This document shows positions 1-64,000 of a stretch of 64,000 nt of DNA, in pieces. The notes beneath the pieces are model-generated. The model worked only from the letters and a program-made list of their open reading frames with translations. It was not told the DNA's origin and ran no database searches. The first letter of the stretch is position 1. Every line of letters begins with the position of its first letter. The position numbers and the translations under genes were made by a program. This DNA comes from Gelria sp. Kuro-4 (GTDB lineage: Bacteria > Bacillota > DTU030 > DUMP01), in the NCBI RefSeq assembly GCF_019668485.1, contig NZ_AP024619.1:2411757-2475756 (forward strand). Direction: 5' to 3'.

Positions 1-548
1 AAGCGCCGGACCAGTTCCTGCAGCGCCGCCGCGTCCAGGTCGGTATCAAGCCGGGCGTTTTTTTCTCGTTTAAGCTCTTCCATGGCGTGCTCAAACTTCT
101 CACCCGGTACCTTCATGGCCACGTCGCCAAACATCTGGATGAAGCGGCGGTAGCAGTCCCAGGCGAAGCGCTCATTGCCCGTCTTGGCCGCCAGGCCTGC
201 CACACTGGTGTCGGTAAGGCCCAGGTTGAGGATGGTATCCATCATGCCGGGCATGGAAATGGGCGCCCCGGAGCGCACGGAAACCAGGAGCGGGTCCTTG
301 TCGTCGCCGAAGGTCTTTTGCATGGCCTGTTCCAAGTCCCGCATCCCCTGCCGGATTTCGTCCTCTAAACCGGCCGGAAACTTTTCCCCCTGGCGGTAAA
401 ACTCTTTGCACGTCTCTGTGGTAATGGTAATCCCGGGCGGCACCGGCAGCCCGATGCGGGTCATCTCCGCCAGGCCGGCGCCTTTGCCACCCAGGAGGCT
501 CTTCATCCCGGCGTTGCCCTCGCGAAAAGCGTAGACGAACTTGGTCAC
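1..548 (-). CDS. ppdK: pyruvate, phosphate dikinase, N-terminal part (runs off the window)
   Basis: Only the first ~182 codons are present; the gene continues beyond base 1. PPDK interconverts pyruvate, ATP and Pi with PEP, AMP and PPi. The translation begins VTKFVYAFREGNAG, followed by GGKGAGLAEM and the glycine-rich GLPVPPGITITTE, then the conserved VSVRSGAPISMPGMMDT stretch near residue 95. All are hallmarks of the ATP-grasp domain of PPDK. The start is GTG at 548, which overlaps the stop of the upstream ppsR by 4 nt, so translation is probably coupled. The neighbours encode its regulator (PpsR) and a CcpN-type repressor, pointing to controlled use in gluconeogenic or PEP-forming metabolism. 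No frameshift is visible in the part present. Confidence 0.95.
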   Translation of the reverse strand, partial: MTKFVYAFREGNAGMKSLLGGKGAGLAEMTRIGLPVPPGITITTETCKEFYRQGEKFPAGLEDEIRQGMRDLEQAMQKTFGDDKDPLLVSVRSGAPISMPGMMDTILNLGLTDTSVAGLAAKTGNERFAWDCYRRFIQMFGDVAMKVPGEKFEHAMEELKREKNARLDTDLDAAALQELVRR

Positions 549-1363
549 AGGTTATCCCCCTTTTTCAGAAGTTGCATAATCTTGGTGGCAATCTCCTCAA
601 CCGCCATGTTGGTTACATCCAAGACCTGGCACCTTAGTCTGGCCATGATCTCCTCTGCATATGCCACCTCCTTTTCAATGCGGCCGGTGCTGGCATAATC
701 CGCGTTGCCCTCGAGGCCCATGGTGCGCAGGCGCTCCTGGCGAATCTCCACCAGCTTGGCGGGAGAGATGGTAAGGCCGATGATCTTCTCCGGCGGCAAC
801 TGGAACAGCTCCTCCGGCGGGGCCACGCCCAGCACCAGCGGCAGGTTCGCGCTGCGGACCTTCTGGTGGGCCAGGTACAGGGAAAGAGGTGTCTTGGAAG
901 TGCGCGAGACGCCAATGAGCACCACGTCGGCCCGGAAGAGACCCCGCGGGTCTTTACCGTTGTCGAAGCGCACCGCAAACTCAATGGCCTCCATGCGGTC
1001 GAAGTATTCTTCGTCCAGGCGGTGCACGAGGCCGGGTTTAAGCTGCGGCGCTCCCGGCATGATCCCCTCCAGGGCGCCCAGAATAGGTCCCATAATGTCC
1101 ACAGCCTTAAGGCCCAGTCGCGCCGCCCCCGCTGCCAGGGCGCGCCTCAGCTCGGGCAGGACAAAGGTATAAGCCAGCACGCAGTTCGTTCCTGCGGCCT
1201 CCTGGAGCACCTCCTCCACCTGCGCCGCTTCGGTGACGAAGGGCACCCGCCTTATCTTCGCCCCTTGGGAGTTGAACTGGCTGAGCGCCGCCCGCACCAC
1301 CAGCTCGGCAGTCTCGCCCAAGGAGTCCGAGAGAATAAAAACGACCGGCTGTTCTTCCTTGAT
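545..1363 (-). CDS. ppsR: PPDK regulatory protein (bifunctional kinase/pyrophosphorylase, DUF299)
   Basis: Members of this family inactivate PPDK by ADP-dependent threonine phosphorylation and reactivate it by Pi-dependent dephosphorylation. The P-loop-like motif GVSRTSKTPLSLYLA lies near residue 150, and the conserved N-terminal FILSDSLGETAE is present. That N-terminal strand lies upstream of the first usable TTG (1321). An in-frame TGA precedes the region and there is no ATG, GTG or TTG before 1321. An ATC codon at 1363 sits 5 nt after a strong GGGGGAG ribosome site, so I place the start there (272 aa, about family length). The gene lies between ccpN and ppdK with a 4-nt overlap into ppdK. 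Function is very sure; the start is inferred. Confidence 0.9.
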   Translation of the reverse strand: MKEEQPVVFILSDSLGETAELVVRAALSQFNSQGAKIRRVPFVTEAAQVEEVLQEAAGTNCVLAYTFVLPELRRALAAGAARLGLKAVDIMGPILGALEGIMPGAPQLKPGLVHRLDEEYFDRMEAIEFAVRFDNGKDPRGLFRADVVLIGVSRTSKTPLSLYLAHQKVRSANLPLVLGVAPPEELFQLPPEKIIGLTISPAKLVEIRQERLRTMGLEGNADYASTGRIEKEVAYAEEIMARLRCQVLDVTNMAVEEIATKIMQLLKKGDNL

Positions 1364-1377
1364 CTTTACTCCCCCCT

Positions 1378-2019
1378 TTACAGGATCCTCTCACCCAGCT
1401 CGTAAAAGAGCTTGGTGATGGTAGTCTTGCTGATCCTGCCCAACACTTCCTGGCCTTTGCCGCCCCCTGGCTGCGCACGCGCCCGCACCACCGGCAGCAC
1501 CTCCACCTGGTGGGCGAGAAGCTTGCCGGCCGCACTGAACACGCTCTCTTCCGGCCCTACCGTGGTCACCTGGGGAACGCGCGTCATAATGGCTCCCACC
1601 GGGACGGTGCTCAAATCAGCCTGGCCCAGGCTCAGGCGCAGGATATCCTGCCGCGACACCACACCCGTGAGCAACCCCGCCTCATCCACCACAAACACGG
1701 TACCGGTGTCCTCCAGCATCATGGTCACCAGAGCATCGTAGGCGGAAGCCCCCTGATTCACCACCACGGGTACCGCCTTCACGTCCCCCACCGTCAACCG
1801 GCGCAGCTCCGCCAGGGTCTCGCCTTCGCCCTGTCCCGCGTAAGAATAACCCACCCGCGGTTTGGCCTCCAGAATACCGGCCATGGTCAGGATGGTCAAG
1901 TCCGGGCGCAGGGTGGCCCGGGTCACCTGCAGGCGGCTGGCAACCTCTTCCCCGGTTATCGGGCCTTCGGCTTTAACGATCTCCACAATCTTCTTCTGCC
2001 GCGGGCTGAGCTGGATGAT
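1378..2019 (-). CDS. ccpN: CcpN-type transcriptional repressor (HTH plus two CBS domains)
   Basis: The N-terminal winged-helix segment (GPITGEEVASRLQVTRATLRPDL cut at its core TRATLRPDL) is followed by two CBS domains at about residues 80-205. This is the architecture of B. subtilis CcpN/YqzB, which represses gluconeogenic genes on glycolytic substrates and senses nucleotides through its CBS pair. A GTG at 1986 would remove the first helix (IIQLSPRQKKI), which is conserved in the family. Upstream of it only ATC codons (2019, 2016) are available before a stop at 2025, with a GAGGG ribosome site 6 nt before ATC 2019. The gene follows glyS as in Bacillus and is followed by ppsR-ppdK, so an autogenous or PPDK-directed role is plausible. 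Confidence 0.88.
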   Translation of the reverse strand: MIQLSPRQKKIVEIVKAEGPITGEEVASRLQVTRATLRPDLTILTMAGILEAKPRVGYSYAGQGEGETLAELRRLTVGDVKAVPVVVNQGASAYDALVTMMLEDTGTVFVVDEAGLLTGVVSRQDILRLSLGQADLSTVPVGAIMTRVPQVTTVGPEESVFSAAGKLLAHQVEVLPVVRARAQPGGGKGQEVLGRISKTTITKLFYELGERIL

Positions 2020-2064
2020 AGATCACCCTCTTTCCGCAGAAGGCAGGGGCCGGCTCGTTTACAG

Positions 2065-2090
2065 TATTCTTCCCCAAAAGGAGAATTCCT
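2065..2090 (-). promoter_or_regulatory. candidate sigma-H promoter upstream of ccpN
   Basis: On the minus strand AGGAATT (2084-2090) and GAATA (2065-2069) are separated by 14 nt. This matches the Spo0H/sigma-H pattern (RnAGGAwWW, then RnnGAAT). It lies in the glyS-ccpN gap, about 45 nt before the ccpN start. This suggests that ccpN-ppsR-ppdK can be transcribed separately from glyQS. Confidence 0.5.
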
Positions 2091-2106
2091 GCCGTGTCCA
2101 GATACG

Positions 2107-4188
2107 TCAGTCGGCCACCAGCCGACCGAAGTCCGCCACCATGAGGCCCAGGTCGCGGACGGCTTTGAGCAGCGCCAGGCGGTTGGCGCGCACCGCCGGG
2201 TCGGGCGCCATCACCAGAACGTCGGTAAAGAAGCGGTCCACCGGTCCCGCCAGGCGCGCCAGCTCCTTAAGCGCCGCCGGGTAATTCTCCGCCTTGATCA
2301 GGGCCGGCAGGGCCCGGGCCCGCTCCTGGTAGCCGGCAAAAAGCTCCTTCTCCGCGTCCTCGGTAAAGAGCTCGGGGCGCACCGCTGCTTCGCCCGCCTG
2401 GCGCGCCAGGTTCCCGGCCCGGGTGAAGGCGGTGAGGAGCGCCCCGAAGAAGGCCTCATGCCGCAGCCGCGTCAGGGCTTCCGCCCGCCGGTAGGCCTGG
2501 GCGGGATAGTCCGGCGCCGCCGCCAATACGGCGTCCACCACGTCGTAGCGCAGGCCGCGGTCCTCCAGGGCAATGCGCAGGCGCCCGGTGAGGAACTCCA
2601 GTACCTCCGCTGTAACCTCCGCGGCCGGCCGGGGCAACAGCCGCTGCTTTGTATACAGCTGGGCCGCCGTGCGCACCAGTTCGCTGAGCGAGAGGTCGAG
2701 CTCGCCCTCCAGCATGATGTTGATGCACCCGCCGGCCAGGCGCCGCAACCCATAGGGATCCTGCGACCCGGTGGGTGTAAGCCCGACGCCGAAGCAGCCC
2801 ACGATCGTGTCCAGTTTATCGGCCAAAGCGAGCAGCGAACCGGCGATGGTGGCCGGCAGCTCATCGCCGGCGAAGCGCGGCAGGTACTGCTCGGCGATGG
2901 CCTGGGCCACGCTGGCGTGCTCGCCGGAGAGGAGGGCGTACTCCCGTCCCATAATCCCCTGCAGCTCCGGAAACTCGTACACCATGTTGGTGGTGAGATC
3001 GGCCTTTGCCAGGTGCGCCGCCCGGGCAACAAAGCCGGCCGCCGCACCGTCCAGGCCCGCCCGGCCGGCCAGGTGGCCGGCGAGGGCCTCGAGCCGCTGC
3101 GTCTTATCATACAGAGTGCCTAGATTCTCCTGGAACACAATGTGCTTCAAGCGTTCCACCCGCTCCGCCAAGGCCACCCGCTTGTCCTCTTCGAAGAAGA
3201 AGCGGGCGTCCGCCAGGCGGGCACGCAGCACCTTCTCATTGCCCGCCCGCACGGTGTTGAGGTGCGCGGCGGTACCGTTGCGCACGGCGATGAAGTAGGG
3301 CAGAAGCTCGCCTTCCGGGTTGACCACGGGGAAGTACCGCTGGTGGTCTTTCATCGGGGTCACCACCACTTCCGAGGGAAGCTCCAGGTACTGGGGAGCG
3401 AAAGAGCCCCGGAGGGCCGTGGGGTATTCCACCAGGAAGGTCACCTCGGTGAGCAGCTCGTCCGAAAAGAGCACGCGGCCCCCCACTTCCTTGGCCAGCT
3501 GCTCACCCTGGGCCCGGATGCGCGCGCGCCGCTCCTCCGGGGAAAGCACCACGTACGCGTGCTCCAGCCGCGCGAAGTAGTCGTCCGGGTCGGTGATGCG
3601 AAATGGGCCGGGCGCAAGGAACCGGTGGCCGTAAGTGAAGCGGTCGCTCCTCAGGCCGTCCAGGTCAAACTCCACCACCTCATCGCCGAAGAGGGCCAAA
3701 AGCCAGCGGATAGGCCGCACGAAGCGCAGCTCACCGCTTCCCCAGCGCATGGGCCGCGGAAAGGAGAGGGAGCGCACCAGGTCGGGCAGAAGCTCCGCCA
3801 GCACCTGGAGGGTGGGCCGGCCGGCTTCCCGCTTGGTGGCAAAAACGTAACTGCCGCCATCCACCTGGCGTACCTGAAGGTCCGCCAGCGCCACGCCCTG
3901 ACTGCGGGCAAAGCCCTCGGCCGCCTGGGTGGGTTTACCGTCCGGCGTAAAGGCCGTCTTCTCCGGCGGCCCCTTCACCTCATAGGTGCGGGCCGCTGTT
4001 TCCTCCGCCAGGCCGCGCACCACAAGCACCAGGCGGCGGGGGGTGCCGTAGGTGTTAAGCTCGCTGATGTCCAGGCGGGCAGCCCGGAGCCGCTCCTGGG
4101 CCAGCGACCCGAGGGCCGCCAGGGTGTCCGGCATCAGGCGGGCCGGGATCTCTTCACACCCGATTTCCAAGACAAGGTCGCGGCTCAT
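2107..4188 (-). CDS. glyS: glycyl-tRNA synthetase beta subunit
   Basis: The 693-aa protein starts [20 protein letters not shown], the signature of the bacterial GlyRS beta chain, and carries the family's central HD-like and C-terminal anticodon-binding regions (DALRR-type). Length is normal (about 690). It pairs with GlyQ as an alpha2-beta2 enzyme that charges tRNA-Gly in the cytoplasm. The ATG at 4188 overlaps the glyQ stop by 4 nt, indicating coupled translation. Expression should follow the T-box leader ahead of glyQ. Confidence 0.98.
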
Positions 4189-5069
4189 AGCGCCGCCTCC
4201 TTCCGCTTAAGGAGTGGGAAGCCCAGTTTCTCGCGTTGGGCCACATAGGCCTGGGCGCACTCGCGGGCCAGCACGCGGACCCGCCCGATGAAACTTGTCC
4301 TTTCGGTCACGCTGATCGCCCCCCGGGCATCCAGGAGGTTAAAGGTGTGCGAGCACTTGAGGATGTAATCGTAGGCCGGAAGAACCAGCTCCTTCTTGAG
4401 GAGCCTTTGGGCGGTGCGCTCGTAGGTATCAAACAGCATGAAGAGCGTTTCCGGGTCGGACTCTTCAAAGTTGTAGCGGGAGTGCTCCACCTCGAACTGG
4501 TGGAAGACATCGCCGTAGGTAATGCCCCCCACCCACTCCACAGCGAACACGTTGTCCTTCTTCTGGATGAACATGGCCAGGCGTTCCAGCCCGTAGGTGA
4601 TCTCGGCCGCCACCGGCCGGGCATCCAGGCCGCCCACCTGCTGGAAGTAGGTAAACTGCGTTACCTCCATCCCGTCCAGCCACACCTCCCAACCCAGGCC
4701 CCAGGCACCCAGGGTGGGCGATTCCCAGTTGTCCTCAACAAAGCGGATGTCGTGCTCCAGGGGGTCGATCCCCAGGGCCCGGAGGCTTTCCAGGTAGAGG
4801 TCCTGGATGTTGTCCGGGGAGGGCTTCATGATCACTTGGAACTGGTGGTGCTGGTAGAGACGGTTCGGATTCTCGCCGTAGCGGCCGTCCGTCGGCCGGC
4901 GCGAAGGCTCCACATAGGCCACGTTCCAGGGCTCGGGCCCCAGGGTACGGAGAAAAGTGGCCGGGTTCATGGTGCCGGCGCCCTTTTCCACATCGTACGG
5001 CTGCTGCAGGATGCAGTTTTGAGCCGCCCAGAACTCTTCGAGTTTGAGGATGATCTCCTGAAAGTTCAA
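4185..5069 (-). CDS. glyQ: glycyl-tRNA synthetase alpha subunit
   Basis: The catalytic alpha chain of class II Gly[20 protein letters not shown] at the N-terminus, then [12 protein letters not shown] and [19 protein letters not shown]-type motifs (shown here as [14 protein letters not shown]) that build the adenylate site. I chose TTG at 5069 because AGGAGG lies 7 nt upstream and because the protein then starts exactly as family members do (294 aa). The longer reading frame to 5126 would translate the T-box terminator. It is the first gene of the glyQS unit. Confidence 0.97.
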
Positions 5070-5103
5070 GCCTTGACCTCCTTTGCTTGTCCTTGGGAGG
5101 ATA

Positions 5104-5143
5104 AAAAATAAGCCCCCTCCCCGCAAAACCAGGGACGAGACTT
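5104..5143 (-). terminator. intrinsic terminator of the glyQS T-box leader
   Basis: Minus-strand AAGTCTCGTCCCT and GGGGAGGGGGCTT pair over about 12 positions (with wobbles and one mismatch) around the loop GGTTTTGC, followed by a run of T. The 5' half abuts the T-box sequence, so it would be mutually exclusive with the antiterminator. Confidence 0.8.
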
Positions 5144-5320
5144 CTCCCGCGGTTCCACCCTGTTTGGCCGGGACGAGCCGGCCCCCTTACTCCGTGCGTG
5201 CCGCCATACTCCGGGGCCCCCCAGCCGGCTCGCCTGCAGGTTTGCACCCCTCCCTGCTCTCTTCGAGGCCTACCCCGGCTGCTTTCCCCATCCTCGCCTC
5301 CGGCCCGCGCCGACTATATC
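5104..5320 (-). promoter_or_regulatory. T-box leader (tRNA-Gly sensing) of glyQS
   Basis: The invariant T-box AGGGTGGAACCGCG is read on the minus strand at 5148-5162, followed by the terminator stem and then glyQ. Upstream, paired segments such as GAGCCGGC/GCCGGCTC and an AGAGAGC box typical of stem III regions can be seen. The leader starts just after a sigma-A promoter at 5327-5355. Glycine specificity is inferred from the downstream gene; I did not fix the specifier loop. Uncharged tRNA would bind and prevent termination. Confidence 0.92.
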
Positions 5321-5326
5321 AAGGTT

Positions 5327-5355
5327 ACTGTAGCAAATCCTGGCCCGCCTGTCAA
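5327..5355 (-). promoter_or_regulatory. sigma-A promoter of the glyQS operon
   Basis: Minus strand: TTGACA at 5350-5355, a 17-nt spacer, then TACAGT at 5327-5332. It lies between the recO stop (5366) and the T-box leader. Confidence 0.8.
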
Positions 5356-5365
5356 CTTCTCCTTT

Positions 5366-6118
5366 TCAGCGGCCCTGCGCCTGGACCAGGGCCAAAAACG
5401 CCGCTGCGTTCACGTCGCGCCCAAGCTGAGCGCGCAGCAACGCCCGGGCGACGCACCCCAGCTCGGCCCGGGCCGCCGGTGTGAGATGCAAAAGCTCCAG
5501 GCGGGTAAGCGGCGCCCGGGCCAGGTAGCGCAGCGCCGCCAGCGTGTCGCCCCGCAGCGGGAGTGCGTCGCAGTCGGCCGGCCGGCACCTCCGGCAGAGC
5601 ACCCCACCCAAAGCAGGGCTCATGGCGGCGCCTTCGCCGGGCGCGGCGCCGCAGCGGACACACGCGTCCAGTTCCGGGGCGTAGCCCAGGCGGGTGAGCA
5701 AACCCAGTTCAAAGGCGCGCACCGCCAGCTCCAGGTCGCGCCCCACCGCCAGGAGGTGGAGCACCGCCAGGAGGAAAGGAAAGAGATCGCCGCGCGGCTC
5801 TTCTTCCTCCGTTAGGCGGTCCAGCACCTCCAGGCAGTAGGCACCGGCCGCCGTACGCTCCAGCTCCTCGCGCAGAGCGCGGTACGACTCCAGGATCTCG
5901 CACTGGCTGATGGTGTCGAGTCCGTCGTTGGCAAAAAGGAGATAGCTGCCGTAGGTGAACACCTCCGCTCCCGCCCGCAGGCGGTTGCGCGGGCGGCGCG
6001 CTCCTCGGGCCACGGCGCGCACCTTACCGCGTTCGCTCGAGTAAAGCGTGACTATCTTATCGGCTTCACCCAGGTTCTGGCTCTTGATCACCACCGCGTT
6101 CAAGTTGTAAAGGGGCAT
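5366..6118 (-). CDS. recO: DNA repair and recombination mediator RecO
   Basis: 250 aa, normal length. The N-terminal OB-fold begins MPLYNLNAVVIKSQNLGEAD (VIKSQNLGEADKIV is the RecO signature) and continues through the basic GKVRAVARGARRP. A C-terminal zinc-binding pair CVRCG...CRRC sits near residues 150-180. RecO anneals ssDNA and loads RecA with RecR in RecFOR recombination. It lies between yqzL and the glyQS leader, the same order as in Bacillus (era-yqzL-recO-glyQ). Confidence 0.95.
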   Translation of the reverse strand: MPLYNLNAVVIKSQNLGEADKIVTLYSSERGKVRAVARGARRPRNRLRAGAEVFTYGSYLLFANDGLDTISQCEILESYRALREELERTAAGAYCLEVLDRLTEEEEPRGDLFPFLLAVLHLLAVGRDLELAVRAFELGLLTRLGYAPELDACVRCGAAPGEGAAMSPALGGVLCRRCRPADCDALPLRGDTLAALRYLARAPLTRLELLHLTPAARAELGCVARALLRAQLGRDVNAAAFLALVQAQGR

Positions 6119-6152
6119 CGTCTTCTTCTCCTAACTTTGCCTTACCAGGCCG

Positions 6153-6281
6153 CTATGAGATCTTTTCCTCCGGTTCACCGTTTACGCCTCCGTTTTCCAG
6201 CCGGCGGTAAAGAAGGTAGAGGCCGATTCTTCCGGTGTGCCAGAAATACTCCCAGAGTATATCCTTCAGCTCCTGCTGCAT
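6153..6281 (-). CDS. yqzL: YqzL-like small protein
   Basis: A 42-aa reading frame with an ATG at 6281 (a GTG at 6290 is also possible, both close to a GGGGAGAAGGGG ribosome site). Its core EYFWHTGRIGLYLLYRRLE resembles the YqzL family, tiny proteins that sit between era and recO in Firmicutes, as here. The function of the family is unknown. The position and the hydrophobic-plus-acidic pattern make it a real gene rather than chance. Confidence 0.75.
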   Translation of the reverse strand: MQQELKDILWEYFWHTGRIGLYLLYRRLENGGVNGEPEEKIS

Positions 6282-6307
6282 CCCATCCACCCCTTCTCCC
6301 CGGCGCC

Positions 6308-7207
6308 TTACGCCTGGTAACCCAGTCGGCGCAGGGTACTCTCTGTGTCGCGCCAGTCCTCCTTTACTTTCACCCACAGGTCGAGGAAAACATGGACGCC
6401 CAGCAGCGCCTCGATGCTGGCGCGCGCCCCCTGACCGACGGCCTTGAGCATCGACCCGTTTTTACCGATAAGGATGCGCTTCTGTGATTCTTTTTCCACG
6501 AAGATGTTGGCCCTTATATAGACGATGTTTTTCGCCTCCCGTTCCGCCATTTCCTCCACCTCCACCGCCACCGCGTGGGGAACCTCCTCGCGCGTCAGGC
6601 TGAGCACCTGCTCGCGGATCAGCTCGGCTACGGCGAAGCGTTCCGGCTGGTCAGTCACCATGTCCGGCGGGTAGAACTGCGGCCCGGCCGGGAGGTACCG
6701 GGTGAGAACTTCAAGCAAAGTGTCCAGGTTGGTACCGGCCAGGGCCGAAACAGGCACCACCTCCGCGAAATCCCCCAGCGCGGCGTAGCGGTCGAGAGCC
6801 AGCACCGTTTGCTCGCGGCTCAAAAGGTCCACCTTGTTCACCGCCAGCAGCACCGGGGTCTTCAGCCCCTTAAGGTTGGCGGCGAGCCGGCGGTCGGTAG
6901 CGCCCAGGGGCGCGCCGCCATCCACCACGTAAAGCACAGCGTCCACTTCGCCCAGCGCGCGCTGCGCCACCTCCACCATGTAGATGCCCAGGCGCGTCCG
7001 CGGCTTGTGGATACCCGGGGTATCCACGAAGACAATCTGGCGCCGCTCATCGGTGAAGATGCCGTGGATGCGGTTGCGGGTGGTTTGCGGCCGGGCGGTC
7101 ACAATCGCCACCTTGTCGCCCACCAAGGCGTTCATCAAGGTCGATTTGCCCACATTGGGGCGCCCCACCAGGGCCACAAAACCGCTCCGGTACCCGCCAG
7201 CGTTCAT
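6308..7207 (-). CDS. era: GTPase Era
   Basis: 299 aa. The GTPase domain shows G1 GRPNVGKST (residue ~13), G3 DTPGIHKP and G4 NKVDLL. The C-terminal KH domain carries RILIGKNGSMLKAVGQGAR, which binds the 3' end of 16S rRNA during 30S maturation. The ATG at 7207 overlaps the cdd stop by 4 nt. The neighbours (ybeY, phoH, recO upstream and downstream) form the standard Firmicutes Era cluster. Confidence 0.98.
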   Translation of the reverse strand: MNAGGYRSGFVALVGRPNVGKSTLMNALVGDKVAIVTARPQTTRNRIHGIFTDERRQIVFVDTPGIHKPRTRLGIYMVEVAQRALGEVDAVLYVVDGGAPLGATDRRLAANLKGLKTPVLLAVNKVDLLSREQTVLALDRYAALGDFAEVVPVSALAGTNLDTLLEVLTRYLPAGPQFYPPDMVTDQPERFAVAELIREQVLSLTREEVPHAVAVEVEEMAEREAKNIVYIRANIFVEKESQKRILIGKNGSMLKAVGQGARASIEALLGVHVFLDLWVKVKEDWRDTESTLRRLGYQA

Positions 7208-7611
7208 GGTTTCGCCTCCTTAAGGTGTGCCGGCCCAAAGGCGCAGGGCAGAAGCTCCGCCAGGGTCAGGCTCCTCACCTCACCCCCGGGGCCGGCCAGG
7301 TAAACCTTAAGCTCGGGGGCAAACTCGCACAGCACCTGGCGGCAGGCGCCGCAGGGCGAAGCCGTCCTCTCGCCCTCGGCCGCCACAGCCAGGGCAAGGA
7401 ACTCGCGCTCTCCCTCCGAGACCGCCTTAAAAAGCGCCACGCGTTCCGCGCACATGGTGCAACCGTAAGCGGCGTTTTCAATGTTGCACCCCGTGTACAC
7501 CCGGCCGGACTGAGTAAGCAGCGCCGCGCCTACCCGGTAGTGGGAATAAGGAACATAGGCCCGCGCCTTCGCCGCGCGGGCAGCCGCCACCAGGGCTTCC
7601 TCTGTGGTCAT
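7204..7611 (-). CDS. cdd: cytidine deaminase
   Basis: 135 aa. Zinc-site motifs are complete: TGCNIENAAYGCTMCAERVA (C-A-E with the catalytic Glu) and PCGACRQVL (two zinc cysteines). It deaminates cytidine and deoxycytidine to uridine forms in pyrimidine salvage. It is translationally coupled to era (4-nt overlap), the common Firmicutes arrangement. Confidence 0.97.
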   Translation of the reverse strand: MTTEEALVAAARAAKARAYVPYSHYRVGAALLTQSGRVYTGCNIENAAYGCTMCAERVALFKAVSEGEREFLALAVAAEGERTASPCGACRQVLCEFAPELKVYLAGPGGEVRSLTLAELLPCAFGPAHLKEAKP

Positions 7612-7622
7612 AACCGTTCCCC

Positions 7623-8666
7623 CTACTCCCAGCTGACTTCCGCGCCCCGGGGCATAACCTCCACCCAGGTCTGACCCCGGGCCAGCTTAACCGTTTGGCC
7701 GTTCTTTTCCGTCCAGTGCGTGAAGTCCGTGCGTGACCCCTTGGACCAGTTGGCCTCGTAGGTGACGCCCAGCTGAAAGACGCGGCCGCTTCCCTGGCCC
7801 GTAAGCTTCATGTCGAGCCGCCCTTCCTTATCCAGTACCCGCGTCCCGTCCACAAACTGGACCAGGATATTCCTGGCCACCAGTTGCTGCCCCGTCTCGG
7901 CGTCCTTGTGCGGCCGGCCGCCGACAAACCGGCGATACCCGCCATCGACAATCCCTGCGTCCCAAACGTACTCCACCGTGTAACCGCCGGGGTACTTGAG
8001 CGTAATCTTCTTCGCTGAGGGACCGGAAAGGGCGCTGGGATCGTCATGAAACTCGAGCTCCCAGCTACGGCTGTAATTGGTCAGAAGGCCCCGCCGGTCC
8101 AGCTCCTGAAACAGGCGGTCCGTACTAGTATACACATTGTGCGGTTCCTTCTTGCTGCGCACCCGCCAGTAAACTTGTGGCAGGTAAAACTCGTTCAATG
8201 AAATCACCTTGAGGCGCTGGATGTCCCGCTGCGCCTGAGGACTCCAGCCGCAGTGGCTGTAGGCGGCGCCGAACTCCAGCGCCTTGTCGAGGAAGTAGTG
8301 ACGGGCGCTGCGCACCGGGCCCACCGTGGGCGCGTCCTGGTGCAGGTACACGGGCATCAGGCGGGTGATGCCGCCCTCGGCCAGGATTTCAAACACCCAG
8401 CAGGCCTTATCGAGGCCCGACTGGGAACCGATGCCGGTCAGGTTGTCGATCATCACCGCCACCGGCCGCCGGTTCACCAGCACAGCATCCTCCACCGGCA
8501 GGCCGTCCAGCGGGCAGTATACCGGCTTCGGCGCCGGCACGGCCGGCGCTTCGTCCGCCGGTCCCGCCGCCGGCGGCTCGGGCGCAGGCGCCCGCCGGCA
8601 GCCCGCCGCCAGGGTGACCAGCAGTGCTCCCACCAGGAGCAATCCCAAAGATCGTCCCCACGCCAC
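7623..8666 (-). CDS. DUF3048 family lipoprotein (YerB-like)
   Basis: 347 aa from a GTG at 8666, which follows a GGGGGAGGAAGGAAGG ribosome site; an upstream TTG is less likely. The N-terminus is a lipoprotein signal ending in LAAGC. The body contains PVAVMIDN, a GPVRSARHYF stretch and a YSHCGWSPQ segment typical of DUF3048. The family is secreted or lipid-anchored and its activity is not established. It sits between a DUF881 protein and cdd and shares their strand, so a cell-envelope role is a reasonable inference. Confidence 0.85.
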   Translation of the reverse strand: MAWGRSLGLLLVGALLVTLAAGCRRAPAPEPPAAGPADEAPAVPAPKPVYCPLDGLPVEDAVLVNRRPVAVMIDNLTGIGSQSGLDKACWVFEILAEGGITRLMPVYLHQDAPTVGPVRSARHYFLDKALEFGAAYSHCGWSPQAQRDIQRLKVISLNEFYLPQVYWRVRSKKEPHNVYTSTDRLFQELDRRGLLTNYSRSWELEFHDDPSALSGPSAKKITLKYPGGYTVEYVWDAGIVDGGYRRFVGGRPHKDAETGQQLVARNILVQFVDGTRVLDKEGRLDMKLTGQGSGRVFQLGVTYEANWSKGSRTDFTHWTEKNGQTVKLARGQTWVEVMPRGAEVSWE

Positions 8667-8703
8667 CCTTCCTTCCTCCCCCTTGCACAAACTACCGTTA
8701 TGG

Positions 8704-8720
8704 GGCGCAATTTTTGCGCC
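8704..8720. repeat. perfect 7-bp hairpin between DUF881 and DUF3048 genes
   Basis: GGCGCAA-TTT-TTGCGCC. There is no U-tract on the minus strand, so it is a weak terminator at best. It could instead be an RNA-processing or attenuation structure. Confidence 0.5.
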
Positions 8721-8787
8721 TGCCCCAGGGCTCGATGAAGCGGGCCGGCAGAAAGCTGATACCTGTCGCGCCCCTTTCCGGGCGGTT

Positions 8788-9888
8788 CTAATTGCCTGCG
8801 TTCTCGCCGTGCGCCGGCAGCGTGATGTCCTCGGCCTGTTCCACCTCCATGCGCACCCCGGAGGCCTTAAACTCCACCTGGATCAAGTCCAGGCTGCTGG
8901 TGAGCACCTCGGGATCCCCCAAGGCAAAGATGGTAACCGGGTTTACCGCGATGGGCTTTTGGTTCACCAGGATCACCGGTCCGGCGCAGCGGATCGAGGA
9001 GGTGGTCACCAGGCGCTGATTGTTGACCGCAATGCCGGTGGCCCCGGCGGCAAAGAGTTCGTTCACGATGTCACGCACGTCGAAATCATGTACGATCTCG
9101 CCCACCCCGGCGCTCCCGGGGGCGTCGTACAGCCGCACGATGATCCCCGTGCCGCTGAGGGGCGCCAGACCGGCCTGCGCCTTCACCTCCTGGAGCCGGG
9201 CACGTAGGCTGTCGACCTCGCTTTCCGCGTGCTTCAGGCGCTCCAGTACCGAGACCGGCGTTACCAAGTCGGCGCGGCCGTCCTTCACCCGTACCTCCAC
9301 CACCTGGCTCAACCGATCAAGGGCCTTGCTCTCCTTGATCCTCCGGCGCGTCGCTTCCGAAAGAAGCCCGGCCGGGTCGTCGATTTCGATGCCCCGCTCC
9401 TCGCTGCGCGTCACGGTGATACTGGCTTCGCCCAGCATGCCCGCCAGGCGCTCCTCCTGCCGGATGATGGCCAGGAGCTCTTCCCGGCGCAGGTTTTCCT
9501 GTTCGCGCAGGATGGTGTCCTGGGTTTCCCGCCCGTAGCGCAGCACCGCCTGGGCCACCGCCTCGGGGCTCGCCGCCTGCTCCAGTTCAAACTTAAACTT
9601 GGCCAGAATGGCCCGCACGGCTTGGTTTTGGTCCACACCCAGGTCCCGGGCCAAACGCTGGCTGTAATCCACCACCAGCTCGCCCCCGCGCCGCGCCGCC
9701 TCGAGCGGCAGAACCCGCCGGGGCAGCTGGACATAACCGGTGAGCACGGCCAGCACCAGGGTGTTGACGGCGAAAAGCAGCACCACCAAAAAGAGCATCA
9801 GCTTCAGCACCCATGGGGTGCGGGCCGTACCCGGCCCCGCCTTGGCGCTAACCGGCACGGGCACCGGCATCCCCTCTGCCCTGTTCAC
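8788..9888 (-). CDS. membrane-anchored DUF881 protein with an extended N-terminal region
   Basis: 366 aa. A single membrane helix (VLKLMLFLVVLLFAVNTLVL) lies near residues 27-50. It is followed by a long charged, helix-rich part (LGVDQNQAVRAILAKFKFEL; TILREQENLRREELLAIIRQ) and a short coiled-coil-like stretch (SEVDSLRARLQEV). The C-terminal third matches DUF881 (SGTGIIVRLYDAP, LFAAGATGIAVNNQRL). DUF881 proteins (YlxW/YlxX type) usually sit near division or sporulation genes; the middle domain here is not one I recognise. The start overlaps the DUF502 gene by 41 nt; a second ATG six codons later is possible. Confidence 0.8.
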   Translation of the reverse strand: MNRAEGMPVPVPVSAKAGPGTARTPWVLKLMLFLVVLLFAVNTLVLAVLTGYVQLPRRVLPLEAARRGGELVVDYSQRLARDLGVDQNQAVRAILAKFKFELEQAASPEAVAQAVLRYGRETQDTILREQENLRREELLAIIRQEERLAGMLGEASITVTRSEERGIEIDDPAGLLSEATRRRIKESKALDRLSQVVEVRVKDGRADLVTPVSVLERLKHAESEVDSLRARLQEVKAQAGLAPLSGTGIIVRLYDAPGSAGVGEIVHDFDVRDIVNELFAAGATGIAVNNQRLVTTSSIRCAGPVILVNQKPIAVNPVTIFALGDPEVLTSSLDLIQVEFKASGVRMEVEQAEDITLPAHGENAGN

Positions 9889-10477
9889 CCTTCTTCACCT
9901 TCCCCTCCCAGCCCGGAGGTGTTATGACACCTCCCGAGACCACCAACTTCAGCCCGTCCTCTACGCTCATGTCTAAGTAGGTAACCTCCTCTTCCGGTAA
10001 AAAGAGCAGAAAACCGGAAGTGGGGTTCGGCGTAGTCGGGACAAAAACGGCCAGCATGTCGCTGCCGTCCTGTTTACCGCCCGTGATGAAGGCCAGGGAG
10101 TACACCCCTTTGCGCGGGTACTCCACAAGCACCACCTGGCGAAAGGCCTTCTTTTGTTCGCTGAGCAGGGCCCGGATCACCTGCTTGAGCGTCTGGTAGA
10201 CGCTGCGCACCAGCGGCACGCGCGTGAAAAGACGCTCACCCCAGCCGAGGAAACGGCGCCCCAGGTAGTTGGTGGCCAGCGCCCCGGTACCGAGAATAAG
10301 CCCGACGGTGACCACGAAACCTACCCCGGGCACCCTCCGGCCGAGAATAAGCTCGAGGAGCGGCCCGATGAGGCCGTCCACAAAACCGAAGACCACCCAC
10401 AAGAAGTAAAGGGTCAGCAAAAACGGCAGAACGATGATTAGACCGGTAAAAAAGTATGTATGCAGGCGGCGGGGCAT
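9848..10477 (-). CDS. DUF502 family membrane protein
   Basis: 209 aa from the ATG at 10477 (ribosome site GGGGGTTGG upstream); longer starts to 10528 lack support. Two membrane helices at the N-terminus (YFFTGLIIVLPFLLTLYFLW and a second around VVTVGLILGTGALATN) are followed by the conserved VPLVRSVYQTLKQV and VVLVEYPRKGVYSLAFIT motifs of DUF502. The function is unknown; the family is widespread in envelopes. The gene lies between dgkA and the DUF881 gene. Confidence 0.85.
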   Translation of the reverse strand: MPRRLHTYFFTGLIIVLPFLLTLYFLWVVFGFVDGLIGPLLELILGRRVPGVGFVVTVGLILGTGALATNYLGRRFLGWGERLFTRVPLVRSVYQTLKQVIRALLSEQKKAFRQVVLVEYPRKGVYSLAFITGGKQDGSDMLAVFVPTTPNPTSGFLLFLPEEEVTYLDMSVEDGLKLVVSGGVITPPGWEGKVKKGEQGRGDAGARAG

Positions 10478-10546
10478 ACCACCAACCCCCTTCTTTCCTA
10501 GTATGCCATAGGCTAGAAAAAGAAACAAGCCTCACCCCCTCCGGCT

Positions 10547-10912
10547 TTAGAAAAGAAGTCGCATAAGGGGTGGGCCGAAAACGATCAGGCCGACGACCAC
10601 CGCCGCCAGAGCCGCCACCAGCACAGCGGCGGCCGCCACATCCTTGGCCCTGCCGGCCAACGGGTGGTAAGAGCGCCTGCAGAGGTCCACGGTGGCCTCG
10701 ACGGCGGTGTTGATCAGTTCGCTCACCACGACCAGGGCAATGGTTAAGACGACCAGAGCCTGCTGGCCGGGCGGAACCTTGAGCCACGCGGCAACGGCCA
10801 GCGCAGCCGCGGCGGCCAGGGTGTGGCGCCGCAGGTTGCCCTGGGTGCGCCAGGTCCAGGCGAGCCCGGCCCAGGCGTAGCGCAGGCTTTCCCGAAACGC
10901 ACGCCGTGCCAC
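10547..10912 (-). CDS. dgkA: diacylglycerol/undecaprenol kinase family protein
   Basis: 121 aa with three membrane helices. The DGK signature SELINTAVEATVDL and the AKDVAAAAVLV motif are intact. Gram-positive members phosphorylate undecaprenol rather than diacylglycerol, feeding lipid-carrier recycling in the membrane. It follows ybeY directly, as in Bacillus (yqfG-dgkA). Confidence 0.93.
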   Translation of the reverse strand: MARRAFRESLRYAWAGLAWTWRTQGNLRRHTLAAAAALAVAAWLKVPPGQQALVVLTIALVVVSELINTAVEATVDLCRRSYHPLAGRAKDVAAAAVLVAALAAVVVGLIVFGPPLMRLLF

Positions 10913-10918
10913 TTTTCT

Positions 10919-11386
10919 CTACCGCCTCAGCCCCACCGTAGCGAGCACGGCCTCTTCCCTGGCCCGCATGGCGGCTGCCGCTTCTTCGGTCGCATGGTCG
11001 TAACCCAAGAGGTGGAGAATACCGTGGGTGAGGAGGTAGCCCAGCTCACGCTCAAGGCTGTGGCCGTACTCGGAGGCCTGGGCCCGGGCGCGCGGCGCGG
11101 AGATGATCACGTCACCGAGGAGCTCGGGGATGTCGGCCGTAACCGGCGGGGTAAAGGCATCCTCGCCTTCGCGCAGGGCAAAGGAAAGGACATCCGTCGG
11201 CCGGTCGATGCCCCGGTAGGTGCGGTTGAGCTCCTGAATCCGCTTTTCATCCACCAGCGTCAGGCTCACTTCGGCGCCTCCGGCGCCCGCAGCGTCGAGG
11301 GCCGCTTCGCCCACCTTCGTCAGGAGTTCCTCCAAGTGCCGGTCCACCGCTACCTCTTCCTGCTCATTGCTGATTACGAGCGGCAC
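10919..11386 (-). CDS. ybeY: endoribonuclease YbeY (rRNA maturation)
   Basis: 155 aa. The zinc motif [11 protein letters not shown] (H-x3-H-x5-H) is present, preceded by the family's PTDVLSFAL. YbeY takes part in 16S 3'-end maturation and ribosome quality control. It overlaps the pgpH 3' end by 23 nt, so it is probably co-translated from the phoH-pgpH-ybeY-dgkA unit. Confidence 0.96.
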
Positions 11387-13505
11387 TGTCTTTCTTCCCT
11401 TCCTCAGCGTTGGCTTGGGTTTTCAGGGTTTCTCTGCCGTCCGGGTACTCCACCCGGGGGTGGTAAATGCCGGCGATAACCCAGCTGAAGGCCGCTGCCA
11501 CCCGGTCCAGGTCCCGCAGGGTAAGGTCGCTCTGATCCAACTGCCCGTCGGCCAGACGGTCCTTGATGATCTTCCTGATCAGCCCGTCGATCTTACCCTG
11601 CGTGGGGCTGGTGAGCGAGCGCACCGCGGCCTCCACCGAGTCGGCCAGCATCACCAGCGCCGCCTCCTTAGACTGTGGCACCGGACCATCATAGCGAAAA
11701 TCATCCTCGGCCACGCCGCCCTGGCTTTCGGCTGCAGCCTGGTGGTAAAAGTAGGACACCAGCGTGGTGCCGTGGTGCTGCTGCAGGATGGCCGTGATGG
11801 CGGGCGGCAGCCTGTACTCCCGCGCCAGCTCCAGGCCCTCCTTGATGTGCGAGGTAATGACCAGCGTCGACAGGCCGGGGCTCATCTTGTCGTGCGGGTT
11901 GGGAGAAAGGAGTTGGTTTTCAATAAAAAACTCCGGGCGCTTTATCTTGCCAATGTCATGGTAGTAACTGGCCACTCGCACCAGCAGGCCGTCGGCGCCC
12001 ACGGCATCGGCCGCGGCCTCGGCCAGGTTGCCGACGACGATGCTGTGGTGATACGTCCCCGGCGCCTCGAGCAGCAGGCGCCTGAGCAAGGGATGGCTGG
12101 GGTTGCCGAGCTCGAGAAGCTTCACCGGCGTGGTGATCCCGAAGGCGTTTTCCAGGTACGGCAACGAGCCGATCGCCAGAATGGCGGAAAGGAGCCCGTT
12201 GAGTACGCCGATGCTCCCCGCCACCGTCAGCTCCCCGATTCCCTGCCCCCCCAGGAGCCCCAAACCCCAGACGGCGCTAAGGTTCGCCGCGCTGACAAAA
12301 AACCCGGCCCGGGTGAGGTCGCTGCGCTGGCTGACCTTCTGCACCGCCAGGATGCCGCCCAGGCTCCCGGCCACGCCCTGCGCGGCCAGGTCCAGCCCTG
12401 GGCCGGCCATGATGCCGGTTAACAGGGCAAGCTCGGCGGCCGCCAGCACCGCAAGCCGGTTATCGAGCAAGATCGCCACCAGGAGCGGGCCGGTGGCCAC
12501 CGGAAACAGGTAGGCCGCCAGCGGGTGGGGTACCAGGAAAAAGAGCCGGCCGATCGCCACCGTCCCCACAGCAATGAGGGCCAGCAGGGTGAGCAGCTTT
12601 TCGTTACCTGCCACCCGCGGGGCCAGAATCCTCAGGTAGGCCAGCGCCAGGCCCATGAGAAGAAGCACCAAGAGCGCTACGCCCAGCACCGCCGTCCAAC
12701 GCGTTTTCGGCTGGAGCAACCCGAGCGCCTGCAGCTTCTGGATGTCTTCCGCGGTCACCGGGTCCCCCTTGCGCACGATAACGGTGTCCTGGAGAATTTC
12801 CCTCTCCACCGGGCGGATGGCCGCACGGGCGTCCTGGCGGCGTTTTTCCGTTTCCTCGGCGTTGAGCACCAGGTTGGGCTTTAAGACGGCGCTGGTCAGG
12901 GAGCGCAGCGCCTCTTTGAGCTCTGCCGTACCCTGGCCCGCCTCCACTTTCTGGCCCAACCGCTCGCGTATCTCCGGTAGGTCGGTTTCCCGCACCCCTT
13001 GCTGCATAACTTCCCGCACCAAGGCAGGTGCCTGCCGCTCCAGGGCCGCCATTTCGCCGTCGCTTAAGGCGACCAGTGCCTGGCCGGCGCTGGCGGTAAG
13101 GGGCAGGTTCAGCCGCTGGGTTAAGAGCTTGGCCTTGTCGGGCGCGCTGCCTTCCTGGGCGCGCACGGCGCGCACGGCATCCAGGGCCTCCTGCAGCCGG
13201 TCGAGGGAGTCCTTGAGGACGCTGATGTCCGGGTCATACACCGGTTCCACCAGCCGGGCGGCATTGTCGCGCAGCTCGGCCGTCTTCGCTTCGTCGAAGT
13301 AGGTGATGGTTTTCGGCGCGGAGATGGTGTCCGGAGCCGGTTTGCCCTCTTCCACCTTGAGACGTTGAGGCAGCCACTGCAAGCTCACCAGCGTTGTCAG
13401 CAGGGCGAAGGTGAAAAAGCCCAGGCCTAAGCGGCGCACCAGGGCGTGGCCCCAAAGCGCCGCCGGCCGTCCTTTACCCAGGCGCTGCTGAAGCGGTGTC
13501 CGCAT
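11364..13505 (-). CDS. pgpH: 7TMR-HD membrane phosphohydrolase (c-di-AMP phosphodiesterase PgpH type)
   Basis: 713 aa. An N-terminal membrane helix is followed by a long extracytoplasmic domain (to about residue 270), seven membrane helices (about 275-470) and a cytoplasmic HD domain with [30 protein letters not shown] and the downstream HHGT segment. This layout matches YqfF/PgpH, which hydrolyses c-di-AMP. It lies immediately after phoH, the conserved order. Confidence 0.95.
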
Positions 13506-13507
13506 CC

Positions 13508-14497
13508 TTACCCCTCCTCGCCCGCTGCCCTGCCTTCTTGGCTCTTTTCGTACTCCTCGTAAGCGGTGATGATGCGCTGCACCAGCTCGTGGCGCACCAC
13601 ATCCTGGTGGCTGAAGTAGACAAACGCAATCCCCGCGACGTCGCGGAGCACAAAGCGCACCTCCTCCAGGCCGGAAAAGCGCCCGCGCGGCAGATCCACC
13701 TGGGTGATGTCGCCGGTGATGATGGCCTTGGAGCCGAAACCCAGGCGCGTGAGAAACATCTTCATCTGCTCCGGGGTGGTGTTCTGCGCTTCGTCGAGGA
13801 GGATAAAGGCATCATCCAGCGTGCGCCCGCGCATGTAAGCCAGCGGGGCAATCTCAATGATCCCCCGCTCCGCGTACTTCTGGTAGGTTTCCACCCCCAG
13901 GAAGTCGTACAGGGCGTCGTACAGCGGCCGCAGGTACGGGTCCACCTTTTCCTGCAGGTCGCCGGGAAGAAACCCGAGTTTTTCGCCGGCTTCCACCGCC
14001 GGGCGCGTGAGCACAATCCGGTTTATCTCCCGGTTTTTAAGGGCCCGCACCGCCATGGCCATGGCCAGGTAGGTTTTACCGGTGCCGGCCGGGCCGATGC
14101 CGAAGACCACATCGTGGCGGCGGATGGCCTCCACATAACGTTTTTGGCCCAGGGTCTTGGGCTTGACCGCTTTGCCCCTATGCGTCACCAGGAGAGTCTC
14201 CTCCTGGGTCGGGTCCAAGCTGCCTTGGCGGTGCTTCGCCAGCCCCACCGCCAGATGCACGTCCTCGCGGCTGATGGCGTTGCCTTCCCGGGCCAGTTCC
14301 GCCAGCTGTTCGAGGGCGCGGGCCGCCTGCTCCACGGAGGCGGCCTCGCCGATGATGATGACCTCCGTTCCCCGCGGCACCAGCTTAACGGGAAACTCGC
14401 CCTCCAGGTAGCGCAGGTTCTCGTCGCAGTGCCCGAAAAGCCGGAGCGCCTCTTCATTGCTGGCGACCGTTATCCGTTTTTCCTTCCTTTCCCCCAA
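13508..14497 (-). CDS. phoH: PhoH family ATPase
   Basis: 329 aa from a TTG at 14497, which lies 7 nt after AAGGAGGG. The longer frame to 14548 lies inside yqfD. Walker A GPAGTGKTYLAMAMAV is at about residue 135 and Walker B LDEAQNTTPEQMKMFLTR follows; GSKAIITGDITQVDLP completes the helicase-like core. The N-terminal KH-like domain contains GTEVIIIGEAASVEQA. PhoH proteins are implicated in RNA metabolism. The start overlaps yqfD by 44 nt. Confidence 0.95.
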   Translation of the reverse strand: MGERKEKRITVASNEEALRLFGHCDENLRYLEGEFPVKLVPRGTEVIIIGEAASVEQAARALEQLAELAREGNAISREDVHLAVGLAKHRQGSLDPTQEETLLVTHRGKAVKPKTLGQKRYVEAIRRHDVVFGIGPAGTGKTYLAMAMAVRALKNREINRIVLTRPAVEAGEKLGFLPGDLQEKVDPYLRPLYDALYDFLGVETYQKYAERGIIEIAPLAYMRGRTLDDAFILLDEAQNTTPEQMKMFLTRLGFGSKAIITGDITQVDLPRGRFSGLEEVRFVLRDVAGIAFVYFSHQDVVRHELVQRIITAYEEYEKSQEGRAAGEEG

Positions 14498-15698
14498 TAC
14501 TTGGCCCTCCTTCGCGTGGCAGGGGGTAATAGGGTACCCGTTCAGCAATGTCTTCCACTGTTTCTATTCTCACCCGCACGCGGGTAAGATTATCCTCCGG
14601 CGCCGAGAGAACCTTTTCTTCCACCTTGACGACCTCCGCGCCCTCTGCAAGGTTGCGCTTCAGGTCTGCGAGCGCCTGCGCCCCCAGCCGCCGGGCACTT
14701 TCCTCCGCCGTGAGCAGCCGCCTTTCCTCCTTGAGCTCGTGGTACGTCCTTTCTATAATTTCGACAGGTACCCGGAGATTCCTCCAACTGAACGCGCTTT
14801 TAACACGCGTTTCCACCTCATAGCGTTCAAAGGGCGCCGCCGCCGGCCCGGCCAGAAGGTACTCCCGGTTCAAGGCGCGCACCAGGCGCGCCTGGGCCGT
14901 GTGCCCGGTGCGCACAAGGCGCACCTCCTCCGGGCGGCCCTCGCGGTAGGCCTCATACCACACGCGCGCCCGGACCCGCCCCCGGGCCGCGACAGGCCGG
15001 CCACCCTGCTCGCCGCTGATGAGTACGTCGCCGGCCCGTACAGTGGCGCCTTTTTCCGTGCGGGCGGTTCCAGTAAGGACGAAGACATCCAGCACCACCC
15101 CACTCCTTTTGGCCACCAGGTGGCCGGGGCCTTCGGCCGGCGGCGGCAGGAGCTTGGGCACCACTTCCAGCCTGAACTTGGTGCCGGTGAAATAAGCGCG
15201 CGCCCAGGCCAGGTCGGGAAAGCGGGCCAGCACCTCGTGCTCGATACCCGCCAGGTCGATCCGCTCCTTGAGGACGCCGCGGTTCACCCCCTTCTCCACC
15301 AGGAGCTCAGCCAGCCGCTCAGCCTGAGCAGGGTTGCGGCTGCCCTTGATCTCCACCGCCCAGAGGCAGCCGGCCCAGGCATAAAGCGCCAAAAGAAAAA
15401 AGGCCCCGCCGATGAGGAGCGCCTGGCGCCGGCGCAGCCGCCGCAGTACAAAGGGCAGGCCCCCCTTGCAGAGGATGTGCAGTCTCAGCCCGCAGGCCCG
15501 CACCAGCGGGCGCAGCCGCAAAAAGCCCCGGCTGCCCACCCGGAAATAAAGCCGGCCCTCGCGCCAGTGCACGTCCCAAAGGTAGATCCCCCGGCTTACC
15601 GCCAGGTTGAGCAGGCGCTCATCGTCCTCTCCCTCCACCCGCACCAGCACCTGTCCCTGCAAAAAGAACCAGATGCGCAGGACAAACACGTCCCTCAC
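14454..15698 (-). CDS. yqfD: sporulation protein YqfD
   Basis: 414 aa, standard for the family. It has an N-terminal cytoplasmic region (VRVEGEDDERLLNLAVSRGI), one membrane helix (LLIGGAFFLLALYAWAGCLW near residue 95) and a large extracytoplasmic part ending in a variable tail. YqfD is made under sigma-E during sporulation and pairs with YqfC. It follows yqfC by 6 nt. The start is GTG at 15698. Confidence 0.93.
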   Translation of the reverse strand: MRDVFVLRIWFFLQGQVLVRVEGEDDERLLNLAVSRGIYLWDVHWREGRLYFRVGSRGFLRLRPLVRACGLRLHILCKGGLPFVLRRLRRRQALLIGGAFFLLALYAWAGCLWAVEIKGSRNPAQAERLAELLVEKGVNRGVLKERIDLAGIEHEVLARFPDLAWARAYFTGTKFRLEVVPKLLPPPAEGPGHLVAKRSGVVLDVFVLTGTARTEKGATVRAGDVLISGEQGGRPVAARGRVRARVWYEAYREGRPEEVRLVRTGHTAQARLVRALNREYLLAGPAAAPFERYEVETRVKSAFSWRNLRVPVEIIERTYHELKEERRLLTAEESARRLGAQALADLKRNLAEGAEVVKVEEKVLSAPEDNLTRVRVRIETVEDIAERVPYYPLPREGGPSIGGKEGKTDNGRQQ

Positions 15699-15704
15699 CC
15701 GCCC

Positions 15705-15977
15705 TTACGCGAATTCAATCCGGCTGATTTGCCCTTCCACGATGATCTCTTCCTCGGAAAGGCTCACCAGGGCCAGGTCGCTTCCTGAGACCACCAGTTC
15801 CCCCTGGGCCAGGGCGAGGCGCACCCGCTCGGGACCGTATTCAACTATGCCGCGGTGGTTTTCCATGACAAGCTGCAGGTTGCCCACCAGGGTGACCCGC
15901 GGCAAATCCAGGACAATATCCTCCGGGATCTCAAGTAAATCGGCCAGCCGCCGTCCCAGGCGCACGCCCCGCTTCAC
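15705..15977 (-). CDS. yqfC: sporulation protein YqfC
   Basis: 90 aa beginning with a GTG at 15977. The pattern ADLLEIPEDIVLDLPRVTL followed by HRGIVEY and a C-terminal SLSEEEIIVEGQI is characteristic of YqfC, a small sporulation protein encoded next to YqfD. Its exact role is unknown. Confidence 0.92.
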   Translation of the reverse strand: MKRGVRLGRRLADLLEIPEDIVLDLPRVTLVGNLQLVMENHRGIVEYGPERVRLALAQGELVVSGSDLALVSLSEEEIIVEGQISRIEFA

Positions 15978-16062
15978 CCCGTCACGCCCCCATCTTACGG
16001 TTTACCGCCCCCGCTGCTTTCCTCTACATGTCTATGCCTCAGCCGGGAGGCGTAAAACCATA

Positions 16063-16089
16063 ATCCCCCCGGCCGTAGGCAGGGGGGAT
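16063..16089 (-). terminator. possible weak intrinsic terminator
   Basis: ATCCCCCC pairs perfectly with GGGGGGAT (8 bp, 11-nt loop) just after the small gene downstream of floA. On the minus strand it is followed by TATGGTTTT, a poor U-tract. It could separate floA transcription from yqfC-yqfD. Confidence 0.45.
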
Positions 16090-16095
16090 GGGGTG

Positions 16096-16491
16096 TCAAC
16101 GCCGGGGCCAGGGCCGGCGCGTCCGCGGGGCGTCCAGTACCTCGGCCAGGATGATGCCCGCGACCAGGTTTTCCGGCACCAGCCACTCGGCCGCTCCGCC
16201 GGCCGGCACGGCCGGCGGAGCCGCGGGCGGTGCGGCCGCGCGCGCAGGCGGTACGGCCGCACCGGGGCGCACCGGCGGCTGGGCTGAAGGCGCAGCCTTC
16301 CGGGCCTCCGGGCGCGCCGCCCTCCGGGCCGCCGGGGCCTGCCGGGAAGCCGAGGCGCAGGGAGCAGCCGGGGTTTCCCGGCGCGCCGCCGGCCGCGGCG
16401 GTGCCGACCGGCGCCGGGTCTGGCTGCGCCACAGGCCCGCCAAGACCAGGAAGCCCAGGTAGAGGAAAATCGCCTTCAGCACGGCGCTCAT
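16096..16491 (-). CDS. small membrane protein co-translated with floA, function unknown
   Basis: 131 aa. The N-terminus is one hydrophobic helix ([17 protein letters not shown]). A long Ala/Pro/Arg linker (about residues 25-95) leads to a C-terminal segment [20 protein letters not shown] that looks structured and not low-complexity. The ATG at 16491 overlaps the floA stop by 4 nt, which argues strongly that it is translated. I do not recognise the family. The layout (anchor, flexible linker, terminal helix) would suit a tether or adaptor in a FloA membrane domain, but that is only inference from position. Confidence 0.7.
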
Positions 16492-17486
16492 TCTCCTTTA
16501 ACCGGGTCGGTGCTTTTGGGCCCTTGCGGCGCCAAGCGGGAGATGGCCTCACGCATGTCGGTATCGGCGCCGATGTTTTTTAAGTTGTAGTAGTCCATGA
16601 CGCCCAGCTTACCCTCCCGCAGGGCCTGGGCCATAGCCTTCGGGATCTCCGCCTCCGCCTCGACCACGCGCGCCCGCATCTCCTGCACCATGGCTCGCAT
16701 CTCCTGCTCGCGGGCAATGGCCATGGCCCGCCGCTCCTCCGCCTTGGCCTGGGCGATGCGCTTGTCGGCCTCCGCCTGGTCGGTCTGCAGCTGCGCGCCG
16801 ATGTTACGGCCCACGTCCACGTCGGCCACGTCGATGGAGAGGATCTCAAAGGCCGTCCCGGCATCAAGGCCCTTCTCCAGCACCGTCTGCGAGATGCTGT
16901 CGGGGTTCTCCAGCACCTCTTTGTGCGATGCGGCGCTGCCGATGGTGGTGACGATGCCCTCGCCCACCCGGGCGATCACCGTGGCCTCCCCCGCGCCGCC
17001 CACCAGGCGCTCGATGTTGGCCCGCACGGTAACGCGGGCCTTGGCTTTAAGCTCGATGCCGTCCTTGGCCACCGCCGCCACCACGGGCGTCTCAATGACC
17101 TTCGGGTTGACGCTCATCTGCACAGCTTCCAGCACATTGCGGCCGGCCAGGTCGATGGCCGCCGCCCGCTCAAAGGACAGGGGGATGCCCGCCCGGTGCG
17201 CGGCGATGAGCGCGTCCACCACCCGGTCCACGTTGCCGCCGGCCAGGTAGTGCGCCTCGAGCTGGTTGCTCGAAAGATCGATGCCGGCCTTCGTGGCCTT
17301 GATCAGCGGGTGGACAATCCGGCTCGGCGGCACCCGCCTGAGCCGCATTCCCACCAGGCTGATGATCCCCACGCGTACCCCCGCCGCCAAGGCCGAAATC
17401 CAGAGGCCTACCGGGATAAAAGAAAAGAGAACGATCAGCAGGAAGGTGATGACCAGCAAAGGAAAACCAATCAGCAAAACCTCCAC
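16488..17486 (-). CDS. floA: flotillin-like protein FloA
   Basis: 332 aa. An N-terminal membrane hairpin ([20 protein letters not shown]) is followed by the SPFH/PHB-like region ([28 protein letters not shown]) and a charged helical part with [20 protein letters not shown]. This is the YqfA/FloA family, which organises fluid membrane microdomains. It sits 15 nt after an NfeD gene, its usual partner. Confidence 0.95.
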
Positions 17487-17501
17487 GCCACAGCCTCCCT
17501 T

Positions 17502-17987
17502 TTACCGTATTTTTCTAACTTCTTCCACCACGACCCGCTGCCCTTGCACCTGCACCACGCGCACGGCGGCGCCCGCCGGTATGAAATCTCCCTGGCTCAC
17601 CACCGCCACCCGCCCGCCGGCCAGCTCCGCCGTACCCGCGGGCCGCAGCGGGGTGAGGGCCCGGCCCGTGGCGCCCGCCAGGTACGACAGGTCCCCGCCC
17701 GCCAGGTAGCCTTCTTTGCCGCCCAGGCGGTCAAAGAGAATAAGGCCCCGCAGCTCCCGCGGGCCGAGGCGCCGGAGCAAAAGGTAAAAGAGCAACCCGG
17801 CCGCGGCCGACGCGCCCAGCAAGAGCGCAAAGACCCAGGTGCCGTAGGAAGCCGCCCAGACCAGGCTGGCGGCCAGGGCCGCCAGCCCCCCCACACCGGC
17901 TATGCCAAACCCCGGAATTAAGAGCACCTCCACAGCCAGGAGCACGATTCCGGTCAAAAAGAGGAGCGTGATCAATGCCGGCATCAT
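17502..17987 (-). CDS. NfeD family membrane protein, flotillin partner
   Basis: 161 aa. Four hydrophobic helices (LITLLFLTGIVLLAVEVLLI first; LVWAASYGTWVFALLLGA next) precede a C-terminal OB-fold domain with GATGRALTPLRPAGTAEL and VEEV. These are the marks of a short NfeD1b-type protein. Such proteins sit next to flotillins, as here, and probably act with them in membrane-domain organisation. Confidence 0.9.
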   Translation of the reverse strand: MMPALITLLFLTGIVLLAVEVLLIPGFGIAGVGGLAALAASLVWAASYGTWVFALLLGASAAAGLLFYLLLRRLGPRELRGLILFDRLGGKEGYLAGGDLSYLAGATGRALTPLRPAGTAELAGGRVAVVSQGDFIPAGAAVRVVQVQGQRVVVEEVRKIR

Positions 17988-18022
17988 CTCCCCTCCCCCC
18001 TCCCGTAGTCCCTTTTTCCATA

Positions 18023-18054
18023 AGAAAAACCCAGCCGGAAGGGACTGGGCTTTT
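18023..18054 (-). terminator. intrinsic terminator after yqeY
   Basis: Minus-strand AGCCCAG and CTGGGTT pair around TCCCTTCCGG, followed by TTTTTC. It lies immediately downstream of the yqeY stop at 18059. Confidence 0.8.
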
Positions 18055-18058
18055 CGCG

Positions 18059-18514
18059 TTACTGTTGTTCCAGAAGCTCGCGCACAATCCGGTTAACCAG
18101 GCGCCCGTCCGCCCGGCCCTTGGTCTTAGGCATCAAGGCGCCCATCACCTTCCCGAGGTCGCGCGGACCTAAAGCGTGCACCTGGGCGATGGTCTCGCGC
18201 GCCAGGCCCCGGATCTCGTCCTCGCTGAGCTGGGCCGGTAAATAGGCCTTCAGGATGCGGATCTCCTCTTCCAGCTTGGCCACCAGGTCCTCCCGCCCGC
18301 CGCGGGCAAATTCGGGTATGCTGTCCTGGCGTTCTTTGACTTCGTGGGCCAGAACCGCGATAATCTCCGGGTCGCTCAGCTTGTGCCCCTTGGCGATCTC
18401 CGCGTTCTTGAGCGCTGCGCGTGCCATGCGGATTACCGCCAGCCTGGTCTTGCCCGCCTCACGGGCTTTCATGGCCTCTTTCATGTCCGCCAGCAGCCGT
18501 TCTTCCAGTGTCAC
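18059..18514 (-). CDS. yqeY: GatB/YqeY domain protein
   Basis: 151 aa, the normal YqeY length. It has MKEAMKAREAGKTRLAVIRM at the N-terminus and the conserved DLGKVMGALMPKTKGRADG motif near the C-terminus. The domain is homologous to the tail of the GatB amidotransferase subunit and can bind tRNA; its cellular job is unknown. It follows rpsU by 26 nt and is closed by the terminator at 18023-18054. Confidence 0.95.
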   Translation of the reverse strand: MTLEERLLADMKEAMKAREAGKTRLAVIRMARAALKNAEIAKGHKLSDPEIIAVLAHEVKERQDSIPEFARGGREDLVAKLEEEIRILKAYLPAQLSEDEIRGLARETIAQVHALGPRDLGKVMGALMPKTKGRADGRLVNRIVRELLEQQ

Positions 18515-18540
18515 CCGTCCCGGCCTCCCGCTGCAACCTT

Positions 18541-18717
18541 TTAGCGGAACCTACGCTTGCGCGCCGCTTCCGACTTTTTCTTCCGCTTGACGCTGGGTTT
18601 CTCATAGTGTTCGCGCTTGCGGATCTCGGACAAAACCCCTGACCGCTGGCACTGCCGCTTAAACCTGCGCAGTGCACTGTCGAGGGACTCGTTCTTCCCG
18701 ATTCTGATCTCAGGCAC
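18541..18717 (-). CDS. rpsU: ribosomal protein bS21
   Basis: 58 aa, starting with a GTG at 18717 after GGAGGGAGAGG. The translation [19 protein letters not shown], then [18 protein letters not shown] and a basic tail (ARKRRFR), is unmistakably S21. It belongs to the 30S platform near the anti-Shine-Dalgarno sequence. It lies upstream of yqeY and has a near-consensus promoter of its own at 18769-18798. Confidence 0.97.
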
Positions 18718-18768
18718 CCGCCTCTCCCTCCCTCCACCACGGTCATGAGCCCGGGGTATCAGGTAGAT

Positions 18769-18798
18769 TATATACCAGCCGCGAAAAAAGTGTCAAGC
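18769..18798 (-). promoter_or_regulatory. sigma-A promoter of rpsU-yqeY
   Basis: Minus strand: TTGACA (18793-18798), 18-nt spacer, TATAAT (18769-18774). Both hexamers are perfect consensus. Confidence 0.85.
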
Positions 18799-18799
18799 T

Positions 18800-19144
18800 T
18801 TAGCCTGGAGGCCAATCCATGAAGCGGCCGCCCAGGACATGGAAGTGCAGGTGCGGCACCGTCTGGCCGCCGTTTTCCTTGGTGTTTATCACCACGCGGA
18901 AACCGGCGTCGGCGATGCCCCGCTTCCGGGCGAGGGAGACGATAACCCGGTGCACCTGGGCCAGCAGGCCGGCGTCGGCCGGTCCCAGCTCCAGCAGGTT
19001 GACGATGTGCTTCTTGGGCACCACCAGGAAGTGCACGGGAGCCTGGGGGTTGATGTCGTTGAAGGCAACCAGGTTCTCGTCTTCGTAGATGAGGTCCGCG
19101 GGAATCTCCTTCACCGCTATCTTGCAGAATATGCAGTCCGCCAT
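18800..19144 (-). CDS. HIT family nucleotide hydrolase/transferase
   Basis: 114 aa from the ATG at 19144 (GGGGGTGA upstream); a longer frame to 19243 has no family homology. MADCIFCKI starts the HINT-type zinc region and HLHFHVLGGRF carries the histidine triad. Such proteins cleave adenosine phosphoramidates or dinucleotide polyphosphates. It lies between mtaB and rpsU, the conserved Clostridia order. Halves of a sigma-H-like motif (AGGATTT, GAATA) occur upstream, but their spacing is about 3 nt too long. Confidence 0.95.
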   Translation of the reverse strand: MADCIFCKIAVKEIPADLIYEDENLVAFNDINPQAPVHFLVVPKKHIVNLLELGPADAGLLAQVHRVIVSLARKRGIADAGFRVVINTKENGGQTVPHLHFHVLGGRFMDWPPG

Positions 19145-19262
19145 GCTTTTGTCACCCCCTTCGCCCTTAGTATTCTTCGCCGTCTTCCAGGAAAATCCTG
19201 CCGCCGCAGGGAAAGAAACCGGCCCTCCGGGAATCCCCGGCACGACAAGCGTTTAGTCCGCT

Positions 19263-20549
19263 CTATGACAGCGCGCCGCGGGCGTAGTCGGCGGTGACGG
19301 CCGTGATGCGGACGGTAAGGATGCGGTTCATCAGCGCGTCGGGGCCGGGGAAGCGAACGCGGATGTAGTTGCCGCTGTAACCCGCCAGGTCTCCCCCCTC
19401 GCGCTCTTCCTCCGCCAGCACCTGAAGCGTCTTCCCCAGGTACCGGCTGTGGAACTCAAGCGCCAACTCCTTCCCCAGGGCGATGAGGCGGTGGCTGCGC
19501 TCCCCCTTGACGCGCGGGTCCACCTGATCAGGCATGGCCGCCGCCGGCGTACCCTGCCGCGGCGAGTAGGTGAAGACGTGCAGGCGGCTGAAGGCGGCCC
19601 GGCGGGCCAGGTCCACCGTGGCGGCAAAGTCGGCTTCCGTCTCACCGGGAAAGCCCACGATGATGTCTGTGGTAAGGCCTGCACCGGGGAGCGCCCGCCG
19701 CACCTGGTCTATCAGCTTCAGGTAATCTTCCCGGGTGTAGGGCCGCCCCATGCGCCTCAGGACTGCGTTGGAGCCGCTCTGGAGCGGGATGTGCAGGTGC
19801 GGGCACACCTGCGCGGTGGCAGCCATGTAGTCGAGGAGTTCCGGTGTGACCTCGTGCGGGTCGAGGGAGCTCAGCCGGACGCGCTCCAGCCCGGGGACGC
19901 CGCTGAGAAGCTTTAAGGCGCTGATCAAGTTCACCTCCGGGCCCAGGTCGCGGCCGTAGTGCCCCAGGTGGATGCCGGTGAGGACGATCTCCCGGTAGCC
20001 CTCGGCCACCAGCCGCTCGGCCGCGGCCCGTACCCGCTCCGGGGCCCTGCTGCGCACGGGCCCACGGGCGTAGGGGATGATGCAGTAGGTGCAAAAGCGA
20101 TCACAGCCGTCTTCAATCTTTAGATACGCCCGGGTCCGGGTGGAGTAGTCGAGCGGCAGTTCCTCAAAGTCCGCGGCTGTCTCGAGCTCCTGCACCCGGT
20201 TCACGCGCCGGCGCCCGCGGGCGGCCTCCTCCACGTAGTCCACCACGCGGGAGCGCTCGCGCGTGCCGAGGATGACGTCCACCTCCGGCAGCTTCTCCAC
20301 CGCGGCCGGCGCCGCCTGTGCCCAGCAGCCCACCACGGCGATGGTCGCCCCCGGCGCGCGCCGCCCGGCCCGGCGTACCAGCTGGCGGTTCTTGCGGTCG
20401 GCCAGGTGGGTGACGGTGCAGGTGTTCACCACGTACACGTCGGCCGCTTCGTTAAAATCCACCACCTCGTAGCCGCGCTCGCGGAAGAGGTCCTTCATGG
20501 CCTCGGTCTCGGATTGGTTTACCTTGCACCCCAGGGTGGCGAAGGCCAC
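19263..20549 (-). CDS. mtaB: tRNA (N6-threonylcarbamoyladenosine-37) methylthiotransferase MtaB
   Basis: 428 aa radical-SAM enzyme. The N-terminal UPF0004 cysteines are in TLGCKVNQSE, NTCTVTH and VGCWAQ. The radical-SAM CDRFCTYC is near residue 155, and a TRAM domain ends the protein. TLGCKVNQSE and the gene neighbourhood (prmA-rsmE upstream, HIT and yqeY downstream) fit MtaB/YqeV, which makes ms2t6A37 in tRNA. The start is GTG at 20549, 31 nt after the rsmE stop; no strong ribosome site precedes it. Confidence 0.95.
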   Translation of the reverse strand: MAFATLGCKVNQSETEAMKDLFRERGYEVVDFNEAADVYVVNTCTVTHLADRKNRQLVRRAGRRAPGATIAVVGCWAQAAPAAVEKLPEVDVILGTRERSRVVDYVEEAARGRRRVNRVQELETAADFEELPLDYSTRTRAYLKIEDGCDRFCTYCIIPYARGPVRSRAPERVRAAAERLVAEGYREIVLTGIHLGHYGRDLGPEVNLISALKLLSGVPGLERVRLSSLDPHEVTPELLDYMAATAQVCPHLHIPLQSGSNAVLRRMGRPYTREDYLKLIDQVRRALPGAGLTTDIIVGFPGETEADFAATVDLARRAAFSRLHVFTYSPRQGTPAAAMPDQVDPRVKGERSHRLIALGKELALEFHSRYLGKTLQVLAEEEREGGDLAGYSGNYIRVRFPGPDALMNRILTVRITAVTADYARGALS

Positions 20550-20580
20550 CCGCTTCTTCTCGCCCAGCTCTTCCGCCCCC

Positions 20581-21327
20581 TTAACCCAGATCCCCCAGTT
20601 CGTAGAGCACGATACTCGCGGCCACCAGCCCGGCCGTTTCGGTGCGCAGGATGCGCGGCCCCAGGCTCACCGGGATGGCACCGGCGGCGAGAGCCAGCTC
20701 CACCTCGGCCGGCAAAAAACCGCCCTCCGGCCCGGTTAAGAGCAGAAGTCGCCGACAGGCCCCACGGGCCCGCAGCTCGCCCAGTACCTCCTTGAGCCGG
20801 CGCGTGCGCTCCTCTTCCCAGAGGAGCAACGCCGCGTCAAAGTCACGCAGGCGAGCGTTCAGGGCCGCCAGCGACGTAATGCGTTCCACCCGGGGCACGC
20901 AGGCGCGGCGGCACTGCTTGGCCGCCGCGCGCGCCACCCGCTCCCAGCGCAGGGCACGGCGCTCCTCGCCCTCGCCCGGCCTTACCACCGAACGCGCTGT
21001 ATGTAAAGGGATCACCGCCTGCACGCCGATTTCCGTGGCCTTCTGAATCACAAGCTCCAGCTTGTCGCCCTTGGCCAGCCCCTGCGCCAAAATAAGCTCC
21101 AGCGGTGCTTCGGGTACCGGCGCCACCTCGGCCAGGATGCGTCCAAGCACGGCCTCGCCTTCCCAGCCCTCTATCCTCACCAGGTACTCCCGGCCCCGGC
21201 CGTCGAAGACGTACACCTCGGCCCCCGGCCCCAGCCGCAGCACGCGGCGCAGGTGGTGCGCTTCGTCGCCCCCCAGGCGTACCATTTCCCCGGTGAAGTG
21301 TTCCGGGGGAGCAAAGAAGCGTCGCAC
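20581..21327 (-). CDS. rsmE: 16S rRNA (uracil-1498-N3) methyltransferase RsmE
   Basis: 248 aa. It has the N-terminal PUA-like RRFFAPPEHFTGEMVRLGG with HHLRRVLRL, the SPOUT-fold knot motif LTGPEGGFLPAEVELA, and LGPRILRTETAGLVA at the C-terminus. It methylates U1498 in the decoding region. It overlaps no gene but follows prmA by only 1-2 nt, so they are one unit. Confidence 0.96.
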   Translation of the reverse strand: MRRFFAPPEHFTGEMVRLGGDEAHHLRRVLRLGPGAEVYVFDGRGREYLVRIEGWEGEAVLGRILAEVAPVPEAPLELILAQGLAKGDKLELVIQKATEIGVQAVIPLHTARSVVRPGEGEERRALRWERVARAAAKQCRRACVPRVERITSLAALNARLRDFDAALLLWEEERTRRLKEVLGELRARGACRRLLLLTGPEGGFLPAEVELALAAGAIPVSLGPRILRTETAGLVAASIVLYELGDLG

Positions 21328-21328
21328 C

Positions 21329-22270
21329 CTAGGTCTCCTCCCGCAAGGCAGCGAAGGCCACCCACTCTTCCTGTCCCAGGATCTCCGCCAGTTTAAAGCC
21401 CTGAGCCGCCAGGCCTTCTTTCACTTCTTCAAAACTGGGCTCGATCACGCCGCTCCCGATAAAGTACCCGCCCGGGTTCAGGTGCGCGGTCAGATCCACC
21501 ACCAGCTCCAGGAGCACACTGGGCGTGATGTTCGCGAGGACCAGGTCGGCTGCACCGGGAAGCTCCTCAAAAAGGCTGCCGCCTAAAACAGAGACCCTGT
21601 CGGTCACCCGGTTGCGCTCGCAGTTCGCCCAGGCCGCTTCCACCGCCAGCGGGTCGGCGTCCACAGCGGTAACCTCCGCCGCCCCCAGGCGCGCCGCGGC
21701 GATGGCCAGGATGCCTGAGCCTGTCCCGATGTCGAAGACGGTGGCGCCCGGCTGCAGGTACTTCTCGAGGAGAGTCAGGGCCATGGCGGTGGTGGGGTGT
21801 GTGCCCGTTCCAAAGGCCATGCCCGGGTCGAGCTCAATCACCACGTCCTCGGGCCCGGCCGGGTACTCTTCCCAGGCCGGCTTGATCACCAGCCGCCGGC
21901 CCACCCGCACCGGTTTGTAATAGCTTTTCCAGGCGGTGGCCCATTCTTCTTCCGCCACGCGCTGCAGGCTGATTTCGCCTGGGATATTAAGAATCTCCAG
22001 CACCCGGTTCACCGCCGCCTGCACGGCGGCGAGGCGCTCCTTGAGCACGGCGTTCACCGGCAGGTAGGCCTTTACCGTTACACCGCCGTCCACCGGCACC
22101 GGGTCCGGCAGTTCGGCGGCATCCCAGCGCCCGCTGGCCCGGTAGGCCGCGACGAGGCCCGGGTCCTCGATGACCACGCCCCCCGCTCCTTGTTCATGCA
22201 GGACGTTGGCGATGGCTTCGACGCCCTCCTGGCTGGTCTGGATGCTGATCTCCGCCCACTCTTTGGCCAT
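21329..22270 (-). CDS. prmA: ribosomal protein L11 methyltransferase
   Basis: 313 aa from the ATG at 22270 (AGGAGGGTCCTCG upstream). SAM-binding motif VFDIGTGSGILAIAAARLGA and the active-site LANITPSVLLEL are present; DPGMAFGTGTHPTTAM is the PrmA signature. It trimethylates L11. Its position immediately after dnaJ is conserved in Firmicutes. Confidence 0.96.
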   Translation of the reverse strand: MAKEWAEISIQTSQEGVEAIANVLHEQGAGGVVIEDPGLVAAYRASGRWDAAELPDPVPVDGGVTVKAYLPVNAVLKERLAAVQAAVNRVLEILNIPGEISLQRVAEEEWATAWKSYYKPVRVGRRLVIKPAWEEYPAGPEDVVIELDPGMAFGTGTHPTTAMALTLLEKYLQPGATVFDIGTGSGILAIAAARLGAAEVTAVDADPLAVEAAWANCERNRVTDRVSVLGGSLFEELPGAADLVLANITPSVLLELVVDLTAHLNPGGYFIGSGVIEPSFEEVKEGLAAQGFKLAEILGQEEWVAFAALREET

Positions 22271-22289
22271 CGAGGACCCTCCTTTTGCC

Positions 22290-23447
22290 TTATCTCCCCA
22301 GCGCATCGCGCACCTTGCGGAAGAAACCCTTGTCTTCGGCCTTGTCGCCGAAAGTCCGGCCCAGTTCCCTCAGCAGCTCGCGCTGCCGCTCGCTGAGCTG
22401 CGTCGGCGTTTCCACGCTTACCACCACGTGCAGGTCGCCGCGCCCGTGGCCCCTGAGGTGGGGCATGCCCTTGCCGCGCAGGCGGAAACGGGTACCGGTC
22501 TGGGTGCCCTCGGGAACCGTCAACCCGGCCTTACCATCCAGGGTGGGAACCTCCACTTCCGCCCCCAGAGCCGCCTGGACGATGTTGAGCTTGATCTCCG
22601 TAAGAAGGTCGTCGCCCTGCCGCGTAAATCGTTTGTGCGGGCGCACGGTGACGAACACATAGAGGTCCCCGGGCGGCCCACCCAGGCGCCCGGCCTCCCC
22701 CTCACCCGCCAGCCGCAGGCGTGCCCCCGTGTCCACGCCCGCCGGAATGTGCACCGTTATGCGGCGCGCGCGCCGGGCCCGGCCGCTCCCGCCGCAGGCG
22801 GTACACGGTTTGGTGACGATGCGGCCCGCACCGTGGCAACGCGGGCACGTCGTAATGTTAACCATGCGGCCGAAGGGCGTGGCGCGCTCCTGGCGCACCT
22901 GACCGCTCCCGTGGCAGGCATGGCACGTTTCCGGGCGGCTGCCCGGCGCCGCGCCGCTGCCGCCGCAGGCAGCGCAGGCCTCTTCGCGCAGCACCTCGAT
23001 ATCCTTCTCCAGCCCGGCGGCAGCCTCCTCCAGGGAGATCTCCAGGTCATAGCGCAGGTCGGCGCCCCGCTCCGGTCCCTGCCGGCGCCCGCGCCCGGCT
23101 CCGCCGAAGAACATGTCAAAGAGGTCGCCAAACCCGCCAAAGTTGCCAAACCCACCAAAATCGCCGAAGCCCCCGAAGTCCGGTCCGGCCCCGCCTCCGC
23201 CGAAGGCCGAAGGATCAAAGGCGGCGTGGCCGAACTGGTCGTACTGCGCCTTTTTCTGCGCGTCGCTCAGTACCTCGTAAGCCTCGTTTATCTCCTTGAA
23301 CTTGGCCTCGGCCGTGGGGTCCCCGGGGTTGACGTCCGGGTGATACTGGCGGGCCAGACGGCGGTAGGCTTTCTTAATCTCTTCCTGGCTGGCCGTGCGG
23401 GGCACACCCAGGACCTCATAGTAATCGCGTTTTGCGGCCAAGCTCAT
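22290..23447 (-). CDS. dnaJ: chaperone DnaJ
   Basis: 385 aa, type I. The J domain has the HPD loop ([10 protein letters not shown]). The G/F region is built from repeated FGGFG units with D or N between them. Four zinc-finger repeats follow ([32 protein letters not shown]), then the substrate-binding C-terminal domains. The start is ATG at 23447; a GTG one codon earlier is equally possible. It stimulates DnaK and belongs to the HrcA-controlled operon. Confidence 0.97.
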
Positions 23448-23470
23448 CACCCCCGGCCTGCCGGCCTGGT

Positions 23471-25310
<1,840 letters not shown>

Positions 25311-25318
<8 letters not shown>

Positions 25319-25964
25319 GCTCCTCGTCTACCTCCCCATTGCCCATATCCGTAGCTTCAGCCTTTTCTTCATCGCTGCATCGCTCTTGCGCCGCGCTTTC
25401 CACTTGGGGCGGCCGGGGGCCCACTTTCACCAGCGTGGGCCGCAGCACCCGATCATGGTAGCGGTAGCCGCGCTGCAGCTCCGCCACCACCACCTCCGGT
25501 TCGCCCTCTTCCCTAAGGAGCGCTTCCTGCTGCTCCGGGTTGAAGGGCTCACCCAGGCCGGGGTCAAGCGGCGTCACACCTTCTTTGGCCAGCACCGCCT
25601 GGAACTGTTTTACTACCTGCTCGACGCCCCGGCACAGGGCTTCGGCCGACGCCGCAGGCGCCGCGAGGGCCCGCTCCAGGTTATCCAGCACCGGGAGCAG
25701 CTCCTTGAGGAGCCGGGCATTGGCATAGGCCGTAAGCTCGGCCCGATCGCGCTCCACCCGGCGCCGGTAGTTCACAAAATCGGCCTTGAGGCGCGTGAGC
25801 TGCGCCAGATAGTCGGCGGCCTTCTCCTCGGTCGCGGCCAGCCGTGCCGCCAGGTCTTCACCTTCGCGCTCCGGCGCCGCCTCCGCCCCCGGCTCGGCAC
25901 CCGCTGCTTCAGCAGGGGCAGCCGGCGCCTCTTCTTCTACCCGTTCTTTTTCCTCTTCCGCCAA
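25311..25964 (-). CDS. grpE: nucleotide exchange factor GrpE
   Basis: 217 aa. A long acidic N-terminal region rich in Glu and Ala precedes the coiled coil ([20 protein letters not shown]) and the beta-wing with [11 protein letters not shown] chose TTG at 25964 because GGAGGTG lies 6 nt upstream; the GTG at 25973 lies inside that ribosome site. GrpE releases ADP from DnaK. It lies between the Group III chaperonin and dnaK. Confidence 0.94.
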
Positions 25965-25981
25965 TCTTCCCACCTCCGGGG

Positions 25982-27562
25982 CTAAAAATCCAGGGCCGCG
26001 CTCTCCGGCGCTTCCTGCACCGGACCGGGCGGGCTCACCGGATCCTTGCGCTTGATGATGGTGTCGATGCGCAAAATGGCCTCGGCCACCTCGCCGGCCG
26101 CTTTCAGGGCATGGATTTTAACCAAGGCCGGGTCGGCCACGCCCTCGGCCAGCATGGGAACCAGCCGGCCGCTCTCACAGCTTACGCCCAGGTCGTCCTC
26201 GCCCTTTTCATTCTGCGCCGCCCACACCTCTTCTATCTTTTCCAGCGGGTTGAAGCCGGCATTGGCCACAATCTGGCCCAGGGGGCGTTTCAAGGCCTCC
26301 ACCACACAGTCTACGCCGTAGGCGCTCATACCGCGCTTCTCTTCCCGCGCCCTGCCCAGCTCGCGGGCCACGGCAATCTCGAGCGCCCCGCCGCCCGGAA
26401 CCACCCCGCCGCGCACCGCCGCCTGCAGGGCTGAAGCAGCGTCGCGGGCGATGCGCTGGCGCTCATCCACCACTTCTTCCGTAGCCGCGCCCACCAAAAT
26501 GGTAGCCAGGGGCTTCCCTTTACCTCCCAGCAGGCGCACCTGGCCGAGTTTCTCATCTTCGTACACCCGGCCGGCAAAGCCCAGGTACCCCTTGAGATCG
26601 GCCGGGGATTTCTTCAAGGCCGAACGCTTCACCACGCGGGCCCCGGTGTGCTCCGCCACCAGCTTCAGGTCGTCGCCGGCCACCTGGTCCACCACAAAAA
26701 CCCCGGCGTCGGTGAGTATTTCCTCGGCAATATTATGCACGCCGCGGCTTACCACCACGAAGCCCACGCCCAGCTCGACCAGTTTGCCCAGGTTGCGGCG
26801 GAACTCTTCCTGCAGCTCCAGGTACTTGCTGAAGCCCGTTTCCGTCCCCAGGGCCTCTTCCTCGATCTCCTCCGGATCGAGGGCGTCGTCCAAAACCAGC
26901 ACCGGCACGTTTTGCTTCTCGCGCGGCATTTGACTGCTGAGGCGTTCCCGGTCCAGGACCAGTCCCAGAAAGACCTCGTTGTCGGCCCCCTCCTGAGCGA
27001 GCACGGTATCCGCCAGTTTGAAGTTCGGGTCGAGGAGCTTCTCCGGGCCGATCAGGCGGGCCGCCTGCACCACCAGCTCGGCGATGTCGCCGTTCTCCCG
27101 CCCGGCGATGTAGGCGATGCGCTCCAGGATGGCGTCATCCAGCCCGCTCACGGGGCGGGCATGGCTCTGGATGAGCTCCAGGGCGCGCCGCACGCCGAAA
27201 CGCAGCCCCTCGATGACCCGGGCCACCGGCACGCCACGCACCACATGATTCACGCCCTCGCTCACGAGGGCGCTGGCCAGGATGGTAGCCGTGGTGGTGC
27301 CGTCGCCGATCTCATCCTGCTGCGCCCGGGCAATGTTGATCAAGAGGCGCGCCGCCGGGTGGTTTACATCCATCTGCTCCAGGATGGTCACTCCGTCGTT
27401 GGTGATGGTCACCTCTCCAAAACGGTCCACCAGCATGGTATCCAGTCCCTTGGGGCCGATGGTCCCTTCTACGGCCGCGGCAATGGCGCGAATGGCATTG
27501 GCGTTGGAAAGCAGGGCGGCCAGGCGTTCATCCACTTCCGCCCCGCCGGTGGTTTGTTTCAT
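25982..27562 (-). CDS. Group III (archaeal-type) chaperonin in the hrcA-dnaK operon
   Basis: 526 aa from ATG 27562 (AAAGGAGA upstream). It is a Cpn60/TCP-1 ATPase: TIGPKGLDTMLVDRFGEV, NDGVTILEQMDVNHPAA, the nucleotide motif GDGTTTATILASAL, and GGVVPGGGALEIAVARELG near the C-terminus. NDGVTIL and MDVNHPAA are thermosome-like, and GroEL-specific features such as a C-terminal GGM tail are absent. Group III chaperonins are known from Carboxydothermus and relatives, encoded in dnaK operons and acting without GroES. The gene sits between hrcA and grpE, so HrcA/CIRCE control is expected. An ordinary groESL is not in the window. Confidence 0.93.
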   Translation of the reverse strand: MKQTTGGAEVDERLAALLSNANAIRAIAAAVEGTIGPKGLDTMLVDRFGEVTITNDGVTILEQMDVNHPAARLLINIARAQQDEIGDGTTTATILASALVSEGVNHVVRGVPVARVIEGLRFGVRRALELIQSHARPVSGLDDAILERIAYIAGRENGDIAELVVQAARLIGPEKLLDPNFKLADTVLAQEGADNEVFLGLVLDRERLSSQMPREKQNVPVLVLDDALDPEEIEEEALGTETGFSKYLELQEEFRRNLGKLVELGVGFVVVSRGVHNIAEEILTDAGVFVVDQVAGDDLKLVAEHTGARVVKRSALKKSPADLKGYLGFAGRVYEDEKLGQVRLLGGKGKPLATILVGAATEEVVDERQRIARDAASALQAAVRGGVVPGGGALEIAVARELGRAREEKRGMSAYGVDCVVEALKRPLGQIVANAGFNPLEKIEEVWAAQNEKGEDDLGVSCESGRLVPMLAEGVADPALVKIHALKAAGEVAEAILRIDTIIKRKDPVSPPGPVQEAPESAALDF

Positions 27563-27621
27563 GCGTACCGGTCTCCTTTCTCTTTTCCGCGTCTCGCGGC
27601 CTTCTTCCGTCGGTGCCCGCT

Positions 27622-28692
27622 TCAGCCGTCCAAGTCCCGCCCGGCAGCAGGCCCGCGGCCCTCGCCCCGGGAAAAGGCATCGCTCAGGCACCGGGCCATG
27701 TACTCCAGGAGCGCGATTACATGCGGATAATCCATGCGCGTCGGCCCCAGGATGGCCAGCGTCCCGACCGGCCGGCCGTCCACGCTGTAGGTAGAGGTGA
27801 TCACCGCGCACTCCCGGATGGCCGCCAGCTGGTTTTCCTGGCCGATGGTCACGGTCACCCCCGGCTCTCTTTCCAGGAGCTTGTAGAGCAGTTTCTCCTC
27901 TTCCAGGAGGGCAAACAAGCGGCGCACCTTCTCCAGGTCCTGAAACTCCGGCTGGCTCAAAATGTTCTGGGTCCCGCCCATATAAATGCGTTCCCCGCGT
28001 TCGCCTCCGGCGAGCCAGTTCAAAATGGCCCGCGCCAGCTCCGCCAGCCGATTCCGCCGCTTCTGGTAATCTTCCAGGAGTTCGGCATAGAGGTTACTTA
28101 AAAGCTCGCCCGTGATCTCCTCCAGCGGGCGGCCGGCCAGCCGCCGCGTGAAGTAGCGGGCCAGGCCCTCCAGGTCCTCGGGCTGTATCTCCGGCGGCAA
28201 CACCAAAACGCGGCTTTCCACCCGGCCGCGGTCGGTAAAGAGCACCGCCATGGCCAGGTGCTCCTCTAGATGAACCAGCTTCAGGGTTTTGAGCACTCCC
28301 GGCTCCACCCGGGGAGCGACCACCAGGCTGATGTAGTTGGAAACCTGGGAGAGAAGCCGGGACGCCTGGCCCAAGAGCACGTCCGCCTCCCCCGTCCCCA
28401 GGGCGGGAACCTGCCGCAACAGCTCCTCTTCCTCGTGGGTCAAGGGGTTTTTCTGCATCAGATGGTCCACGTAGAAGCGGTAGCCCAGGTCCGAGGGGAC
28501 ACGGCCGGCCGAGGTGTGCGGCTGCTCAAGATAGCCCATCTCTTCCAGGTCGGCCATCTCGTTGCGGATGGTGGCGCTGCTCACGCCCAGGTTGTGGCGG
28601 CGATAGAGGGTGCGCGATCCCACCGGCTCGGCGGTGGCGATGTACTCGCGCACCACGGCCTCCAGCACCCGGCGCTTGCGTTCGCTCAGCAT
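27622..28692 (-). CDS. hrcA: heat-inducible transcription repressor HrcA
   Basis: 356 aa from ATG 28692 (GGAGGTGGGGACA upstream). The N-terminal winged helix contains VREYIATAEPVGSRTL and SSATIRNEMADLEEMGYL, the HrcA hallmarks. The GAF-like dimerisation region follows. HrcA binds CIRCE operators; one lies 56 nt upstream of its own start, making the operon autoregulated. Its activity normally depends on a chaperonin, which here could be the Group III protein encoded next to it. Confidence 0.97.
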   Translation of the reverse strand: MLSERKRRVLEAVVREYIATAEPVGSRTLYRRHNLGVSSATIRNEMADLEEMGYLEQPHTSAGRVPSDLGYRFYVDHLMQKNPLTHEEEELLRQVPALGTGEADVLLGQASRLLSQVSNYISLVVAPRVEPGVLKTLKLVHLEEHLAMAVLFTDRGRVESRVLVLPPEIQPEDLEGLARYFTRRLAGRPLEEITGELLSNLYAELLEDYQKRRNRLAELARAILNWLAGGERGERIYMGGTQNILSQPEFQDLEKVRRLFALLEEEKLLYKLLEREPGVTVTIGQENQLAAIRECAVITSTYSVDGRPVGTLAILGPTRMDYPHVIALLEYMARCLSDAFSRGEGRGPAAGRDLDG

Positions 28693-28747
28693 TGTCCCCA
28701 CCTCCTTCACCTCGCAACCACTTCTTTGCTCCACCCCTGGCCCACCC

Positions 28748-28774
28748 TTAGCACTCTCAGTAGGAGAGTGCTAA
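28748..28774 (-). promoter_or_regulatory. CIRCE operator
   Basis: TTAGCACTC-N9-GAGTGCTAA, a perfect match to the CIRCE consensus. It lies downstream of the -10 hexamer (28789-28794), in the transcribed leader of hrcA, where bound HrcA would block RNA polymerase. Confidence 0.98.
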
Positions 28775-28788
28775 AACAATCCACCCTC

Positions 28789-28817
28789 ACGATAACACCA
28801 AAGCCCGCCCTTGTCAA
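28789..28817 (-). promoter_or_regulatory. sigma-A promoter of the hrcA heat-shock operon
   Basis: Minus strand: TTGACA (28812-28817), 17-nt spacer, TATCGT (28789-28794), with the CIRCE operator starting 14 nt further downstream. Confidence 0.82.
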
Positions 28818-28913
28818 GAAGCAGGAAAGAGGAGGCCGTGTGCGCCTGCGGGGAAGGTCCCTACGGGGCCTGGTGTCAAGGGTCACCCTCGGGCGGTGTG
28901 AGCGTTTGTGCCC

Positions 28914-30065
28914 CTAAGGCAGGAACTCCAGGAAGACCTGGTTCGCCACCGGTAGGGCACGGGGGGTGAGGCGCAGGCCGCGCTCGTCGGCGATAAGGAG
29001 CCCGGCGGCGGTGAGCCGGGCGATGGGCCCGGCGTAAAGGGCGCGCAGGTCCACCCCGAAGCGCTGCCGGAAGCGTTCCCAGGAGACGCCCTCAACGAGC
29101 CTCAGCCCCAGGATCACCGTCTCCGCCCTCGCCAGCTCAAAAGTGGCTTCCTCCCGCTCCGCCACCGGCGGCACGCCCGCCATAACGGCCGCATGGTACG
29201 CCGTCACCGCGGAGAGGTTGGTACGTCGCACGCCGTCCAGGTAGGAGGCGGCGGCCGGCCCTAGGCCCAGGTAAGGCTCATTGCGCCAGTACACCAGGTT
29301 GTGCCGGCTCTCCCGGCCGGGACGTGCAAAATTCGAGATCTCGTACTGGCCAAGACCGGCGGCGCCCAGGCGCTCCTGGGCCTCCAGATAGAGGGCCAGG
29401 TCCAGTTCATCGGACACGGGCGCCAGGGTCCCGGCCGCGGCGCGGCGGCCGAATTCCGTTCCGGGCTCGATCGTCAGGCTGTAGGCCGAGACGTGCTCCG
29501 GCGCCAGGGCCAGGGCCTGCCTGAGCGTCGCGCGCCAGCCGGCCATAGTTTGGCCGGGGATGGCGTAGATGAGGTCCAGGCTCAGGTTGTCAAAACCGGC
29601 CGCCCGGGCCAGCTCCCAGGCGGCGCACGCCTCCCGGGCGGTGTGGCTGCGCCCGATGAACTTGAGGAGGGCGTCGTCAAAGCTCTGCACGCCCAGGCTC
29701 AGGCGGTTTACCCCCGCCGCCTTGAGCAGGCGCAGCTTCGCCGCATCCACGGTACCCGGATTGGCCTCCACCGTCCACTCCGCTCCCCGCGTACGGGGAA
29801 AACGCGCCGCCACCGCCAGCACGGCTTCGAGCTCCGCCGGCGCCAGCACCGTGGGTGTACCGCCGCCTATATAAATAGAAGGGACCTCCCAGCTGTTCGG
29901 CCAGGAGGCGAGGGCTGTTTCCGCTTCGCGTTTAAGGGCCGCCAGATACGCCTCAACCGCCGCCGGGGCCGGCGGCCGCGAGGCGAAATCGCAGTAGCAG
30001 CACTTGCGCCGGCAAAAGGGCACATGGATGTAAAGCGCCGGCGCGGGCAGGGCGGGGCGCATCAT
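28914..30065 (-). CDS. hemW: radical SAM protein HemW (coproporphyrinogen oxidase-like)
   Basis: 383 aa. It starts at ATG 30065, which overlaps the lepA stop as ATGA; the longer frame lies inside lep[17 protein letters not shown] holds the radical-SAM cysteines, followed by [10 protein letters not shown] and the HemN-like C-terminal domain. HemW family members bind heme and act as heme chaperones rather than as true HemN oxidases. The lepA-hemW-hrcA order is standard in Firmicutes. Confidence 0.95.
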
Positions 30066-31867
30066 TTCACCTTCAGGACGGCCATGAAGGCCTCCTGCGG
30101 TATCTCCACGCTGCCCACCTGCTTCATGCGCCGCTTCCCTTCCTTTTGCTTCTCGAGGAGCTTGCGCTTGCGCGTCACATCGCCCCCGTAGCACTTGGCC
30201 AAGACGTCCTTGCGCAACGCCCGCACCGTCTCCCGGGCGATGACGCGGCCGCCGACGGCCGCCTGAATGGGCACCTCGAACAGCTGGCGGGGTATGAGGC
30301 TGCGCAGCTTCTCCACCAGCCGGCGGCCCTGCGCCTGGGCACGCTCGCGGTGGACAATGAGCGAGAGCGCATCCACCGGCTCCCCGTTGATGAGGATATC
30401 CAGCTTCACCAGGTCACTCGGGCGGTGGCCCAGGTAGTCGTAATCCAAGGAAGCATAGCCGCGCGTGCGGGACTTAAGGAGGTCAAAGAAGTCAAAGATG
30501 ATTTCGGAAAGCGGCAGGTCATAGGTAAGAAGGACCCGCGTCTGGTCCAGGTACTCCATGTTGTGGTAGGTGCCGCGCTTTTCCTGCGCCAGTTCCATCA
30601 CCGCGCCGACAAAGTCGCCGGGAACGATGATGGTGGCGCGGACGTAAGGCTCGGCCAGGGAGGCAATCTCGGTGGGCGGCGGCAGCTTGGCCGGGCTTTC
30701 TACCGCCAGGACCTCGCCGTCCGTCTTGGTCACTTCGTAAACCACGTTGGGAGCCGTGGCGATAAGCTGGACCCCGAACTCGCGCTCCAGCCGTTCCTCG
30801 ACAATTTCCATGTGCAGCAGCCCCAGAAAGCCGCAGCGGAAACCAAAGCCCAGCGCCACCGACTTTTCCGGCTCGAACACCAGGGCGGCATCGTTAAGCT
30901 GCAGCTTCTCCAAAGCCTCGCGCAGCGCATCGTAGTCGCTGGTTTCCTGGGGGTAAATCCCGCAGTACACCATGGGGCGCAGGCGCCGGTAACCAGGGAG
31001 CGGTTTTGCCACCGGGCGCGCGGCGGCGGTGATGGTGTCGCCGACGCGGGCGTCCTGGATGATTTTGATGCCGGCGCTGAGGTACCCCACCTCACCGGGA
31101 CCCAGCATGTCCACCGGGGTAAAGGCCGGGCGGAACACCCCCACCTCGCCCACCTCATACTCCTTGCCGGTGGCCAGCAGCCGGATCTTCTGCCCGCGCC
31201 GGATGCTCCCCTGCATCACCCGGACGTAGGCGATCACGCCGCGGTAAGAGTCGAACTTGGAGTCGAAGATGAGGGCGGCCAAGGGTGCATCGCTCGCCCC
31301 GGCCGGCGGCGGTATGCGCGCCACCACCGCTTCCAGCACCTCGGGCACGCCCTCGCCCGTCTTGGCGCTGCACAGGATCGCTTCCGCCGGGTCCAGGCCG
31401 AGGACGTCCGCCAGCTCGCGCCGTACGCGCTCCGGGTCGGCGCTGGGCAGGTCAATCTTGTTGATCACGGGGATAATGGTGAGATTGTGTTCCAGGGCGA
31501 GGTAAGTGTTGGCCAGCGTCTGCGCCTCAATCCCCTGTGTGGCATCCACCACCAAAAGAGCCCCTTCGCAGGCTGCCAGGCTGCGCGAGACCTCATAGGT
31601 AAAATCCACGTGGCCCGGCGTATCGATGAGGTTGAGCTCGTACTCCTGGCCGTCCTGCGCGCGGTAGCTGATGCGCACCGGCTGGAGTTTGATGGTGATG
31701 CCCCGCTCGCGCTCCAGGTCCATCTGGTCCAGCACCTGGTCGGTCATCTCGCGCGCGCTGAGGGTGCCGGTAAGCTCCAGGATGCGATCGGCCAAGGTCG
31801 ACTTACCGTGGTCGATGTGAGCGATAATAGAAAAATTGCGGATGTGCGCTGTCCGTTCCTGCGGCAT
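30062..31867 (-). CDS. lepA: elongation factor 4 (LepA)
   Basis: 601 aa translational GTPase. G1 [16 protein letters not shown]2 RGITI, G3 DTPGHVDF and G4 NKIDLPSA are present, and the C-terminal LepA-specific domain ends with [17 protein letters not shown]. It is the first gene before hemW and has a plausible promoter at 31905-31933. Confidence 0.98.
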
Positions 31868-31904
31868 GGGCGTTCACGCCTTCCTTAACGCTTTGCTACC
31901 GAAG

Positions 31905-31933
31905 ATTATACCATCTCCGCCCCGCCCCAGCAA
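31905..31933 (-). promoter_or_regulatory. candidate sigma-A promoter of lepA-hemW
   Basis: Minus strand: TTGCTG (31928-31933), 17-nt spacer, TATAAT (31905-31910), 38 nt before the lepA ATG. Confidence 0.65.
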
Positions 31934-31967
31934 CAGACCCCGCCCACCCGCCCCTTCCTGCCCCGGC

Positions 31968-32438
31968 CTAAGCGCAGGCAGCCACGTTGATCTCGATCCG
32001 GCCCCGCCCGAACTCAAAGGGAATCACCAGGAGGGGCCGGTCATCCTGGCGGTCGGCCGCCCGGTTAAACTCCCGGCCGGTCAGCACCGTGGGCACCGTC
32101 AAAGAAGCCTGGATCCCTTCCTCCGCCAGTATGGTCAGCGCCCGGCCCATGATCATGTTCCCCAGCTCCCCCAGGGCGGACCTGGCCAGATCCGTGAGGA
32201 ACAGGACGCTCGTCGTGCCCAAAAGCTGCGACGCGATCTCGAGGCCCCAGCGGTCCTCCAAGGAAAGCACCACTTGACAGCAAAAATCCCCCGTCACGTC
32301 AAAGAGCACCAGGACCTCCTCCGGCAGAAAAGGGACTTTACGGATATGCACCCGGCCGCGCTGGCCATCCAGCTTGAGGAGCTGGTGTACTACCTCATCA
32401 CAGGCCGTGAGAATTGGATTGATAAACTTCGCTTCCAT
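31968..32438 (-). CDS. CheX-like chemotaxis phosphatase domain protein
   Basis: 156 aa. It has NPILTACDEVVHQLL at the N-terminus and the CheC/CheX/FliY active-site pattern ALGELGNMIMGRAL (E-x2-N). CheX proteins dephosphorylate CheY-P, but stand-alone single-domain members also occur outside chemotaxis clusters, as here between spoIIP and lepA. The start ATG 32438 follows GGGGGAGAACCGG. A TATAAT lies at 32474-32479 without a convincing -35 box. Confidence 0.85.
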   Translation of the reverse strand: MEAKFINPILTACDEVVHQLLKLDGQRGRVHIRKVPFLPEEVLVLFDVTGDFCCQVVLSLEDRWGLEIASQLLGTTSVLFLTDLARSALGELGNMIMGRALTILAEEGIQASLTVPTVLTGREFNRAADRQDDRPLLVIPFEFGRGRIEINVAACA

Positions 32439-32539
32439 CCGGTTCTCCCCCTGGGTAGCAGTAGTCCGGTCTTATTATATTCGCTGCCGGGGCCGCTTTT
32501 CTAGGGGTACAAGGGCCCGGCCCCCCGTTTTTTTCGCGC

Positions 32540-33727
32540 TTAAGGCAGTTCCGGGAGCAGGACCGCAATGGCGTCCGCCAGGTAACGGGCAGCCAGTTTG
32601 GCCTCCTCCAAGGTATTCTGGTCGCCGCCGATTTCCACCAGGAGGGCCTGGGGGTGCAGGTGCTGGTTGAAGCGGGCGGTGTCGATCTTGATGCCGCGGG
32701 AAAGCCCGGGGTAAAGGGACTCCAGCTTCTGCTGCAGCTTAAGAGCAAAGGCATGATTCTTCTGCCAGTTGGGGTGGGCCAGTCCCAGACGGTCCGTCCC
32801 GACAATAAGGTAAAGGCGCGCCACCTTTCGGCCGGCGATCTCCGCGGTGGTCATGCTGTGCGACTCCCTGGGGTCCGTGGAAGGGGCATCGCGATGTACG
32901 TCGAGGAGCATCTTAAGGCCGGAGTTTGCCTTTACCAAGCGGGCGGCGGTATCCGCCGAGTGCAGGTAAGCCTCCCGGAACTTTTCACCGTCGTGGCGGG
33001 TGGTGTCGTGCACGGCGCGGATGCCGTGCTCGGCCAGCGCCTCCACCAAGGTTTCGCCCACCGCCACAATACCGGCCTTACGGTTATAGGTGTGGCTGGT
33101 CCCGGCGGTGGGTACGTAATCCTCGGAGGTATGGGTGTGGTAAACGGCCACCACGGGCGGCCCAGTGGGTGCCTGGGCGGGCTTGACGGGTGGCTGCGCC
33201 GCCGGCACCTCGCCCGGAGACGGCGGTGCCGGCGGCGTCGGGGAGGCGGGTGGCACCGGCGGCAGGGGCGTAGGCCGCGCGGTCCCCCGACCCAAGAGGC
33301 CAAAGAGAGCCAGCTCACTCTTAAAAAAGGCCAGCGGCCCACCCGCTCCCGGAAGGCCCAGGCCCTGCAGGGAAAAGGCCGGCAGCTTCAGCCCCAGCCG
33401 GTCCTTCTCCCTTCCCTGCGCCCGGAGCGGGGCCAGGGGTAGACCCTGGTGCAGAACGGCGGTATAGTCAAGCGGGTACCTTTCCAGCACCGCCGACACC
33501 CAGGCCGGCAGGCCGCTTTCCCCGGACGCCGCCGGTGCAAAAGCCGGCACCGCCTGGGGCGGCCTTATGTTTGGAACCCAAGAGATAAATAGCGCCACCA
33601 GGCAAAACCCCGCGGTGAGTAAAGCCAGGCTCCTGAGCCAGGGGCCGGGCCGAAGCCGCCGGGGGCTGAGACGCAACCTCACCAGGTGCCAGCGCAACGC
33701 CTTCACCTCTTTAGTGCTGCCGTCCAT
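32540..33727 (-). CDS. spoIIP: stage II sporulation protein P
   Basis: 395 aa from ATG 33727. One N-terminal membrane helix (LALLTAGFCLVALFISWV) is followed by a Pro-rich linker of about 40 residues and then the amidase/endopeptidase domain with VAVYHTHTSEDYVP, LLDVHRDAPSTDPR and LLVEIGGDQN. SpoIIP strips peptidoglycan with SpoIID and SpoIIM during forespore engulfment, which shows that the organism sporulates. The frame is open to 34147 but that part has no family match. Confidence 0.93.
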   Translation of the reverse strand: MDGSTKEVKALRWHLVRLRLSPRRLRPGPWLRSLALLTAGFCLVALFISWVPNIRPPQAVPAFAPAASGESGLPAWVSAVLERYPLDYTAVLHQGLPLAPLRAQGREKDRLGLKLPAFSLQGLGLPGAGGPLAFFKSELALFGLLGRGTARPTPLPPVPPASPTPPAPPSPGEVPAAQPPVKPAQAPTGPPVVAVYHTHTSEDYVPTAGTSHTYNRKAGIVAVGETLVEALAEHGIRAVHDTTRHDGEKFREAYLHSADTAARLVKANSGLKMLLDVHRDAPSTDPRESHSMTTAEIAGRKVARLYLIVGTDRLGLAHPNWQKNHAFALKLQQKLESLYPGLSRGIKIDTARFNQHLHPQALLVEIGGDQNTLEEAKLAARYLADAIAVLLPELP

Positions 33728-33823
33728 GCCGGTCTCCGCCGCCGCTTTCCTATAGAAAAACACTATGCCCCCGCCCCGCTCTTTAGACCGGCGCGGCGCC
33801 CGCCCGAAAAAGAGTGCGGTGCG

Positions 33824-33853
33824 TTGTATCCCCCTTACCGCGCGTGGTATAAT
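33824..33853 (+). promoter_or_regulatory. sigma-A promoter of the nfu gene
   Basis: TTGTAT (33824-33829), 18-nt spacer, TATAAT (33848-33853), 42 nt before the TTG start at 33896. Confidence 0.7.
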
Positions 33854-33895
33854 GAGACGAGGCACGTCAAAAAGCCGAAAAGAGGTGACTAGGGA

Positions 33896-34120
33896 TTGAA
33901 AGAGAAGGTTGAGCAGGCCCTGGCCAAGATCCGCCCGGCCCTCCAGGCCGACGGCGGCGACGTGGAACTGGTGGCCGCTGACGAAGCCACCGGGGTTGTC
34001 AAAGTGCGCCTTACGGGAACCTGCGGCGGCTGCCCGTTCGCCCTTATGACCCTGAAGCAGGGTATCGAGCAAACCCTCAAGGAAGAGGTTCCAGAGGTCA
34101 AGGAAGTTCAGTCCGTTTAG
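33896..34120 (+). CDS. NifU C-terminal domain (Nfu-type) Fe-S scaffold protein
   Basis: 74 aa. KIRPALQADGGDVELV and the thioredoxin-like CGGCP motif bind and hand over [4Fe-4S] clusters. The start is TTG at 33896 after AGAGGTGACTAGGGA. It is monocistronic, with its own promoter and a strong terminator at 34125-34165. Confidence 0.93.
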   Translation: MKEKVEQALAKIRPALQADGGDVELVAADEATGVVKVRLTGTCGGCPFALMTLKQGIEQTLKEEVPEVKEVQSV

Positions 34121-34124
34121 CAAA

Positions 34125-34165
34125 AAACCCGGCTGAGGGCTCTTCACCCTCAGCCGGGTTTTTTG
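34125..34165. terminator. strong bidirectional intrinsic terminator
   Basis: AAACCCGGCTGAGGG pairs perfectly (15 bp) with CCCTCAGCCGGGTTT around CTCTTCA. A T-run follows on the plus strand and an A-run precedes it, so it can stop nfu and also minus-strand transcription. Confidence 0.92.
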
Positions 34166-34344
34166 GTTTTGAGCCGGGTTCTTTTTCCCGGCGGGCCGGA
34201 ACGAGCAGGCGCGCCGCGCGCCGAACGGCCTCCCTCATCCTGCAGTTCTTCTTCAAAAATGCCTTCGGTCCTGGCCTCGTCATCGTCATCGTTATTTTTT
34301 ACCACCTTCGCCTCGGCCTTCCTCTTGTCATTCATGTCATGCAC
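34150..34344 (-). CDS. possible small highly charged protein
   Basis: 64 codons, ATG at 34344 after GAGGTGC. The product is unusually charged (NNDDDDEARTEG, then basic KRTRLKTKK) and its last codons enter the terminator stem. No family is recognised. The start and composition are reasonable for a small sporulation-type or DNA-binding protein, but a competing frame (34098-34289) overlaps it and it may be spurious. Confidence 0.35.
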   Translation of the reverse strand: MHDMNDKRKAEAKVVKNNDDDDEARTEGIFEEELQDEGGRSARGAPARSGPPGKRTRLKTKKPG

Positions 34345-34468
34345 CTCGCTTTTAGTCTGCGCCGACCTGGCAGGTTTATGCCCGGGAGGCAGAAGCTGCG
34401 GCTATATCTCGGCACACCTGCGGGCAAAATACTCTTGGTCCCCAAAAATTCTTAAGGAGGGTGCTCGT

Positions 34469-34708
34469 ATGACCGTAGGCCAGAAACTCCACCAAACCGT
34501 GGCCAGCCTGGAAGGCGCCGTGGGCAGTCTGAAGAGTTTCGCCCTGGACACGCAGGACCAGAGTGCCAAGCAGCAATTTGACGCCTACGCCCGGCAGCTG
34601 GACCAGATCGTCCAAGGCCTCAAGACGCGGACCAACTACGTGGAAGCCCAGGAACCCGCCTACAAGATGTCGCCTACGGCCAAGGCGCACGCCAAGAAAC
34701 AGTTCTAA
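34469..34708 (+). CDS. DUF1657 family protein
   Basis: 79 aa from ATG 34469 (AAGGAGGGTGCTCGT upstream). MTVGQKLHQTVASLEGAVGS and KTRTNYVEAQEPAYKMSP match DUF1657, small helical proteins found in spore formers, often near spoVA or DUF421 genes. Function unknown. No sigma-G or sigma-F promoter could be assigned with confidence in the 124 nt upstream. Confidence 0.85.
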   Translation: MTVGQKLHQTVASLEGAVGSLKSFALDTQDQSAKQQFDAYARQLDQIVQGLKTRTNYVEAQEPAYKMSPTAKAHAKKQF

Positions 34709-34718
34709 GGAGCACCCC

Positions 34719-34736
34719 GGGCGCCGTCCGGCGCCC
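34719..34736 (+). terminator. hairpin after the DUF1657 gene
   Basis: GGGCGCC-GTCC-GGCGCCC, 7 bp perfect, 11 nt after the stop codon. There is no U-tract, so termination would be weak. Confidence 0.4.
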
Positions 34737-34813
34737 TACATAAGGCGCCAAGCGGCAAAAATCGATCGCTACATGACAAATGATTGACAAGGATTCTGCG
34801 CCGGCAGGGCGAA

Positions 34814-34841
34814 AACCCGGCAGGAAGTGTTCCGCCGGGTT
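34814..34841 (+). promoter_or_regulatory. hairpin in the leader of the alcohol dehydrogenase gene
   Basis: AACCCGGC-A-GGAA-GTG-TTCC-GCCGGGTT forms a 12-bp stem with one bulge, ending 31 nt before the start codon. No promoter could be assigned nearby; a TTGACA at 34784 lacks a matching -10. The other bases from 34709 to 34871 show nothing else. Confidence 0.4.
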
Positions 34842-34871
34842 CATGGCTAACACAGCAATGGAGGGACAGAA

Positions 34872-36032
34872 ATGGCTGAATACGTTTTGCCGCCGGTGGT
34901 TCTCCTCAGGCCAGGTGTCGCGCGGTCGGTCGGTCAGGAGGTGGCCGGCCTCGGTTGCCGCAAAGTGCTTATCGTGACCGACAGGTTCCTGGTGGAAATG
35001 GGGCTCGCCGGCCGCATCCAGGACAACCTGAGGCAGGCCGGGGTAGAAAGCGTGATCTACTCGGGCGTCAACCCCGATCCGACCACCGGTAACGTGGCGG
35101 GTGGCATTAAGCTTCTTAAGGAGAACGGGTGTGATGCCGTGGTGGGCATCGGCGGCGGCAGCGCGCTGGACTGCGGCAAGACAGTGGCCTACATAGGCGC
35201 CGCCTTTCCCGACGACGTACCCCAAGCCATGCGCAGACCTGCCGCTCCCGGTGCCGGCGGGCTGCCCTTTATCGCCATTCCCACCACGGCCGGTACCGGG
35301 AGCGAGGCCACGCAGTTTGTGGTCATCACCGACCCGGTGGCCAAGGAAAAGATGGTGATCGTCAACCGTCATCTCATGGCCCGCCTAGCCCTGGATGACC
35401 CGGAACTCACCGCCACCATGCCCCCGAAAATGACCGCCGCCACAGGCATGGACGCCCTGGCCCACGCCGTGGAGGCCTATGTTTCGCCCAACGCCAGCCC
35501 GCTTTCCGACGCTCTCGCCCTTAAAGCCGTCCGCCTGATCGGGCATAACCTCCGTCAGGCTTTCGCCCAAGGCAACGACATGGCCGCCCGTACCGCTATG
35601 ATGGAGGCACAGCTTTTGGCGGGCATGGCCTTCAACAACGCCGGGGTAGGCTATGTCCATGCCATGGCTCATCCGCTGGGCGCCCGTTACCACATCCACC
35701 ACGGCGTGTGCTGCTCGCTCCTTCTGCCCCAGGTGTGCGCCTTTAACCTCTCGCTGGTACCGGAACGGTATGCCGAAATTGCGGCCGCCCTGGGACGGGA
35801 TGTGCGCGGCCTCTCCGCCGAGGCCGCCGCCCGGCAGGCCGTGGAAGCCATCGTCCGGCTCCGGCACGACCTGAAGCTTCCGGAACGCCTTTCCGAGGTA
35901 GGTGCGCGCGAAGAAGACCTCCTCTCCCTCGCCGAGGAAGCCCTGCACGACCGCTGCGCCCTCACCAACCCGCGCCAAGCCACGCGCGAAGAAGTGGCCC
36001 GCCTCTACCTGGGGTCAGGTATCAACTTTTAA
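34872..36032 (+). CDS. iron-containing alcohol dehydrogenase
   Basis: 386 aa, type III (Fe) ADH. It has VVGIGGGSALDCGKTVAY (cofactor binding), IPTTAGTGSEATQFVVI, and the metal site made of MDALAHAVEAYVS plus HAMAHPLGARYHIHHG. It would interconvert a short-chain aldehyde and alcohol with NAD(P)H. The closest functional analogue in microcompartment loci is PduQ/EutG, and a pdu operon begins 1.6 kb downstream, though no targeting helix is present at the N-terminus. The last residues (LGSGINF) are encoded by a 20-bp sequence repeated at 49147, so the native C-terminus may have been replaced by an insertion. Confidence 0.93.
   Translation: MAEYVLPPVVLLRPGVARSVGQEVAGLGCRKVLIVTDRFLVEMGLAGRIQDNLRQAGVESVIYSGVNPDPTTGNVAGGIKLLKENGCDAVVGIGGGSALDCGKTVAYIGAAFPDDVPQAMRRPAAPGAGGLPFIAIPTTAGTGSEATQFVVITDPVAKEKMVIVNRHLMARLALDDPELTATMPPKMTAATGMDALAHAVEAYVSPNASPLSDALALKAVRLIGHNLRQAFAQGNDMAARTAMMEAQLLAGMAFNNAGVGYVHAMAHPLGARYHIHHGVCCSLLLPQVCAFNLSLVPERYAEIAAALGRDVRGLSAEAAARQAVEAIVRLRHDLKLPERLSEVGAREEDLLSLAEEALHDRCALTNPRQATREEVARLYLGSGINF
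36011..36030 (+). repeat. 20-bp repeat, left copy (inverted copy at 49147)
   Basis: Begins GGGGTCAGG and ends CAACTTTT. An exact inverted copy lies at 49147-49166. It overlaps the last codons of the alcohol dehydrogenase. It is probably the remnant of a mobile-element end. Confidence 0.8.
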
Positions 36033-36047
36033 AAGTAACGTGTCGAA

Positions 36048-36083
36048 ATCAAGGGCCTGCTGAGCGGGCCCTTGATCTTTTTT
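36048..36083 (+). terminator. intrinsic terminator after the alcohol dehydrogenase
   Basis: ATCAAGGGCC and GGCCCTTGAT form a perfect 10-bp stem, followed by CTTTTTT. Confidence 0.9.
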
Positions 36084-36092
36084 CCCGTTGGC

Positions 36093-36123
36093 AAAAAGAG
36101 CCGGCGCTTTCTTCTAAGCCGGC
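36093..36123 (-). terminator. intrinsic terminator after the phospholipase C-like gene
   Basis: Minus strand: GCCGGC, 12-nt loop, GCCGGC, then TCTTTTT. It lies 28 nt past the stop at 36152. Confidence 0.65.
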
Positions 36124-36151
36124 CTGGCGACTGGTCTTATGCGGCCGGGAG

Positions 36152-36970
36152 CTACGCTTTTTGGCTTTTCGTGCCGTCCGCCACCGCCTCGAAAAAGCGA
36201 TGGATCAGCCCGGCGGTCCGGCGCAGGGTGTAAGGAATGAGCAGGTGCGCCACCTCAGGCCAGTTTTCCCGGTAGTGGGGATTAACGCTACGATCAATCC
36301 GGGGCAACAGGCGGTACGAGGTGGCAGCCGCATCGTCGATCCAGTCGTAAACCCGGGCCGAGGTGGTAAAGTGGGTACCGTACTTGGGGTGCGCGTGGCT
36401 CCCCTGCCAGGTGTACTCGCCGCCGGAGGTGACGCTGAACTTTTGCCAGCGTTCCTCCTCGCGCAGCCAGGCCTCGTACGCCGCGTGGCCGTATGGATCG
36501 AGCCCGAGCGGCATAAAGGCCCCCATCAGCCCGGCGTGCTGGGGTACACAAGCATCCTGCAACAAGTGCAGCACCAGCCCCAAACGGTACAGGGCGGCTT
36601 TTTTCTTCCCGCGCTTCCAGAAGCGGCGGGCGCGGCTAAACTGAAAGGCGGCCACCTCCGCCGAACTAGGCCGGCAGCCGGCAAACCCCCGGTGCTTGAA
36701 GGGGTGGTGAAAGTGAAAGAAAACGCCGAGTTTTCCGTCGGCCGCGGCCGTCCCTGCGGCAAGCGCATCCCCCAGCCCCTGCCCCCGGGGCGGCGGCAGC
36801 AGCAAGCGGGCTTCGGGAAACTTGTCGGCAGCCAGGATGATGATGCCCTGGCGGGCGAAGGAACTGTGGTCAAATTTATAGTAACGCTGCTCCACCGCGC
36901 TCCCCCCTGAAAGCAGCATATGCAGCAGCCGCAGGGAGGGGCACGTGGACAGGACCGCGCTTTCCCGCAT
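36152..36970 (-). CDS. zinc-dependent phospholipase C / S1-P1 nuclease fold protein
   Basis: 272 aa from ATG 36970. Histidine- and aspartate-rich motifs typical of the alpha-toxin/PLC fold can be seen: FHFHHPFKHRGF, LGLVLHLLQDACVPQHAG (a zinc motif, with HLLQD for the usual HYLGD), HAAYEAWLREE and YDWIDDAA. No clear signal peptide is present, unlike secreted PLCs. The start is uncertain because the frame continues into nrdR. Its role is unknown. It follows nrdR by 7 nt, so the two may be co-transcribed. Confidence 0.75.
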   Translation of the reverse strand: MRESAVLSTCPSLRLLHMLLSGGSAVEQRYYKFDHSSFARQGIIILAADKFPEARLLLPPPRGQGLGDALAAGTAAADGKLGVFFHFHHPFKHRGFAGCRPSSAEVAAFQFSRARRFWKRGKKKAALYRLGLVLHLLQDACVPQHAGLMGAFMPLGLDPYGHAAYEAWLREEERWQKFSVTSGGEYTWQGSHAHPKYGTHFTTSARVYDWIDDAAATSYRLLPRIDRSVNPHYRENWPEVAHLLIPYTLRRTAGLIHRFFEAVADGTKSQKA

Positions 36971-36977
36971 TGGGCCG

Positions 36978-37448
36978 CTAGTCGCCTTCCTTTTTTTGCC
37001 GGCCGAGAAGCGACTCCAGCTCTTCGCGAAAGCGCTCGACATCGGTAAAGCGCCGGTATACAGAAGCAAAGCGCACGTAGGCCACCTCGTCCAGCTTACG
37101 CAGCCTTGCCATCACCAGGTCCCCGATGGTGGTGGAAGGCACTTCCTCTAGGAGAGTATTGCGTACATCTCGCTCCACTCCCTCGGCCAGCGCCTCCAGG
37201 GTGGCCAGGGGAACCGGCCGCTTCTCGCAGGCCTTTACCAGGCCGGTGAGGATCTTCTGCCGGTCGAAACGCTCGCGGCGCCCGTCGCGTTTGACGACAA
37301 AAAGCGGCTGCTCTTCCACGCGCTCATAGGTGGTGAAGCGCCGCCCGCAGCCGCCACACTCGCGCCGCCGGCGGATGACGGACCCGGCTTCGGCCGGGCG
37401 CGAGTCTAAGACCTTGGTGTCCGGCTCGCCGCAAAAGGGACAGCGCAT
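36978..37448 (-). CDS. nrdR: transcriptional repressor NrdR
   Basis: 156 aa. The zinc ribbon [17 protein letters not shown] and [17 protein letters not shown] is followed by an ATP-cone ([20 protein letters not shown]). NrdR senses ATP/dATP and represses ribonucleotide reductase genes. A good promoter lies at 37479-37507. No nrd gene occurs in the window. Confidence 0.97.
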
Positions 37449-37478
37449 GCCTTCCCGCCCCCTTTTCTTGTTAGCTTC

Positions 37479-37507
37479 ATTATATTATCTACCCTTGTCC
37501 CTGTCGA
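37479..37507 (-). promoter_or_regulatory. sigma-A promoter of nrdR
   Basis: Minus strand: TCGACA (37502-37507), 17-nt spacer, TATAAT (37479-37484), 30 nt before the ATG. Confidence 0.75.
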
Positions 37508-37645
37508 GCCGCGCCGAAACCTGGGCCGGCGGCTAATAAGCTGCCGCCCCCGAGGATAAACTACACGCGACGTGCCACATCCACTCCGCAAACAAGGGGG
37601 GATCGGCGAGACCGGCGCGAAAAGAGAGAAGGCACGGACGTCAGC

Positions 37646-37659
37646 CTCACATTTGTGAG
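37646..37659. promoter_or_regulatory. operator-like inverted repeat before the microcompartment operon
   Basis: CTCACA-TT-TGTGAG, just upstream of the ribosome site (GAGGGGGGA) of the first gene at 37672. The rest of 37508-37671 shows no clear sigma-A promoter and no recognisable cobalamin riboswitch. Confidence 0.35.
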
Positions 37660-37671
37660 AGGGGGGATTTA

Positions 37672-38565
37672 ATGTATACCCTCGCAGGAGTTGTCGCGTC
37701 CTTCGGCGGTGGAGTATTCGGCGCGGCCATCGGCGGGCTGCCGGCCTTTATCATCACCGGTCTGGTGGTCCTGGCCGGGGTAGCGGCGGGCTTTTTCAAG
37801 GACCTGACCGCGGCCCGAGCCGTCCTCAACCAGGTGGCCTTTGGTCCCTTCGTCGGCCCGCACATCGCTTTCGCTGGAGGCGTGGCCGCCGCGGCTTACG
37901 CAGCGCGCAAAGGGCTCCTTGCCACTGGGAAAGACATCATCACGCCGCTTGCCAAGCTCAATGACCCGGGCGTGCTGGCGGTGGGTGGGGTATTCGGCGT
38001 ACTAGGGTACCTGCTCCAAACTTGGTTCGCCGCCATCGGCCTCAAAACCGACACCGTGGCCTTCACGGTGGCCCTCTCGGGTATCCTGGCCCGCTGGGCC
38101 TTCCTCGCCGAAGGCCCCTTCGGCACTCTTTCCCCGGAACTGGCCAAGGAAGCCACGCCCGGCAACCTCGGGGGACGCTTTGTGGTGACGGAGAGGGCGG
38201 TGTGGCTGCCGTACCAGAAGGATTTGACCCAGCTTGTGGTGCTGGGTTTCGGCCTCGGCGCAGCTTCGGCCTCGGCCACCCTGTTCACGGGCAGCCCGGT
38301 CATCGGCTTCGGCATCGCCGCCGCCTGGCTGATTTTCCTCATCACCCCGGGCGGTGCGCCGGTGGGACATCACATTGCACTGCCGGCGGCGGTGGCGGCC
38401 AGCATGACGGGCAATCTCCTCATCGGTGCTCTTTGGGGCGTGCTGGGCGCCCTCATCGGGGAACTGGCGGCCCGCCTTTTTTACAACTGGGGTAAGAGCC
38501 ACATTGACCCGCCCGCCGTGGCCATAGCCGCCTGTAACACTTTAGCTGTACTGCTTTTGTCTTAG
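37672..38565 (+). CDS. polytopic membrane protein, first gene of the microcompartment operon, function unknown
   Basis: 297 aa, rich in Gly/Ala/Leu/Val, with about seven to eight predicted membrane helices (for example LPAFIITGLVVLAGVAAG; LGFGLGAASASATLF; VAIAACNTLAVLLLS). It ends 15 nt before the BMC-H gene and clearly belongs to the operon. It is neither a PduF-type aquaglyceroporin nor EutH as far as I can tell. A role in substrate uptake or product export is a guess from position only. Start ATG 37672 follows GAGGGGGGA. Confidence 0.75.
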   Translation: MYTLAGVVASFGGGVFGAAIGGLPAFIITGLVVLAGVAAGFFKDLTAARAVLNQVAFGPFVGPHIAFAGGVAAAAYAARKGLLATGKDIITPLAKLNDPGVLAVGGVFGVLGYLLQTWFAAIGLKTDTVAFTVALSGILARWAFLAEGPFGTLSPELAKEATPGNLGGRFVVTERAVWLPYQKDLTQLVVLGFGLGAASASATLFTGSPVIGFGIAAAWLIFLITPGGAPVGHHIALPAAVAASMTGNLLIGALWGVLGALIGELAARLFYNWGKSHIDPPAVAIAACNTLAVLLLS

Positions 38566-38580
38566 CAAAGGAGGATGAGC

Positions 38581-38856
38581 ATGGCTCTGGAAGCGTTGGG
38601 GCTGGTGGAAACCAAGGGGCTGGTGGCCGCCATCGAGGCGGCGGATGCTATGGTCAAAGCAGCCAATGTGTCCCTGATGGGGTATGAAAAGATTGGTGCC
38701 GGGCTGGTTACGGTGATGGTGCGCGGTGATGTGGGAGCCGTGAAGGCCGCCACCGACGCCGGCGCGGCGGCGGCGCAAAAGGTGGGCGAGCTGGTCTCCG
38801 TCCACGTCATCCCGCGCCCGCACGCGGACACGGAGAAAATCCTCCCCCAGGTTTAA
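38581..38856 (+). CDS. pduA: BMC-H microcompartment shell protein (PduA/EutM type)
   Basis: 91 aa single BMC domain: [40 protein letters not shown], and [18 protein letters not shown] at the C-terminus. Such proteins form hexamers that tile the facets of the shell and whose pores pass substrates. I chose ATG 38581, which has GGAGG 6 nt upstream. It is the only single-domain shell gene in the window. Confidence 0.96.
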
Positions 38857-38883
38857 CCCCGAAGACGTCTGGAGGTGTAAAGC

Positions 38884-39681
38884 ATGGAAGAGCAGCTGGT
38901 TGATAAGATCGTCCAGGAAGTGCTGCGGCGGGCCGGCGGCGACGGTTCCGCAGCGGCGGCGAGCACGGCCGCGGCCGCAGGTGGCGGCGGCCGCGGGCTC
39001 ACGGAGTTTGTAGGCACCGGCTTGGGTGACACCATCGGACTGGTCATCGCCAACGTCGACCAGTCCATCCACGAGAAAATGGGGCTTGACCCGAAGTACC
39101 GCTCCATCGGCATCTTCGGCGGCCGCACCGGGGCCGGCCCCCAGATCCTGGCGGCCGACGAAGCCGTCAAGGCCACCAACACCGACATCGTGGCCATTGA
39201 GCTGCCGCGCGACACCAAGGGCGGCGCCGGCCACGGCAGTCTGATCATCTTTGGGGCCGAGGAAGTGAGTGACGCCCGCCGGGCTGTGGAGGTAGCCCTG
39301 CGCGAGCTCGACCGGACCTTCGGCGATGTCTACGTCAACGACGCCGGGCACCTGGAGTTTCAGTACACCGCCCGCGCCTCCATCGCCGCCAACAAGGCCT
39401 TCAAGGCCCCCATGGGCAAGGCCTTTGGGCTCACTGTGGGCGCACCGGCCGTCATCGGCGTGGTGATGGCCGATACGGCCGTAAAGGCCGCCACGGTGGA
39501 AGTGCTGGGGGTGGCCAGCCCGGCCAAGGGAACCAGTTTCACCAACGAGGTGATCCTCTTTATGAGCGGGGACTCGGGCGCGGTGCGGCAGGCCCTCATC
39601 GCCGCCCGCACGGTGGGCTTGAAGCTCCTCTCCACCCTGGGCGCGGCACCCACTTCCGTGACCGGCAAGCCCTATATTTAG
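38884..39681 (+). CDS. pduB: BMC-T tandem-domain shell protein PduB
   Basis: 265 aa with two BMC folds (about 45-150 and 155-260), giving a pseudohexameric trimer. FVGTGLGDTIGLVIANVDQ and LDPKYRSIGIFGGRTGAG are PduB-like. The first 20 residues (EEQLVDKIVQEVLRRAGG) form an amphipathic helix followed by an Ala/Gly linker. In Salmonella the equivalent N-terminus of PduB links shell to enzyme core. The same helix pattern recurs on PduD, PduE and PduP. Confidence 0.95.
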   Translation: MEEQLVDKIVQEVLRRAGGDGSAAAASTAAAAGGGGRGLTEFVGTGLGDTIGLVIANVDQSIHEKMGLDPKYRSIGIFGGRTGAGPQILAADEAVKATNTDIVAIELPRDTKGGAGHGSLIIFGAEEVSDARRAVEVALRELDRTFGDVYVNDAGHLEFQYTARASIAANKAFKAPMGKAFGLTVGAPAVIGVVMADTAVKAATVEVLGVASPAKGTSFTNEVILFMSGDSGAVRQALIAARTVGLKLLSTLGAAPTSVTGKPYI

Positions 39682-39721
39682 GCCGGGCCGGCCCGCTTAG
39701 CACGCTAAAGGAGGAAAGGGA

Positions 39722-41386
39722 ATGAAGCGGTCCAAGCGCTTTGAAATCCTGGCGCAGAAACCGGTCAACCAGGACGGTTTCGTCCAGGAATGGCCGGAAG
39801 TGGGCCTGGTGGCCATGAGCGGCCCCAACGACCCCAAGCCCAGCATCAAGATCGAAGGCGGCCGCGTAGTGGAGCTGGACGGCAAGCCCCGGGCCCAGTT
39901 TGACATGCTGGACCAGTTCATCGCCGACCACGCCCTCAACCTGGAGCTGGCGCCGCAGGTGGTGCAGGGCGACTCGCGCGAGCTGGCCAAGAGGATCGTG
40001 GACGTCAACGTGCCGCGCGCGGAGATCGTCAAGCTCACCACGGCCATGACCCCGGCGAAGATCTGCGAAGTGGTCGGGTTCATGAACGTGGTGGAGATGA
40101 TGATGGCGCTTCAGAAAATGCGCTGCCGCAAGACGCCGGACATCCAGTGCCACGTCACCAGCCTAACCGACAACCCGGTGCAGATCGCCGCCGACGCGGC
40201 CGAGGCCGCCATCCGCGGTTTTGACGAAATGGAGACCACCGTGGGCGTGGTGCGCTACGCGCCCTTTAACGCCCTGGCGCTCCTGGTGGGCTCCCAGACC
40301 GGGCGCGGCGGCGTGCTCACTCAGTGCGCGCTGGAGGAAGCCACGGAGCTGAGGCTCGGCATGCGCGGCTTCACCTCGTATGCTGAGACCATCTCCGTGT
40401 ACGGCACCGAGAACGTGTTCATCGACGGCGACGACACCCCCTGGTCCAAGGCCTTCCTGGCCTCGGCCTACGCCTCCCGGGGGCTTAAGATGCGTTTCAC
40501 CTCCGGCACCGGTTCCGAGGTGCAGATGGGCTACGCCGAGGGCAAGTCCATGCTTTACCTGGAGGCGCGCTGCATCTACGTGACTAAAGGCGCCGGCGTG
40601 CAGGGGCTGCAGAACGGCTCCATCAGCTGCATCGGCATCCCGGGCGCCGTGCCCGGCGGCATCCGCGCGGTGCTGGCGGAGAACCTCATCACCACCATGC
40701 TCGATCTCGAGGTGGCTTCCGGCAACGACCAGACCTTCAGCCACTCCGACATCCGCCGGACGGCCCGTACCATGATGCAGTTCCTGCCCGGCACCGACTT
40801 CATCTTCTCGGGGTACAGCGCCGTGCCCAACTACGACAACATGTTCGCCGGCTCCAACTTCGACGCCGAGGACTACGACGACTACCTGGTACTGCAGCGC
40901 GACCTCATGGTGGACGGCGGCCTAAGGCCGGTGCGCGAGGAGGACGTCATCAAGGTGCGCAACAAGGCGGCACGCGCGCTGCAGGCCGTCTTTCGGGGCC
41001 TCGACCTGCCGCCCATCAGCGATGAAGAGGTGGAGGCCGCCACCTACGCCCACGGCAGCGCCGACATGCCCAAGCGCAACGTGGTGGAGGACCTGAAGGC
41101 GGCCGAAGAGATGATGAAGCGGGGCGTCACCGGTCTCGACATCGTCAAGGCCCTGGCGACCGGCGGGTTTGAGGACGTGGCACAAAATGTGCTCGGCATG
41201 CTGCGCCAGCGCGTCTCCGGCGATTACTTACACACCTCCTCCATCATCGATGCCGCCTTCACGGTGAAGAGCGCCGTCAACGACCCCAACGATTACCAGG
41301 GCCCCGGCACCGGCTACCGCATCTCGCCGGAGCGCTGGGCGGAAATCGCCGACATCCCGACGGCCCTTCGGCCGGCAGACTTCTAG
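39722..41386 (+). CDS. pduC: B12-dependent propanediol/glycerol dehydratase, large subunit
   Basis: 554 aa, the family length. RFEILAQKPVNQDGFVQEWP at the N-terminus, the barrel motifs MRFTSGTGSEVQMGYAEGKS and GLQNGSISCIGIPGAVPGG, and DIRRTARTMMQFLPGTDFIF are all class hallmarks. It dehydrates 1,2-propanediol or glycerol to the aldehyde by an adenosylcobalamin radical. Sequence alone does not fix which diol is preferred. It has no N-terminal targeting helix; PduD and PduE supply one. Confidence 0.96.
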   Translation: MKRSKRFEILAQKPVNQDGFVQEWPEVGLVAMSGPNDPKPSIKIEGGRVVELDGKPRAQFDMLDQFIADHALNLELAPQVVQGDSRELAKRIVDVNVPRAEIVKLTTAMTPAKICEVVGFMNVVEMMMALQKMRCRKTPDIQCHVTSLTDNPVQIAADAAEAAIRGFDEMETTVGVVRYAPFNALALLVGSQTGRGGVLTQCALEEATELRLGMRGFTSYAETISVYGTENVFIDGDDTPWSKAFLASAYASRGLKMRFTSGTGSEVQMGYAEGKSMLYLEARCIYVTKGAGVQGLQNGSISCIGIPGAVPGGIRAVLAENLITTMLDLEVASGNDQTFSHSDIRRTARTMMQFLPGTDFIFSGYSAVPNYDNMFAGSNFDAEDYDDYLVLQRDLMVDGGLRPVREEDVIKVRNKAARALQAVFRGLDLPPISDEEVEAATYAHGSADMPKRNVVEDLKAAEEMMKRGVTGLDIVKALATGGFEDVAQNVLGMLRQRVSGDYLHTSSIIDAAFTVKSAVNDPNDYQGPGTGYRISPERWAEIADIPTALRPADF

Positions 41387-41401
41387 GAAGGGGTGAGGTA
41401 T

Positions 41402-42064
41402 GTGCAGCTCAGTGAACAGATGGTACGGCAGGTTGTAGAAGAAGTGTTGGCCGGGCTGGGGCGGGGCACGGCGGCAGTAGCCCCGGGTGCCGGGCCGGGA
41501 CCGGCGACGGCGGTGAGCGGCCTGGTCCTCACGGAAAAGGGCGAGGCGGCCAAAGGCACCAAGGCCGACGAGGTGGTCATCGGGCTGGCGCCGGCCTTCG
41601 GCGCCACCCTGACCAAGACCATCGTAGACATCCCCCACGCTGTGGTGCTGCGCGAGCTCATCGCGGGAATTGAGGAAGAGGGGCTTTCCGCCCGGGTGAT
41701 CCGCGTGCGGCACACCTCGGACGTGGCCTTTATCGCCCACACGGCCGCCAAGCTCTCGGGCTCGGGCGTGGGCATCGGGATCCAATCGCGCGGCACCACG
41801 GTAATCCACCAGAAGGACCTGGAACCCCTGAGCAACCTGGAGCTTTTCCCGCAGGCACCGCTGCTTGACGCGGGCACGTACCGCGCGATCGGGCGCAATG
41901 CCGCCCGCTACGCCAAGGGGCTCTCGCCGGACCCGGTGCCCACGAAGAACGACCAGATGGCCCGGCCCAAGTACCAGGCCAAGGCAGCGGTGCTGCACAT
42001 CAAGGAGACGCAGTACGTCACTCCCGGCGCCAAGCCGGTGGAGCTGGCCGTGAGCTTTAGCTAA
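41402..42064 (+). CDS. pduD: propanediol dehydratase, medium subunit
   Basis: 220 aa from GTG 41402 (a GTG at 41393 lies within the ribosome site AGGAAGGGGTGAGG). The N-terminal helix [17 protein letters not shown] is a targeting-type peptide with an Ala/Gly/Pro linker. The body has [35 protein letters not shown] and [17 protein letters not shown], matching PduD/DhaC. It forms the alpha2-beta2-gamma2 holoenzyme. Confidence 0.95.
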
Positions 42065-42076
42065 GGAGGAATTGGC

Positions 42077-42610
42077 ATGGACGAACGCACCATCGAGCAG
42101 GTCGTGCGCGAGGTTCTGCGGTCCCTGGGCTCGGGCGGCGCGGCGGGACCGGCAGCGTGCCCCGCCCCGGCAGCCGGCGCCCCCGCCCCTGCCCGCGGCC
42201 TTGACCCCAAGGCCGACTACCCCCTGGCCGCCCGCCGGCCGGAGCTCGTTAAGACCCCCACCGGCAAGACGCTGGGGGACATTACCCTGGAGAAAGTCAA
42301 GCGCGGCGAAATCACTCCGCAGGACGTGCGCATTACCGCGGAAACACTCTACCTCCAGGCAGAAATCGCCGAAAAAGCGGGTCGGCCCCAGTTCGCCCGC
42401 AACCTCAGGCGTGCGGCTGAGCTCACCAAGGTCCCGGACGAACGCATCCTGGAGATCTACAGCGCCTTGCGTCCCTACCGCTCCACCAAGGCCGAGCTCT
42501 TGGCCATTGCCGACGAGCTGGATCAAAAGTACGGCGCCAAGATGAACGCCGACCTGGTGCGGGAGGCGGCCGACGTCTACGAGCGGCGCGGCCGGCTGCG
42601 CAGCGCCTGA
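42077..42610 (+). CDS. pduE: propanediol dehydratase, small subunit
   Basis: 177 aa. The N-terminal helix (RTIEQVVREVLRSLGSG) and a Pro/Ala linker lead to the PduE core: DYPLAARRPELVKTPTGKTL, ITPQDVRITAETLYLQAEIA and LRPYRSTKAELLAIADEL. AAGGAGG lies before the ATG at 42077, 13 nt after pduD. Confidence 0.95.
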   Translation: MDERTIEQVVREVLRSLGSGGAAGPAACPAPAAGAPAPARGLDPKADYPLAARRPELVKTPTGKTLGDITLEKVKRGEITPQDVRITAETLYLQAEIAEKAGRPQFARNLRRAAELTKVPDERILEIYSALRPYRSTKAELLAIADELDQKYGAKMNADLVREAADVYERRGRLRSA

Positions 42611-42659
42611 GCGCCCCGCGCCGGGGAGCGCCGGGCAAATCTGGAAGCGGGGTGGTAGC

Positions 42660-44483
42660 GTGCAACTGGTAGCCGGGGTGGACGTGGGCAACGCCACCAC
42701 CGAAACGGCGCTGGCGCGCGTAGGAAACGGCCGGGCCGACTTTCTCGCCAGCGGCATCACGAAAACCACCGGCATCAAGGGAACCAAGGAAAACCTGAGC
42801 GGCATCATGGCCTCCCTGCGCCAGGCGCTGGCGAAAGCGGACCTGGAACTTGCCGACCTGGACCTCGCGCGCATCAATGAGGCTGCGCCGGTGATCGGTG
42901 ACGTGGCCATGGAGACCATCACCGAAACTATCATCACCGAGTCCACCATGATCGGGCATAACCCCTCCACCCCCGGCGGCCTGGGGCTGGGCGTCGGCAC
43001 CACCTGCCGCATCGAGGAGCTGGAAAAGACCCCGCCCGGGCAGAAAGTTCTCCCCATTATCCCGGCCAGTTGGGACTTCGCCGCCGCCGCGCAGGCCCTC
43101 ACCGCCGCCCTGGAGCGCGGCGTAGAGGTAACGGGGGCCATCGCCCAGGGGGACGACGGCGTGCTCATCGCCCACCGTCTCCCCCGCCCCCTGCCTGTGG
43201 TGGACGAGGTGCGGCTCATCGACAAGGTGCCGCTCGGCATGCCGGCCGCCATCGAGGTAGCGGCACCGGGCGGCGTCATCCAAACACTCTCCAACCCGTA
43301 CGGCATCGCCACGGTCTTTGGCCTGTCGCCGGAAGAGACCAAGGCCGTAATCCCGGTGGCGCGGGCGCTCATCGGCAACCGCTCGGCGGTGGTCATCCGC
43401 ACCCCCGCCGGAGACGTGAAGGAGCGCCGCATCCCGGCCGGCAAGCTCATTTTGGTGGGCGAAAAGCGGCGCGCCGCCGTGGACGTGGACGCCGGCGCCG
43501 AAAAGATCATGGCCGCCGTGCGCGAGGCCGCGCCGCTTTTGGACGTGCGCGGCGAGGCCGGGACCAACGCCGGCGGCATGCTGGAGCGGGTACGCCAGGT
43601 GATGGCCAACCTTACCGGCCAGGAGGCCGGCGCGATCCGTATCCAGGACCTCCTGGCGGTGGACACCTTTGTGCCCCAGACGGTGCGCGGCGGCCTGGCG
43701 GGCGAGTTTTCTCTGGAAAATGCCGTGGGGCTGGCGGCCATGGTGAAGGCCGACCGCCTGCAGATGGAGCGCATCGCCGCGCTCCTGGGTGAACAGACGG
43801 GCATTAAGGTGGAGGTGGGCGGCGTGGAGGCCAACATGGCCGTGCTGGGTGCCCTCACCACCCCGGGAACAGCCAAGCCCCTGGCCATCCTGGACCTGGG
43901 CGCCGGCTCCACCGATGCCGCCCTGATCAGCCGGGAGGGCCGCACCGTCTCGACCCACCTGGCCGGGGCCGGCAACATGGTCACCCTGCTCATCGGCTCC
44001 GAGCTGGGTCTGGAGGACCTGGACCTGGCCGAGGACATCAAGAAGTACCCCCTGGCCAAGGTGGAGAGCCTCTTTCACATCCGGCACGAAGACCAGAGCG
44101 TGGAGTTCTTTGCCGAACCGCTCGACCCGCACCTCTACGCCCGGGTGGTGGTACTTAAAGAAGGTGAGATGCTGCCCTTGCCGGGGGACCTCAGCCTGGA
44201 CAAGGTACGGGCGGTGCGCCGCGAGGCCAAGCGCAAGGTCTTTGTGGAAAACGCGGTGCGGGCCCTGGGGCAGGTTTCGCCCACCGGCAACATCCGCGAC
44301 ATCGACTTTGTGGTGCTGGTGGGCGGCTCGTCGCTGGATTACGAGGTGTCGCGCTTTATCACCGACCGGCTGGCGGAGTACGGCATTGTCGCCGGGCAGG
44401 GGAACATCCGCGGCAGCGAGGGGCCGCGCAACGCCGTGGCCACGGGCCTGGTGCTCTCCTACGCCCAGGGAAAGCGGTCGTAA
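42660..44483 (+). CDS. pduG: diol dehydratase reactivase, large subunit
   Basis: 607 aa, GTG at 42660. VAGVDVGNATTETALARVG is the ASKHA ATPase phosphate motif; ESTMIGHNPSTPGG and LDLGAGSTDAALISREG are diagnostic of PduG/DdrA. It exchanges damaged cobalamin from the dehydratase in an ATP-dependent manner. The usual partner PduH (about 120 aa) is not encoded next to it or elsewhere in the window, which is unusual since the known reactivases are alpha2-beta2. Confidence 0.95.
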   Translation: MQLVAGVDVGNATTETALARVGNGRADFLASGITKTTGIKGTKENLSGIMASLRQALAKADLELADLDLARINEAAPVIGDVAMETITETIITESTMIGHNPSTPGGLGLGVGTTCRIEELEKTPPGQKVLPIIPASWDFAAAAQALTAALERGVEVTGAIAQGDDGVLIAHRLPRPLPVVDEVRLIDKVPLGMPAAIEVAAPGGVIQTLSNPYGIATVFGLSPEETKAVIPVARALIGNRSAVVIRTPAGDVKERRIPAGKLILVGEKRRAAVDVDAGAEKIMAAVREAAPLLDVRGEAGTNAGGMLERVRQVMANLTGQEAGAIRIQDLLAVDTFVPQTVRGGLAGEFSLENAVGLAAMVKADRLQMERIAALLGEQTGIKVEVGGVEANMAVLGALTTPGTAKPLAILDLGAGSTDAALISREGRTVSTHLAGAGNMVTLLIGSELGLEDLDLAEDIKKYPLAKVESLFHIRHEDQSVEFFAEPLDPHLYARVVVLKEGEMLPLPGDLSLDKVRAVRREAKRKVFVENAVRALGQVSPTGNIRDIDFVVLVGGSSLDYEVSRFITDRLAEYGIVAGQGNIRGSEGPRNAVATGLVLSYAQGKRS

Positions 44484-44582
44484 CGCGCCCAGCGGGAAAC
44501 TCCCTATGGTCCTCATATCTTTCGACAGCAGGCACCATGTCTCCCAATTGTCGCTTCCGTCAGCCAGAAAGGAGGAAGCTCA

Positions 44583-45992
44583 ATGCTGGACCGTTCTCTT
44601 CCGGTGGAAGAGATTGTGCGCCAGGTGGTGACGCGCCTTCGGGCGCAGGAACAGGGAGCGTCGCCGGCCGGCGACGGCGAAAACGGCATCTTTGCCCGTG
44701 TGGAGGATGCCGTGTGCGCCGCCCGCGAGGCGGAAAAGGAGATGCTCAAAGCCAGTATGGCCGAGCGGGCGGCCATGGTGGCGGCCATGCGCCGGGCGGC
44801 CGGCGCGCACATTGAGGAACTGGCGCGCCTGGCGGTGGAGGAAACCGGCATGGGCCGGGTGGAGCACAAGATCATTAAGAACCGCCTGGTGGTGGAAAAA
44901 ACGCCGGGGGTGGAAGACCTGGCCACCGAGGCCTGGTCCGGGGACGACGGCCTGACGCTCCTTGAAATGTCCCCCTTCGGCGTCATCGGCGCCGTCACCC
45001 CGTCAACCAATCCCACGGAAACAGTCATCTGCAACAGCATCGGCATGATCGCCGCCGGCAACACGGTGGTCTTCAGCCCCCACCCCGGGGCGAAGCGCAC
45101 TTCGCTCAAGGCGGCGGCCCTGATGAACCAGGCCGTGCAGGAGGCCGGTGGCCCGCGCTACGCCATTTGCGCGCTGGCTGAACCCAGCTTGGAGAACTCC
45201 GGCGCCCTGATGCGCCACCCGGACGTGAACCTCCTGGTGGCTACAGGCGGGCCGGGCGTGGTGAAGGCCGTGCTCTCCTCCGGCAAGAAAGCCATCGGGG
45301 CCGGTGCCGGCAACCCGCCGGCGGTGGTGGACGACACGGCGGATATCGAGGCGGCGGCCGAGCACATTGTGGCCGGGGCCGCTTTCGACAATAACCTGCC
45401 CTGCATCGCGGAAAAAGAAGTGGTGGTGCTCAGCAACGTGGCCGACTACCTCATCTTCAACATGGAAAAAGCCGGCGCGTACCGCATTAAGGACCCGAAG
45501 GTGATCGACCGCCTGGTGAAGCTGGCCTTTACCCCTGACGGAAAGCTGAACCGCAAGTATGTAGGGCGCGACGCCAAGGTGTTCCTGCGCGATGCGGGGA
45601 TTGAACCGCCCGCCCGGGACGTGCCCTGCCTGATCATGGAGGTGGAACGGGACCACCCCTTTGTCCAGGAGGAGCTGATGATGCCGCTCCTGCCCATTGT
45701 ACGCATCGACAAAATCCAAGAAGCCATGGATTTCGCCGTCGAGGTGGAACACGCCAACCGCCACACGGCGGTGATGCATTCCAAGAACATCGATCACCTC
45801 ACCTACCTGGCAAAGGCCATCAAGACCACCATTTTCGTCAAGAACGGGCCGTCGTACGCCGGCATCGGGGTGGGCGGCGAAGGGTTCACCACTTTCACGA
45901 TCGCCGGGCCCACAGGCGAAGGCCTCACCTCGGCGCGCACCTTCACCCGCAGGCGTCGCTGCGTACTGGTGGACGCCCTTTCTATCCGCTGA
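44583..45992 (+). CDS. pduP: CoA-acylating propionaldehyde dehydrogenase
   Basis: 469 aa. The N-terminal helix VEEIVRQVVTRLRAQEQG plus linker is a targeting-type extension. The catalytic domain has SPFGVIGAVTPSTNPTET, VATGGPGVVKAVLSSGKKAI and the active-site Cys in FDNNLPCIAEKEVV. It converts the aldehyde to acyl-CoA with NAD+ and CoA. AGAAAGGAGG lies before the ATG. In the 99-nt gap after pduG I see no pduH. Confidence 0.95.
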   Translation: MLDRSLPVEEIVRQVVTRLRAQEQGASPAGDGENGIFARVEDAVCAAREAEKEMLKASMAERAAMVAAMRRAAGAHIEELARLAVEETGMGRVEHKIIKNRLVVEKTPGVEDLATEAWSGDDGLTLLEMSPFGVIGAVTPSTNPTETVICNSIGMIAAGNTVVFSPHPGAKRTSLKAAALMNQAVQEAGGPRYAICALAEPSLENSGALMRHPDVNLLVATGGPGVVKAVLSSGKKAIGAGAGNPPAVVDDTADIEAAAEHIVAGAAFDNNLPCIAEKEVVVLSNVADYLIFNMEKAGAYRIKDPKVIDRLVKLAFTPDGKLNRKYVGRDAKVFLRDAGIEPPARDVPCLIMEVERDHPFVQEELMMPLLPIVRIDKIQEAMDFAVEVEHANRHTAVMHSKNIDHLTYLAKAIKTTIFVKNGPSYAGIGVGGEGFTTFTIAGPTGEGLTSARTFTRRRRCVLVDALSIR

Positions 45993-46022
45993 ACAGCCAG
46001 GAAAGATAAGAAGTGAAGCACC

Positions 46023-46763
46023 ATGATCCTCCGGCACAGCTTTCTCGCGGCTCTGGCGGCGGGCGCAGCGGCGGGGCTGGGCGCCCTCCCGCTCCTTTGG
46101 CTGCGGCGTGTCCCGCTGTGGGTTCAGGACGGCCTGCTGGGCTTCGCCGGCGGGATGATGATCGGCGCGGCCACCCTCTCCCTCATCCCTCCGGCGGTGG
46201 CTAAGGGCGGCCTGGGGCAGGTGCTCTTCGGGCTGGGGGCGGGAGCCGGCCTGTTGGCCCTTTTGGACGTACTGCTTCCCCACCGTCACTCGCGCGCGCC
46301 GCAAAAAAACGCCGCCCCGGGCCCACAGCAGCCGCTGCTGGTCCTGGCGGCGATTATCTTGCACAACCTACCGGAAGGGCTGACCATGGGCGTGGGTCTG
46401 GCCTCGGGTGAAGACCAGGTGGGACTTATTCTGACGCTGGCCATCGGCATCCAGAACGCACCGGAGGGCCTGCTGGCCGCCCTACCGCTGCGGGAGCAGG
46501 GGGCTTCGGGTCCCAGGGCGGTGGGCCTGGCCCTGGCCACCGGCATGGCGGAGCCGGTGGCGGCGCTGGCGGGAATGCTCCTCGTGGAGGCGCTGCGCGG
46601 CATTCTCGGCTTCTTTCTGGCCTTTGCCGCCGGGGCCATGTTCTACGTGGTTTCGGACACCCTCATACCGGACAGCCATGGCCATGGCTTTGAACGGCTC
46701 TCAACCCTCGGCTTTCTCGCCGGTTTTGCCTTGATGCTGGTCATCCGGCAGGTTCTGGCTTGA
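46023..46763 (+). CDS. ZIP family divalent metal transporter
   Basis: 246 aa with about eight membrane helices. The binuclear metal-site motifs HNLPEGLTMGVGLASG (helix 4) and QNAPEGLLAALPL (helix 5) are present, and a His-bearing loop HRHSRA lies between helices 3 and 4. It follows pduP by 30 nt on the same strand and may be read through from the pdu operon, though a functional link is unclear. The 3' end overlaps the convergent amidase gene by 63 nt. Confidence 0.9.
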   Translation: MILRHSFLAALAAGAAAGLGALPLLWLRRVPLWVQDGLLGFAGGMMIGAATLSLIPPAVAKGGLGQVLFGLGAGAGLLALLDVLLPHRHSRAPQKNAAPGPQQPLLVLAAIILHNLPEGLTMGVGLASGEDQVGLILTLAIGIQNAPEGLLAALPLREQGASGPRAVGLALATGMAEPVAALAGMLLVEALRGILGFFLAFAAGAMFYVVSDTLIPDSHGHGFERLSTLGFLAGFALMLVIRQVLA

Positions 46764-47485
46764 GTAGAGACGGTAAAGGGCGGCGGCCAGCTCGAAGCGC
46801 GTCGCCGGTTCCGGGCCGTGAAAGCGGCCGTCGGGATACCCTTTCAGGATGCCGGTGCGCGCCGCCCAGCCCACCGCCGCTGCGGCCCAGTGGTCGGCGG
46901 GAACATCGGGAAAAGGTCCCGGCGCGGCAGGGGCGATGAAGCGGACCAGGGCGCCGGCCAACGCCCGGGCCGCCTCGTCCTGGAAGGCCGGCAGGGCCAG
47001 GCGCTTGGCATCGGCCGGGCTGGTGAGAAAACCCACCTCGCAGATCACCGCCGCCATGGGGGCTTCCCTGAGAACGTAATAGTAATCCTGGCCGTCCTCG
47101 CGCAGCCGGACCTTGATCCCCCGGTCGGCCAGGCCGGTGGCCTCCACCAAGGCGCCCTGCAGCAGTCCGGCCAGGCGGCGGCTTTCGGCGCGCCGGGCCT
47201 GATGGTAGGTCTCGACGCCGGCGGCAAGCGGAGAAGAGGCCGAGTTGTGATGCAGCGAGACGAAAGCCGCCGTTCCCGCCCGCCGCGCCAGGTCAAGGCG
47301 CTGCTTCAGCGGAACCTCGACATCGGCCTCCCGCGACAAAAGCACCTCCTGCCCGGCCCGGCGCAGCTCCGCGCCAAGTTTCAACGCCAGGGCCAGATTG
47401 AGCGTCTTTTCAACCAAACCATTGCCTTCCGCACCTGGGTCCCGCCCGCCGTCTAGTGGCCGGGATCAAGAAAAATCCGCGGCAC
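46701..47485 (-). pseudogene. N-acetylmuramoyl-L-alanine amidase with SLH motif, frameshifted at the N-terminus
   Basis: The frame starting at GTG 47485 (ribosome site GGAGG 8 nt upstream) gives VPRIFLDPGH and then hits a TAG at 47455-47453. The rest of the Amidase_3 domain continues in another frame: GGRDPGAEGNGLVEKTLNL, FVSLHHNSASSPLAAGVET and MAAVICEVGFLTSPADA. Removing the 5 nt TAGAC would join them into a perfect DPGHGGRDPGA consensus. Zinc His/Glu and the catalytic Glu are otherwise intact. A single S-layer homology motif (FPDVPADHWAAAAVGWAART) ends the protein. It is either a recent pseudogene or a sequence error. Confidence 0.8.
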
Positions 47486-47574
47486 AACAACCACCTCCCC
47501 GGTGTTAAATCTCGGTTCAGACCCTGCTACCAGTTTATTGCGGTTTTCCGTAAAGAGACCCGCTCGAAAATGCT

Positions 47575-47603
47575 TTGACATCCTAACCTTTTACCTTTAT
47601 AAT
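47575..47603 (+). promoter_or_regulatory. perfect sigma-A promoter of the MATE gene
   Basis: TTGACA (47575-47580), 17-nt spacer, TATAAT (47598-47603). Both hexamers and the spacing are the full consensus. The rest of 47486-47574 shows nothing else. Confidence 0.95.
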
Positions 47604-47604
47604 T

Positions 47605-47621
47605 ACCTCTGATTAAGAGGT
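47605..47621 (+). promoter_or_regulatory. inverted repeat overlapping the MATE ribosome site
   Basis: ACCTCT-GATTA-AGAGGT, 2 nt after the -10 hexamer. Its right arm contains the AGAGGTG ribosome site. It could be a repressor operator at the transcription start or an RNA hairpin that hides the ribosome site. Confidence 0.5.
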
Positions 47622-47627
47622 GATACA

Positions 47628-49037
47628 ATGAGTCAAGCTCAAACACACGGACTGGCCAGCGATTTTACCCGGGGGAGCATCCCGCGGCACCTGCTGCTTT
47701 TTTCCTGGCCGCTTCTTGTCGGTAACCTCCTGCAAACCCTTTATAACACAGTGGACACGTTTTGGGTGGGCCGCTTCCTTGGGCCGCAGGCCTTGGGGGC
47801 TGTCTCTGTCAGTTTCCCGGTGCTTTTTATCCTGATTTCTTTTGTTATGGGGATCACCATGGGCACCACGGTACTCGTTGCCCAGTACTTCGGGGCCAAG
47901 GACACCGTCCAGGTGCGGAGGACTGTTCACAACTCCTTCCTCCTGCTCTTCGTGTTGGCTGTCATTATGAGCATCATCGGTGTCCTTCTGCACCGTCCTA
48001 TTCTCCGTCTCATTCAAACCCCGCCCGACCTCATGGACCAGGCTTCGAGCTATTTGAACGTCATCTTCATCGGCCTCGTCTTCATGTTCGGTTACAACGC
48101 CATCAGCGCCATTCTACGCGGCCTCGGGGATTCGCGTACGCCGCTTCGTTTTCTCTTCTATTCCACCGGGATAAACATTATCCTTGATCCCCTCATGATC
48201 TTCGGCGTCCGGCCCTTCCCCCGGATGGGAATCCAAGGTGCAGCCCTAGCCACAATCATCTCCCAGGCCATTTCTTTCTGGTTGGCGATTCGCTTTCTTA
48301 ACCGTACCAGCCACCTCGTCGCCCTGAACCTGAAGGAGCTCAAGTTCGACCCGGCTCTCACCCGCCTGACCATCCGGGTCGGTCTCCCAGCCGGACTGCA
48401 GCAGACCATTGTCGCCTTAGGCAACACGGTAATCATGGGAGTCATCAACACCTTCGGCCCCATGGTGGTGGCCGCCTGGGGCGCCGCCTCTAAAATCGAT
48501 GCCTTTACTTTCATGCCGTCCATGTCGCTCGGCTTGGCCACCTCGGCGCTCACCGGACAAAACATCGGCGCCGGCCAAGAGGAGCGGGTGCGCCAGGTGG
48601 TATGGTGGGGCACCGTGCTGGCCACCGTCATTACCGGCGTCTTGAGCGTGTTCATCTTTTTCTTCCCGCAAGAGTTACTCGGCATCTTCACCACGGACCG
48701 GGCCGTGCTGGCCACCGGCACGCAGTGCCTGCGCATCCTGGCCCTCTCCTACGTGCCCTTCGGCTGGATGTGGGTCACCAACGGCGCGCTGCGCGGGGCC
48801 GGCGATACGGTAGTACCGATGTTCATCACTCTTTTCACCCTCTGGCTGGTGCGCGTACCGCTGGCCTGGTTCCTCTCGCGGCAACCTGCGCTGGCCGAAC
48901 GCGGCATTTGGATCGCCATGGCCACGAGCTCCGTTCTCAGCATGATTCTCAGCCGCGCCTACTGGTCATACGGCGGCTGGAAGGGCAAAGCTGTCACGAA
49001 ACTGGGACAACACGTCCCCGAGCCGGACAAAGCCTGA
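47628..49037 (+). CDS. MATE family multidrug/sodium antiporter
   Basis: 469 aa with 12 membrane helices in two homologous halves. NTVDTFWVGRFLGPQALGA and GAALATIISQAISFWLAIRF are typical NorM/DinF-type segments; INTFGPMVVAAWGAASKID begins the second half. It would export cationic drugs or toxic metabolites using an ion gradient. It stands alone with a full-consensus promoter, and its codon use seems less GC-biased at the start than its neighbours. Confidence 0.93.
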   Translation: MSQAQTHGLASDFTRGSIPRHLLLFSWPLLVGNLLQTLYNTVDTFWVGRFLGPQALGAVSVSFPVLFILISFVMGITMGTTVLVAQYFGAKDTVQVRRTVHNSFLLLFVLAVIMSIIGVLLHRPILRLIQTPPDLMDQASSYLNVIFIGLVFMFGYNAISAILRGLGDSRTPLRFLFYSTGINIILDPLMIFGVRPFPRMGIQGAALATIISQAISFWLAIRFLNRTSHLVALNLKELKFDPALTRLTIRVGLPAGLQQTIVALGNTVIMGVINTFGPMVVAAWGAASKIDAFTFMPSMSLGLATSALTGQNIGAGQEERVRQVVWWGTVLATVITGVLSVFIFFFPQELLGIFTTDRAVLATGTQCLRILALSYVPFGWMWVTNGALRGAGDTVVPMFITLFTLWLVRVPLAWFLSRQPALAERGIWIAMATSSVLSMILSRAYWSYGGWKGKAVTKLGQHVPEPDKA

Positions 49038-49146
49038 CACCCGGCAGCATCCCCAACCAGTTCCCCGCTCCCTCCTCCTGCTCACTTCCTTCCGGCTGCA
49101 AAAGCCAGTAACCAGGCCGGTTGTCGCAGAGTTGATAAAAACAGTG

Positions 49147-49166
49147 AAAAGTTGATACCTGACCCC
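49147..49166 (-). repeat. 20-bp repeat, right copy (inverted relative to 36011)
   Basis: Reads GGGGTCAGG...CAACTTTT on the minus strand, identical to 36011-36030. It lies in the non-coding gap 49038-49327, next to a short direct repeat of GTTGATA (49131 and 49151). Likely a mobile-element scar. Confidence 0.8.
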
Positions 49167-49172
49167 GCGAGG

Positions 49173-49200
49173 TTGACTTTCCAGGGTCATCTGTTATACT
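49173..49200 (+). promoter_or_regulatory. sigma-A promoter of the transporter-hydrolase cluster
   Basis: TTGACT (49173-49178), 16-nt spacer, TATACT (49195-49200). It starts only 7 nt after the 20-bp repeat. Confidence 0.7.
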
Positions 49201-49224
49201 CATTCTTAATGATGCCCTATGATA

Positions 49225-49248
49225 CCCTCCGGCGCGGGTGCCGGAGGG
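49225..49248 (+). promoter_or_regulatory. leader hairpin upstream of the transporter gene
   Basis: CCCTCCGGC-GCGGGT-GCCGGAGGG, a perfect 9-bp stem about 20 nt into the transcript. A weak T-rich stretch follows, so it may be an attenuator or only a stabilising hairpin. Confidence 0.5.
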
Positions 49249-49327
49249 GAGTTTGGTCTTTGGGGGTGGGACTGGGAATTTGCGCAATACGGTTACGCGT
49301 TAATTCTCGTGCAAAGGGAGTGGAGAA

Positions 49328-50518
49328 ATGAGCCCCATTACCGCCTTTGTCCTGGTGGCGGCCATTTTCGCCATCGGCGATATCGTCTCAACCAAGAGCA
49401 AGGCCTTCATACCTTCCGTTTTTGTCGCCGCGGTGCTCTTTCTGGCCGGCTACTGGACATTCTTCCCCAAGAACATCATTGACATCCCCGGCCTCGGCAT
49501 GCCGCTCGCTCTCATGTCCATGTATATGCTTCTTACCCACATGGGTACCATGATGAGCGTGCGGGAACTTTTGGCCCAGTGGAAAACTGTGGCCATCGCG
49601 CTCTTCGGCCTGGTCGGGATGTGCGCCCTCACCCTCACCGCCGGCGCCGCCCTCTTCGGCCGCCAGGCGGCCATCGCCGCCACCCCGCCGCTCGCCGGTG
49701 GTATCGTGGCGGCGCTCATGATGTCGGAAGCGGCTAAGGCCAAGGGCCTCATGGCCATCAGCGTGCTGGCCCTGGTAATGTACGTGATGCAGGGTTTCGC
49801 CGGCTACCCGCTGACAGCCGTCTGCCTGCGCAAGGAAGGGCAGCGCCTGCTCGACCTCTACCACCACCACGGCGGTAAGGAGCAGGCCCGGGCCAATGCC
49901 CAGACGGCGGCCACGAGCAAGAATGATGCCCGCTGGCGTATTTTCCCGGCCACGCCGCCGGAGTACCAGACCACCTTTGTCCTCTTGGCCAAGCTGGCTG
50001 TCGTAGCCTGGGTGGCCGTCTGGGCTGCGGGGCTTACCAAGAACGCCGTCTCGCCCTTCGTGGTCTGCCTGCTCGCCGGCGTGGCGGCCGCCGAGACCGG
50101 GTTCATCGAACGGCGGCCCCTTAATCTCTCCGGCTCGTTCGGTTGGCTGATGCTTTCGCTGATGGCCTACGTCTTTACCGGTTTCTCCCAGGCGACCCCC
50201 GCCATGCTCGGGCAAATCGTCGTTCCCCTGGTCGGGATCATCATCCTGGGTGTCGCCGGCATGGCCCTCTTCAGCATGTTCCTAGGCACCCGGCTCGGCT
50301 TTACCAAGGAGATGGCCCTGGCAGTCACCCTCACCGCCCTCTATGGGTTCCCCCCCAACTATATACTGACAGAAGAGGCGGCCAAGGCCCTGGCTGAGAC
50401 GCCGGAAGAGAAAGAATTCCTCATGAATGAGATGTTGCCGCAGATGCTGGTAGGCGGCTTCACCACCGTAACCATCGCCTCCGTTGTGCTGGCCGGCTTC
50501 ATGGCCAAGTGGCTGTAA
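49328..50518 (+). CDS. polytopic membrane protein, putative amino-acid-type symporter
   Basis: 396 aa with about ten to eleven membrane helices and a hydrophilic loop near residues 165-210 (LYHHHGGKEQARANAQTAAT). PPLAGGIVAALMMSEAAKAK and GFPPNYILTEEAAKAL resemble re-entrant loops of GltS-like glutamate symporters, but I cannot place it in a named family with certainty. It is the first gene before two M20 amidohydrolases, so it may import their N-substituted amino acid substrate (inference). Confidence 0.7.
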   Translation: MSPITAFVLVAAIFAIGDIVSTKSKAFIPSVFVAAVLFLAGYWTFFPKNIIDIPGLGMPLALMSMYMLLTHMGTMMSVRELLAQWKTVAIALFGLVGMCALTLTAGAALFGRQAAIAATPPLAGGIVAALMMSEAAKAKGLMAISVLALVMYVMQGFAGYPLTAVCLRKEGQRLLDLYHHHGGKEQARANAQTAATSKNDARWRIFPATPPEYQTTFVLLAKLAVVAWVAVWAAGLTKNAVSPFVVCLLAGVAAAETGFIERRPLNLSGSFGWLMLSLMAYVFTGFSQATPAMLGQIVVPLVGIIILGVAGMALFSMFLGTRLGFTKEMALAVTLTALYGFPPNYILTEEAAKALAETPEEKEFLMNEMLPQMLVGGFTTVTIASVVLAGFMAKWL

Positions 50519-50571
50519 GGACAAGGGGCGGCAAAGCCGCCCCTTTAGCATGACACAGGGAGGACAGGCCT

Positions 50572-51801
50572 ATGGAAACCAAAGTTGAACGCTTGGAGCA
50601 GGACATAACGGCCCTGGCGGAGTTCACCGCCACGCCCGGCGCCGGCGTCACCCGCTTCTCTTTTACCCCGGAGGACCGGGCGGCACGCGAGTACATCAAG
50701 GCCGAAATGGCCCGCGCCGGCCTAACGGTGCGCGAGGATGCAGCCGGCACCGTGATCGGACGCCGGGAGGGCGCGGCGCCTGGACCCGTGGTGATGGTGG
50801 GCTCCCACTTCGACTCGGTGAAACACGGCGGGCGCTTCGACGGTACGGCCGGGGTGGTGGCGGCGCTGGAGATCGCCCGTGTGCTCAAGGAACATAACGT
50901 CAAGACCCGCTACCCCATCGAATTCATCGCCATGATCGAGGAAGAAGGCGGGCGTTTCGGCGGCGGGCTCTTCGCCAGCCGCGCCATGGCCGGAAAGGTG
51001 GGCCGGGAAGAGCTGGCGCGCAACAAAGACGCGCAGGGCGTAAGCACCGCCGAGGCCATGGCCGCCTTCGGCTTCCCGCCCGCGGACATCGCCGCCGCCC
51101 GGCGCCGGCCCGAGGAGCTGAAGGCCTTCTTCGAGCTCCACATTGAGCAGGGGCCTGTGCTCGAAGCGGCAGGAATCGACGTGGGCGTCGTCGAAACCAT
51201 TGTCGGTATCGCAGAGTACGAGATAGAGATCACCGGCCGCCCGGACCACGCCGGCACCACCCCCATGGATATGCGCGCCGACGCGCTCTTGGCGGCCGGC
51301 CGCGTGGTTCAGGCGGTGGAGGGGCTGGCCCGCCGGGCCGGGGGCGGCGCGGTGGGCACCGTGGGCCGCTTGGAAGTTACCCCCGGAGCCGCCAACATCG
51401 TACCCGGGCGGGTCTCCTTCACCGTCGACTTTAGGGCCAAAGACAGCCGGGTGCTGGCCGACCTGGTGGCCGGACTCAAGGCTGCTCTGGAGGAAGCCTG
51501 CCGGGGTGATGTCAAGTTTACCCTGACGGAAAAGCTCAGCATACCGCCGGTGGTTCTCTCGACGGCCATCCGCGAGCTTTTGCTCAAGGAGGCCGCTCGG
51601 CGCGGCACCTCCACCCGGGTGATGCAGAGCGGCGCCGGGCACGACGCCATGGTAATGGCCGGCCTTACTGATGTTGGTTTAGTCTTTGTTCCCAGCCGCG
51701 GCGGGCGCAGCCACTGCCCTGAAGAATGGACAGACTACGCCGCCCTCAAGAAGGGCGTTGACGTGCTCCTGGGGACAATTCTGCAAATTGCGGAGGGATA
51801 G
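50572..51801 (+). CDS. M20 family amidase/hydantoinase-carbamoylase (AllC/AmaB type)
   Basis: 409 aa. Metal-site motifs: GSHFDSVKHGGRFDGTAGVV (H, D), IEEEGGRFGGGLFASRAM (E), ELHIEQGPVLE (H), and AGHDAMVMAG near the end. A lid domain with RPDHAGTTPMDMRADALLAA dimerises the enzyme. These features fit N-carbamoyl-L-amino acid hydrolases and allantoate amidohydrolases. GGGAGGACAGGCCT precedes the ATG. It is separated by 3 nt from the next M20 gene. Confidence 0.92.
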   Translation: METKVERLEQDITALAEFTATPGAGVTRFSFTPEDRAAREYIKAEMARAGLTVREDAAGTVIGRREGAAPGPVVMVGSHFDSVKHGGRFDGTAGVVAALEIARVLKEHNVKTRYPIEFIAMIEEEGGRFGGGLFASRAMAGKVGREELARNKDAQGVSTAEAMAAFGFPPADIAAARRRPEELKAFFELHIEQGPVLEAAGIDVGVVETIVGIAEYEIEITGRPDHAGTTPMDMRADALLAAGRVVQAVEGLARRAGGGAVGTVGRLEVTPGAANIVPGRVSFTVDFRAKDSRVLADLVAGLKAALEEACRGDVKFTLTEKLSIPPVVLSTAIRELLLKEAARRGTSTRVMQSGAGHDAMVMAGLTDVGLVFVPSRGGRSHCPEEWTDYAALKKGVDVLLGTILQIAEG

Positions 51802-51804
51802 TCT

Positions 51805-52971
51805 ATGCAGGTCAAGGAACTCGCTGCCCGGGTCCAGCCGGAGCTCGTGGAGCTCAGGCGGTACTTTCACCAGCACCCGGAACCCAGTTTTGAAGAGGTG
51901 AACACCGGGAAGCGTATCGCTGCGGAGCTGGAGAAGCTCGGTATCAGCGTCGAGCGCAAGGCCAAGACAGGGGTAGTGGGCACCCTGAAGGGTGGCAAAC
52001 CCGGCCGTACCGTGGCGCTGCGCGCCGACATCGACGCGCTCTCCATCCAGGAGGAGACGGGGCTCCCCTTTGCCTCGGAGAATAAGGGCTTCATGCACGC
52101 CTGCGGCCACGACGCCCACATCACCTGCCTCCTGGGCGCGGCCAAGATCCTCGCCCAACTCAAGGACGAGATTCCCGGCACAGTAAAGTTCATCTTCCAG
52201 CCGGCCGAGGAGATCGCCCACGGTGCCAAGCTGATGGTGGAAGAGGGCGCTATGGAGGGCGTGGACGGCATCTTCGGCATGCACGTCTGGGGCGACCTGC
52301 CGGCGGGCAAGGTGTGCGTGGATGCCGGGCCGCGCATGGCCTCGGCCGATATGTTCACCATCACCGTCGAGGGTAAGGGCGGTCACGGTTCCGCCCCCCA
52401 TCAGGGCGTGGATGCCGTGGTGGTGGCGGCGGCCATTGTGATGAACCTGCAGACCATCGTCAGCCGTGAGTTCAGTCCGCTGGAGCCGGTGGTGGTTCAT
52501 GTGGGTAAGGTGGTGGCCGGCGATCGCTTCAACATCATCGCCAGCCGGGCGCTCATGGAGGGGGCCAACCGCTGCTTCAACCCGGAAATCCGCCGCAAGC
52601 TGCCGGAAATCGTCCGCCGCGTGGCGGAAAACACCGCGGCCACCTTCCGCGCCACGGCCCAGGTGGAGTACCACTTCGGCTGCCCGCCCACCATCAATGA
52701 CGGCGAATTGGCCGCGATCGCCCAGGGCGCGGTGAAGAAACTCTACGGTGAAGAGGGGCTTGCGCCGATGCCGCTGCTCACGGGCAGTGAGGACTTCCCC
52801 TTCTATCAGGAAAAGGCGCCCGGCGCCTTCGCCTTCCTCGGCGTCTGCAACCCGGCCAAAGGCACCTGCTGGCCGCAGCACCACTCGCACTACACCATCG
52901 ACGAGGACGCCCTGCAGGTGGGCGCTGCGGTCTACGCCCAGTTCGCGCTGGACTTCCTGGCTGCGAAGTAA
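51805..52971 (+). CDS. M20D amidohydrolase (HipO/aminoacylase type)
   Basis: 388 aa. FHQHPEPSFEEVNTGKRI, the metal-binding MHACGHDAHITCLLGAAKIL, QPAEEIAHGAKLMVEEGAM and the lid GKGGHGSAPHQGVDAVV identify an M20D hydrolase of N-acyl amino acids (hippurate/IAA-amino acid type). It is co-transcribed with the preceding M20 gene. Exact substrate is unknown. Confidence 0.94.
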   Translation: MQVKELAARVQPELVELRRYFHQHPEPSFEEVNTGKRIAAELEKLGISVERKAKTGVVGTLKGGKPGRTVALRADIDALSIQEETGLPFASENKGFMHACGHDAHITCLLGAAKILAQLKDEIPGTVKFIFQPAEEIAHGAKLMVEEGAMEGVDGIFGMHVWGDLPAGKVCVDAGPRMASADMFTITVEGKGGHGSAPHQGVDAVVVAAAIVMNLQTIVSREFSPLEPVVVHVGKVVAGDRFNIIASRALMEGANRCFNPEIRRKLPEIVRRVAENTAATFRATAQVEYHFGCPPTINDGELAAIAQGAVKKLYGEEGLAPMPLLTGSEDFPFYQEKAPGAFAFLGVCNPAKGTCWPQHHSHYTIDEDALQVGAAVYAQFALDFLAAK

Positions 52972-52982
52972 GCCGCCGCCGC

Positions 52983-53013
52983 AGAACGCCCGGGCCCCCC
53001 GCCCGGGCGTTCT
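52983..53013 (+). terminator. hairpin after the M20 genes
   Basis: AGAACGCCCGGGC pairs perfectly (13 bp) with GCCCGGGCGTTCT around CCCCC. Only TAT follows the stem, so it is a strong structure with a poor U-tract. Confidence 0.65.
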
Positions 53014-53040
53014 TATGCCCCTGGGAAGGGCCGATGAATG

Positions 53041-53230
53041 TTAAGGTGCGGTAGACCGCCCAGGCAACCCGCAGGGGCGGGCTGGTGCGTCTGCAGGCAC
53101 GGAGGGTTTTTGGCCGTCGGCCACGAATTCAAAAGGAAAGTCACTTGCTGCGCGCAAGCGCGAACATAAAGCCCACTCTGCGCGGCAGGGGAAGCCCCCG
53201 GGGCCGCCCAATGCGAAGGAGGATGAGACC
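53041..53230 (+). promoter_or_regulatory. structured untranslated leader of the aminotransferase gene, identity unknown
   Basis: Between the hairpin at 52983 and the aminotransferase there is no gene. A long stem-loop can be drawn at 53057-53089 (CGC, CCAG, CCCGC paired with GCGGG, CTGG, GCG, with a GCAA bulge). Smaller hairpins follow, such as GGCC-GTC-GGCC and CTTGC-TGCGC-GCAAG. It does not match a riboswitch consensus that I know. Confidence 0.35.
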
Positions 53231-54349
53231 ATGCACCTCGCCCCGTTTCAGGTGGAGCACTGGCTCAACACCCACGAGCTCACCGCCCGTTACAACCTGG
53301 CCGAAACCGACGCCAAACCCTTCACCGTGCGCGAGCTCCTCGCGGTGACAGGCGCGAGTCCGGACTTTCTGCTCGACACCCGCCTCTCCTACAACCCCAC
53401 CCTGGGCTCAGACGCCCTGCGGGAAGTCATCGCCGGCTTTTACCCCGGTGCGACGGCCGCGAACGTCCTCGTCACCACCGGCGCCATGGAGGCGGACTTT
53501 CTGCTCGCCAACATCCTGGTGGAACCCGGGGACACGGTGGTGGTGGAGTACCCGGCCTACCAGGTGCTGTACTCGGTGGCCGAGGCCCGAGGAGCCCAGG
53601 TGAAGCGCTGGGAGCTGAAGGCTGAGGAAAGTTATCGTCCCAACCTGGAGCGCCTGCAGGGCCTGATCGACGAAAAGACCAAACTGGTGGTGCTCAACAC
53701 CCCGCACAACCCTACCGGCGCCGTTCTTGACGAACCGGACCTCAGGACCATCCTCCGCTGGGCCGAGGAGCAGGGCTTCTGGGTGCTCTGCGACGAGGTC
53801 TACCACGACCTGGCCGCCGGGCCGGGCGCGGCGGCCCCCTACGCCCGCACCCTGAGCAGCCGCGCCGTCAGCGTCGGCAGCATGTCCAAGGCCTTCGGCC
53901 TCTCCGGCCTGCGCCTGGGCTGGTTCGTGGGACCGGAGGAGTTTGTAGAAAAGGCCTGGAGCTGGAAGGACTACACCACCATCTCCAACTCACCCGTGTC
54001 CGACCTTCTCGCCCGCCTGGCCCTCACCCACAAAGAAGCAGTCATCGCCCGCAACACCGCCATCGCCCGCGCCAACTGGGAACGCCTGTCCGCCTGGTTC
54101 GAGCGCTGGCAGGACCTGATCGGGTACGTCGCGCCGGCCGCCGGGGTCCTCGCCTTCCCCTGGCTGAAGAAGCCCGGCCTTTCCGGGACCGCCTTCTGCC
54201 AGGGAGCGTTCGACCGAGAGGGCGTCCTCCTGGTGCCGGGCGAGGCCTTCGGCTGCCCCGGCCACTTCCGCATCGGCTTCGGCGGCGACCCCGACGCCTT
54301 CGCCGCCGGCCTCGAGCACCTCAGCGCCTACTGCGCGACGCTGCGCTAG
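53231..54349 (+). CDS. PLP-dependent class I/II aminotransferase (capreomycidine-synthase-like)
   Basis: 372 aa, fold type I. LNTPHNPTGAVLD (substrate/PLP loop), CDEVYHDL (Asp binding the pyridine N) and SVGSMSKAFGLSGLRLGW with the Schiff-base Lys are all present; FRIGFGGD carries the carboxylate-binding Arg. Spacing and wording resemble the VioD/capreomycidine synthase group of class I enzymes, but this could also be a plain aminotransferase. Ribosome site AAGGAGGATGAGACC precedes the ATG, and a terminator at 54435-54464 closes the unit. Confidence 0.88.
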   Translation: MHLAPFQVEHWLNTHELTARYNLAETDAKPFTVRELLAVTGASPDFLLDTRLSYNPTLGSDALREVIAGFYPGATAANVLVTTGAMEADFLLANILVEPGDTVVVEYPAYQVLYSVAEARGAQVKRWELKAEESYRPNLERLQGLIDEKTKLVVLNTPHNPTGAVLDEPDLRTILRWAEEQGFWVLCDEVYHDLAAGPGAAAPYARTLSSRAVSVGSMSKAFGLSGLRLGWFVGPEEFVEKAWSWKDYTTISNSPVSDLLARLALTHKEAVIARNTAIARANWERLSAWFERWQDLIGYVAPAAGVLAFPWLKKPGLSGTAFCQGAFDREGVLLVPGEAFGCPGHFRIGFGGDPDAFAAGLEHLSAYCATLR

Positions 54350-54434
54350 CTTGTTTGCCTTTACGCCCGGATGCCGCCCGCGGCCGGTTCGGCAACTGCT
54401 GTGCCACGTCGGCTTAACCTCATTAAGTAGCACC

Positions 54435-54464
54435 AAACCCCGGGTCGCCCTGACCCGGGGTTTT
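54435..54464 (+). terminator. intrinsic terminator after the aminotransferase
   Basis: AAACCCCGGGTC and GACCCGGGGTTT form a perfect 12-bp stem around GCCCT, followed by T. Confidence 0.85.
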
Positions 54465-54511
54465 CGTAGAATCGAGGGGCCTTGCTCGGTGGAGGCCTCT
54501 TTTTTTCGCTC

Positions 54512-54913
54512 CTAGGCCGTCTCAGGCGTCAGCAGTTTTAGGCCCGGGACGCGTTGAAAATGCCTGGTGTTGCTGGATACCAAGGGCCTTTTCTGTGCAA
54601 GGCAGATGGCGGCGATAAGCGTATCCGCCAGGCCGATCACCTCGCCCCGAGCGCGCAGGTCGTTCTCCAGCTCAGCGGCCAGGCGCGCTGCTTTGTAGTC
54701 GAGGGGGAGGATAGTCGACAACCGGAAGAGCTGTGTTAAAGCCTGTTGCCGTTTGTCGGTGAAGTTAAGGCCTACGCAAAGCTCAAAGACGGTGATGCTC
54801 GTGAGGCCCAGCCGCCCGTAAGCGAGCGTCTCTTCGATGAAATGACGGGCTGGGGCACGGCCTTGCAGAAAATCGACGATTACGGACGTGTCGGCAACGA
54901 CCAGCGTTTCCAC
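54512..54913 (-). CDS. vapC: VapC-type PIN domain ribonuclease toxin
   Basis: 133 aa. The PIN acidic residues are VADTSVIVDFLQG (D), TVFELCVGL (E), IGLADTLIAAI (D) and SSNTRHFQRVPGL at the C-terminus (N instead of the usual final D context). The start, GTG 54913, overlaps the antitoxin 3' end by 34 nt. It probably cleaves tRNA or other RNA when unopposed. Confidence 0.92.
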   Translation of the reverse strand: METLVVADTSVIVDFLQGRAPARHFIEETLAYGRLGLTSITVFELCVGLNFTDKRQQALTQLFRLSTILPLDYKAARLAAELENDLRARGEVIGLADTLIAAICLAQKRPLVSSNTRHFQRVPGLKLLTPETA

Positions 54914-55134
54914 GTCGCTTCTATCCTTTCTTCCACCTGCTTGGCCTCGTCCGCGGAAAGAGAGCCGCTCAGCTCCATGACCTCCTGCACGGCTTGTTCC
55001 CTTTGTTCTTCTTTCGCCAGGTACTCGGTCACCGCTTCCTGCACCAGCTCTGAGTAGCCGCGTAGACCGCGCTTGGCCGCCAGGGCCATGAGCTTCGCCC
55101 TGCTCTCATTATCGAGCTCGATGGTGGTGCGCAC
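54880..55134 (-). CDS. vapB: ribbon-helix-helix antitoxin of the VapBC pair
   Basis: 84 aa, GTG at 55134 after GGAGGTGAGTCC. MRTTIELDNESRAKLMALAA is a typical RHH DNA-binding start, followed by GYSELVQEAVTEYLAKEE and a helical C-terminal part that would wrap the toxin. It probably represses its own promoter at 55157-55185. Confidence 0.9.
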   Translation of the reverse strand: MRTTIELDNESRAKLMALAAKRGLRGYSELVQEAVTEYLAKEEQREQAVQEVMELSGSLSADEAKQVEERIEATWKRWSLPTRP

Positions 55135-55156
55135 GCGGACTCACCTCCATGCTTGT

Positions 55157-55185
55157 ATTTTAGCATTCTTATGCCGGTGTGTCCA
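55157..55185 (-). promoter_or_regulatory. promoter of the toxin-antitoxin operon
   Basis: Minus strand: TGGACA (55180-55185), 17-nt spacer, TAAAAT (55157-55162), 22 nt before the antitoxin start. Confidence 0.65.
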
Positions 55186-55278
55186 GAGGTTCCAGGGTTG
55201 GCCAATTCTCATCGTCAGGCACCGAACTTAAGGCATAGTCATATAGTAAGGACTGAAGCGGTTACGGGAGGCGATGGC

Positions 55279-56283
55279 ATGGCCGTAGCGGCAGAGCTTC
55301 AGCCGGGAGAACCCATCTTACAGGTGCGGGACCTGGCCACCTATTTTTTTACCCGCAAGGGGGTGGTGCGGGCGGTCGATGGTTTCGACCTGCACGTGAA
55401 GAAAGGTGAAACCCTGGCCATTGTCGGGGAAAGCGGCAGCGGCAAAACGGTGGCGGCCCTCTCCTTCCTGCGTTTGGTTCCGAGCCCACCGGGACGGATC
55501 GTCTCCGGGCATGTTTACTTTCAAGGGAAGGACCTGCTGCAACTCAAGGGCGGGGAGCTGCGCCGGGTGCGCGGCAGCGGCATCGCCCTCATCCTCCAGG
55601 AACCCATGTCTTCTCTCAACCCGACGCTCACCATGGGCCAGCAGATCATAGAGGCCGTCGAACTCGGCCAGAAGAAACAGGGCCGGGCGGCGCGCGACCT
55701 TGCCCTGGAGATGCTGCGCCTGGTGCAGATTCCCGCGCCGGAAAGCCGCTTCCGCAGCTACCCGCATGAGCTCTCGGGGGGGATGAAGCAGCGGGTGATG
55801 ATCGCCATGGCGCTGGCCTGCCGCCCCCAGATCCTCATCGCCGACGAGCCGACGGCCTCGCTGGACGTAACCATTCAGGTGCAGATCCTGGAGCTCATCA
55901 AACAGCTCAAGGAGGAGGTGGGAACGACCGTCATCCTCATCTCGCACGACCTGGGTGTAGTGGCGGAGATGGCCGACCGCGTGGTGGTGGTGTATGCCGG
56001 GCAGGTGATAGAAACCGCCGGTGTCAAGGAGCTTTTTCACCAGCCAGTTCACCCTTACACCCAGGGCATTGTCGGCTCTACCCTACAGCTGAAGGGATGT
56101 AGACGTCGCCTGAGCGTAATCCCCGGCCAGCCGCCCACTCCCCTTAACCTACCCGCCGGGTGTCGCTTCCACCCTCGTTGTGTGTATGCCAAGGAGGTGT
56201 GTGGGCACGAAACGCCCGGGTACGCGCCCGTCCCGGGTGCACCAGGACGCTGGTTCCGTTGTCATTACCCGCTGCTCGCCTAG
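55279..56283 (+). CDS. oppD: oligopeptide/dipeptide ABC transporter ATP-binding protein (OppD/DppD)
   Basis: 334 aa from ATG 55279 (GGGAGGCGATGGC upstream); the longer frame to 55153 has no family match. Walker A GESGSGKTVAALSFLRL, signature ELSGGMKQRVMIAMAL and Walker B ILIADEPTASLDVTI are complete. The C-terminus has the oligopeptide-family cysteine motif GCRFHPRCVYAKEVCG. It is the first of five genes for one importer. Confidence 0.95.
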   Translation: MAVAAELQPGEPILQVRDLATYFFTRKGVVRAVDGFDLHVKKGETLAIVGESGSGKTVAALSFLRLVPSPPGRIVSGHVYFQGKDLLQLKGGELRRVRGSGIALILQEPMSSLNPTLTMGQQIIEAVELGQKKQGRAARDLALEMLRLVQIPAPESRFRSYPHELSGGMKQRVMIAMALACRPQILIADEPTASLDVTIQVQILELIKQLKEEVGTTVILISHDLGVVAEMADRVVVVYAGQVIETAGVKELFHQPVHPYTQGIVGSTLQLKGCRRRLSVIPGQPPTPLNLPAGCRFHPRCVYAKEVCGHETPGYAPVPGAPGRWFRCHYPLLA

Positions 56284-56319
56284 GCGCACAGTATTCTGTT
56301 GAGAGGAGGAGACAGTTTG

Positions 56320-57876
56320 ATGCTGCGCAGGAGAGTCTGCTTCGTCCTGGCGCTCGTAGTCTTACTGGCCCTGGTCGCCGGCTGTAAACCCGCCGGCCCA
56401 ACGGCGCCGGCACCCACGCCGGGGAGCACTCCGTCCCCACCGCCACCGGCCAAGGACGGCATCGTGATCGCCTTACAGGGCGAACCCACTTCGCTCGACC
56501 CGCAGTTTCCCGACGATGGCAACTGCCGGGCCGTGACCGATAACGTCTTCAATCGCCTGTTGGAACTCGACGGGAAAACCCTGGCCCCTGTCCCCGGTTT
56601 GGCCGTGGAATGGAAGGCCGTAGATTCAACCACGTGGGAATTAAAACTGCGCCCCAATGTGAAGTTCCACAGCGGCGATGCCTTCAGTGCGGAAGACGCC
56701 GCCTTCTCCATCAAGCGCATCATTGACCCGGCCTACAAGTCCCAAATCGCCGGGAACTTCGCCACCATCAAAGACGCCCAGGCGGTGGACCCACTCACGC
56801 TGCGCATCATTACGAGCGGCCCGGACCCCATCCTGCCCAAGCGCTTGACACGCCTTGACATTGTGAGCAAAAACTACGTCACGGCCAACCCGGACAAAGC
56901 GGCGGTAGCTCCCGTGGGCACCGGCCCCTACAAGTTCGTCGCCTGGAACCGCGGCAGCGACATCACCCTGGAACGGTTTGACGGGTTCTGGGGACCCCAG
57001 CCGGCCATCACAGAGGTTAAGTACCGCTTTATCCAGGAAGGCTCCACCCGCCTCGCCGCCCTCAAGGCCGGCGAGATCGACCTGGCGGTAAACCTGCTCC
57101 CCGAGTACGTAAACCAAGCACCCAAGGTGGTCACCTCACCCGGCATTGAAATCAGCTTCCTGCGCTTCAATACCCTGCGCGGACCGATGACCAACCCACT
57201 CCTGCGGCAGGCGGCCAACCTGGCCATCGACCGCGAAGCCTTGGCGCGCGACCTCTTCCTGGGTTACGCTCTCCCCGCTTACCAGATGGGTAAAGAGGGC
57301 TACTTCGGGTTTAACAAGCGGCTGCCTCCCATCCCCCACGACCTGGAAAAAGCCAAGGCTCTCCTTAAGCAGGCCGGTTACAAGGGCGAACCCATTGAGC
57401 TCGTCTCCGAGCGCGGCCGTTGGCTCAAGGACGGTGAGCTTACGGAGGCCGTGGCCGCCATGCTGAGCGAGGTCGGGTTCAATATCAAGATCAAGTTCCT
57501 CAGCTGGCAGGAGTGGCTGGACACGCTCTTCAACGTTGAGAAGGCGCCGGCCATAATATTCAGTTGTAACGGCAACGAGCTCTTCGACTTTGACCGCTTC
57601 TTCAGCGCCTGCATCCAGACGGGTGCCCCGCAGAGCGCCATGTCCGTGCCGGCCATCGACCAGAAGATCGTTGCCGCGCGCACGGAAATGGACCCGGCGA
57701 AACGCCAGGCCCTGTATGAAGAACTGATTCAGGCGGTGTACGATTACAACTTCGGGGCGCCTCTGCTCAACCTGAAGGACATCTACGGCCTGGCCAAGCA
57801 CCTGGAGTGGACCCCGCGCGAGGATTCACGGATCACCGTGTACGAAATGAGGTTGGCGGGAGCCCAGGCGCAGTGA
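56320..57876 (+). CDS. oppA: peptide ABC transporter substrate-binding lipoprotein
   Basis: 518 aa from ATG 56320 (GGAGGAGACAGTTTG upstream). A lipoprotein signal ends in LALVAGCKPAG, followed by a Pro/Thr/Ser linker. The SBP_bac_5 body has LDPQFPDDGNCRAVTDNVFN, WELKLRPNVKFHSGDAFSAE and GTGPYKFVAWNRGSDITLER. Family members bind di-/oligopeptides, nickel or other small solutes; the ligand cannot be read from the sequence. Confidence 0.95.
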   Translation: MLRRRVCFVLALVVLLALVAGCKPAGPTAPAPTPGSTPSPPPPAKDGIVIALQGEPTSLDPQFPDDGNCRAVTDNVFNRLLELDGKTLAPVPGLAVEWKAVDSTTWELKLRPNVKFHSGDAFSAEDAAFSIKRIIDPAYKSQIAGNFATIKDAQAVDPLTLRIITSGPDPILPKRLTRLDIVSKNYVTANPDKAAVAPVGTGPYKFVAWNRGSDITLERFDGFWGPQPAITEVKYRFIQEGSTRLAALKAGEIDLAVNLLPEYVNQAPKVVTSPGIEISFLRFNTLRGPMTNPLLRQAANLAIDREALARDLFLGYALPAYQMGKEGYFGFNKRLPPIPHDLEKAKALLKQAGYKGEPIELVSERGRWLKDGELTEAVAAMLSEVGFNIKIKFLSWQEWLDTLFNVEKAPAIIFSCNGNELFDFDRFFSACIQTGAPQSAMSVPAIDQKIVAARTEMDPAKRQALYEELIQAVYDYNFGAPLLNLKDIYGLAKHLEWTPREDSRITVYEMRLAGAQAQ

Positions 57877-57941
57877 TCGGCACCGCCGGCGCTAGGGTGG
57901 GAGGGCCGCAGCCCTCCCGCCGCACGTGAGGAGGCAAAGGC

Positions 57942-58868
57942 ATGAAGCGCTACATCGCCCAGCGCCTGCTCTACACCCTCATCGTCATCCTGGGGGTTTC
58001 CATCCTCGTCTTCGTGATCACCCATGTCATCGGTAACCCGGTGGACACCATGCTGCCGCTCCAGGCCACCGACGCGCAGCGGGCGGAGCTGGCCCACCAA
58101 CTGGGGTTGGACCGTCCGCTGAGCGTTCAATTGGCGGACTTTCTCCAGGGCATGCTGCGCCTTGATTTCGGGGTTTCCTGGTGGCAGCAGGTACCGGCCC
58201 TGCCCCTGGTCGCCGCGAAGCTGCCGGCCACCTTCCTTCTCGTCCTCACGGGGCTGGCCCTGGCGGTGCTCATCGCCCTGCCGCTGGGGATCCTGGCGGC
58301 CTACCGCCCGGGCACGGTGCTGGATCGCCTGCTCACCACCACCTCCCTCGTCGGCATCTGCCTGCCGCCCTTTTGGGTGGGACTGATGCTGATTCTCCTC
58401 TTCGCGGTCCGCTGGGGCTGGTTTTTCACTTCCGGTTACGGCACTTGGCGCCACTTGGTTCTCCCCGCACTTACCTTAGCCGTGGTGCCCGCCGGTCACC
58501 TGACCCAAATCGTGCGCTTCGCCATGGCGGAACAGCTCAATACCGCTTACGCCATCACCGCCCGCATGAAAGGAGCCAGCGATTGGGACGTCATTTTTAA
58601 GCACGCCCTCAGGAACGCCGCCACCCAAATCGTCACCCTGGGCGGTATGGACCTGGGGCGCCTCCTGGCCGGCGAAGCCGCGCCCATTGAGGTGGTGTTC
58701 GGCTGGCCCGGATTCGGCACGCTCATCGTGCAGACCATCGCCCGCCAGGACTTCCCCCTGCTGCAGGTGGAAGTGTTCCTGGTGGCGGCGATTATCTGCC
58801 TCATCAACCTGGGGGTCGACCTCTCCTACGGCCTGTTCGACCCGCGCATCCGCTGCGAAGGGGGCTAA
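57942..58868 (+). CDS. oppB: peptide ABC transporter permease (OppB/DppB)
   Basis: 308 aa, six membrane helices. The N-terminal YIAQRLLYTLIVILGVSILVF and GNPVDTMLP are typical of DppB. The EAA-type coupling loop is TARMKGASDWDVIFKHALRN. It follows oppA by 65 nt. Confidence 0.96.
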   Translation: MKRYIAQRLLYTLIVILGVSILVFVITHVIGNPVDTMLPLQATDAQRAELAHQLGLDRPLSVQLADFLQGMLRLDFGVSWWQQVPALPLVAAKLPATFLLVLTGLALAVLIALPLGILAAYRPGTVLDRLLTTTSLVGICLPPFWVGLMLILLFAVRWGWFFTSGYGTWRHLVLPALTLAVVPAGHLTQIVRFAMAEQLNTAYAITARMKGASDWDVIFKHALRNAATQIVTLGGMDLGRLLAGEAAPIEVVFGWPGFGTLIVQTIARQDFPLLQVEVFLVAAIICLINLGVDLSYGLFDPRIRCEGG

Positions 58869-58871
58869 AGC

Positions 58872-59744
58872 ATGGCAGCAAAGCCCTGGCACGCCTGGGG
58901 GCAGCGCTTCGCCGGTAACCGCGTGGCCCTGGTGGCCCTGCTTGTGCTCTTGATCATCGTTCTGGCCAGCTTCGCCGCCCCCTGGATCGCACCCTACAAC
59001 CCCACCAAGGGTTCGCTGGCGGAACGGCTGTTGCCGCCTTCCTTGGCACCCCCCCGGGACGGAGGTTTCCCGCACCTTTTGGGCACCGACGCCCAGGGGC
59101 GCGACGTCCTGTCACGTCTCACTTACGGGGGCCGCGTGTCCCTCAGCGTAGCCTTCACCGTGGTGGCTTTAGCCGGCTGCCTCGGCACCGTGCTGGGCCT
59201 TGTCTCCGGCTACTTCGGCGGGAAGGTCGACCTGTTGCTGATGCGGCTGGTGGACATCCAGTCTTCCTTCCCCGGGCTCCTGGTGGCCCTCACCTTCGTC
59301 ATGGTCCTGGGGCCGGGCCAGCGGAATCTCACCATCGCGCTCCTCATCAACGGCTGGATGGTGCACGCCCGGATGGCGCGCAGCCAGGTGCTCGCCCTGC
59401 GCGAGAGCACCATGGTGGAAGCCGCCCGGGCCATCGGCTGCAGCATGCCGCGCATCACGTTCGGGCACATCCTGCCGAACATCATCTCACCCCTCATCAC
59501 CACCTACGTCCTGGAGCTGGCGCACATGATCGGGGCGGAAGCGAACATGAGCTTTCTGGGTTACGGGATTCAACCGCCCCTGGCCTCCTGGGGCCTGATG
59601 ATCGGCGAGGGGCGGGAGTACATCACCAGTGCCTGGTGGCTGGTGGTATTTCCAGGGCTCATCATCGCCCTCACCATCCTGTGCCTGAACCTGGTGGGCA
59701 ACTGGGTCCGGGAAGAGTTCGACCCGCTCCTGGGGCGCCGCTAG
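58872..59744 (+). CDS. oppC: peptide ABC transporter permease (OppC/DppC)
   Basis: 290 aa. It has GTDAQGRDVLSRLTYGGRVS, the coupling loop VEAARAIGCSMPRITFGHIL and SFLGYGIQPPLASWGLMI, all DppC hallmarks. It begins 3 nt after oppB, so they are co-translated. Confidence 0.96.
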   Translation: MAAKPWHAWGQRFAGNRVALVALLVLLIIVLASFAAPWIAPYNPTKGSLAERLLPPSLAPPRDGGFPHLLGTDAQGRDVLSRLTYGGRVSLSVAFTVVALAGCLGTVLGLVSGYFGGKVDLLLMRLVDIQSSFPGLLVALTFVMVLGPGQRNLTIALLINGWMVHARMARSQVLALRESTMVEAARAIGCSMPRITFGHILPNIISPLITTYVLELAHMIGAEANMSFLGYGIQPPLASWGLMIGEGREYITSAWWLVVFPGLIIALTILCLNLVGNWVREEFDPLLGRR

Positions 59745-59757
59745 TGGGGGTGGAACC

Positions 59758-60774
59758 ATGAGCGCAGCAGAGGAACTTGTGCGTGCCAAGAATCTGGTGA
59801 AACTCTTCCCTCTCCGCACCGAGGGCAGGGGCCGGCGGCGCTCTTTCGTCCACGCCGTGGACGGTGTCAACCTGGCCATCGCCCGGGGGAAAACCTTGGG
59901 CCTGGTGGGCGAAAGCGGCTGTGGCAAGACGACCATCGGCCGGCTGCTTTTAAGGCTCATCGAACCCACCCGGGGTGAAGTGTGGTTTGAAGGAAAGAAC
60001 GTCTGCTCCTTGAATCGCCGAGAGCTGGTATGGTTCCGCCGCTCGGCGCAGCTCATCTTTCAGGACGCCATGAGCTCCTTTGACCCGCGCAAAACGGTGG
60101 GAGCGATCGTGGGGGAACCGCTGGTGGTGCACCGGCTGGCGCGTGGAGCGGAACTGAGGGAGCGGGTGGCGGATCTCTTAAAGACCGTGGGGCTTAAGCC
60201 GGAGCTGGCGCACGAGTACCCCCACACCCTGGCCGGCGGCCAGAAACAGTGCGTGGGGGTCGCTCGGGCGCTGGCGCTGAGCCCTGAGTTCATCGTGGCC
60301 GATGAGCCCATCTCCGCCCTGGACGTCTCGGTGCGGGCACAGGTGCTCAACCTCCTCCTTGAGGTGCAGGAAGAGCGCAGCCTCACCTACCTCTTCATCT
60401 CCCATGACATCCGCGTGGTGCGCTTTCTGGCCGACCAGATCGCCGTGATGTACCTGGGGCAGGTCGTAGAAACGGCGGAGGCGGAAGAGCTTTTCGTCCG
60501 CCGTTACCACCCTTATACGGAAGCCCTATTTGAGGCCGTGCCGGTGGAAGACCCGGCGCTGCGCCGCCCCCGGCACATCCTCCCGGGCGAGGTGCCCTCG
60601 CCGGTGGACCCGCCGCCCGGCTGCCGCTTCCGGCCGCGGTGCCGCTGTGCCCTCCCTGTTTGCCGCGAAGAGACTCCCCCTTTGGTGGAAAAAACCCCCG
60701 GCCACTTCGCCGCCTGCTGGGCTGAGTTCGAGGGGAGCGTAACGCGATGTGGAGTAAATACTCGTGCCTTTTAG
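59758..60774 (+). CDS. oppF: oligopeptide/dipeptide ABC transporter ATP-binding protein (OppF/DppF)
   Basis: 338 aa. Walker A GESGCGKTTIGRLLLRL, signature TLAGGQKQCVGVARAL (LAGGQ for LSGGQ) and Walker B FIVADEPISALDVSV are present. The C-terminal oligopeptide extension GCRFRPRCRCALPVC carries the cysteine pattern that can bind an Fe-S cluster in this family. It completes the importer, whose gene order is D-A-B-C-F. Confidence 0.95.
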   Translation: MSAAEELVRAKNLVKLFPLRTEGRGRRRSFVHAVDGVNLAIARGKTLGLVGESGCGKTTIGRLLLRLIEPTRGEVWFEGKNVCSLNRRELVWFRRSAQLIFQDAMSSFDPRKTVGAIVGEPLVVHRLARGAELRERVADLLKTVGLKPELAHEYPHTLAGGQKQCVGVARALALSPEFIVADEPISALDVSVRAQVLNLLLEVQEERSLTYLFISHDIRVVRFLADQIAVMYLGQVVETAEAEELFVRRYHPYTEALFEAVPVEDPALRRPRHILPGEVPSPVDPPPGCRFRPRCRCALPVCREETPPLVEKTPGHFAACWAEFEGSVTRCGVNTRAF

Positions 60775-60838
60775 CCGCCCGGCGGAAGATGGACCACTGG
60801 CAGCGGCTGCAATAACGCAGGCAGCGCCAAATTCCGCC

Positions 60839-60867
60839 TTGTCATTTCAACGAGAATGTGCTACAAT
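60839..60867 (+). promoter_or_regulatory. sigma-A promoter of the riboflavin operon
   Basis: TTGTCA (60839-60844), 17-nt spacer, TACAAT (60862-60867), directly upstream of the FMN riboswitch. Confidence 0.8.
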
Positions 60868-60885
60868 GGGTAAGAATTTCATAGA

Positions 60886-61027
60886 GGTCCTTCAGGGGCT
60901 GGTGAGAGGAGATATTATCCTCAATTCCGCACCGGCGGTGATGGCCGTTCTCGGCCTAAGCCCGCGAGCCGCAAGGCAGATCCGGGGAAGATCCGGAGCC
61001 GACAGTAAAGTCTGGATGGAAGAAGGG
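60886..61027 (+). promoter_or_regulatory. FMN riboswitch (RFN element)
   Basis: The conserved blocks occur in order: CCTTCAGGGGCTGG, CCGCACCGGCGG, AAGCCCGCGAGCC, GGCAGATCCGG, CCGGAGCCGACAGT and AGTCTGGATGGAAGAAGG. FMN binding is expected to favour the terminator at 61060-61094 and switch off the rib genes. Confidence 0.97.
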
Positions 61028-61059
61028 TGCAAGAAATTCGTCGTCCGTTTGCTTTTGTT

Positions 61060-61094
61060 ACCCCTGAGGGTTCTTCCTCAGGGGTTTTGTATTT
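61060..61094 (+). terminator. intrinsic terminator controlled by the FMN riboswitch
   Basis: ACCCCTGAGG and CCTCAGGGGT form a perfect 10-bp stem around GTTCTT, followed by a T-rich tail (TTTGTATTTT). It lies between the riboswitch and ribD. Confidence 0.93.
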
Positions 61095-61108
61095 TGGGAG
61101 GTTTGACC

Positions 61109-62248
61109 GTGAAGCAGGAAGGAATTGAGCTGCAATACATGGACAGAGCGCTTGAACTGGCCGCTACTGCCCGGGGACGCACATCCCCCAATCCCCTGGT
61201 GGGTGCCGTGGTTGTTCAGGGCGGCAAGGTAGTCGGTGAAGGATTTCATCCCCAAGCGGGACAAGCCCACGCCGAAGTTTTCGCCCTGGAGCAGGCAGGG
61301 GACCGAGCCCGTGGGGCTGATCTTTACGTTACCTTAGAGCCCTGCTGTCACCACGGACTCACCCCTCCCTGCACAGAACGCATTGTTGCTGCTGGAATCA
61401 AACGGGTCATAGCCGCCATGACAGACCCTAACCCCCTGGTATCGGGCCAAGGCTTCGCACGCCTGCGAGAAGCAAACATCGAAGTTATTGTCGGTGTCCG
61501 TGAGCAGGAAGCACGTTATCTGAACGAAGCATTTATTACTTACATTACTAAGCGGAGACCTTTTGTAACAGCCAAGTGGGCCATGACGCTGGACGGCAAG
61601 ATCGCCTGCGCCAGTGGTGACAGCCGCTGGGTATCAGGAGCTCGAGCCCGCCGGTGGGTTCACGAACTTCGCGACCAAGTAGACGCAATCATGGTCGGTA
61701 TCGGGACGGTGCTCGCCGACGATCCATTTTTAACCACCCGTCTTACCAAACCAGATAAGAAGGACCCGATTCGGATCATTCTCGACAGTCACTTGCGCAC
61801 TCCGCCGACAGCAAAGCTCCTCCACAGCGGTTCGAAGGCGCCTACCTGGATTGCCTGCCTGGAGTCCGCTGTGGATCGGTCTTCCCCTCTGCAACAAATC
61901 CCGGGTGTTGAACTGCTGCCGGTACCGGCGAAGGACGGCCGCATTGACCTGCAGGTTCTCTTGACGAGACTGGCAGAGCGTAAATTAACTCATATTCTCC
62001 TGGAAGGCGGCAGCACAGTCAACCACGCCGCCTTGCAGGCGGGGTTGATTGACAAGATCTATTGCCTGATAGCCCCGAAGCTGGTAGGGGGCGCTTCTGC
62101 CCCCACCCCGGTGGGAGGCCGGGGCCGCAGTCTGATGAACACGGCCTGGTTGGCCAGAATTCATGGGACCCGCTTCATCGGCGAAGATCTGCTTATTGAA
62201 GCCTACCCCAAATCAGGTGAAGGAGAAGGAACATGTTCACTGGATTAG
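61109..62248 (+). CDS. ribD: bifunctional riboflavin biosynthesis deaminase/reductase RibD
   Basis: 379 aa from GTG 61109 (GGGAGGTTTGACC upstream). The longer frame to 60764 would translate the riboswitch. The N-terminal deaminase domain has TSPNPLVGAVVV, HAEVFALEQAG and the zinc motif LEPCCHHGLTPPC; the reductase domain (from residue ~150) has FVTAKWAMTLDGKIA and THILLEGGSTVNHAAL. It carries out the second and third steps from GTP to riboflavin. It overlaps ribE by 16 nt. Confidence 0.97.
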   Translation: MKQEGIELQYMDRALELAATARGRTSPNPLVGAVVVQGGKVVGEGFHPQAGQAHAEVFALEQAGDRARGADLYVTLEPCCHHGLTPPCTERIVAAGIKRVIAAMTDPNPLVSGQGFARLREANIEVIVGVREQEARYLNEAFITYITKRRPFVTAKWAMTLDGKIACASGDSRWVSGARARRWVHELRDQVDAIMVGIGTVLADDPFLTTRLTKPDKKDPIRIILDSHLRTPPTAKLLHSGSKAPTWIACLESAVDRSSPLQQIPGVELLPVPAKDGRIDLQVLLTRLAERKLTHILLEGGSTVNHAALQAGLIDKIYCLIAPKLVGGASAPTPVGGRGRSLMNTAWLARIHGTRFIGEDLLIEAYPKSGEGEGTCSLD

Positions 62249-62883
62249 TTGAAACCATGGGTAAGGTTAAGGAGCTTCGGTTGCTCGGCCGGCGAAACCA
62301 GCTTGTGATCGAGGAACCGGGAATCGCCCAGCAAGTTAAGTTGGGGGACAGCGTGGCCATCAACGGTGTATGTTTGACCGTCGTGCAATGCGAAGGCGAC
62401 CGGTTGATCTTTGATGTGATGCCTGAGACATTAAGAAAGACAAATCTTCGCTCCCTAACAAGGGGAGACTACGTCAACATGGAGCGGGCACTGGCAATGG
62501 GCGACCGTTTGGGCGGTCATCTGCTGACCGGCCATATCGACGGCGTAGGGCAGGTGTCGGCCCGGCGCACAGAGGGTAATGCCATCATCTTTACCATCCA
62601 CGCTCCCGAAGAGGTGACCTCACTCCTGGTTGAGAAAGGGTCGGTGGCTGTAGACGGGATCAGCCTGACCGTTGGTGACCTCGAGCCAAAGGGATTTTGG
62701 GTCTCGATCATTCCCCATACTCTGGAAAATACCGTGCTGCAGCATCGCCGGCCCGGCGACAAGGTCAACTTGGAGGCCGACCTGATCGGGAAATATGTGC
62801 TCCGGTACCTGAAGCGGCCTGCTCCCGGCAGCCCCGGAGGAATCACCCTGGATTTTCTCGGTCAACATGGCTTTCTAAGCTGA
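62233..62883 (+). CDS. ribE: riboflavin synthase alpha chain
   Basis: 216 aa built of two lumazine-binding repeats, each with its own motif: [10 protein letters not shown]...[11 protein letters not shown] and [14 protein letters not shown]...[12 protein letters not shown]. It dismutates two 6,7-dimethyl-8-ribityllumazine into riboflavin. The start overlaps ribD, and ribBA follows by 28 nt. Confidence 0.97.
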
Positions 62884-62911
62884 GAATCACGCTTTAAAGG
62901 AGACAACGTGC

Positions 62912-64000
62912 ATGGAGACTTTCACCTTTGCGCCCATTGAAGAGGTTCTGGAAGAGTTGCGACAAGGGCGGCCGGTGGTGGTTGTGGATGACGAGAACCG
63001 GGAAAACGAAGGGGATCTGGTGGCTGCCGCTGAAAAAATCACCCCTGAGATTATAAATTTCATGATCAGTTATGGTCGTGGTCTGGTTTGCCTGCCCGTG
63101 ACTGAAGAAAGAGCGGATGAACTTGACCTGAAACCCATGGTAACAGATAACAAGGATCCTATGAAAACAGCCTTCACCGTCTCCATCGACGCCCGTGAAG
63201 GTACAACTACGGGAATCTCGGCCTACGAACGGGCATTGACAGTTAAAAAAGTCATTGATCCCAAGTCTACACCCGCCGACTTCAACCGGCCGGGGCATGT
63301 CTTTCCCCTGCGGGCAAAAAAGGGGGGGGTCTTGAGGCGCGCCGGACACACCGAAGCCGCGGTAGACCTCGCCCGTTCGGCCGGCCTCTACCCAGCCGGG
63401 GTTATCTGTGAAATCATCAAAGCCGACGGCACCATGGCCCGCCTGCCGGATCTCATGGAGTTCACCAGGAAACATGGGCTGAAACTTTGCACCATCGCCG
63501 ATCTCATTCGTTTTCGCCGTCGCACGGAGAAGCTGGTGCGCAAGGTCGCTGAGGCCCGACTGCCTACCAAGTACGGCGATTTCACGCTTAAAGCTTACAA
63601 GGATGAGATTAGCAGCCTGCTGCACTTGGCCATTGTCAAAGGGGAACCTGGAGGCGACGAACCGACGCTGGTCAGGGTGCACTCTGAGTGCCTGACCGGC
63701 GATATGCTGGGCTCTCTCCGCTGCGACTGTGGTGACCAGTTGGCGCAGGCGTTGCGCAGTATCGAAGCAGAAGGCCGGGGAGTTGTCTTATACCTGCGGC
63801 AGGAAGGGCGGGGAATCGGCCTGGAAGCCAAGCTCCATGCGTACGCTCTCCAGGACCAAGGCCTCGATACCGTAGAAGCCAACACGGCTCTGGGCTATCC
63901 GCCGGACCTGCGGGACTACGGAATTGGTGCTCAGATCCTGGCGGATTTGGGCCTAAAGAGGATCCGCTTGATGACCAATAACCCCCGCAAGATTCATGGT
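62912..64000 (+). CDS. ribBA: bifunctional DHBP synthase/GTP cyclohydrolase II RibBA (cut by the window end)
   Basis: 363 codons are present from ATG 62912 (AAAGGAGACAACGTGC upstream), open to the end. The RibB domain (1-200) has [18 protein letters not shown] and [16 protein letters not shown]. The RibA domain shows [20 protein letters not shown] (zinc cysteines C-x10-C-x-C) and [16 protein letters not shown]. It makes 3,4-dihydroxy-2-butanone 4-phosphate and the first pyrimidine intermediate. The run of seven G at 63326 stays in frame. ribH is expected just beyond the window. Confidence 0.96.

Follow-up and report, generated by a model that had tools for sequence, protein, structure and literature searches.

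The 64,000-nucleotide stretch of the Gelria sp. Kuro-4 genome analysed here (the window) holds a chaperonin gene of archaeal type within a bacterial heat-shock operon, which raises the questions of what this protein is and whether the repressor HrcA, encoded next to it, responds to it rather than to GroEL. An earlier note on this DNA had described a thermosome-like Cpn60 gene between hrcA and grpE, behind a perfect CIRCE operator, and had suggested that HrcA may be tuned by this chaperonin instead of GroEL. Judged by its sequence, the product of 25982–27562 is a Group III (archaeal-like) chaperonin and an ordinary member of the described family; the gene and its position agree with that description, and the suggested role in HrcA control is not supported.

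The chaperonin gene (25982–27562, minus strand) is a complete ATG-to-stop open reading frame of 526 amino acids containing the motif GDGTTTATILA. The order in the window is CIRCE-hrcA-cpn-grpE-dnaK-dnaJ-prmA, with all genes on the minus strand, and the chaperonin gene thus lies inside the dnaK operon, as is typical of Group III genes. The gene for the heat-shock repressor HrcA (27622–28692, minus strand; 356 amino acids from the ATG at 28692) is separated from it by 59 bp, and grpE, encoding the nucleotide exchange factor (25311–25973, minus strand), starts just after it. The latter gene, dnaK (Hsp70; 23471–25318, minus strand) and dnaJ (Hsp40; 22290–23450, minus strand) were assigned from their open reading frames and synteny, and prmA follows downstream of dnaJ. 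The reading frames of grpE and dnaK overlap by 8 bp (25311–25318), which suggests translational coupling.

The operator, TTAGCACTC-N9-GAGTGCTAA at 28748–28774, is a CIRCE with 0 mismatches, located 55 bp before the hrcA ATG. It is the single match in the 64-kb window, where a mean of 0.01 matches is expected by chance at ≤3 mismatches. A sigma-70-like site (TTGACA-17 bp-TATCGT, 28789–28817, minus strand) was picked up by a consensus scan, which would by chance yield ~0.6 matches in this region; its position immediately before the CIRCE makes it a candidate promoter of the operon. Its upstream CIRCE and its intact hrcA give the locus the composition of an HrcA/CIRCE regulon.

A search of the rest of the genome for groESL and further CIRCE sites, as the earlier note had proposed, revealed a second perfect CIRCE, ending ~26 bp before an intact groES-groEL pair, so that the regulon of this genome includes a groESL operon with its own operator. 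When the window genome was compared with 60 relatives, 25 of the 61 genomes proved to carry the Group III gene, and all 25 have a CIRCE-controlled groESL (CIRCE with ≤1 mismatch). They include relative G059, whose chaperonin is at zero tree distance from Ch-CPN, the Group III chaperonin of Carboxydothermus hydrogenoformans, and which is very probably that organism or a near twin. Duplicated groESL operons occur in G016, G039, G045 and G046, with a CIRCE at both copies.

Across the phylum, the Group III gene was found in 126 of the 398 species sampled (~1/3). The earlier note had placed it in a few Clostridia in this same operon position; the literature supports the position, but the spread was understated. 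GroEL is full or near-full in 122 of the 126 carriers, and in one further carrier (G269) it is split over contig ends. A Group III genome lacking GroEL was sought among these 126 carriers, and no credible complete case was found. Three apparent candidates were set aside: in G314 groESL is cut by a contig end, with groES cut off; the G264 assembly reaches 63% completeness; and G321 is fragmented into 210 contigs, and GroEL is present in its relative G277, which is assembled as a single contig. A suspected odd chaperonin in G037 proved to be an ordinary GroEL.

All 25 Group III loci examined preserve the order CIRCE-hrcA-cpn-grpE-dnaK-dnaJ, as far as their contigs show it (one contig ends inside hrcA). 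In a comparison of coordinates for 80 further genomes, the Group III gene was next to hrcA in 79; the remaining one, G169, was rejected as an exception to synteny, as its contigs end at hrcA and at cpn. Matches to hrcA were found in 60/61 relatives, and relatives without the Group III gene retain HrcA and CIRCE to the same extent. In relative G027 (C1:1799380–1800877, L054), the Group III gene is in two pieces, interrupted at about residue 344, and the remainder of the operon is intact; this represents a frameshift, a sequencing error or a pseudogene. Relative G055 contains 19 CIRCE-like sites (≤3 mismatches), for instance in L129 and around C6:630000–632044. Most of them are palindromes of the type TTAGCACTC..GTCTGCTAA, and an open reading frame beside such sites (L129, 1541–2302) resembles, by eye, a REP-associated transposase; the sites look like REP-type repeats that mimic a CIRCE arm.

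In Bacillus subtilis, HrcA is known to be modulated by GroEL. If the Group III chaperonin tuned HrcA activity, whether instead of GroEL or in addition to it, a feedback loop would be closed inside one operon, and the invariant adjacency of the gene to hrcA in >100 genomes fits such an arrangement. So does the residual correlation of 0.33–0.52 between HrcA and chaperonin distances, obtained in several subsets of a mirror-tree analysis controlled for DnaK, DnaJ and GrpE. However, the correlation was 0.14 and lost significance (p 0.17) when the window's family was reduced to a single member, the unrelated neighbour HemW gave a similar value (0.41) in the full set, and operon membership fully explains the adjacency to hrcA. 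We therefore give the mirror-tree result no weight in either direction. For tuning in place of GroEL, one would expect a genome without GroEL, or with a GroEL outside the CIRCE regulon; the 25 Group III genomes are of neither kind. Since all of them have a CIRCE-groESL, the window genome included, the canonical partner of HrcA was never replaced, and the availability of GroEL throughout the carriers removes the reason to seek another; the equal retention of HrcA and CIRCE where the Group III gene is missing also speaks against the proposal. We consider it improbable that the Group III chaperonin tunes HrcA. A related idea, in which HrcA of bacteria with Group III chaperonins answers to GroEL as well as to the Group III protein and so senses how heavily both types of chaperonin are loaded, also seems unlikely to us.

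The description that we regard as highly likely is that of a standard bacterial Group III chaperonin in an HrcA/CIRCE-repressed dnaK operon, co-induced with the operon and working alongside DnaK and GroEL. Under heat or folding stress, HrcA would leave both of the genome's CIRCE sites. The Group III chaperonin would then be made together with GrpE, DnaK and DnaJ, presumably by co-transcription, and GroES-GroEL would be made from their own CIRCE operon. By extension from Bacillus subtilis, HrcA would probably be kept active by GroEL, and the Group III protein may add folding capacity, possibly by taking clients of DnaK, a hand-over suggested in the literature. To what was observed directly (the gene, its order, the operators, the residues and their conservation), analogy with Ch-CPN would add a built-in lid, two eight-membered rings and GroES-independent folding.

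The assignment to Group III is based on overall similarity, on an alignment of the ATP site and nucleotide-sensing loop, and on a tree. Thermosome family models score the protein at 292 bits and GroEL models at 162–185 bits, all below their cut-offs, as would be expected of a third group. The best matches among solved structures are a resurrected ancestral chaperonin (9RWQ) and then Ch-CPN (5X9U), the best natural match, with 48% identity over 506 residues and 464 bits. Identity to bacterial Group III proteins is 45–90%, compared to 31–32% for thermosomes and 28% for the GroEL of the same genome. As a side observation, 9RWQ is labelled 'Ancestral Group II Chaperonin (ACII)' by its depositors, yet its sequence behaves as Group III: it matches the window protein with 663 bits, against 301 bits for 9RWP, which has the same label. 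9RWQ is probably the ACIII of PMC12696368.

The Ch-CPN residues compared were those named in PMC5635000. All the ATP-site residues checked (N55, D56, D87, T89, T91, I152, R155 and D373) are conserved in the alignment, D56 and D373 together with the GDGTTT P-loop. A shortened nucleotide-sensing loop, with Arg155 replacing Lys, is a criterion for Group III (PMC5635000); the six-residue extension that forms this loop in Group II is absent from the window chaperonin, and its R155 is aligned with R155 of Ch-CPN. The apical-domain residues L237, F243, Y246 and F253 and the lid-region residues L238, F244, Y247 and F254 are likewise conserved. Two features that the earlier note had used are present but not diagnostic: GDGTTTAT of the nucleotide motif also occurs in GroEL, and the missing GGM tail is shared with the GroEL of the same genome. 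This GroEL (C1:2719168–2721128, L002) ends in PPGAGDMDY, and the GGM repeat is absent from the GroELs of several relatives as well.

The phylogeny against GroEL, thermosome and bacterial Group III sequences, which the earlier note had asked for, confirmed its view that the protein is Group III and not GroEL. The window chaperonin forms a clade with Ch-CPN and the bacterial Group III proteins, close to Ch-CPN, and is separated from 15 GroELs by a branch with 100/100 support; in this small tree, which includes three thermosomes, the split between Group II and Group III is weakly supported (52/81). A divergent GroEL duplicate, for which the shared GDGTTT ATP motif and the weak scores of the GroEL models could be cited, is contradicted by that branch, by the higher thermosome scores and by Ch-CPN as the top natural match, and has next to no probability. 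That an archaeal thermosome entered the dnaK operon in a recent transfer, in keeping with the thermosome-like sequence and its alignment with a built-in lid, is just as implausible: the low identity to thermosomes, set against that to bacterial Group III proteins, and a syntenic slot unchanged over many families of the phylum mean that any transfer must be ancient.

The window protein adds one more sequence to a described family and has little significance alone. The survey adds the distribution of the gene over the sampled phylum, and it indicates that the Group III gene accompanies, and does not replace, a CIRCE-controlled groESL, which narrows its possible function.

Compared with known systems, the window chaperonin shares the chaperonin superfamily and CIRCE control with the Group I GroEL of its own genome, which differs in its low identity, its separate locus with groES and its lack of a built-in lid. 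Archaeal Group II thermosomes, such as that of Thermococcus KS-1 (1Q3R; 31% identity), have a similar domain layout and ATP site, but the window protein is without their six-residue extension of the nucleotide-sensing loop and has a shorter lid segment. Ch-CPN (PDB 5X9U/5X9V; An et al. 2017, PMC5635000) shares the fold family, the catalytic residues, the missing nucleotide-sensing loop and the CIRCE-hrcA-cpn-grpE-dnaK-dnaJ context; the differences are the 48% identity and a C-terminal tail of the window protein's own, KDPVSPPGPVQEAPESAALDF. An et al. 2017 (PMC5635000) describe 195 Group III sequences, all but one of them from dnaK operons, and both this position and HrcA control have already been stated for Group III chaperonins (PMC5635000, PMC5220055, PMC5904260). 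The arrangement is thus one already described in the literature, and the window gene is a further member.
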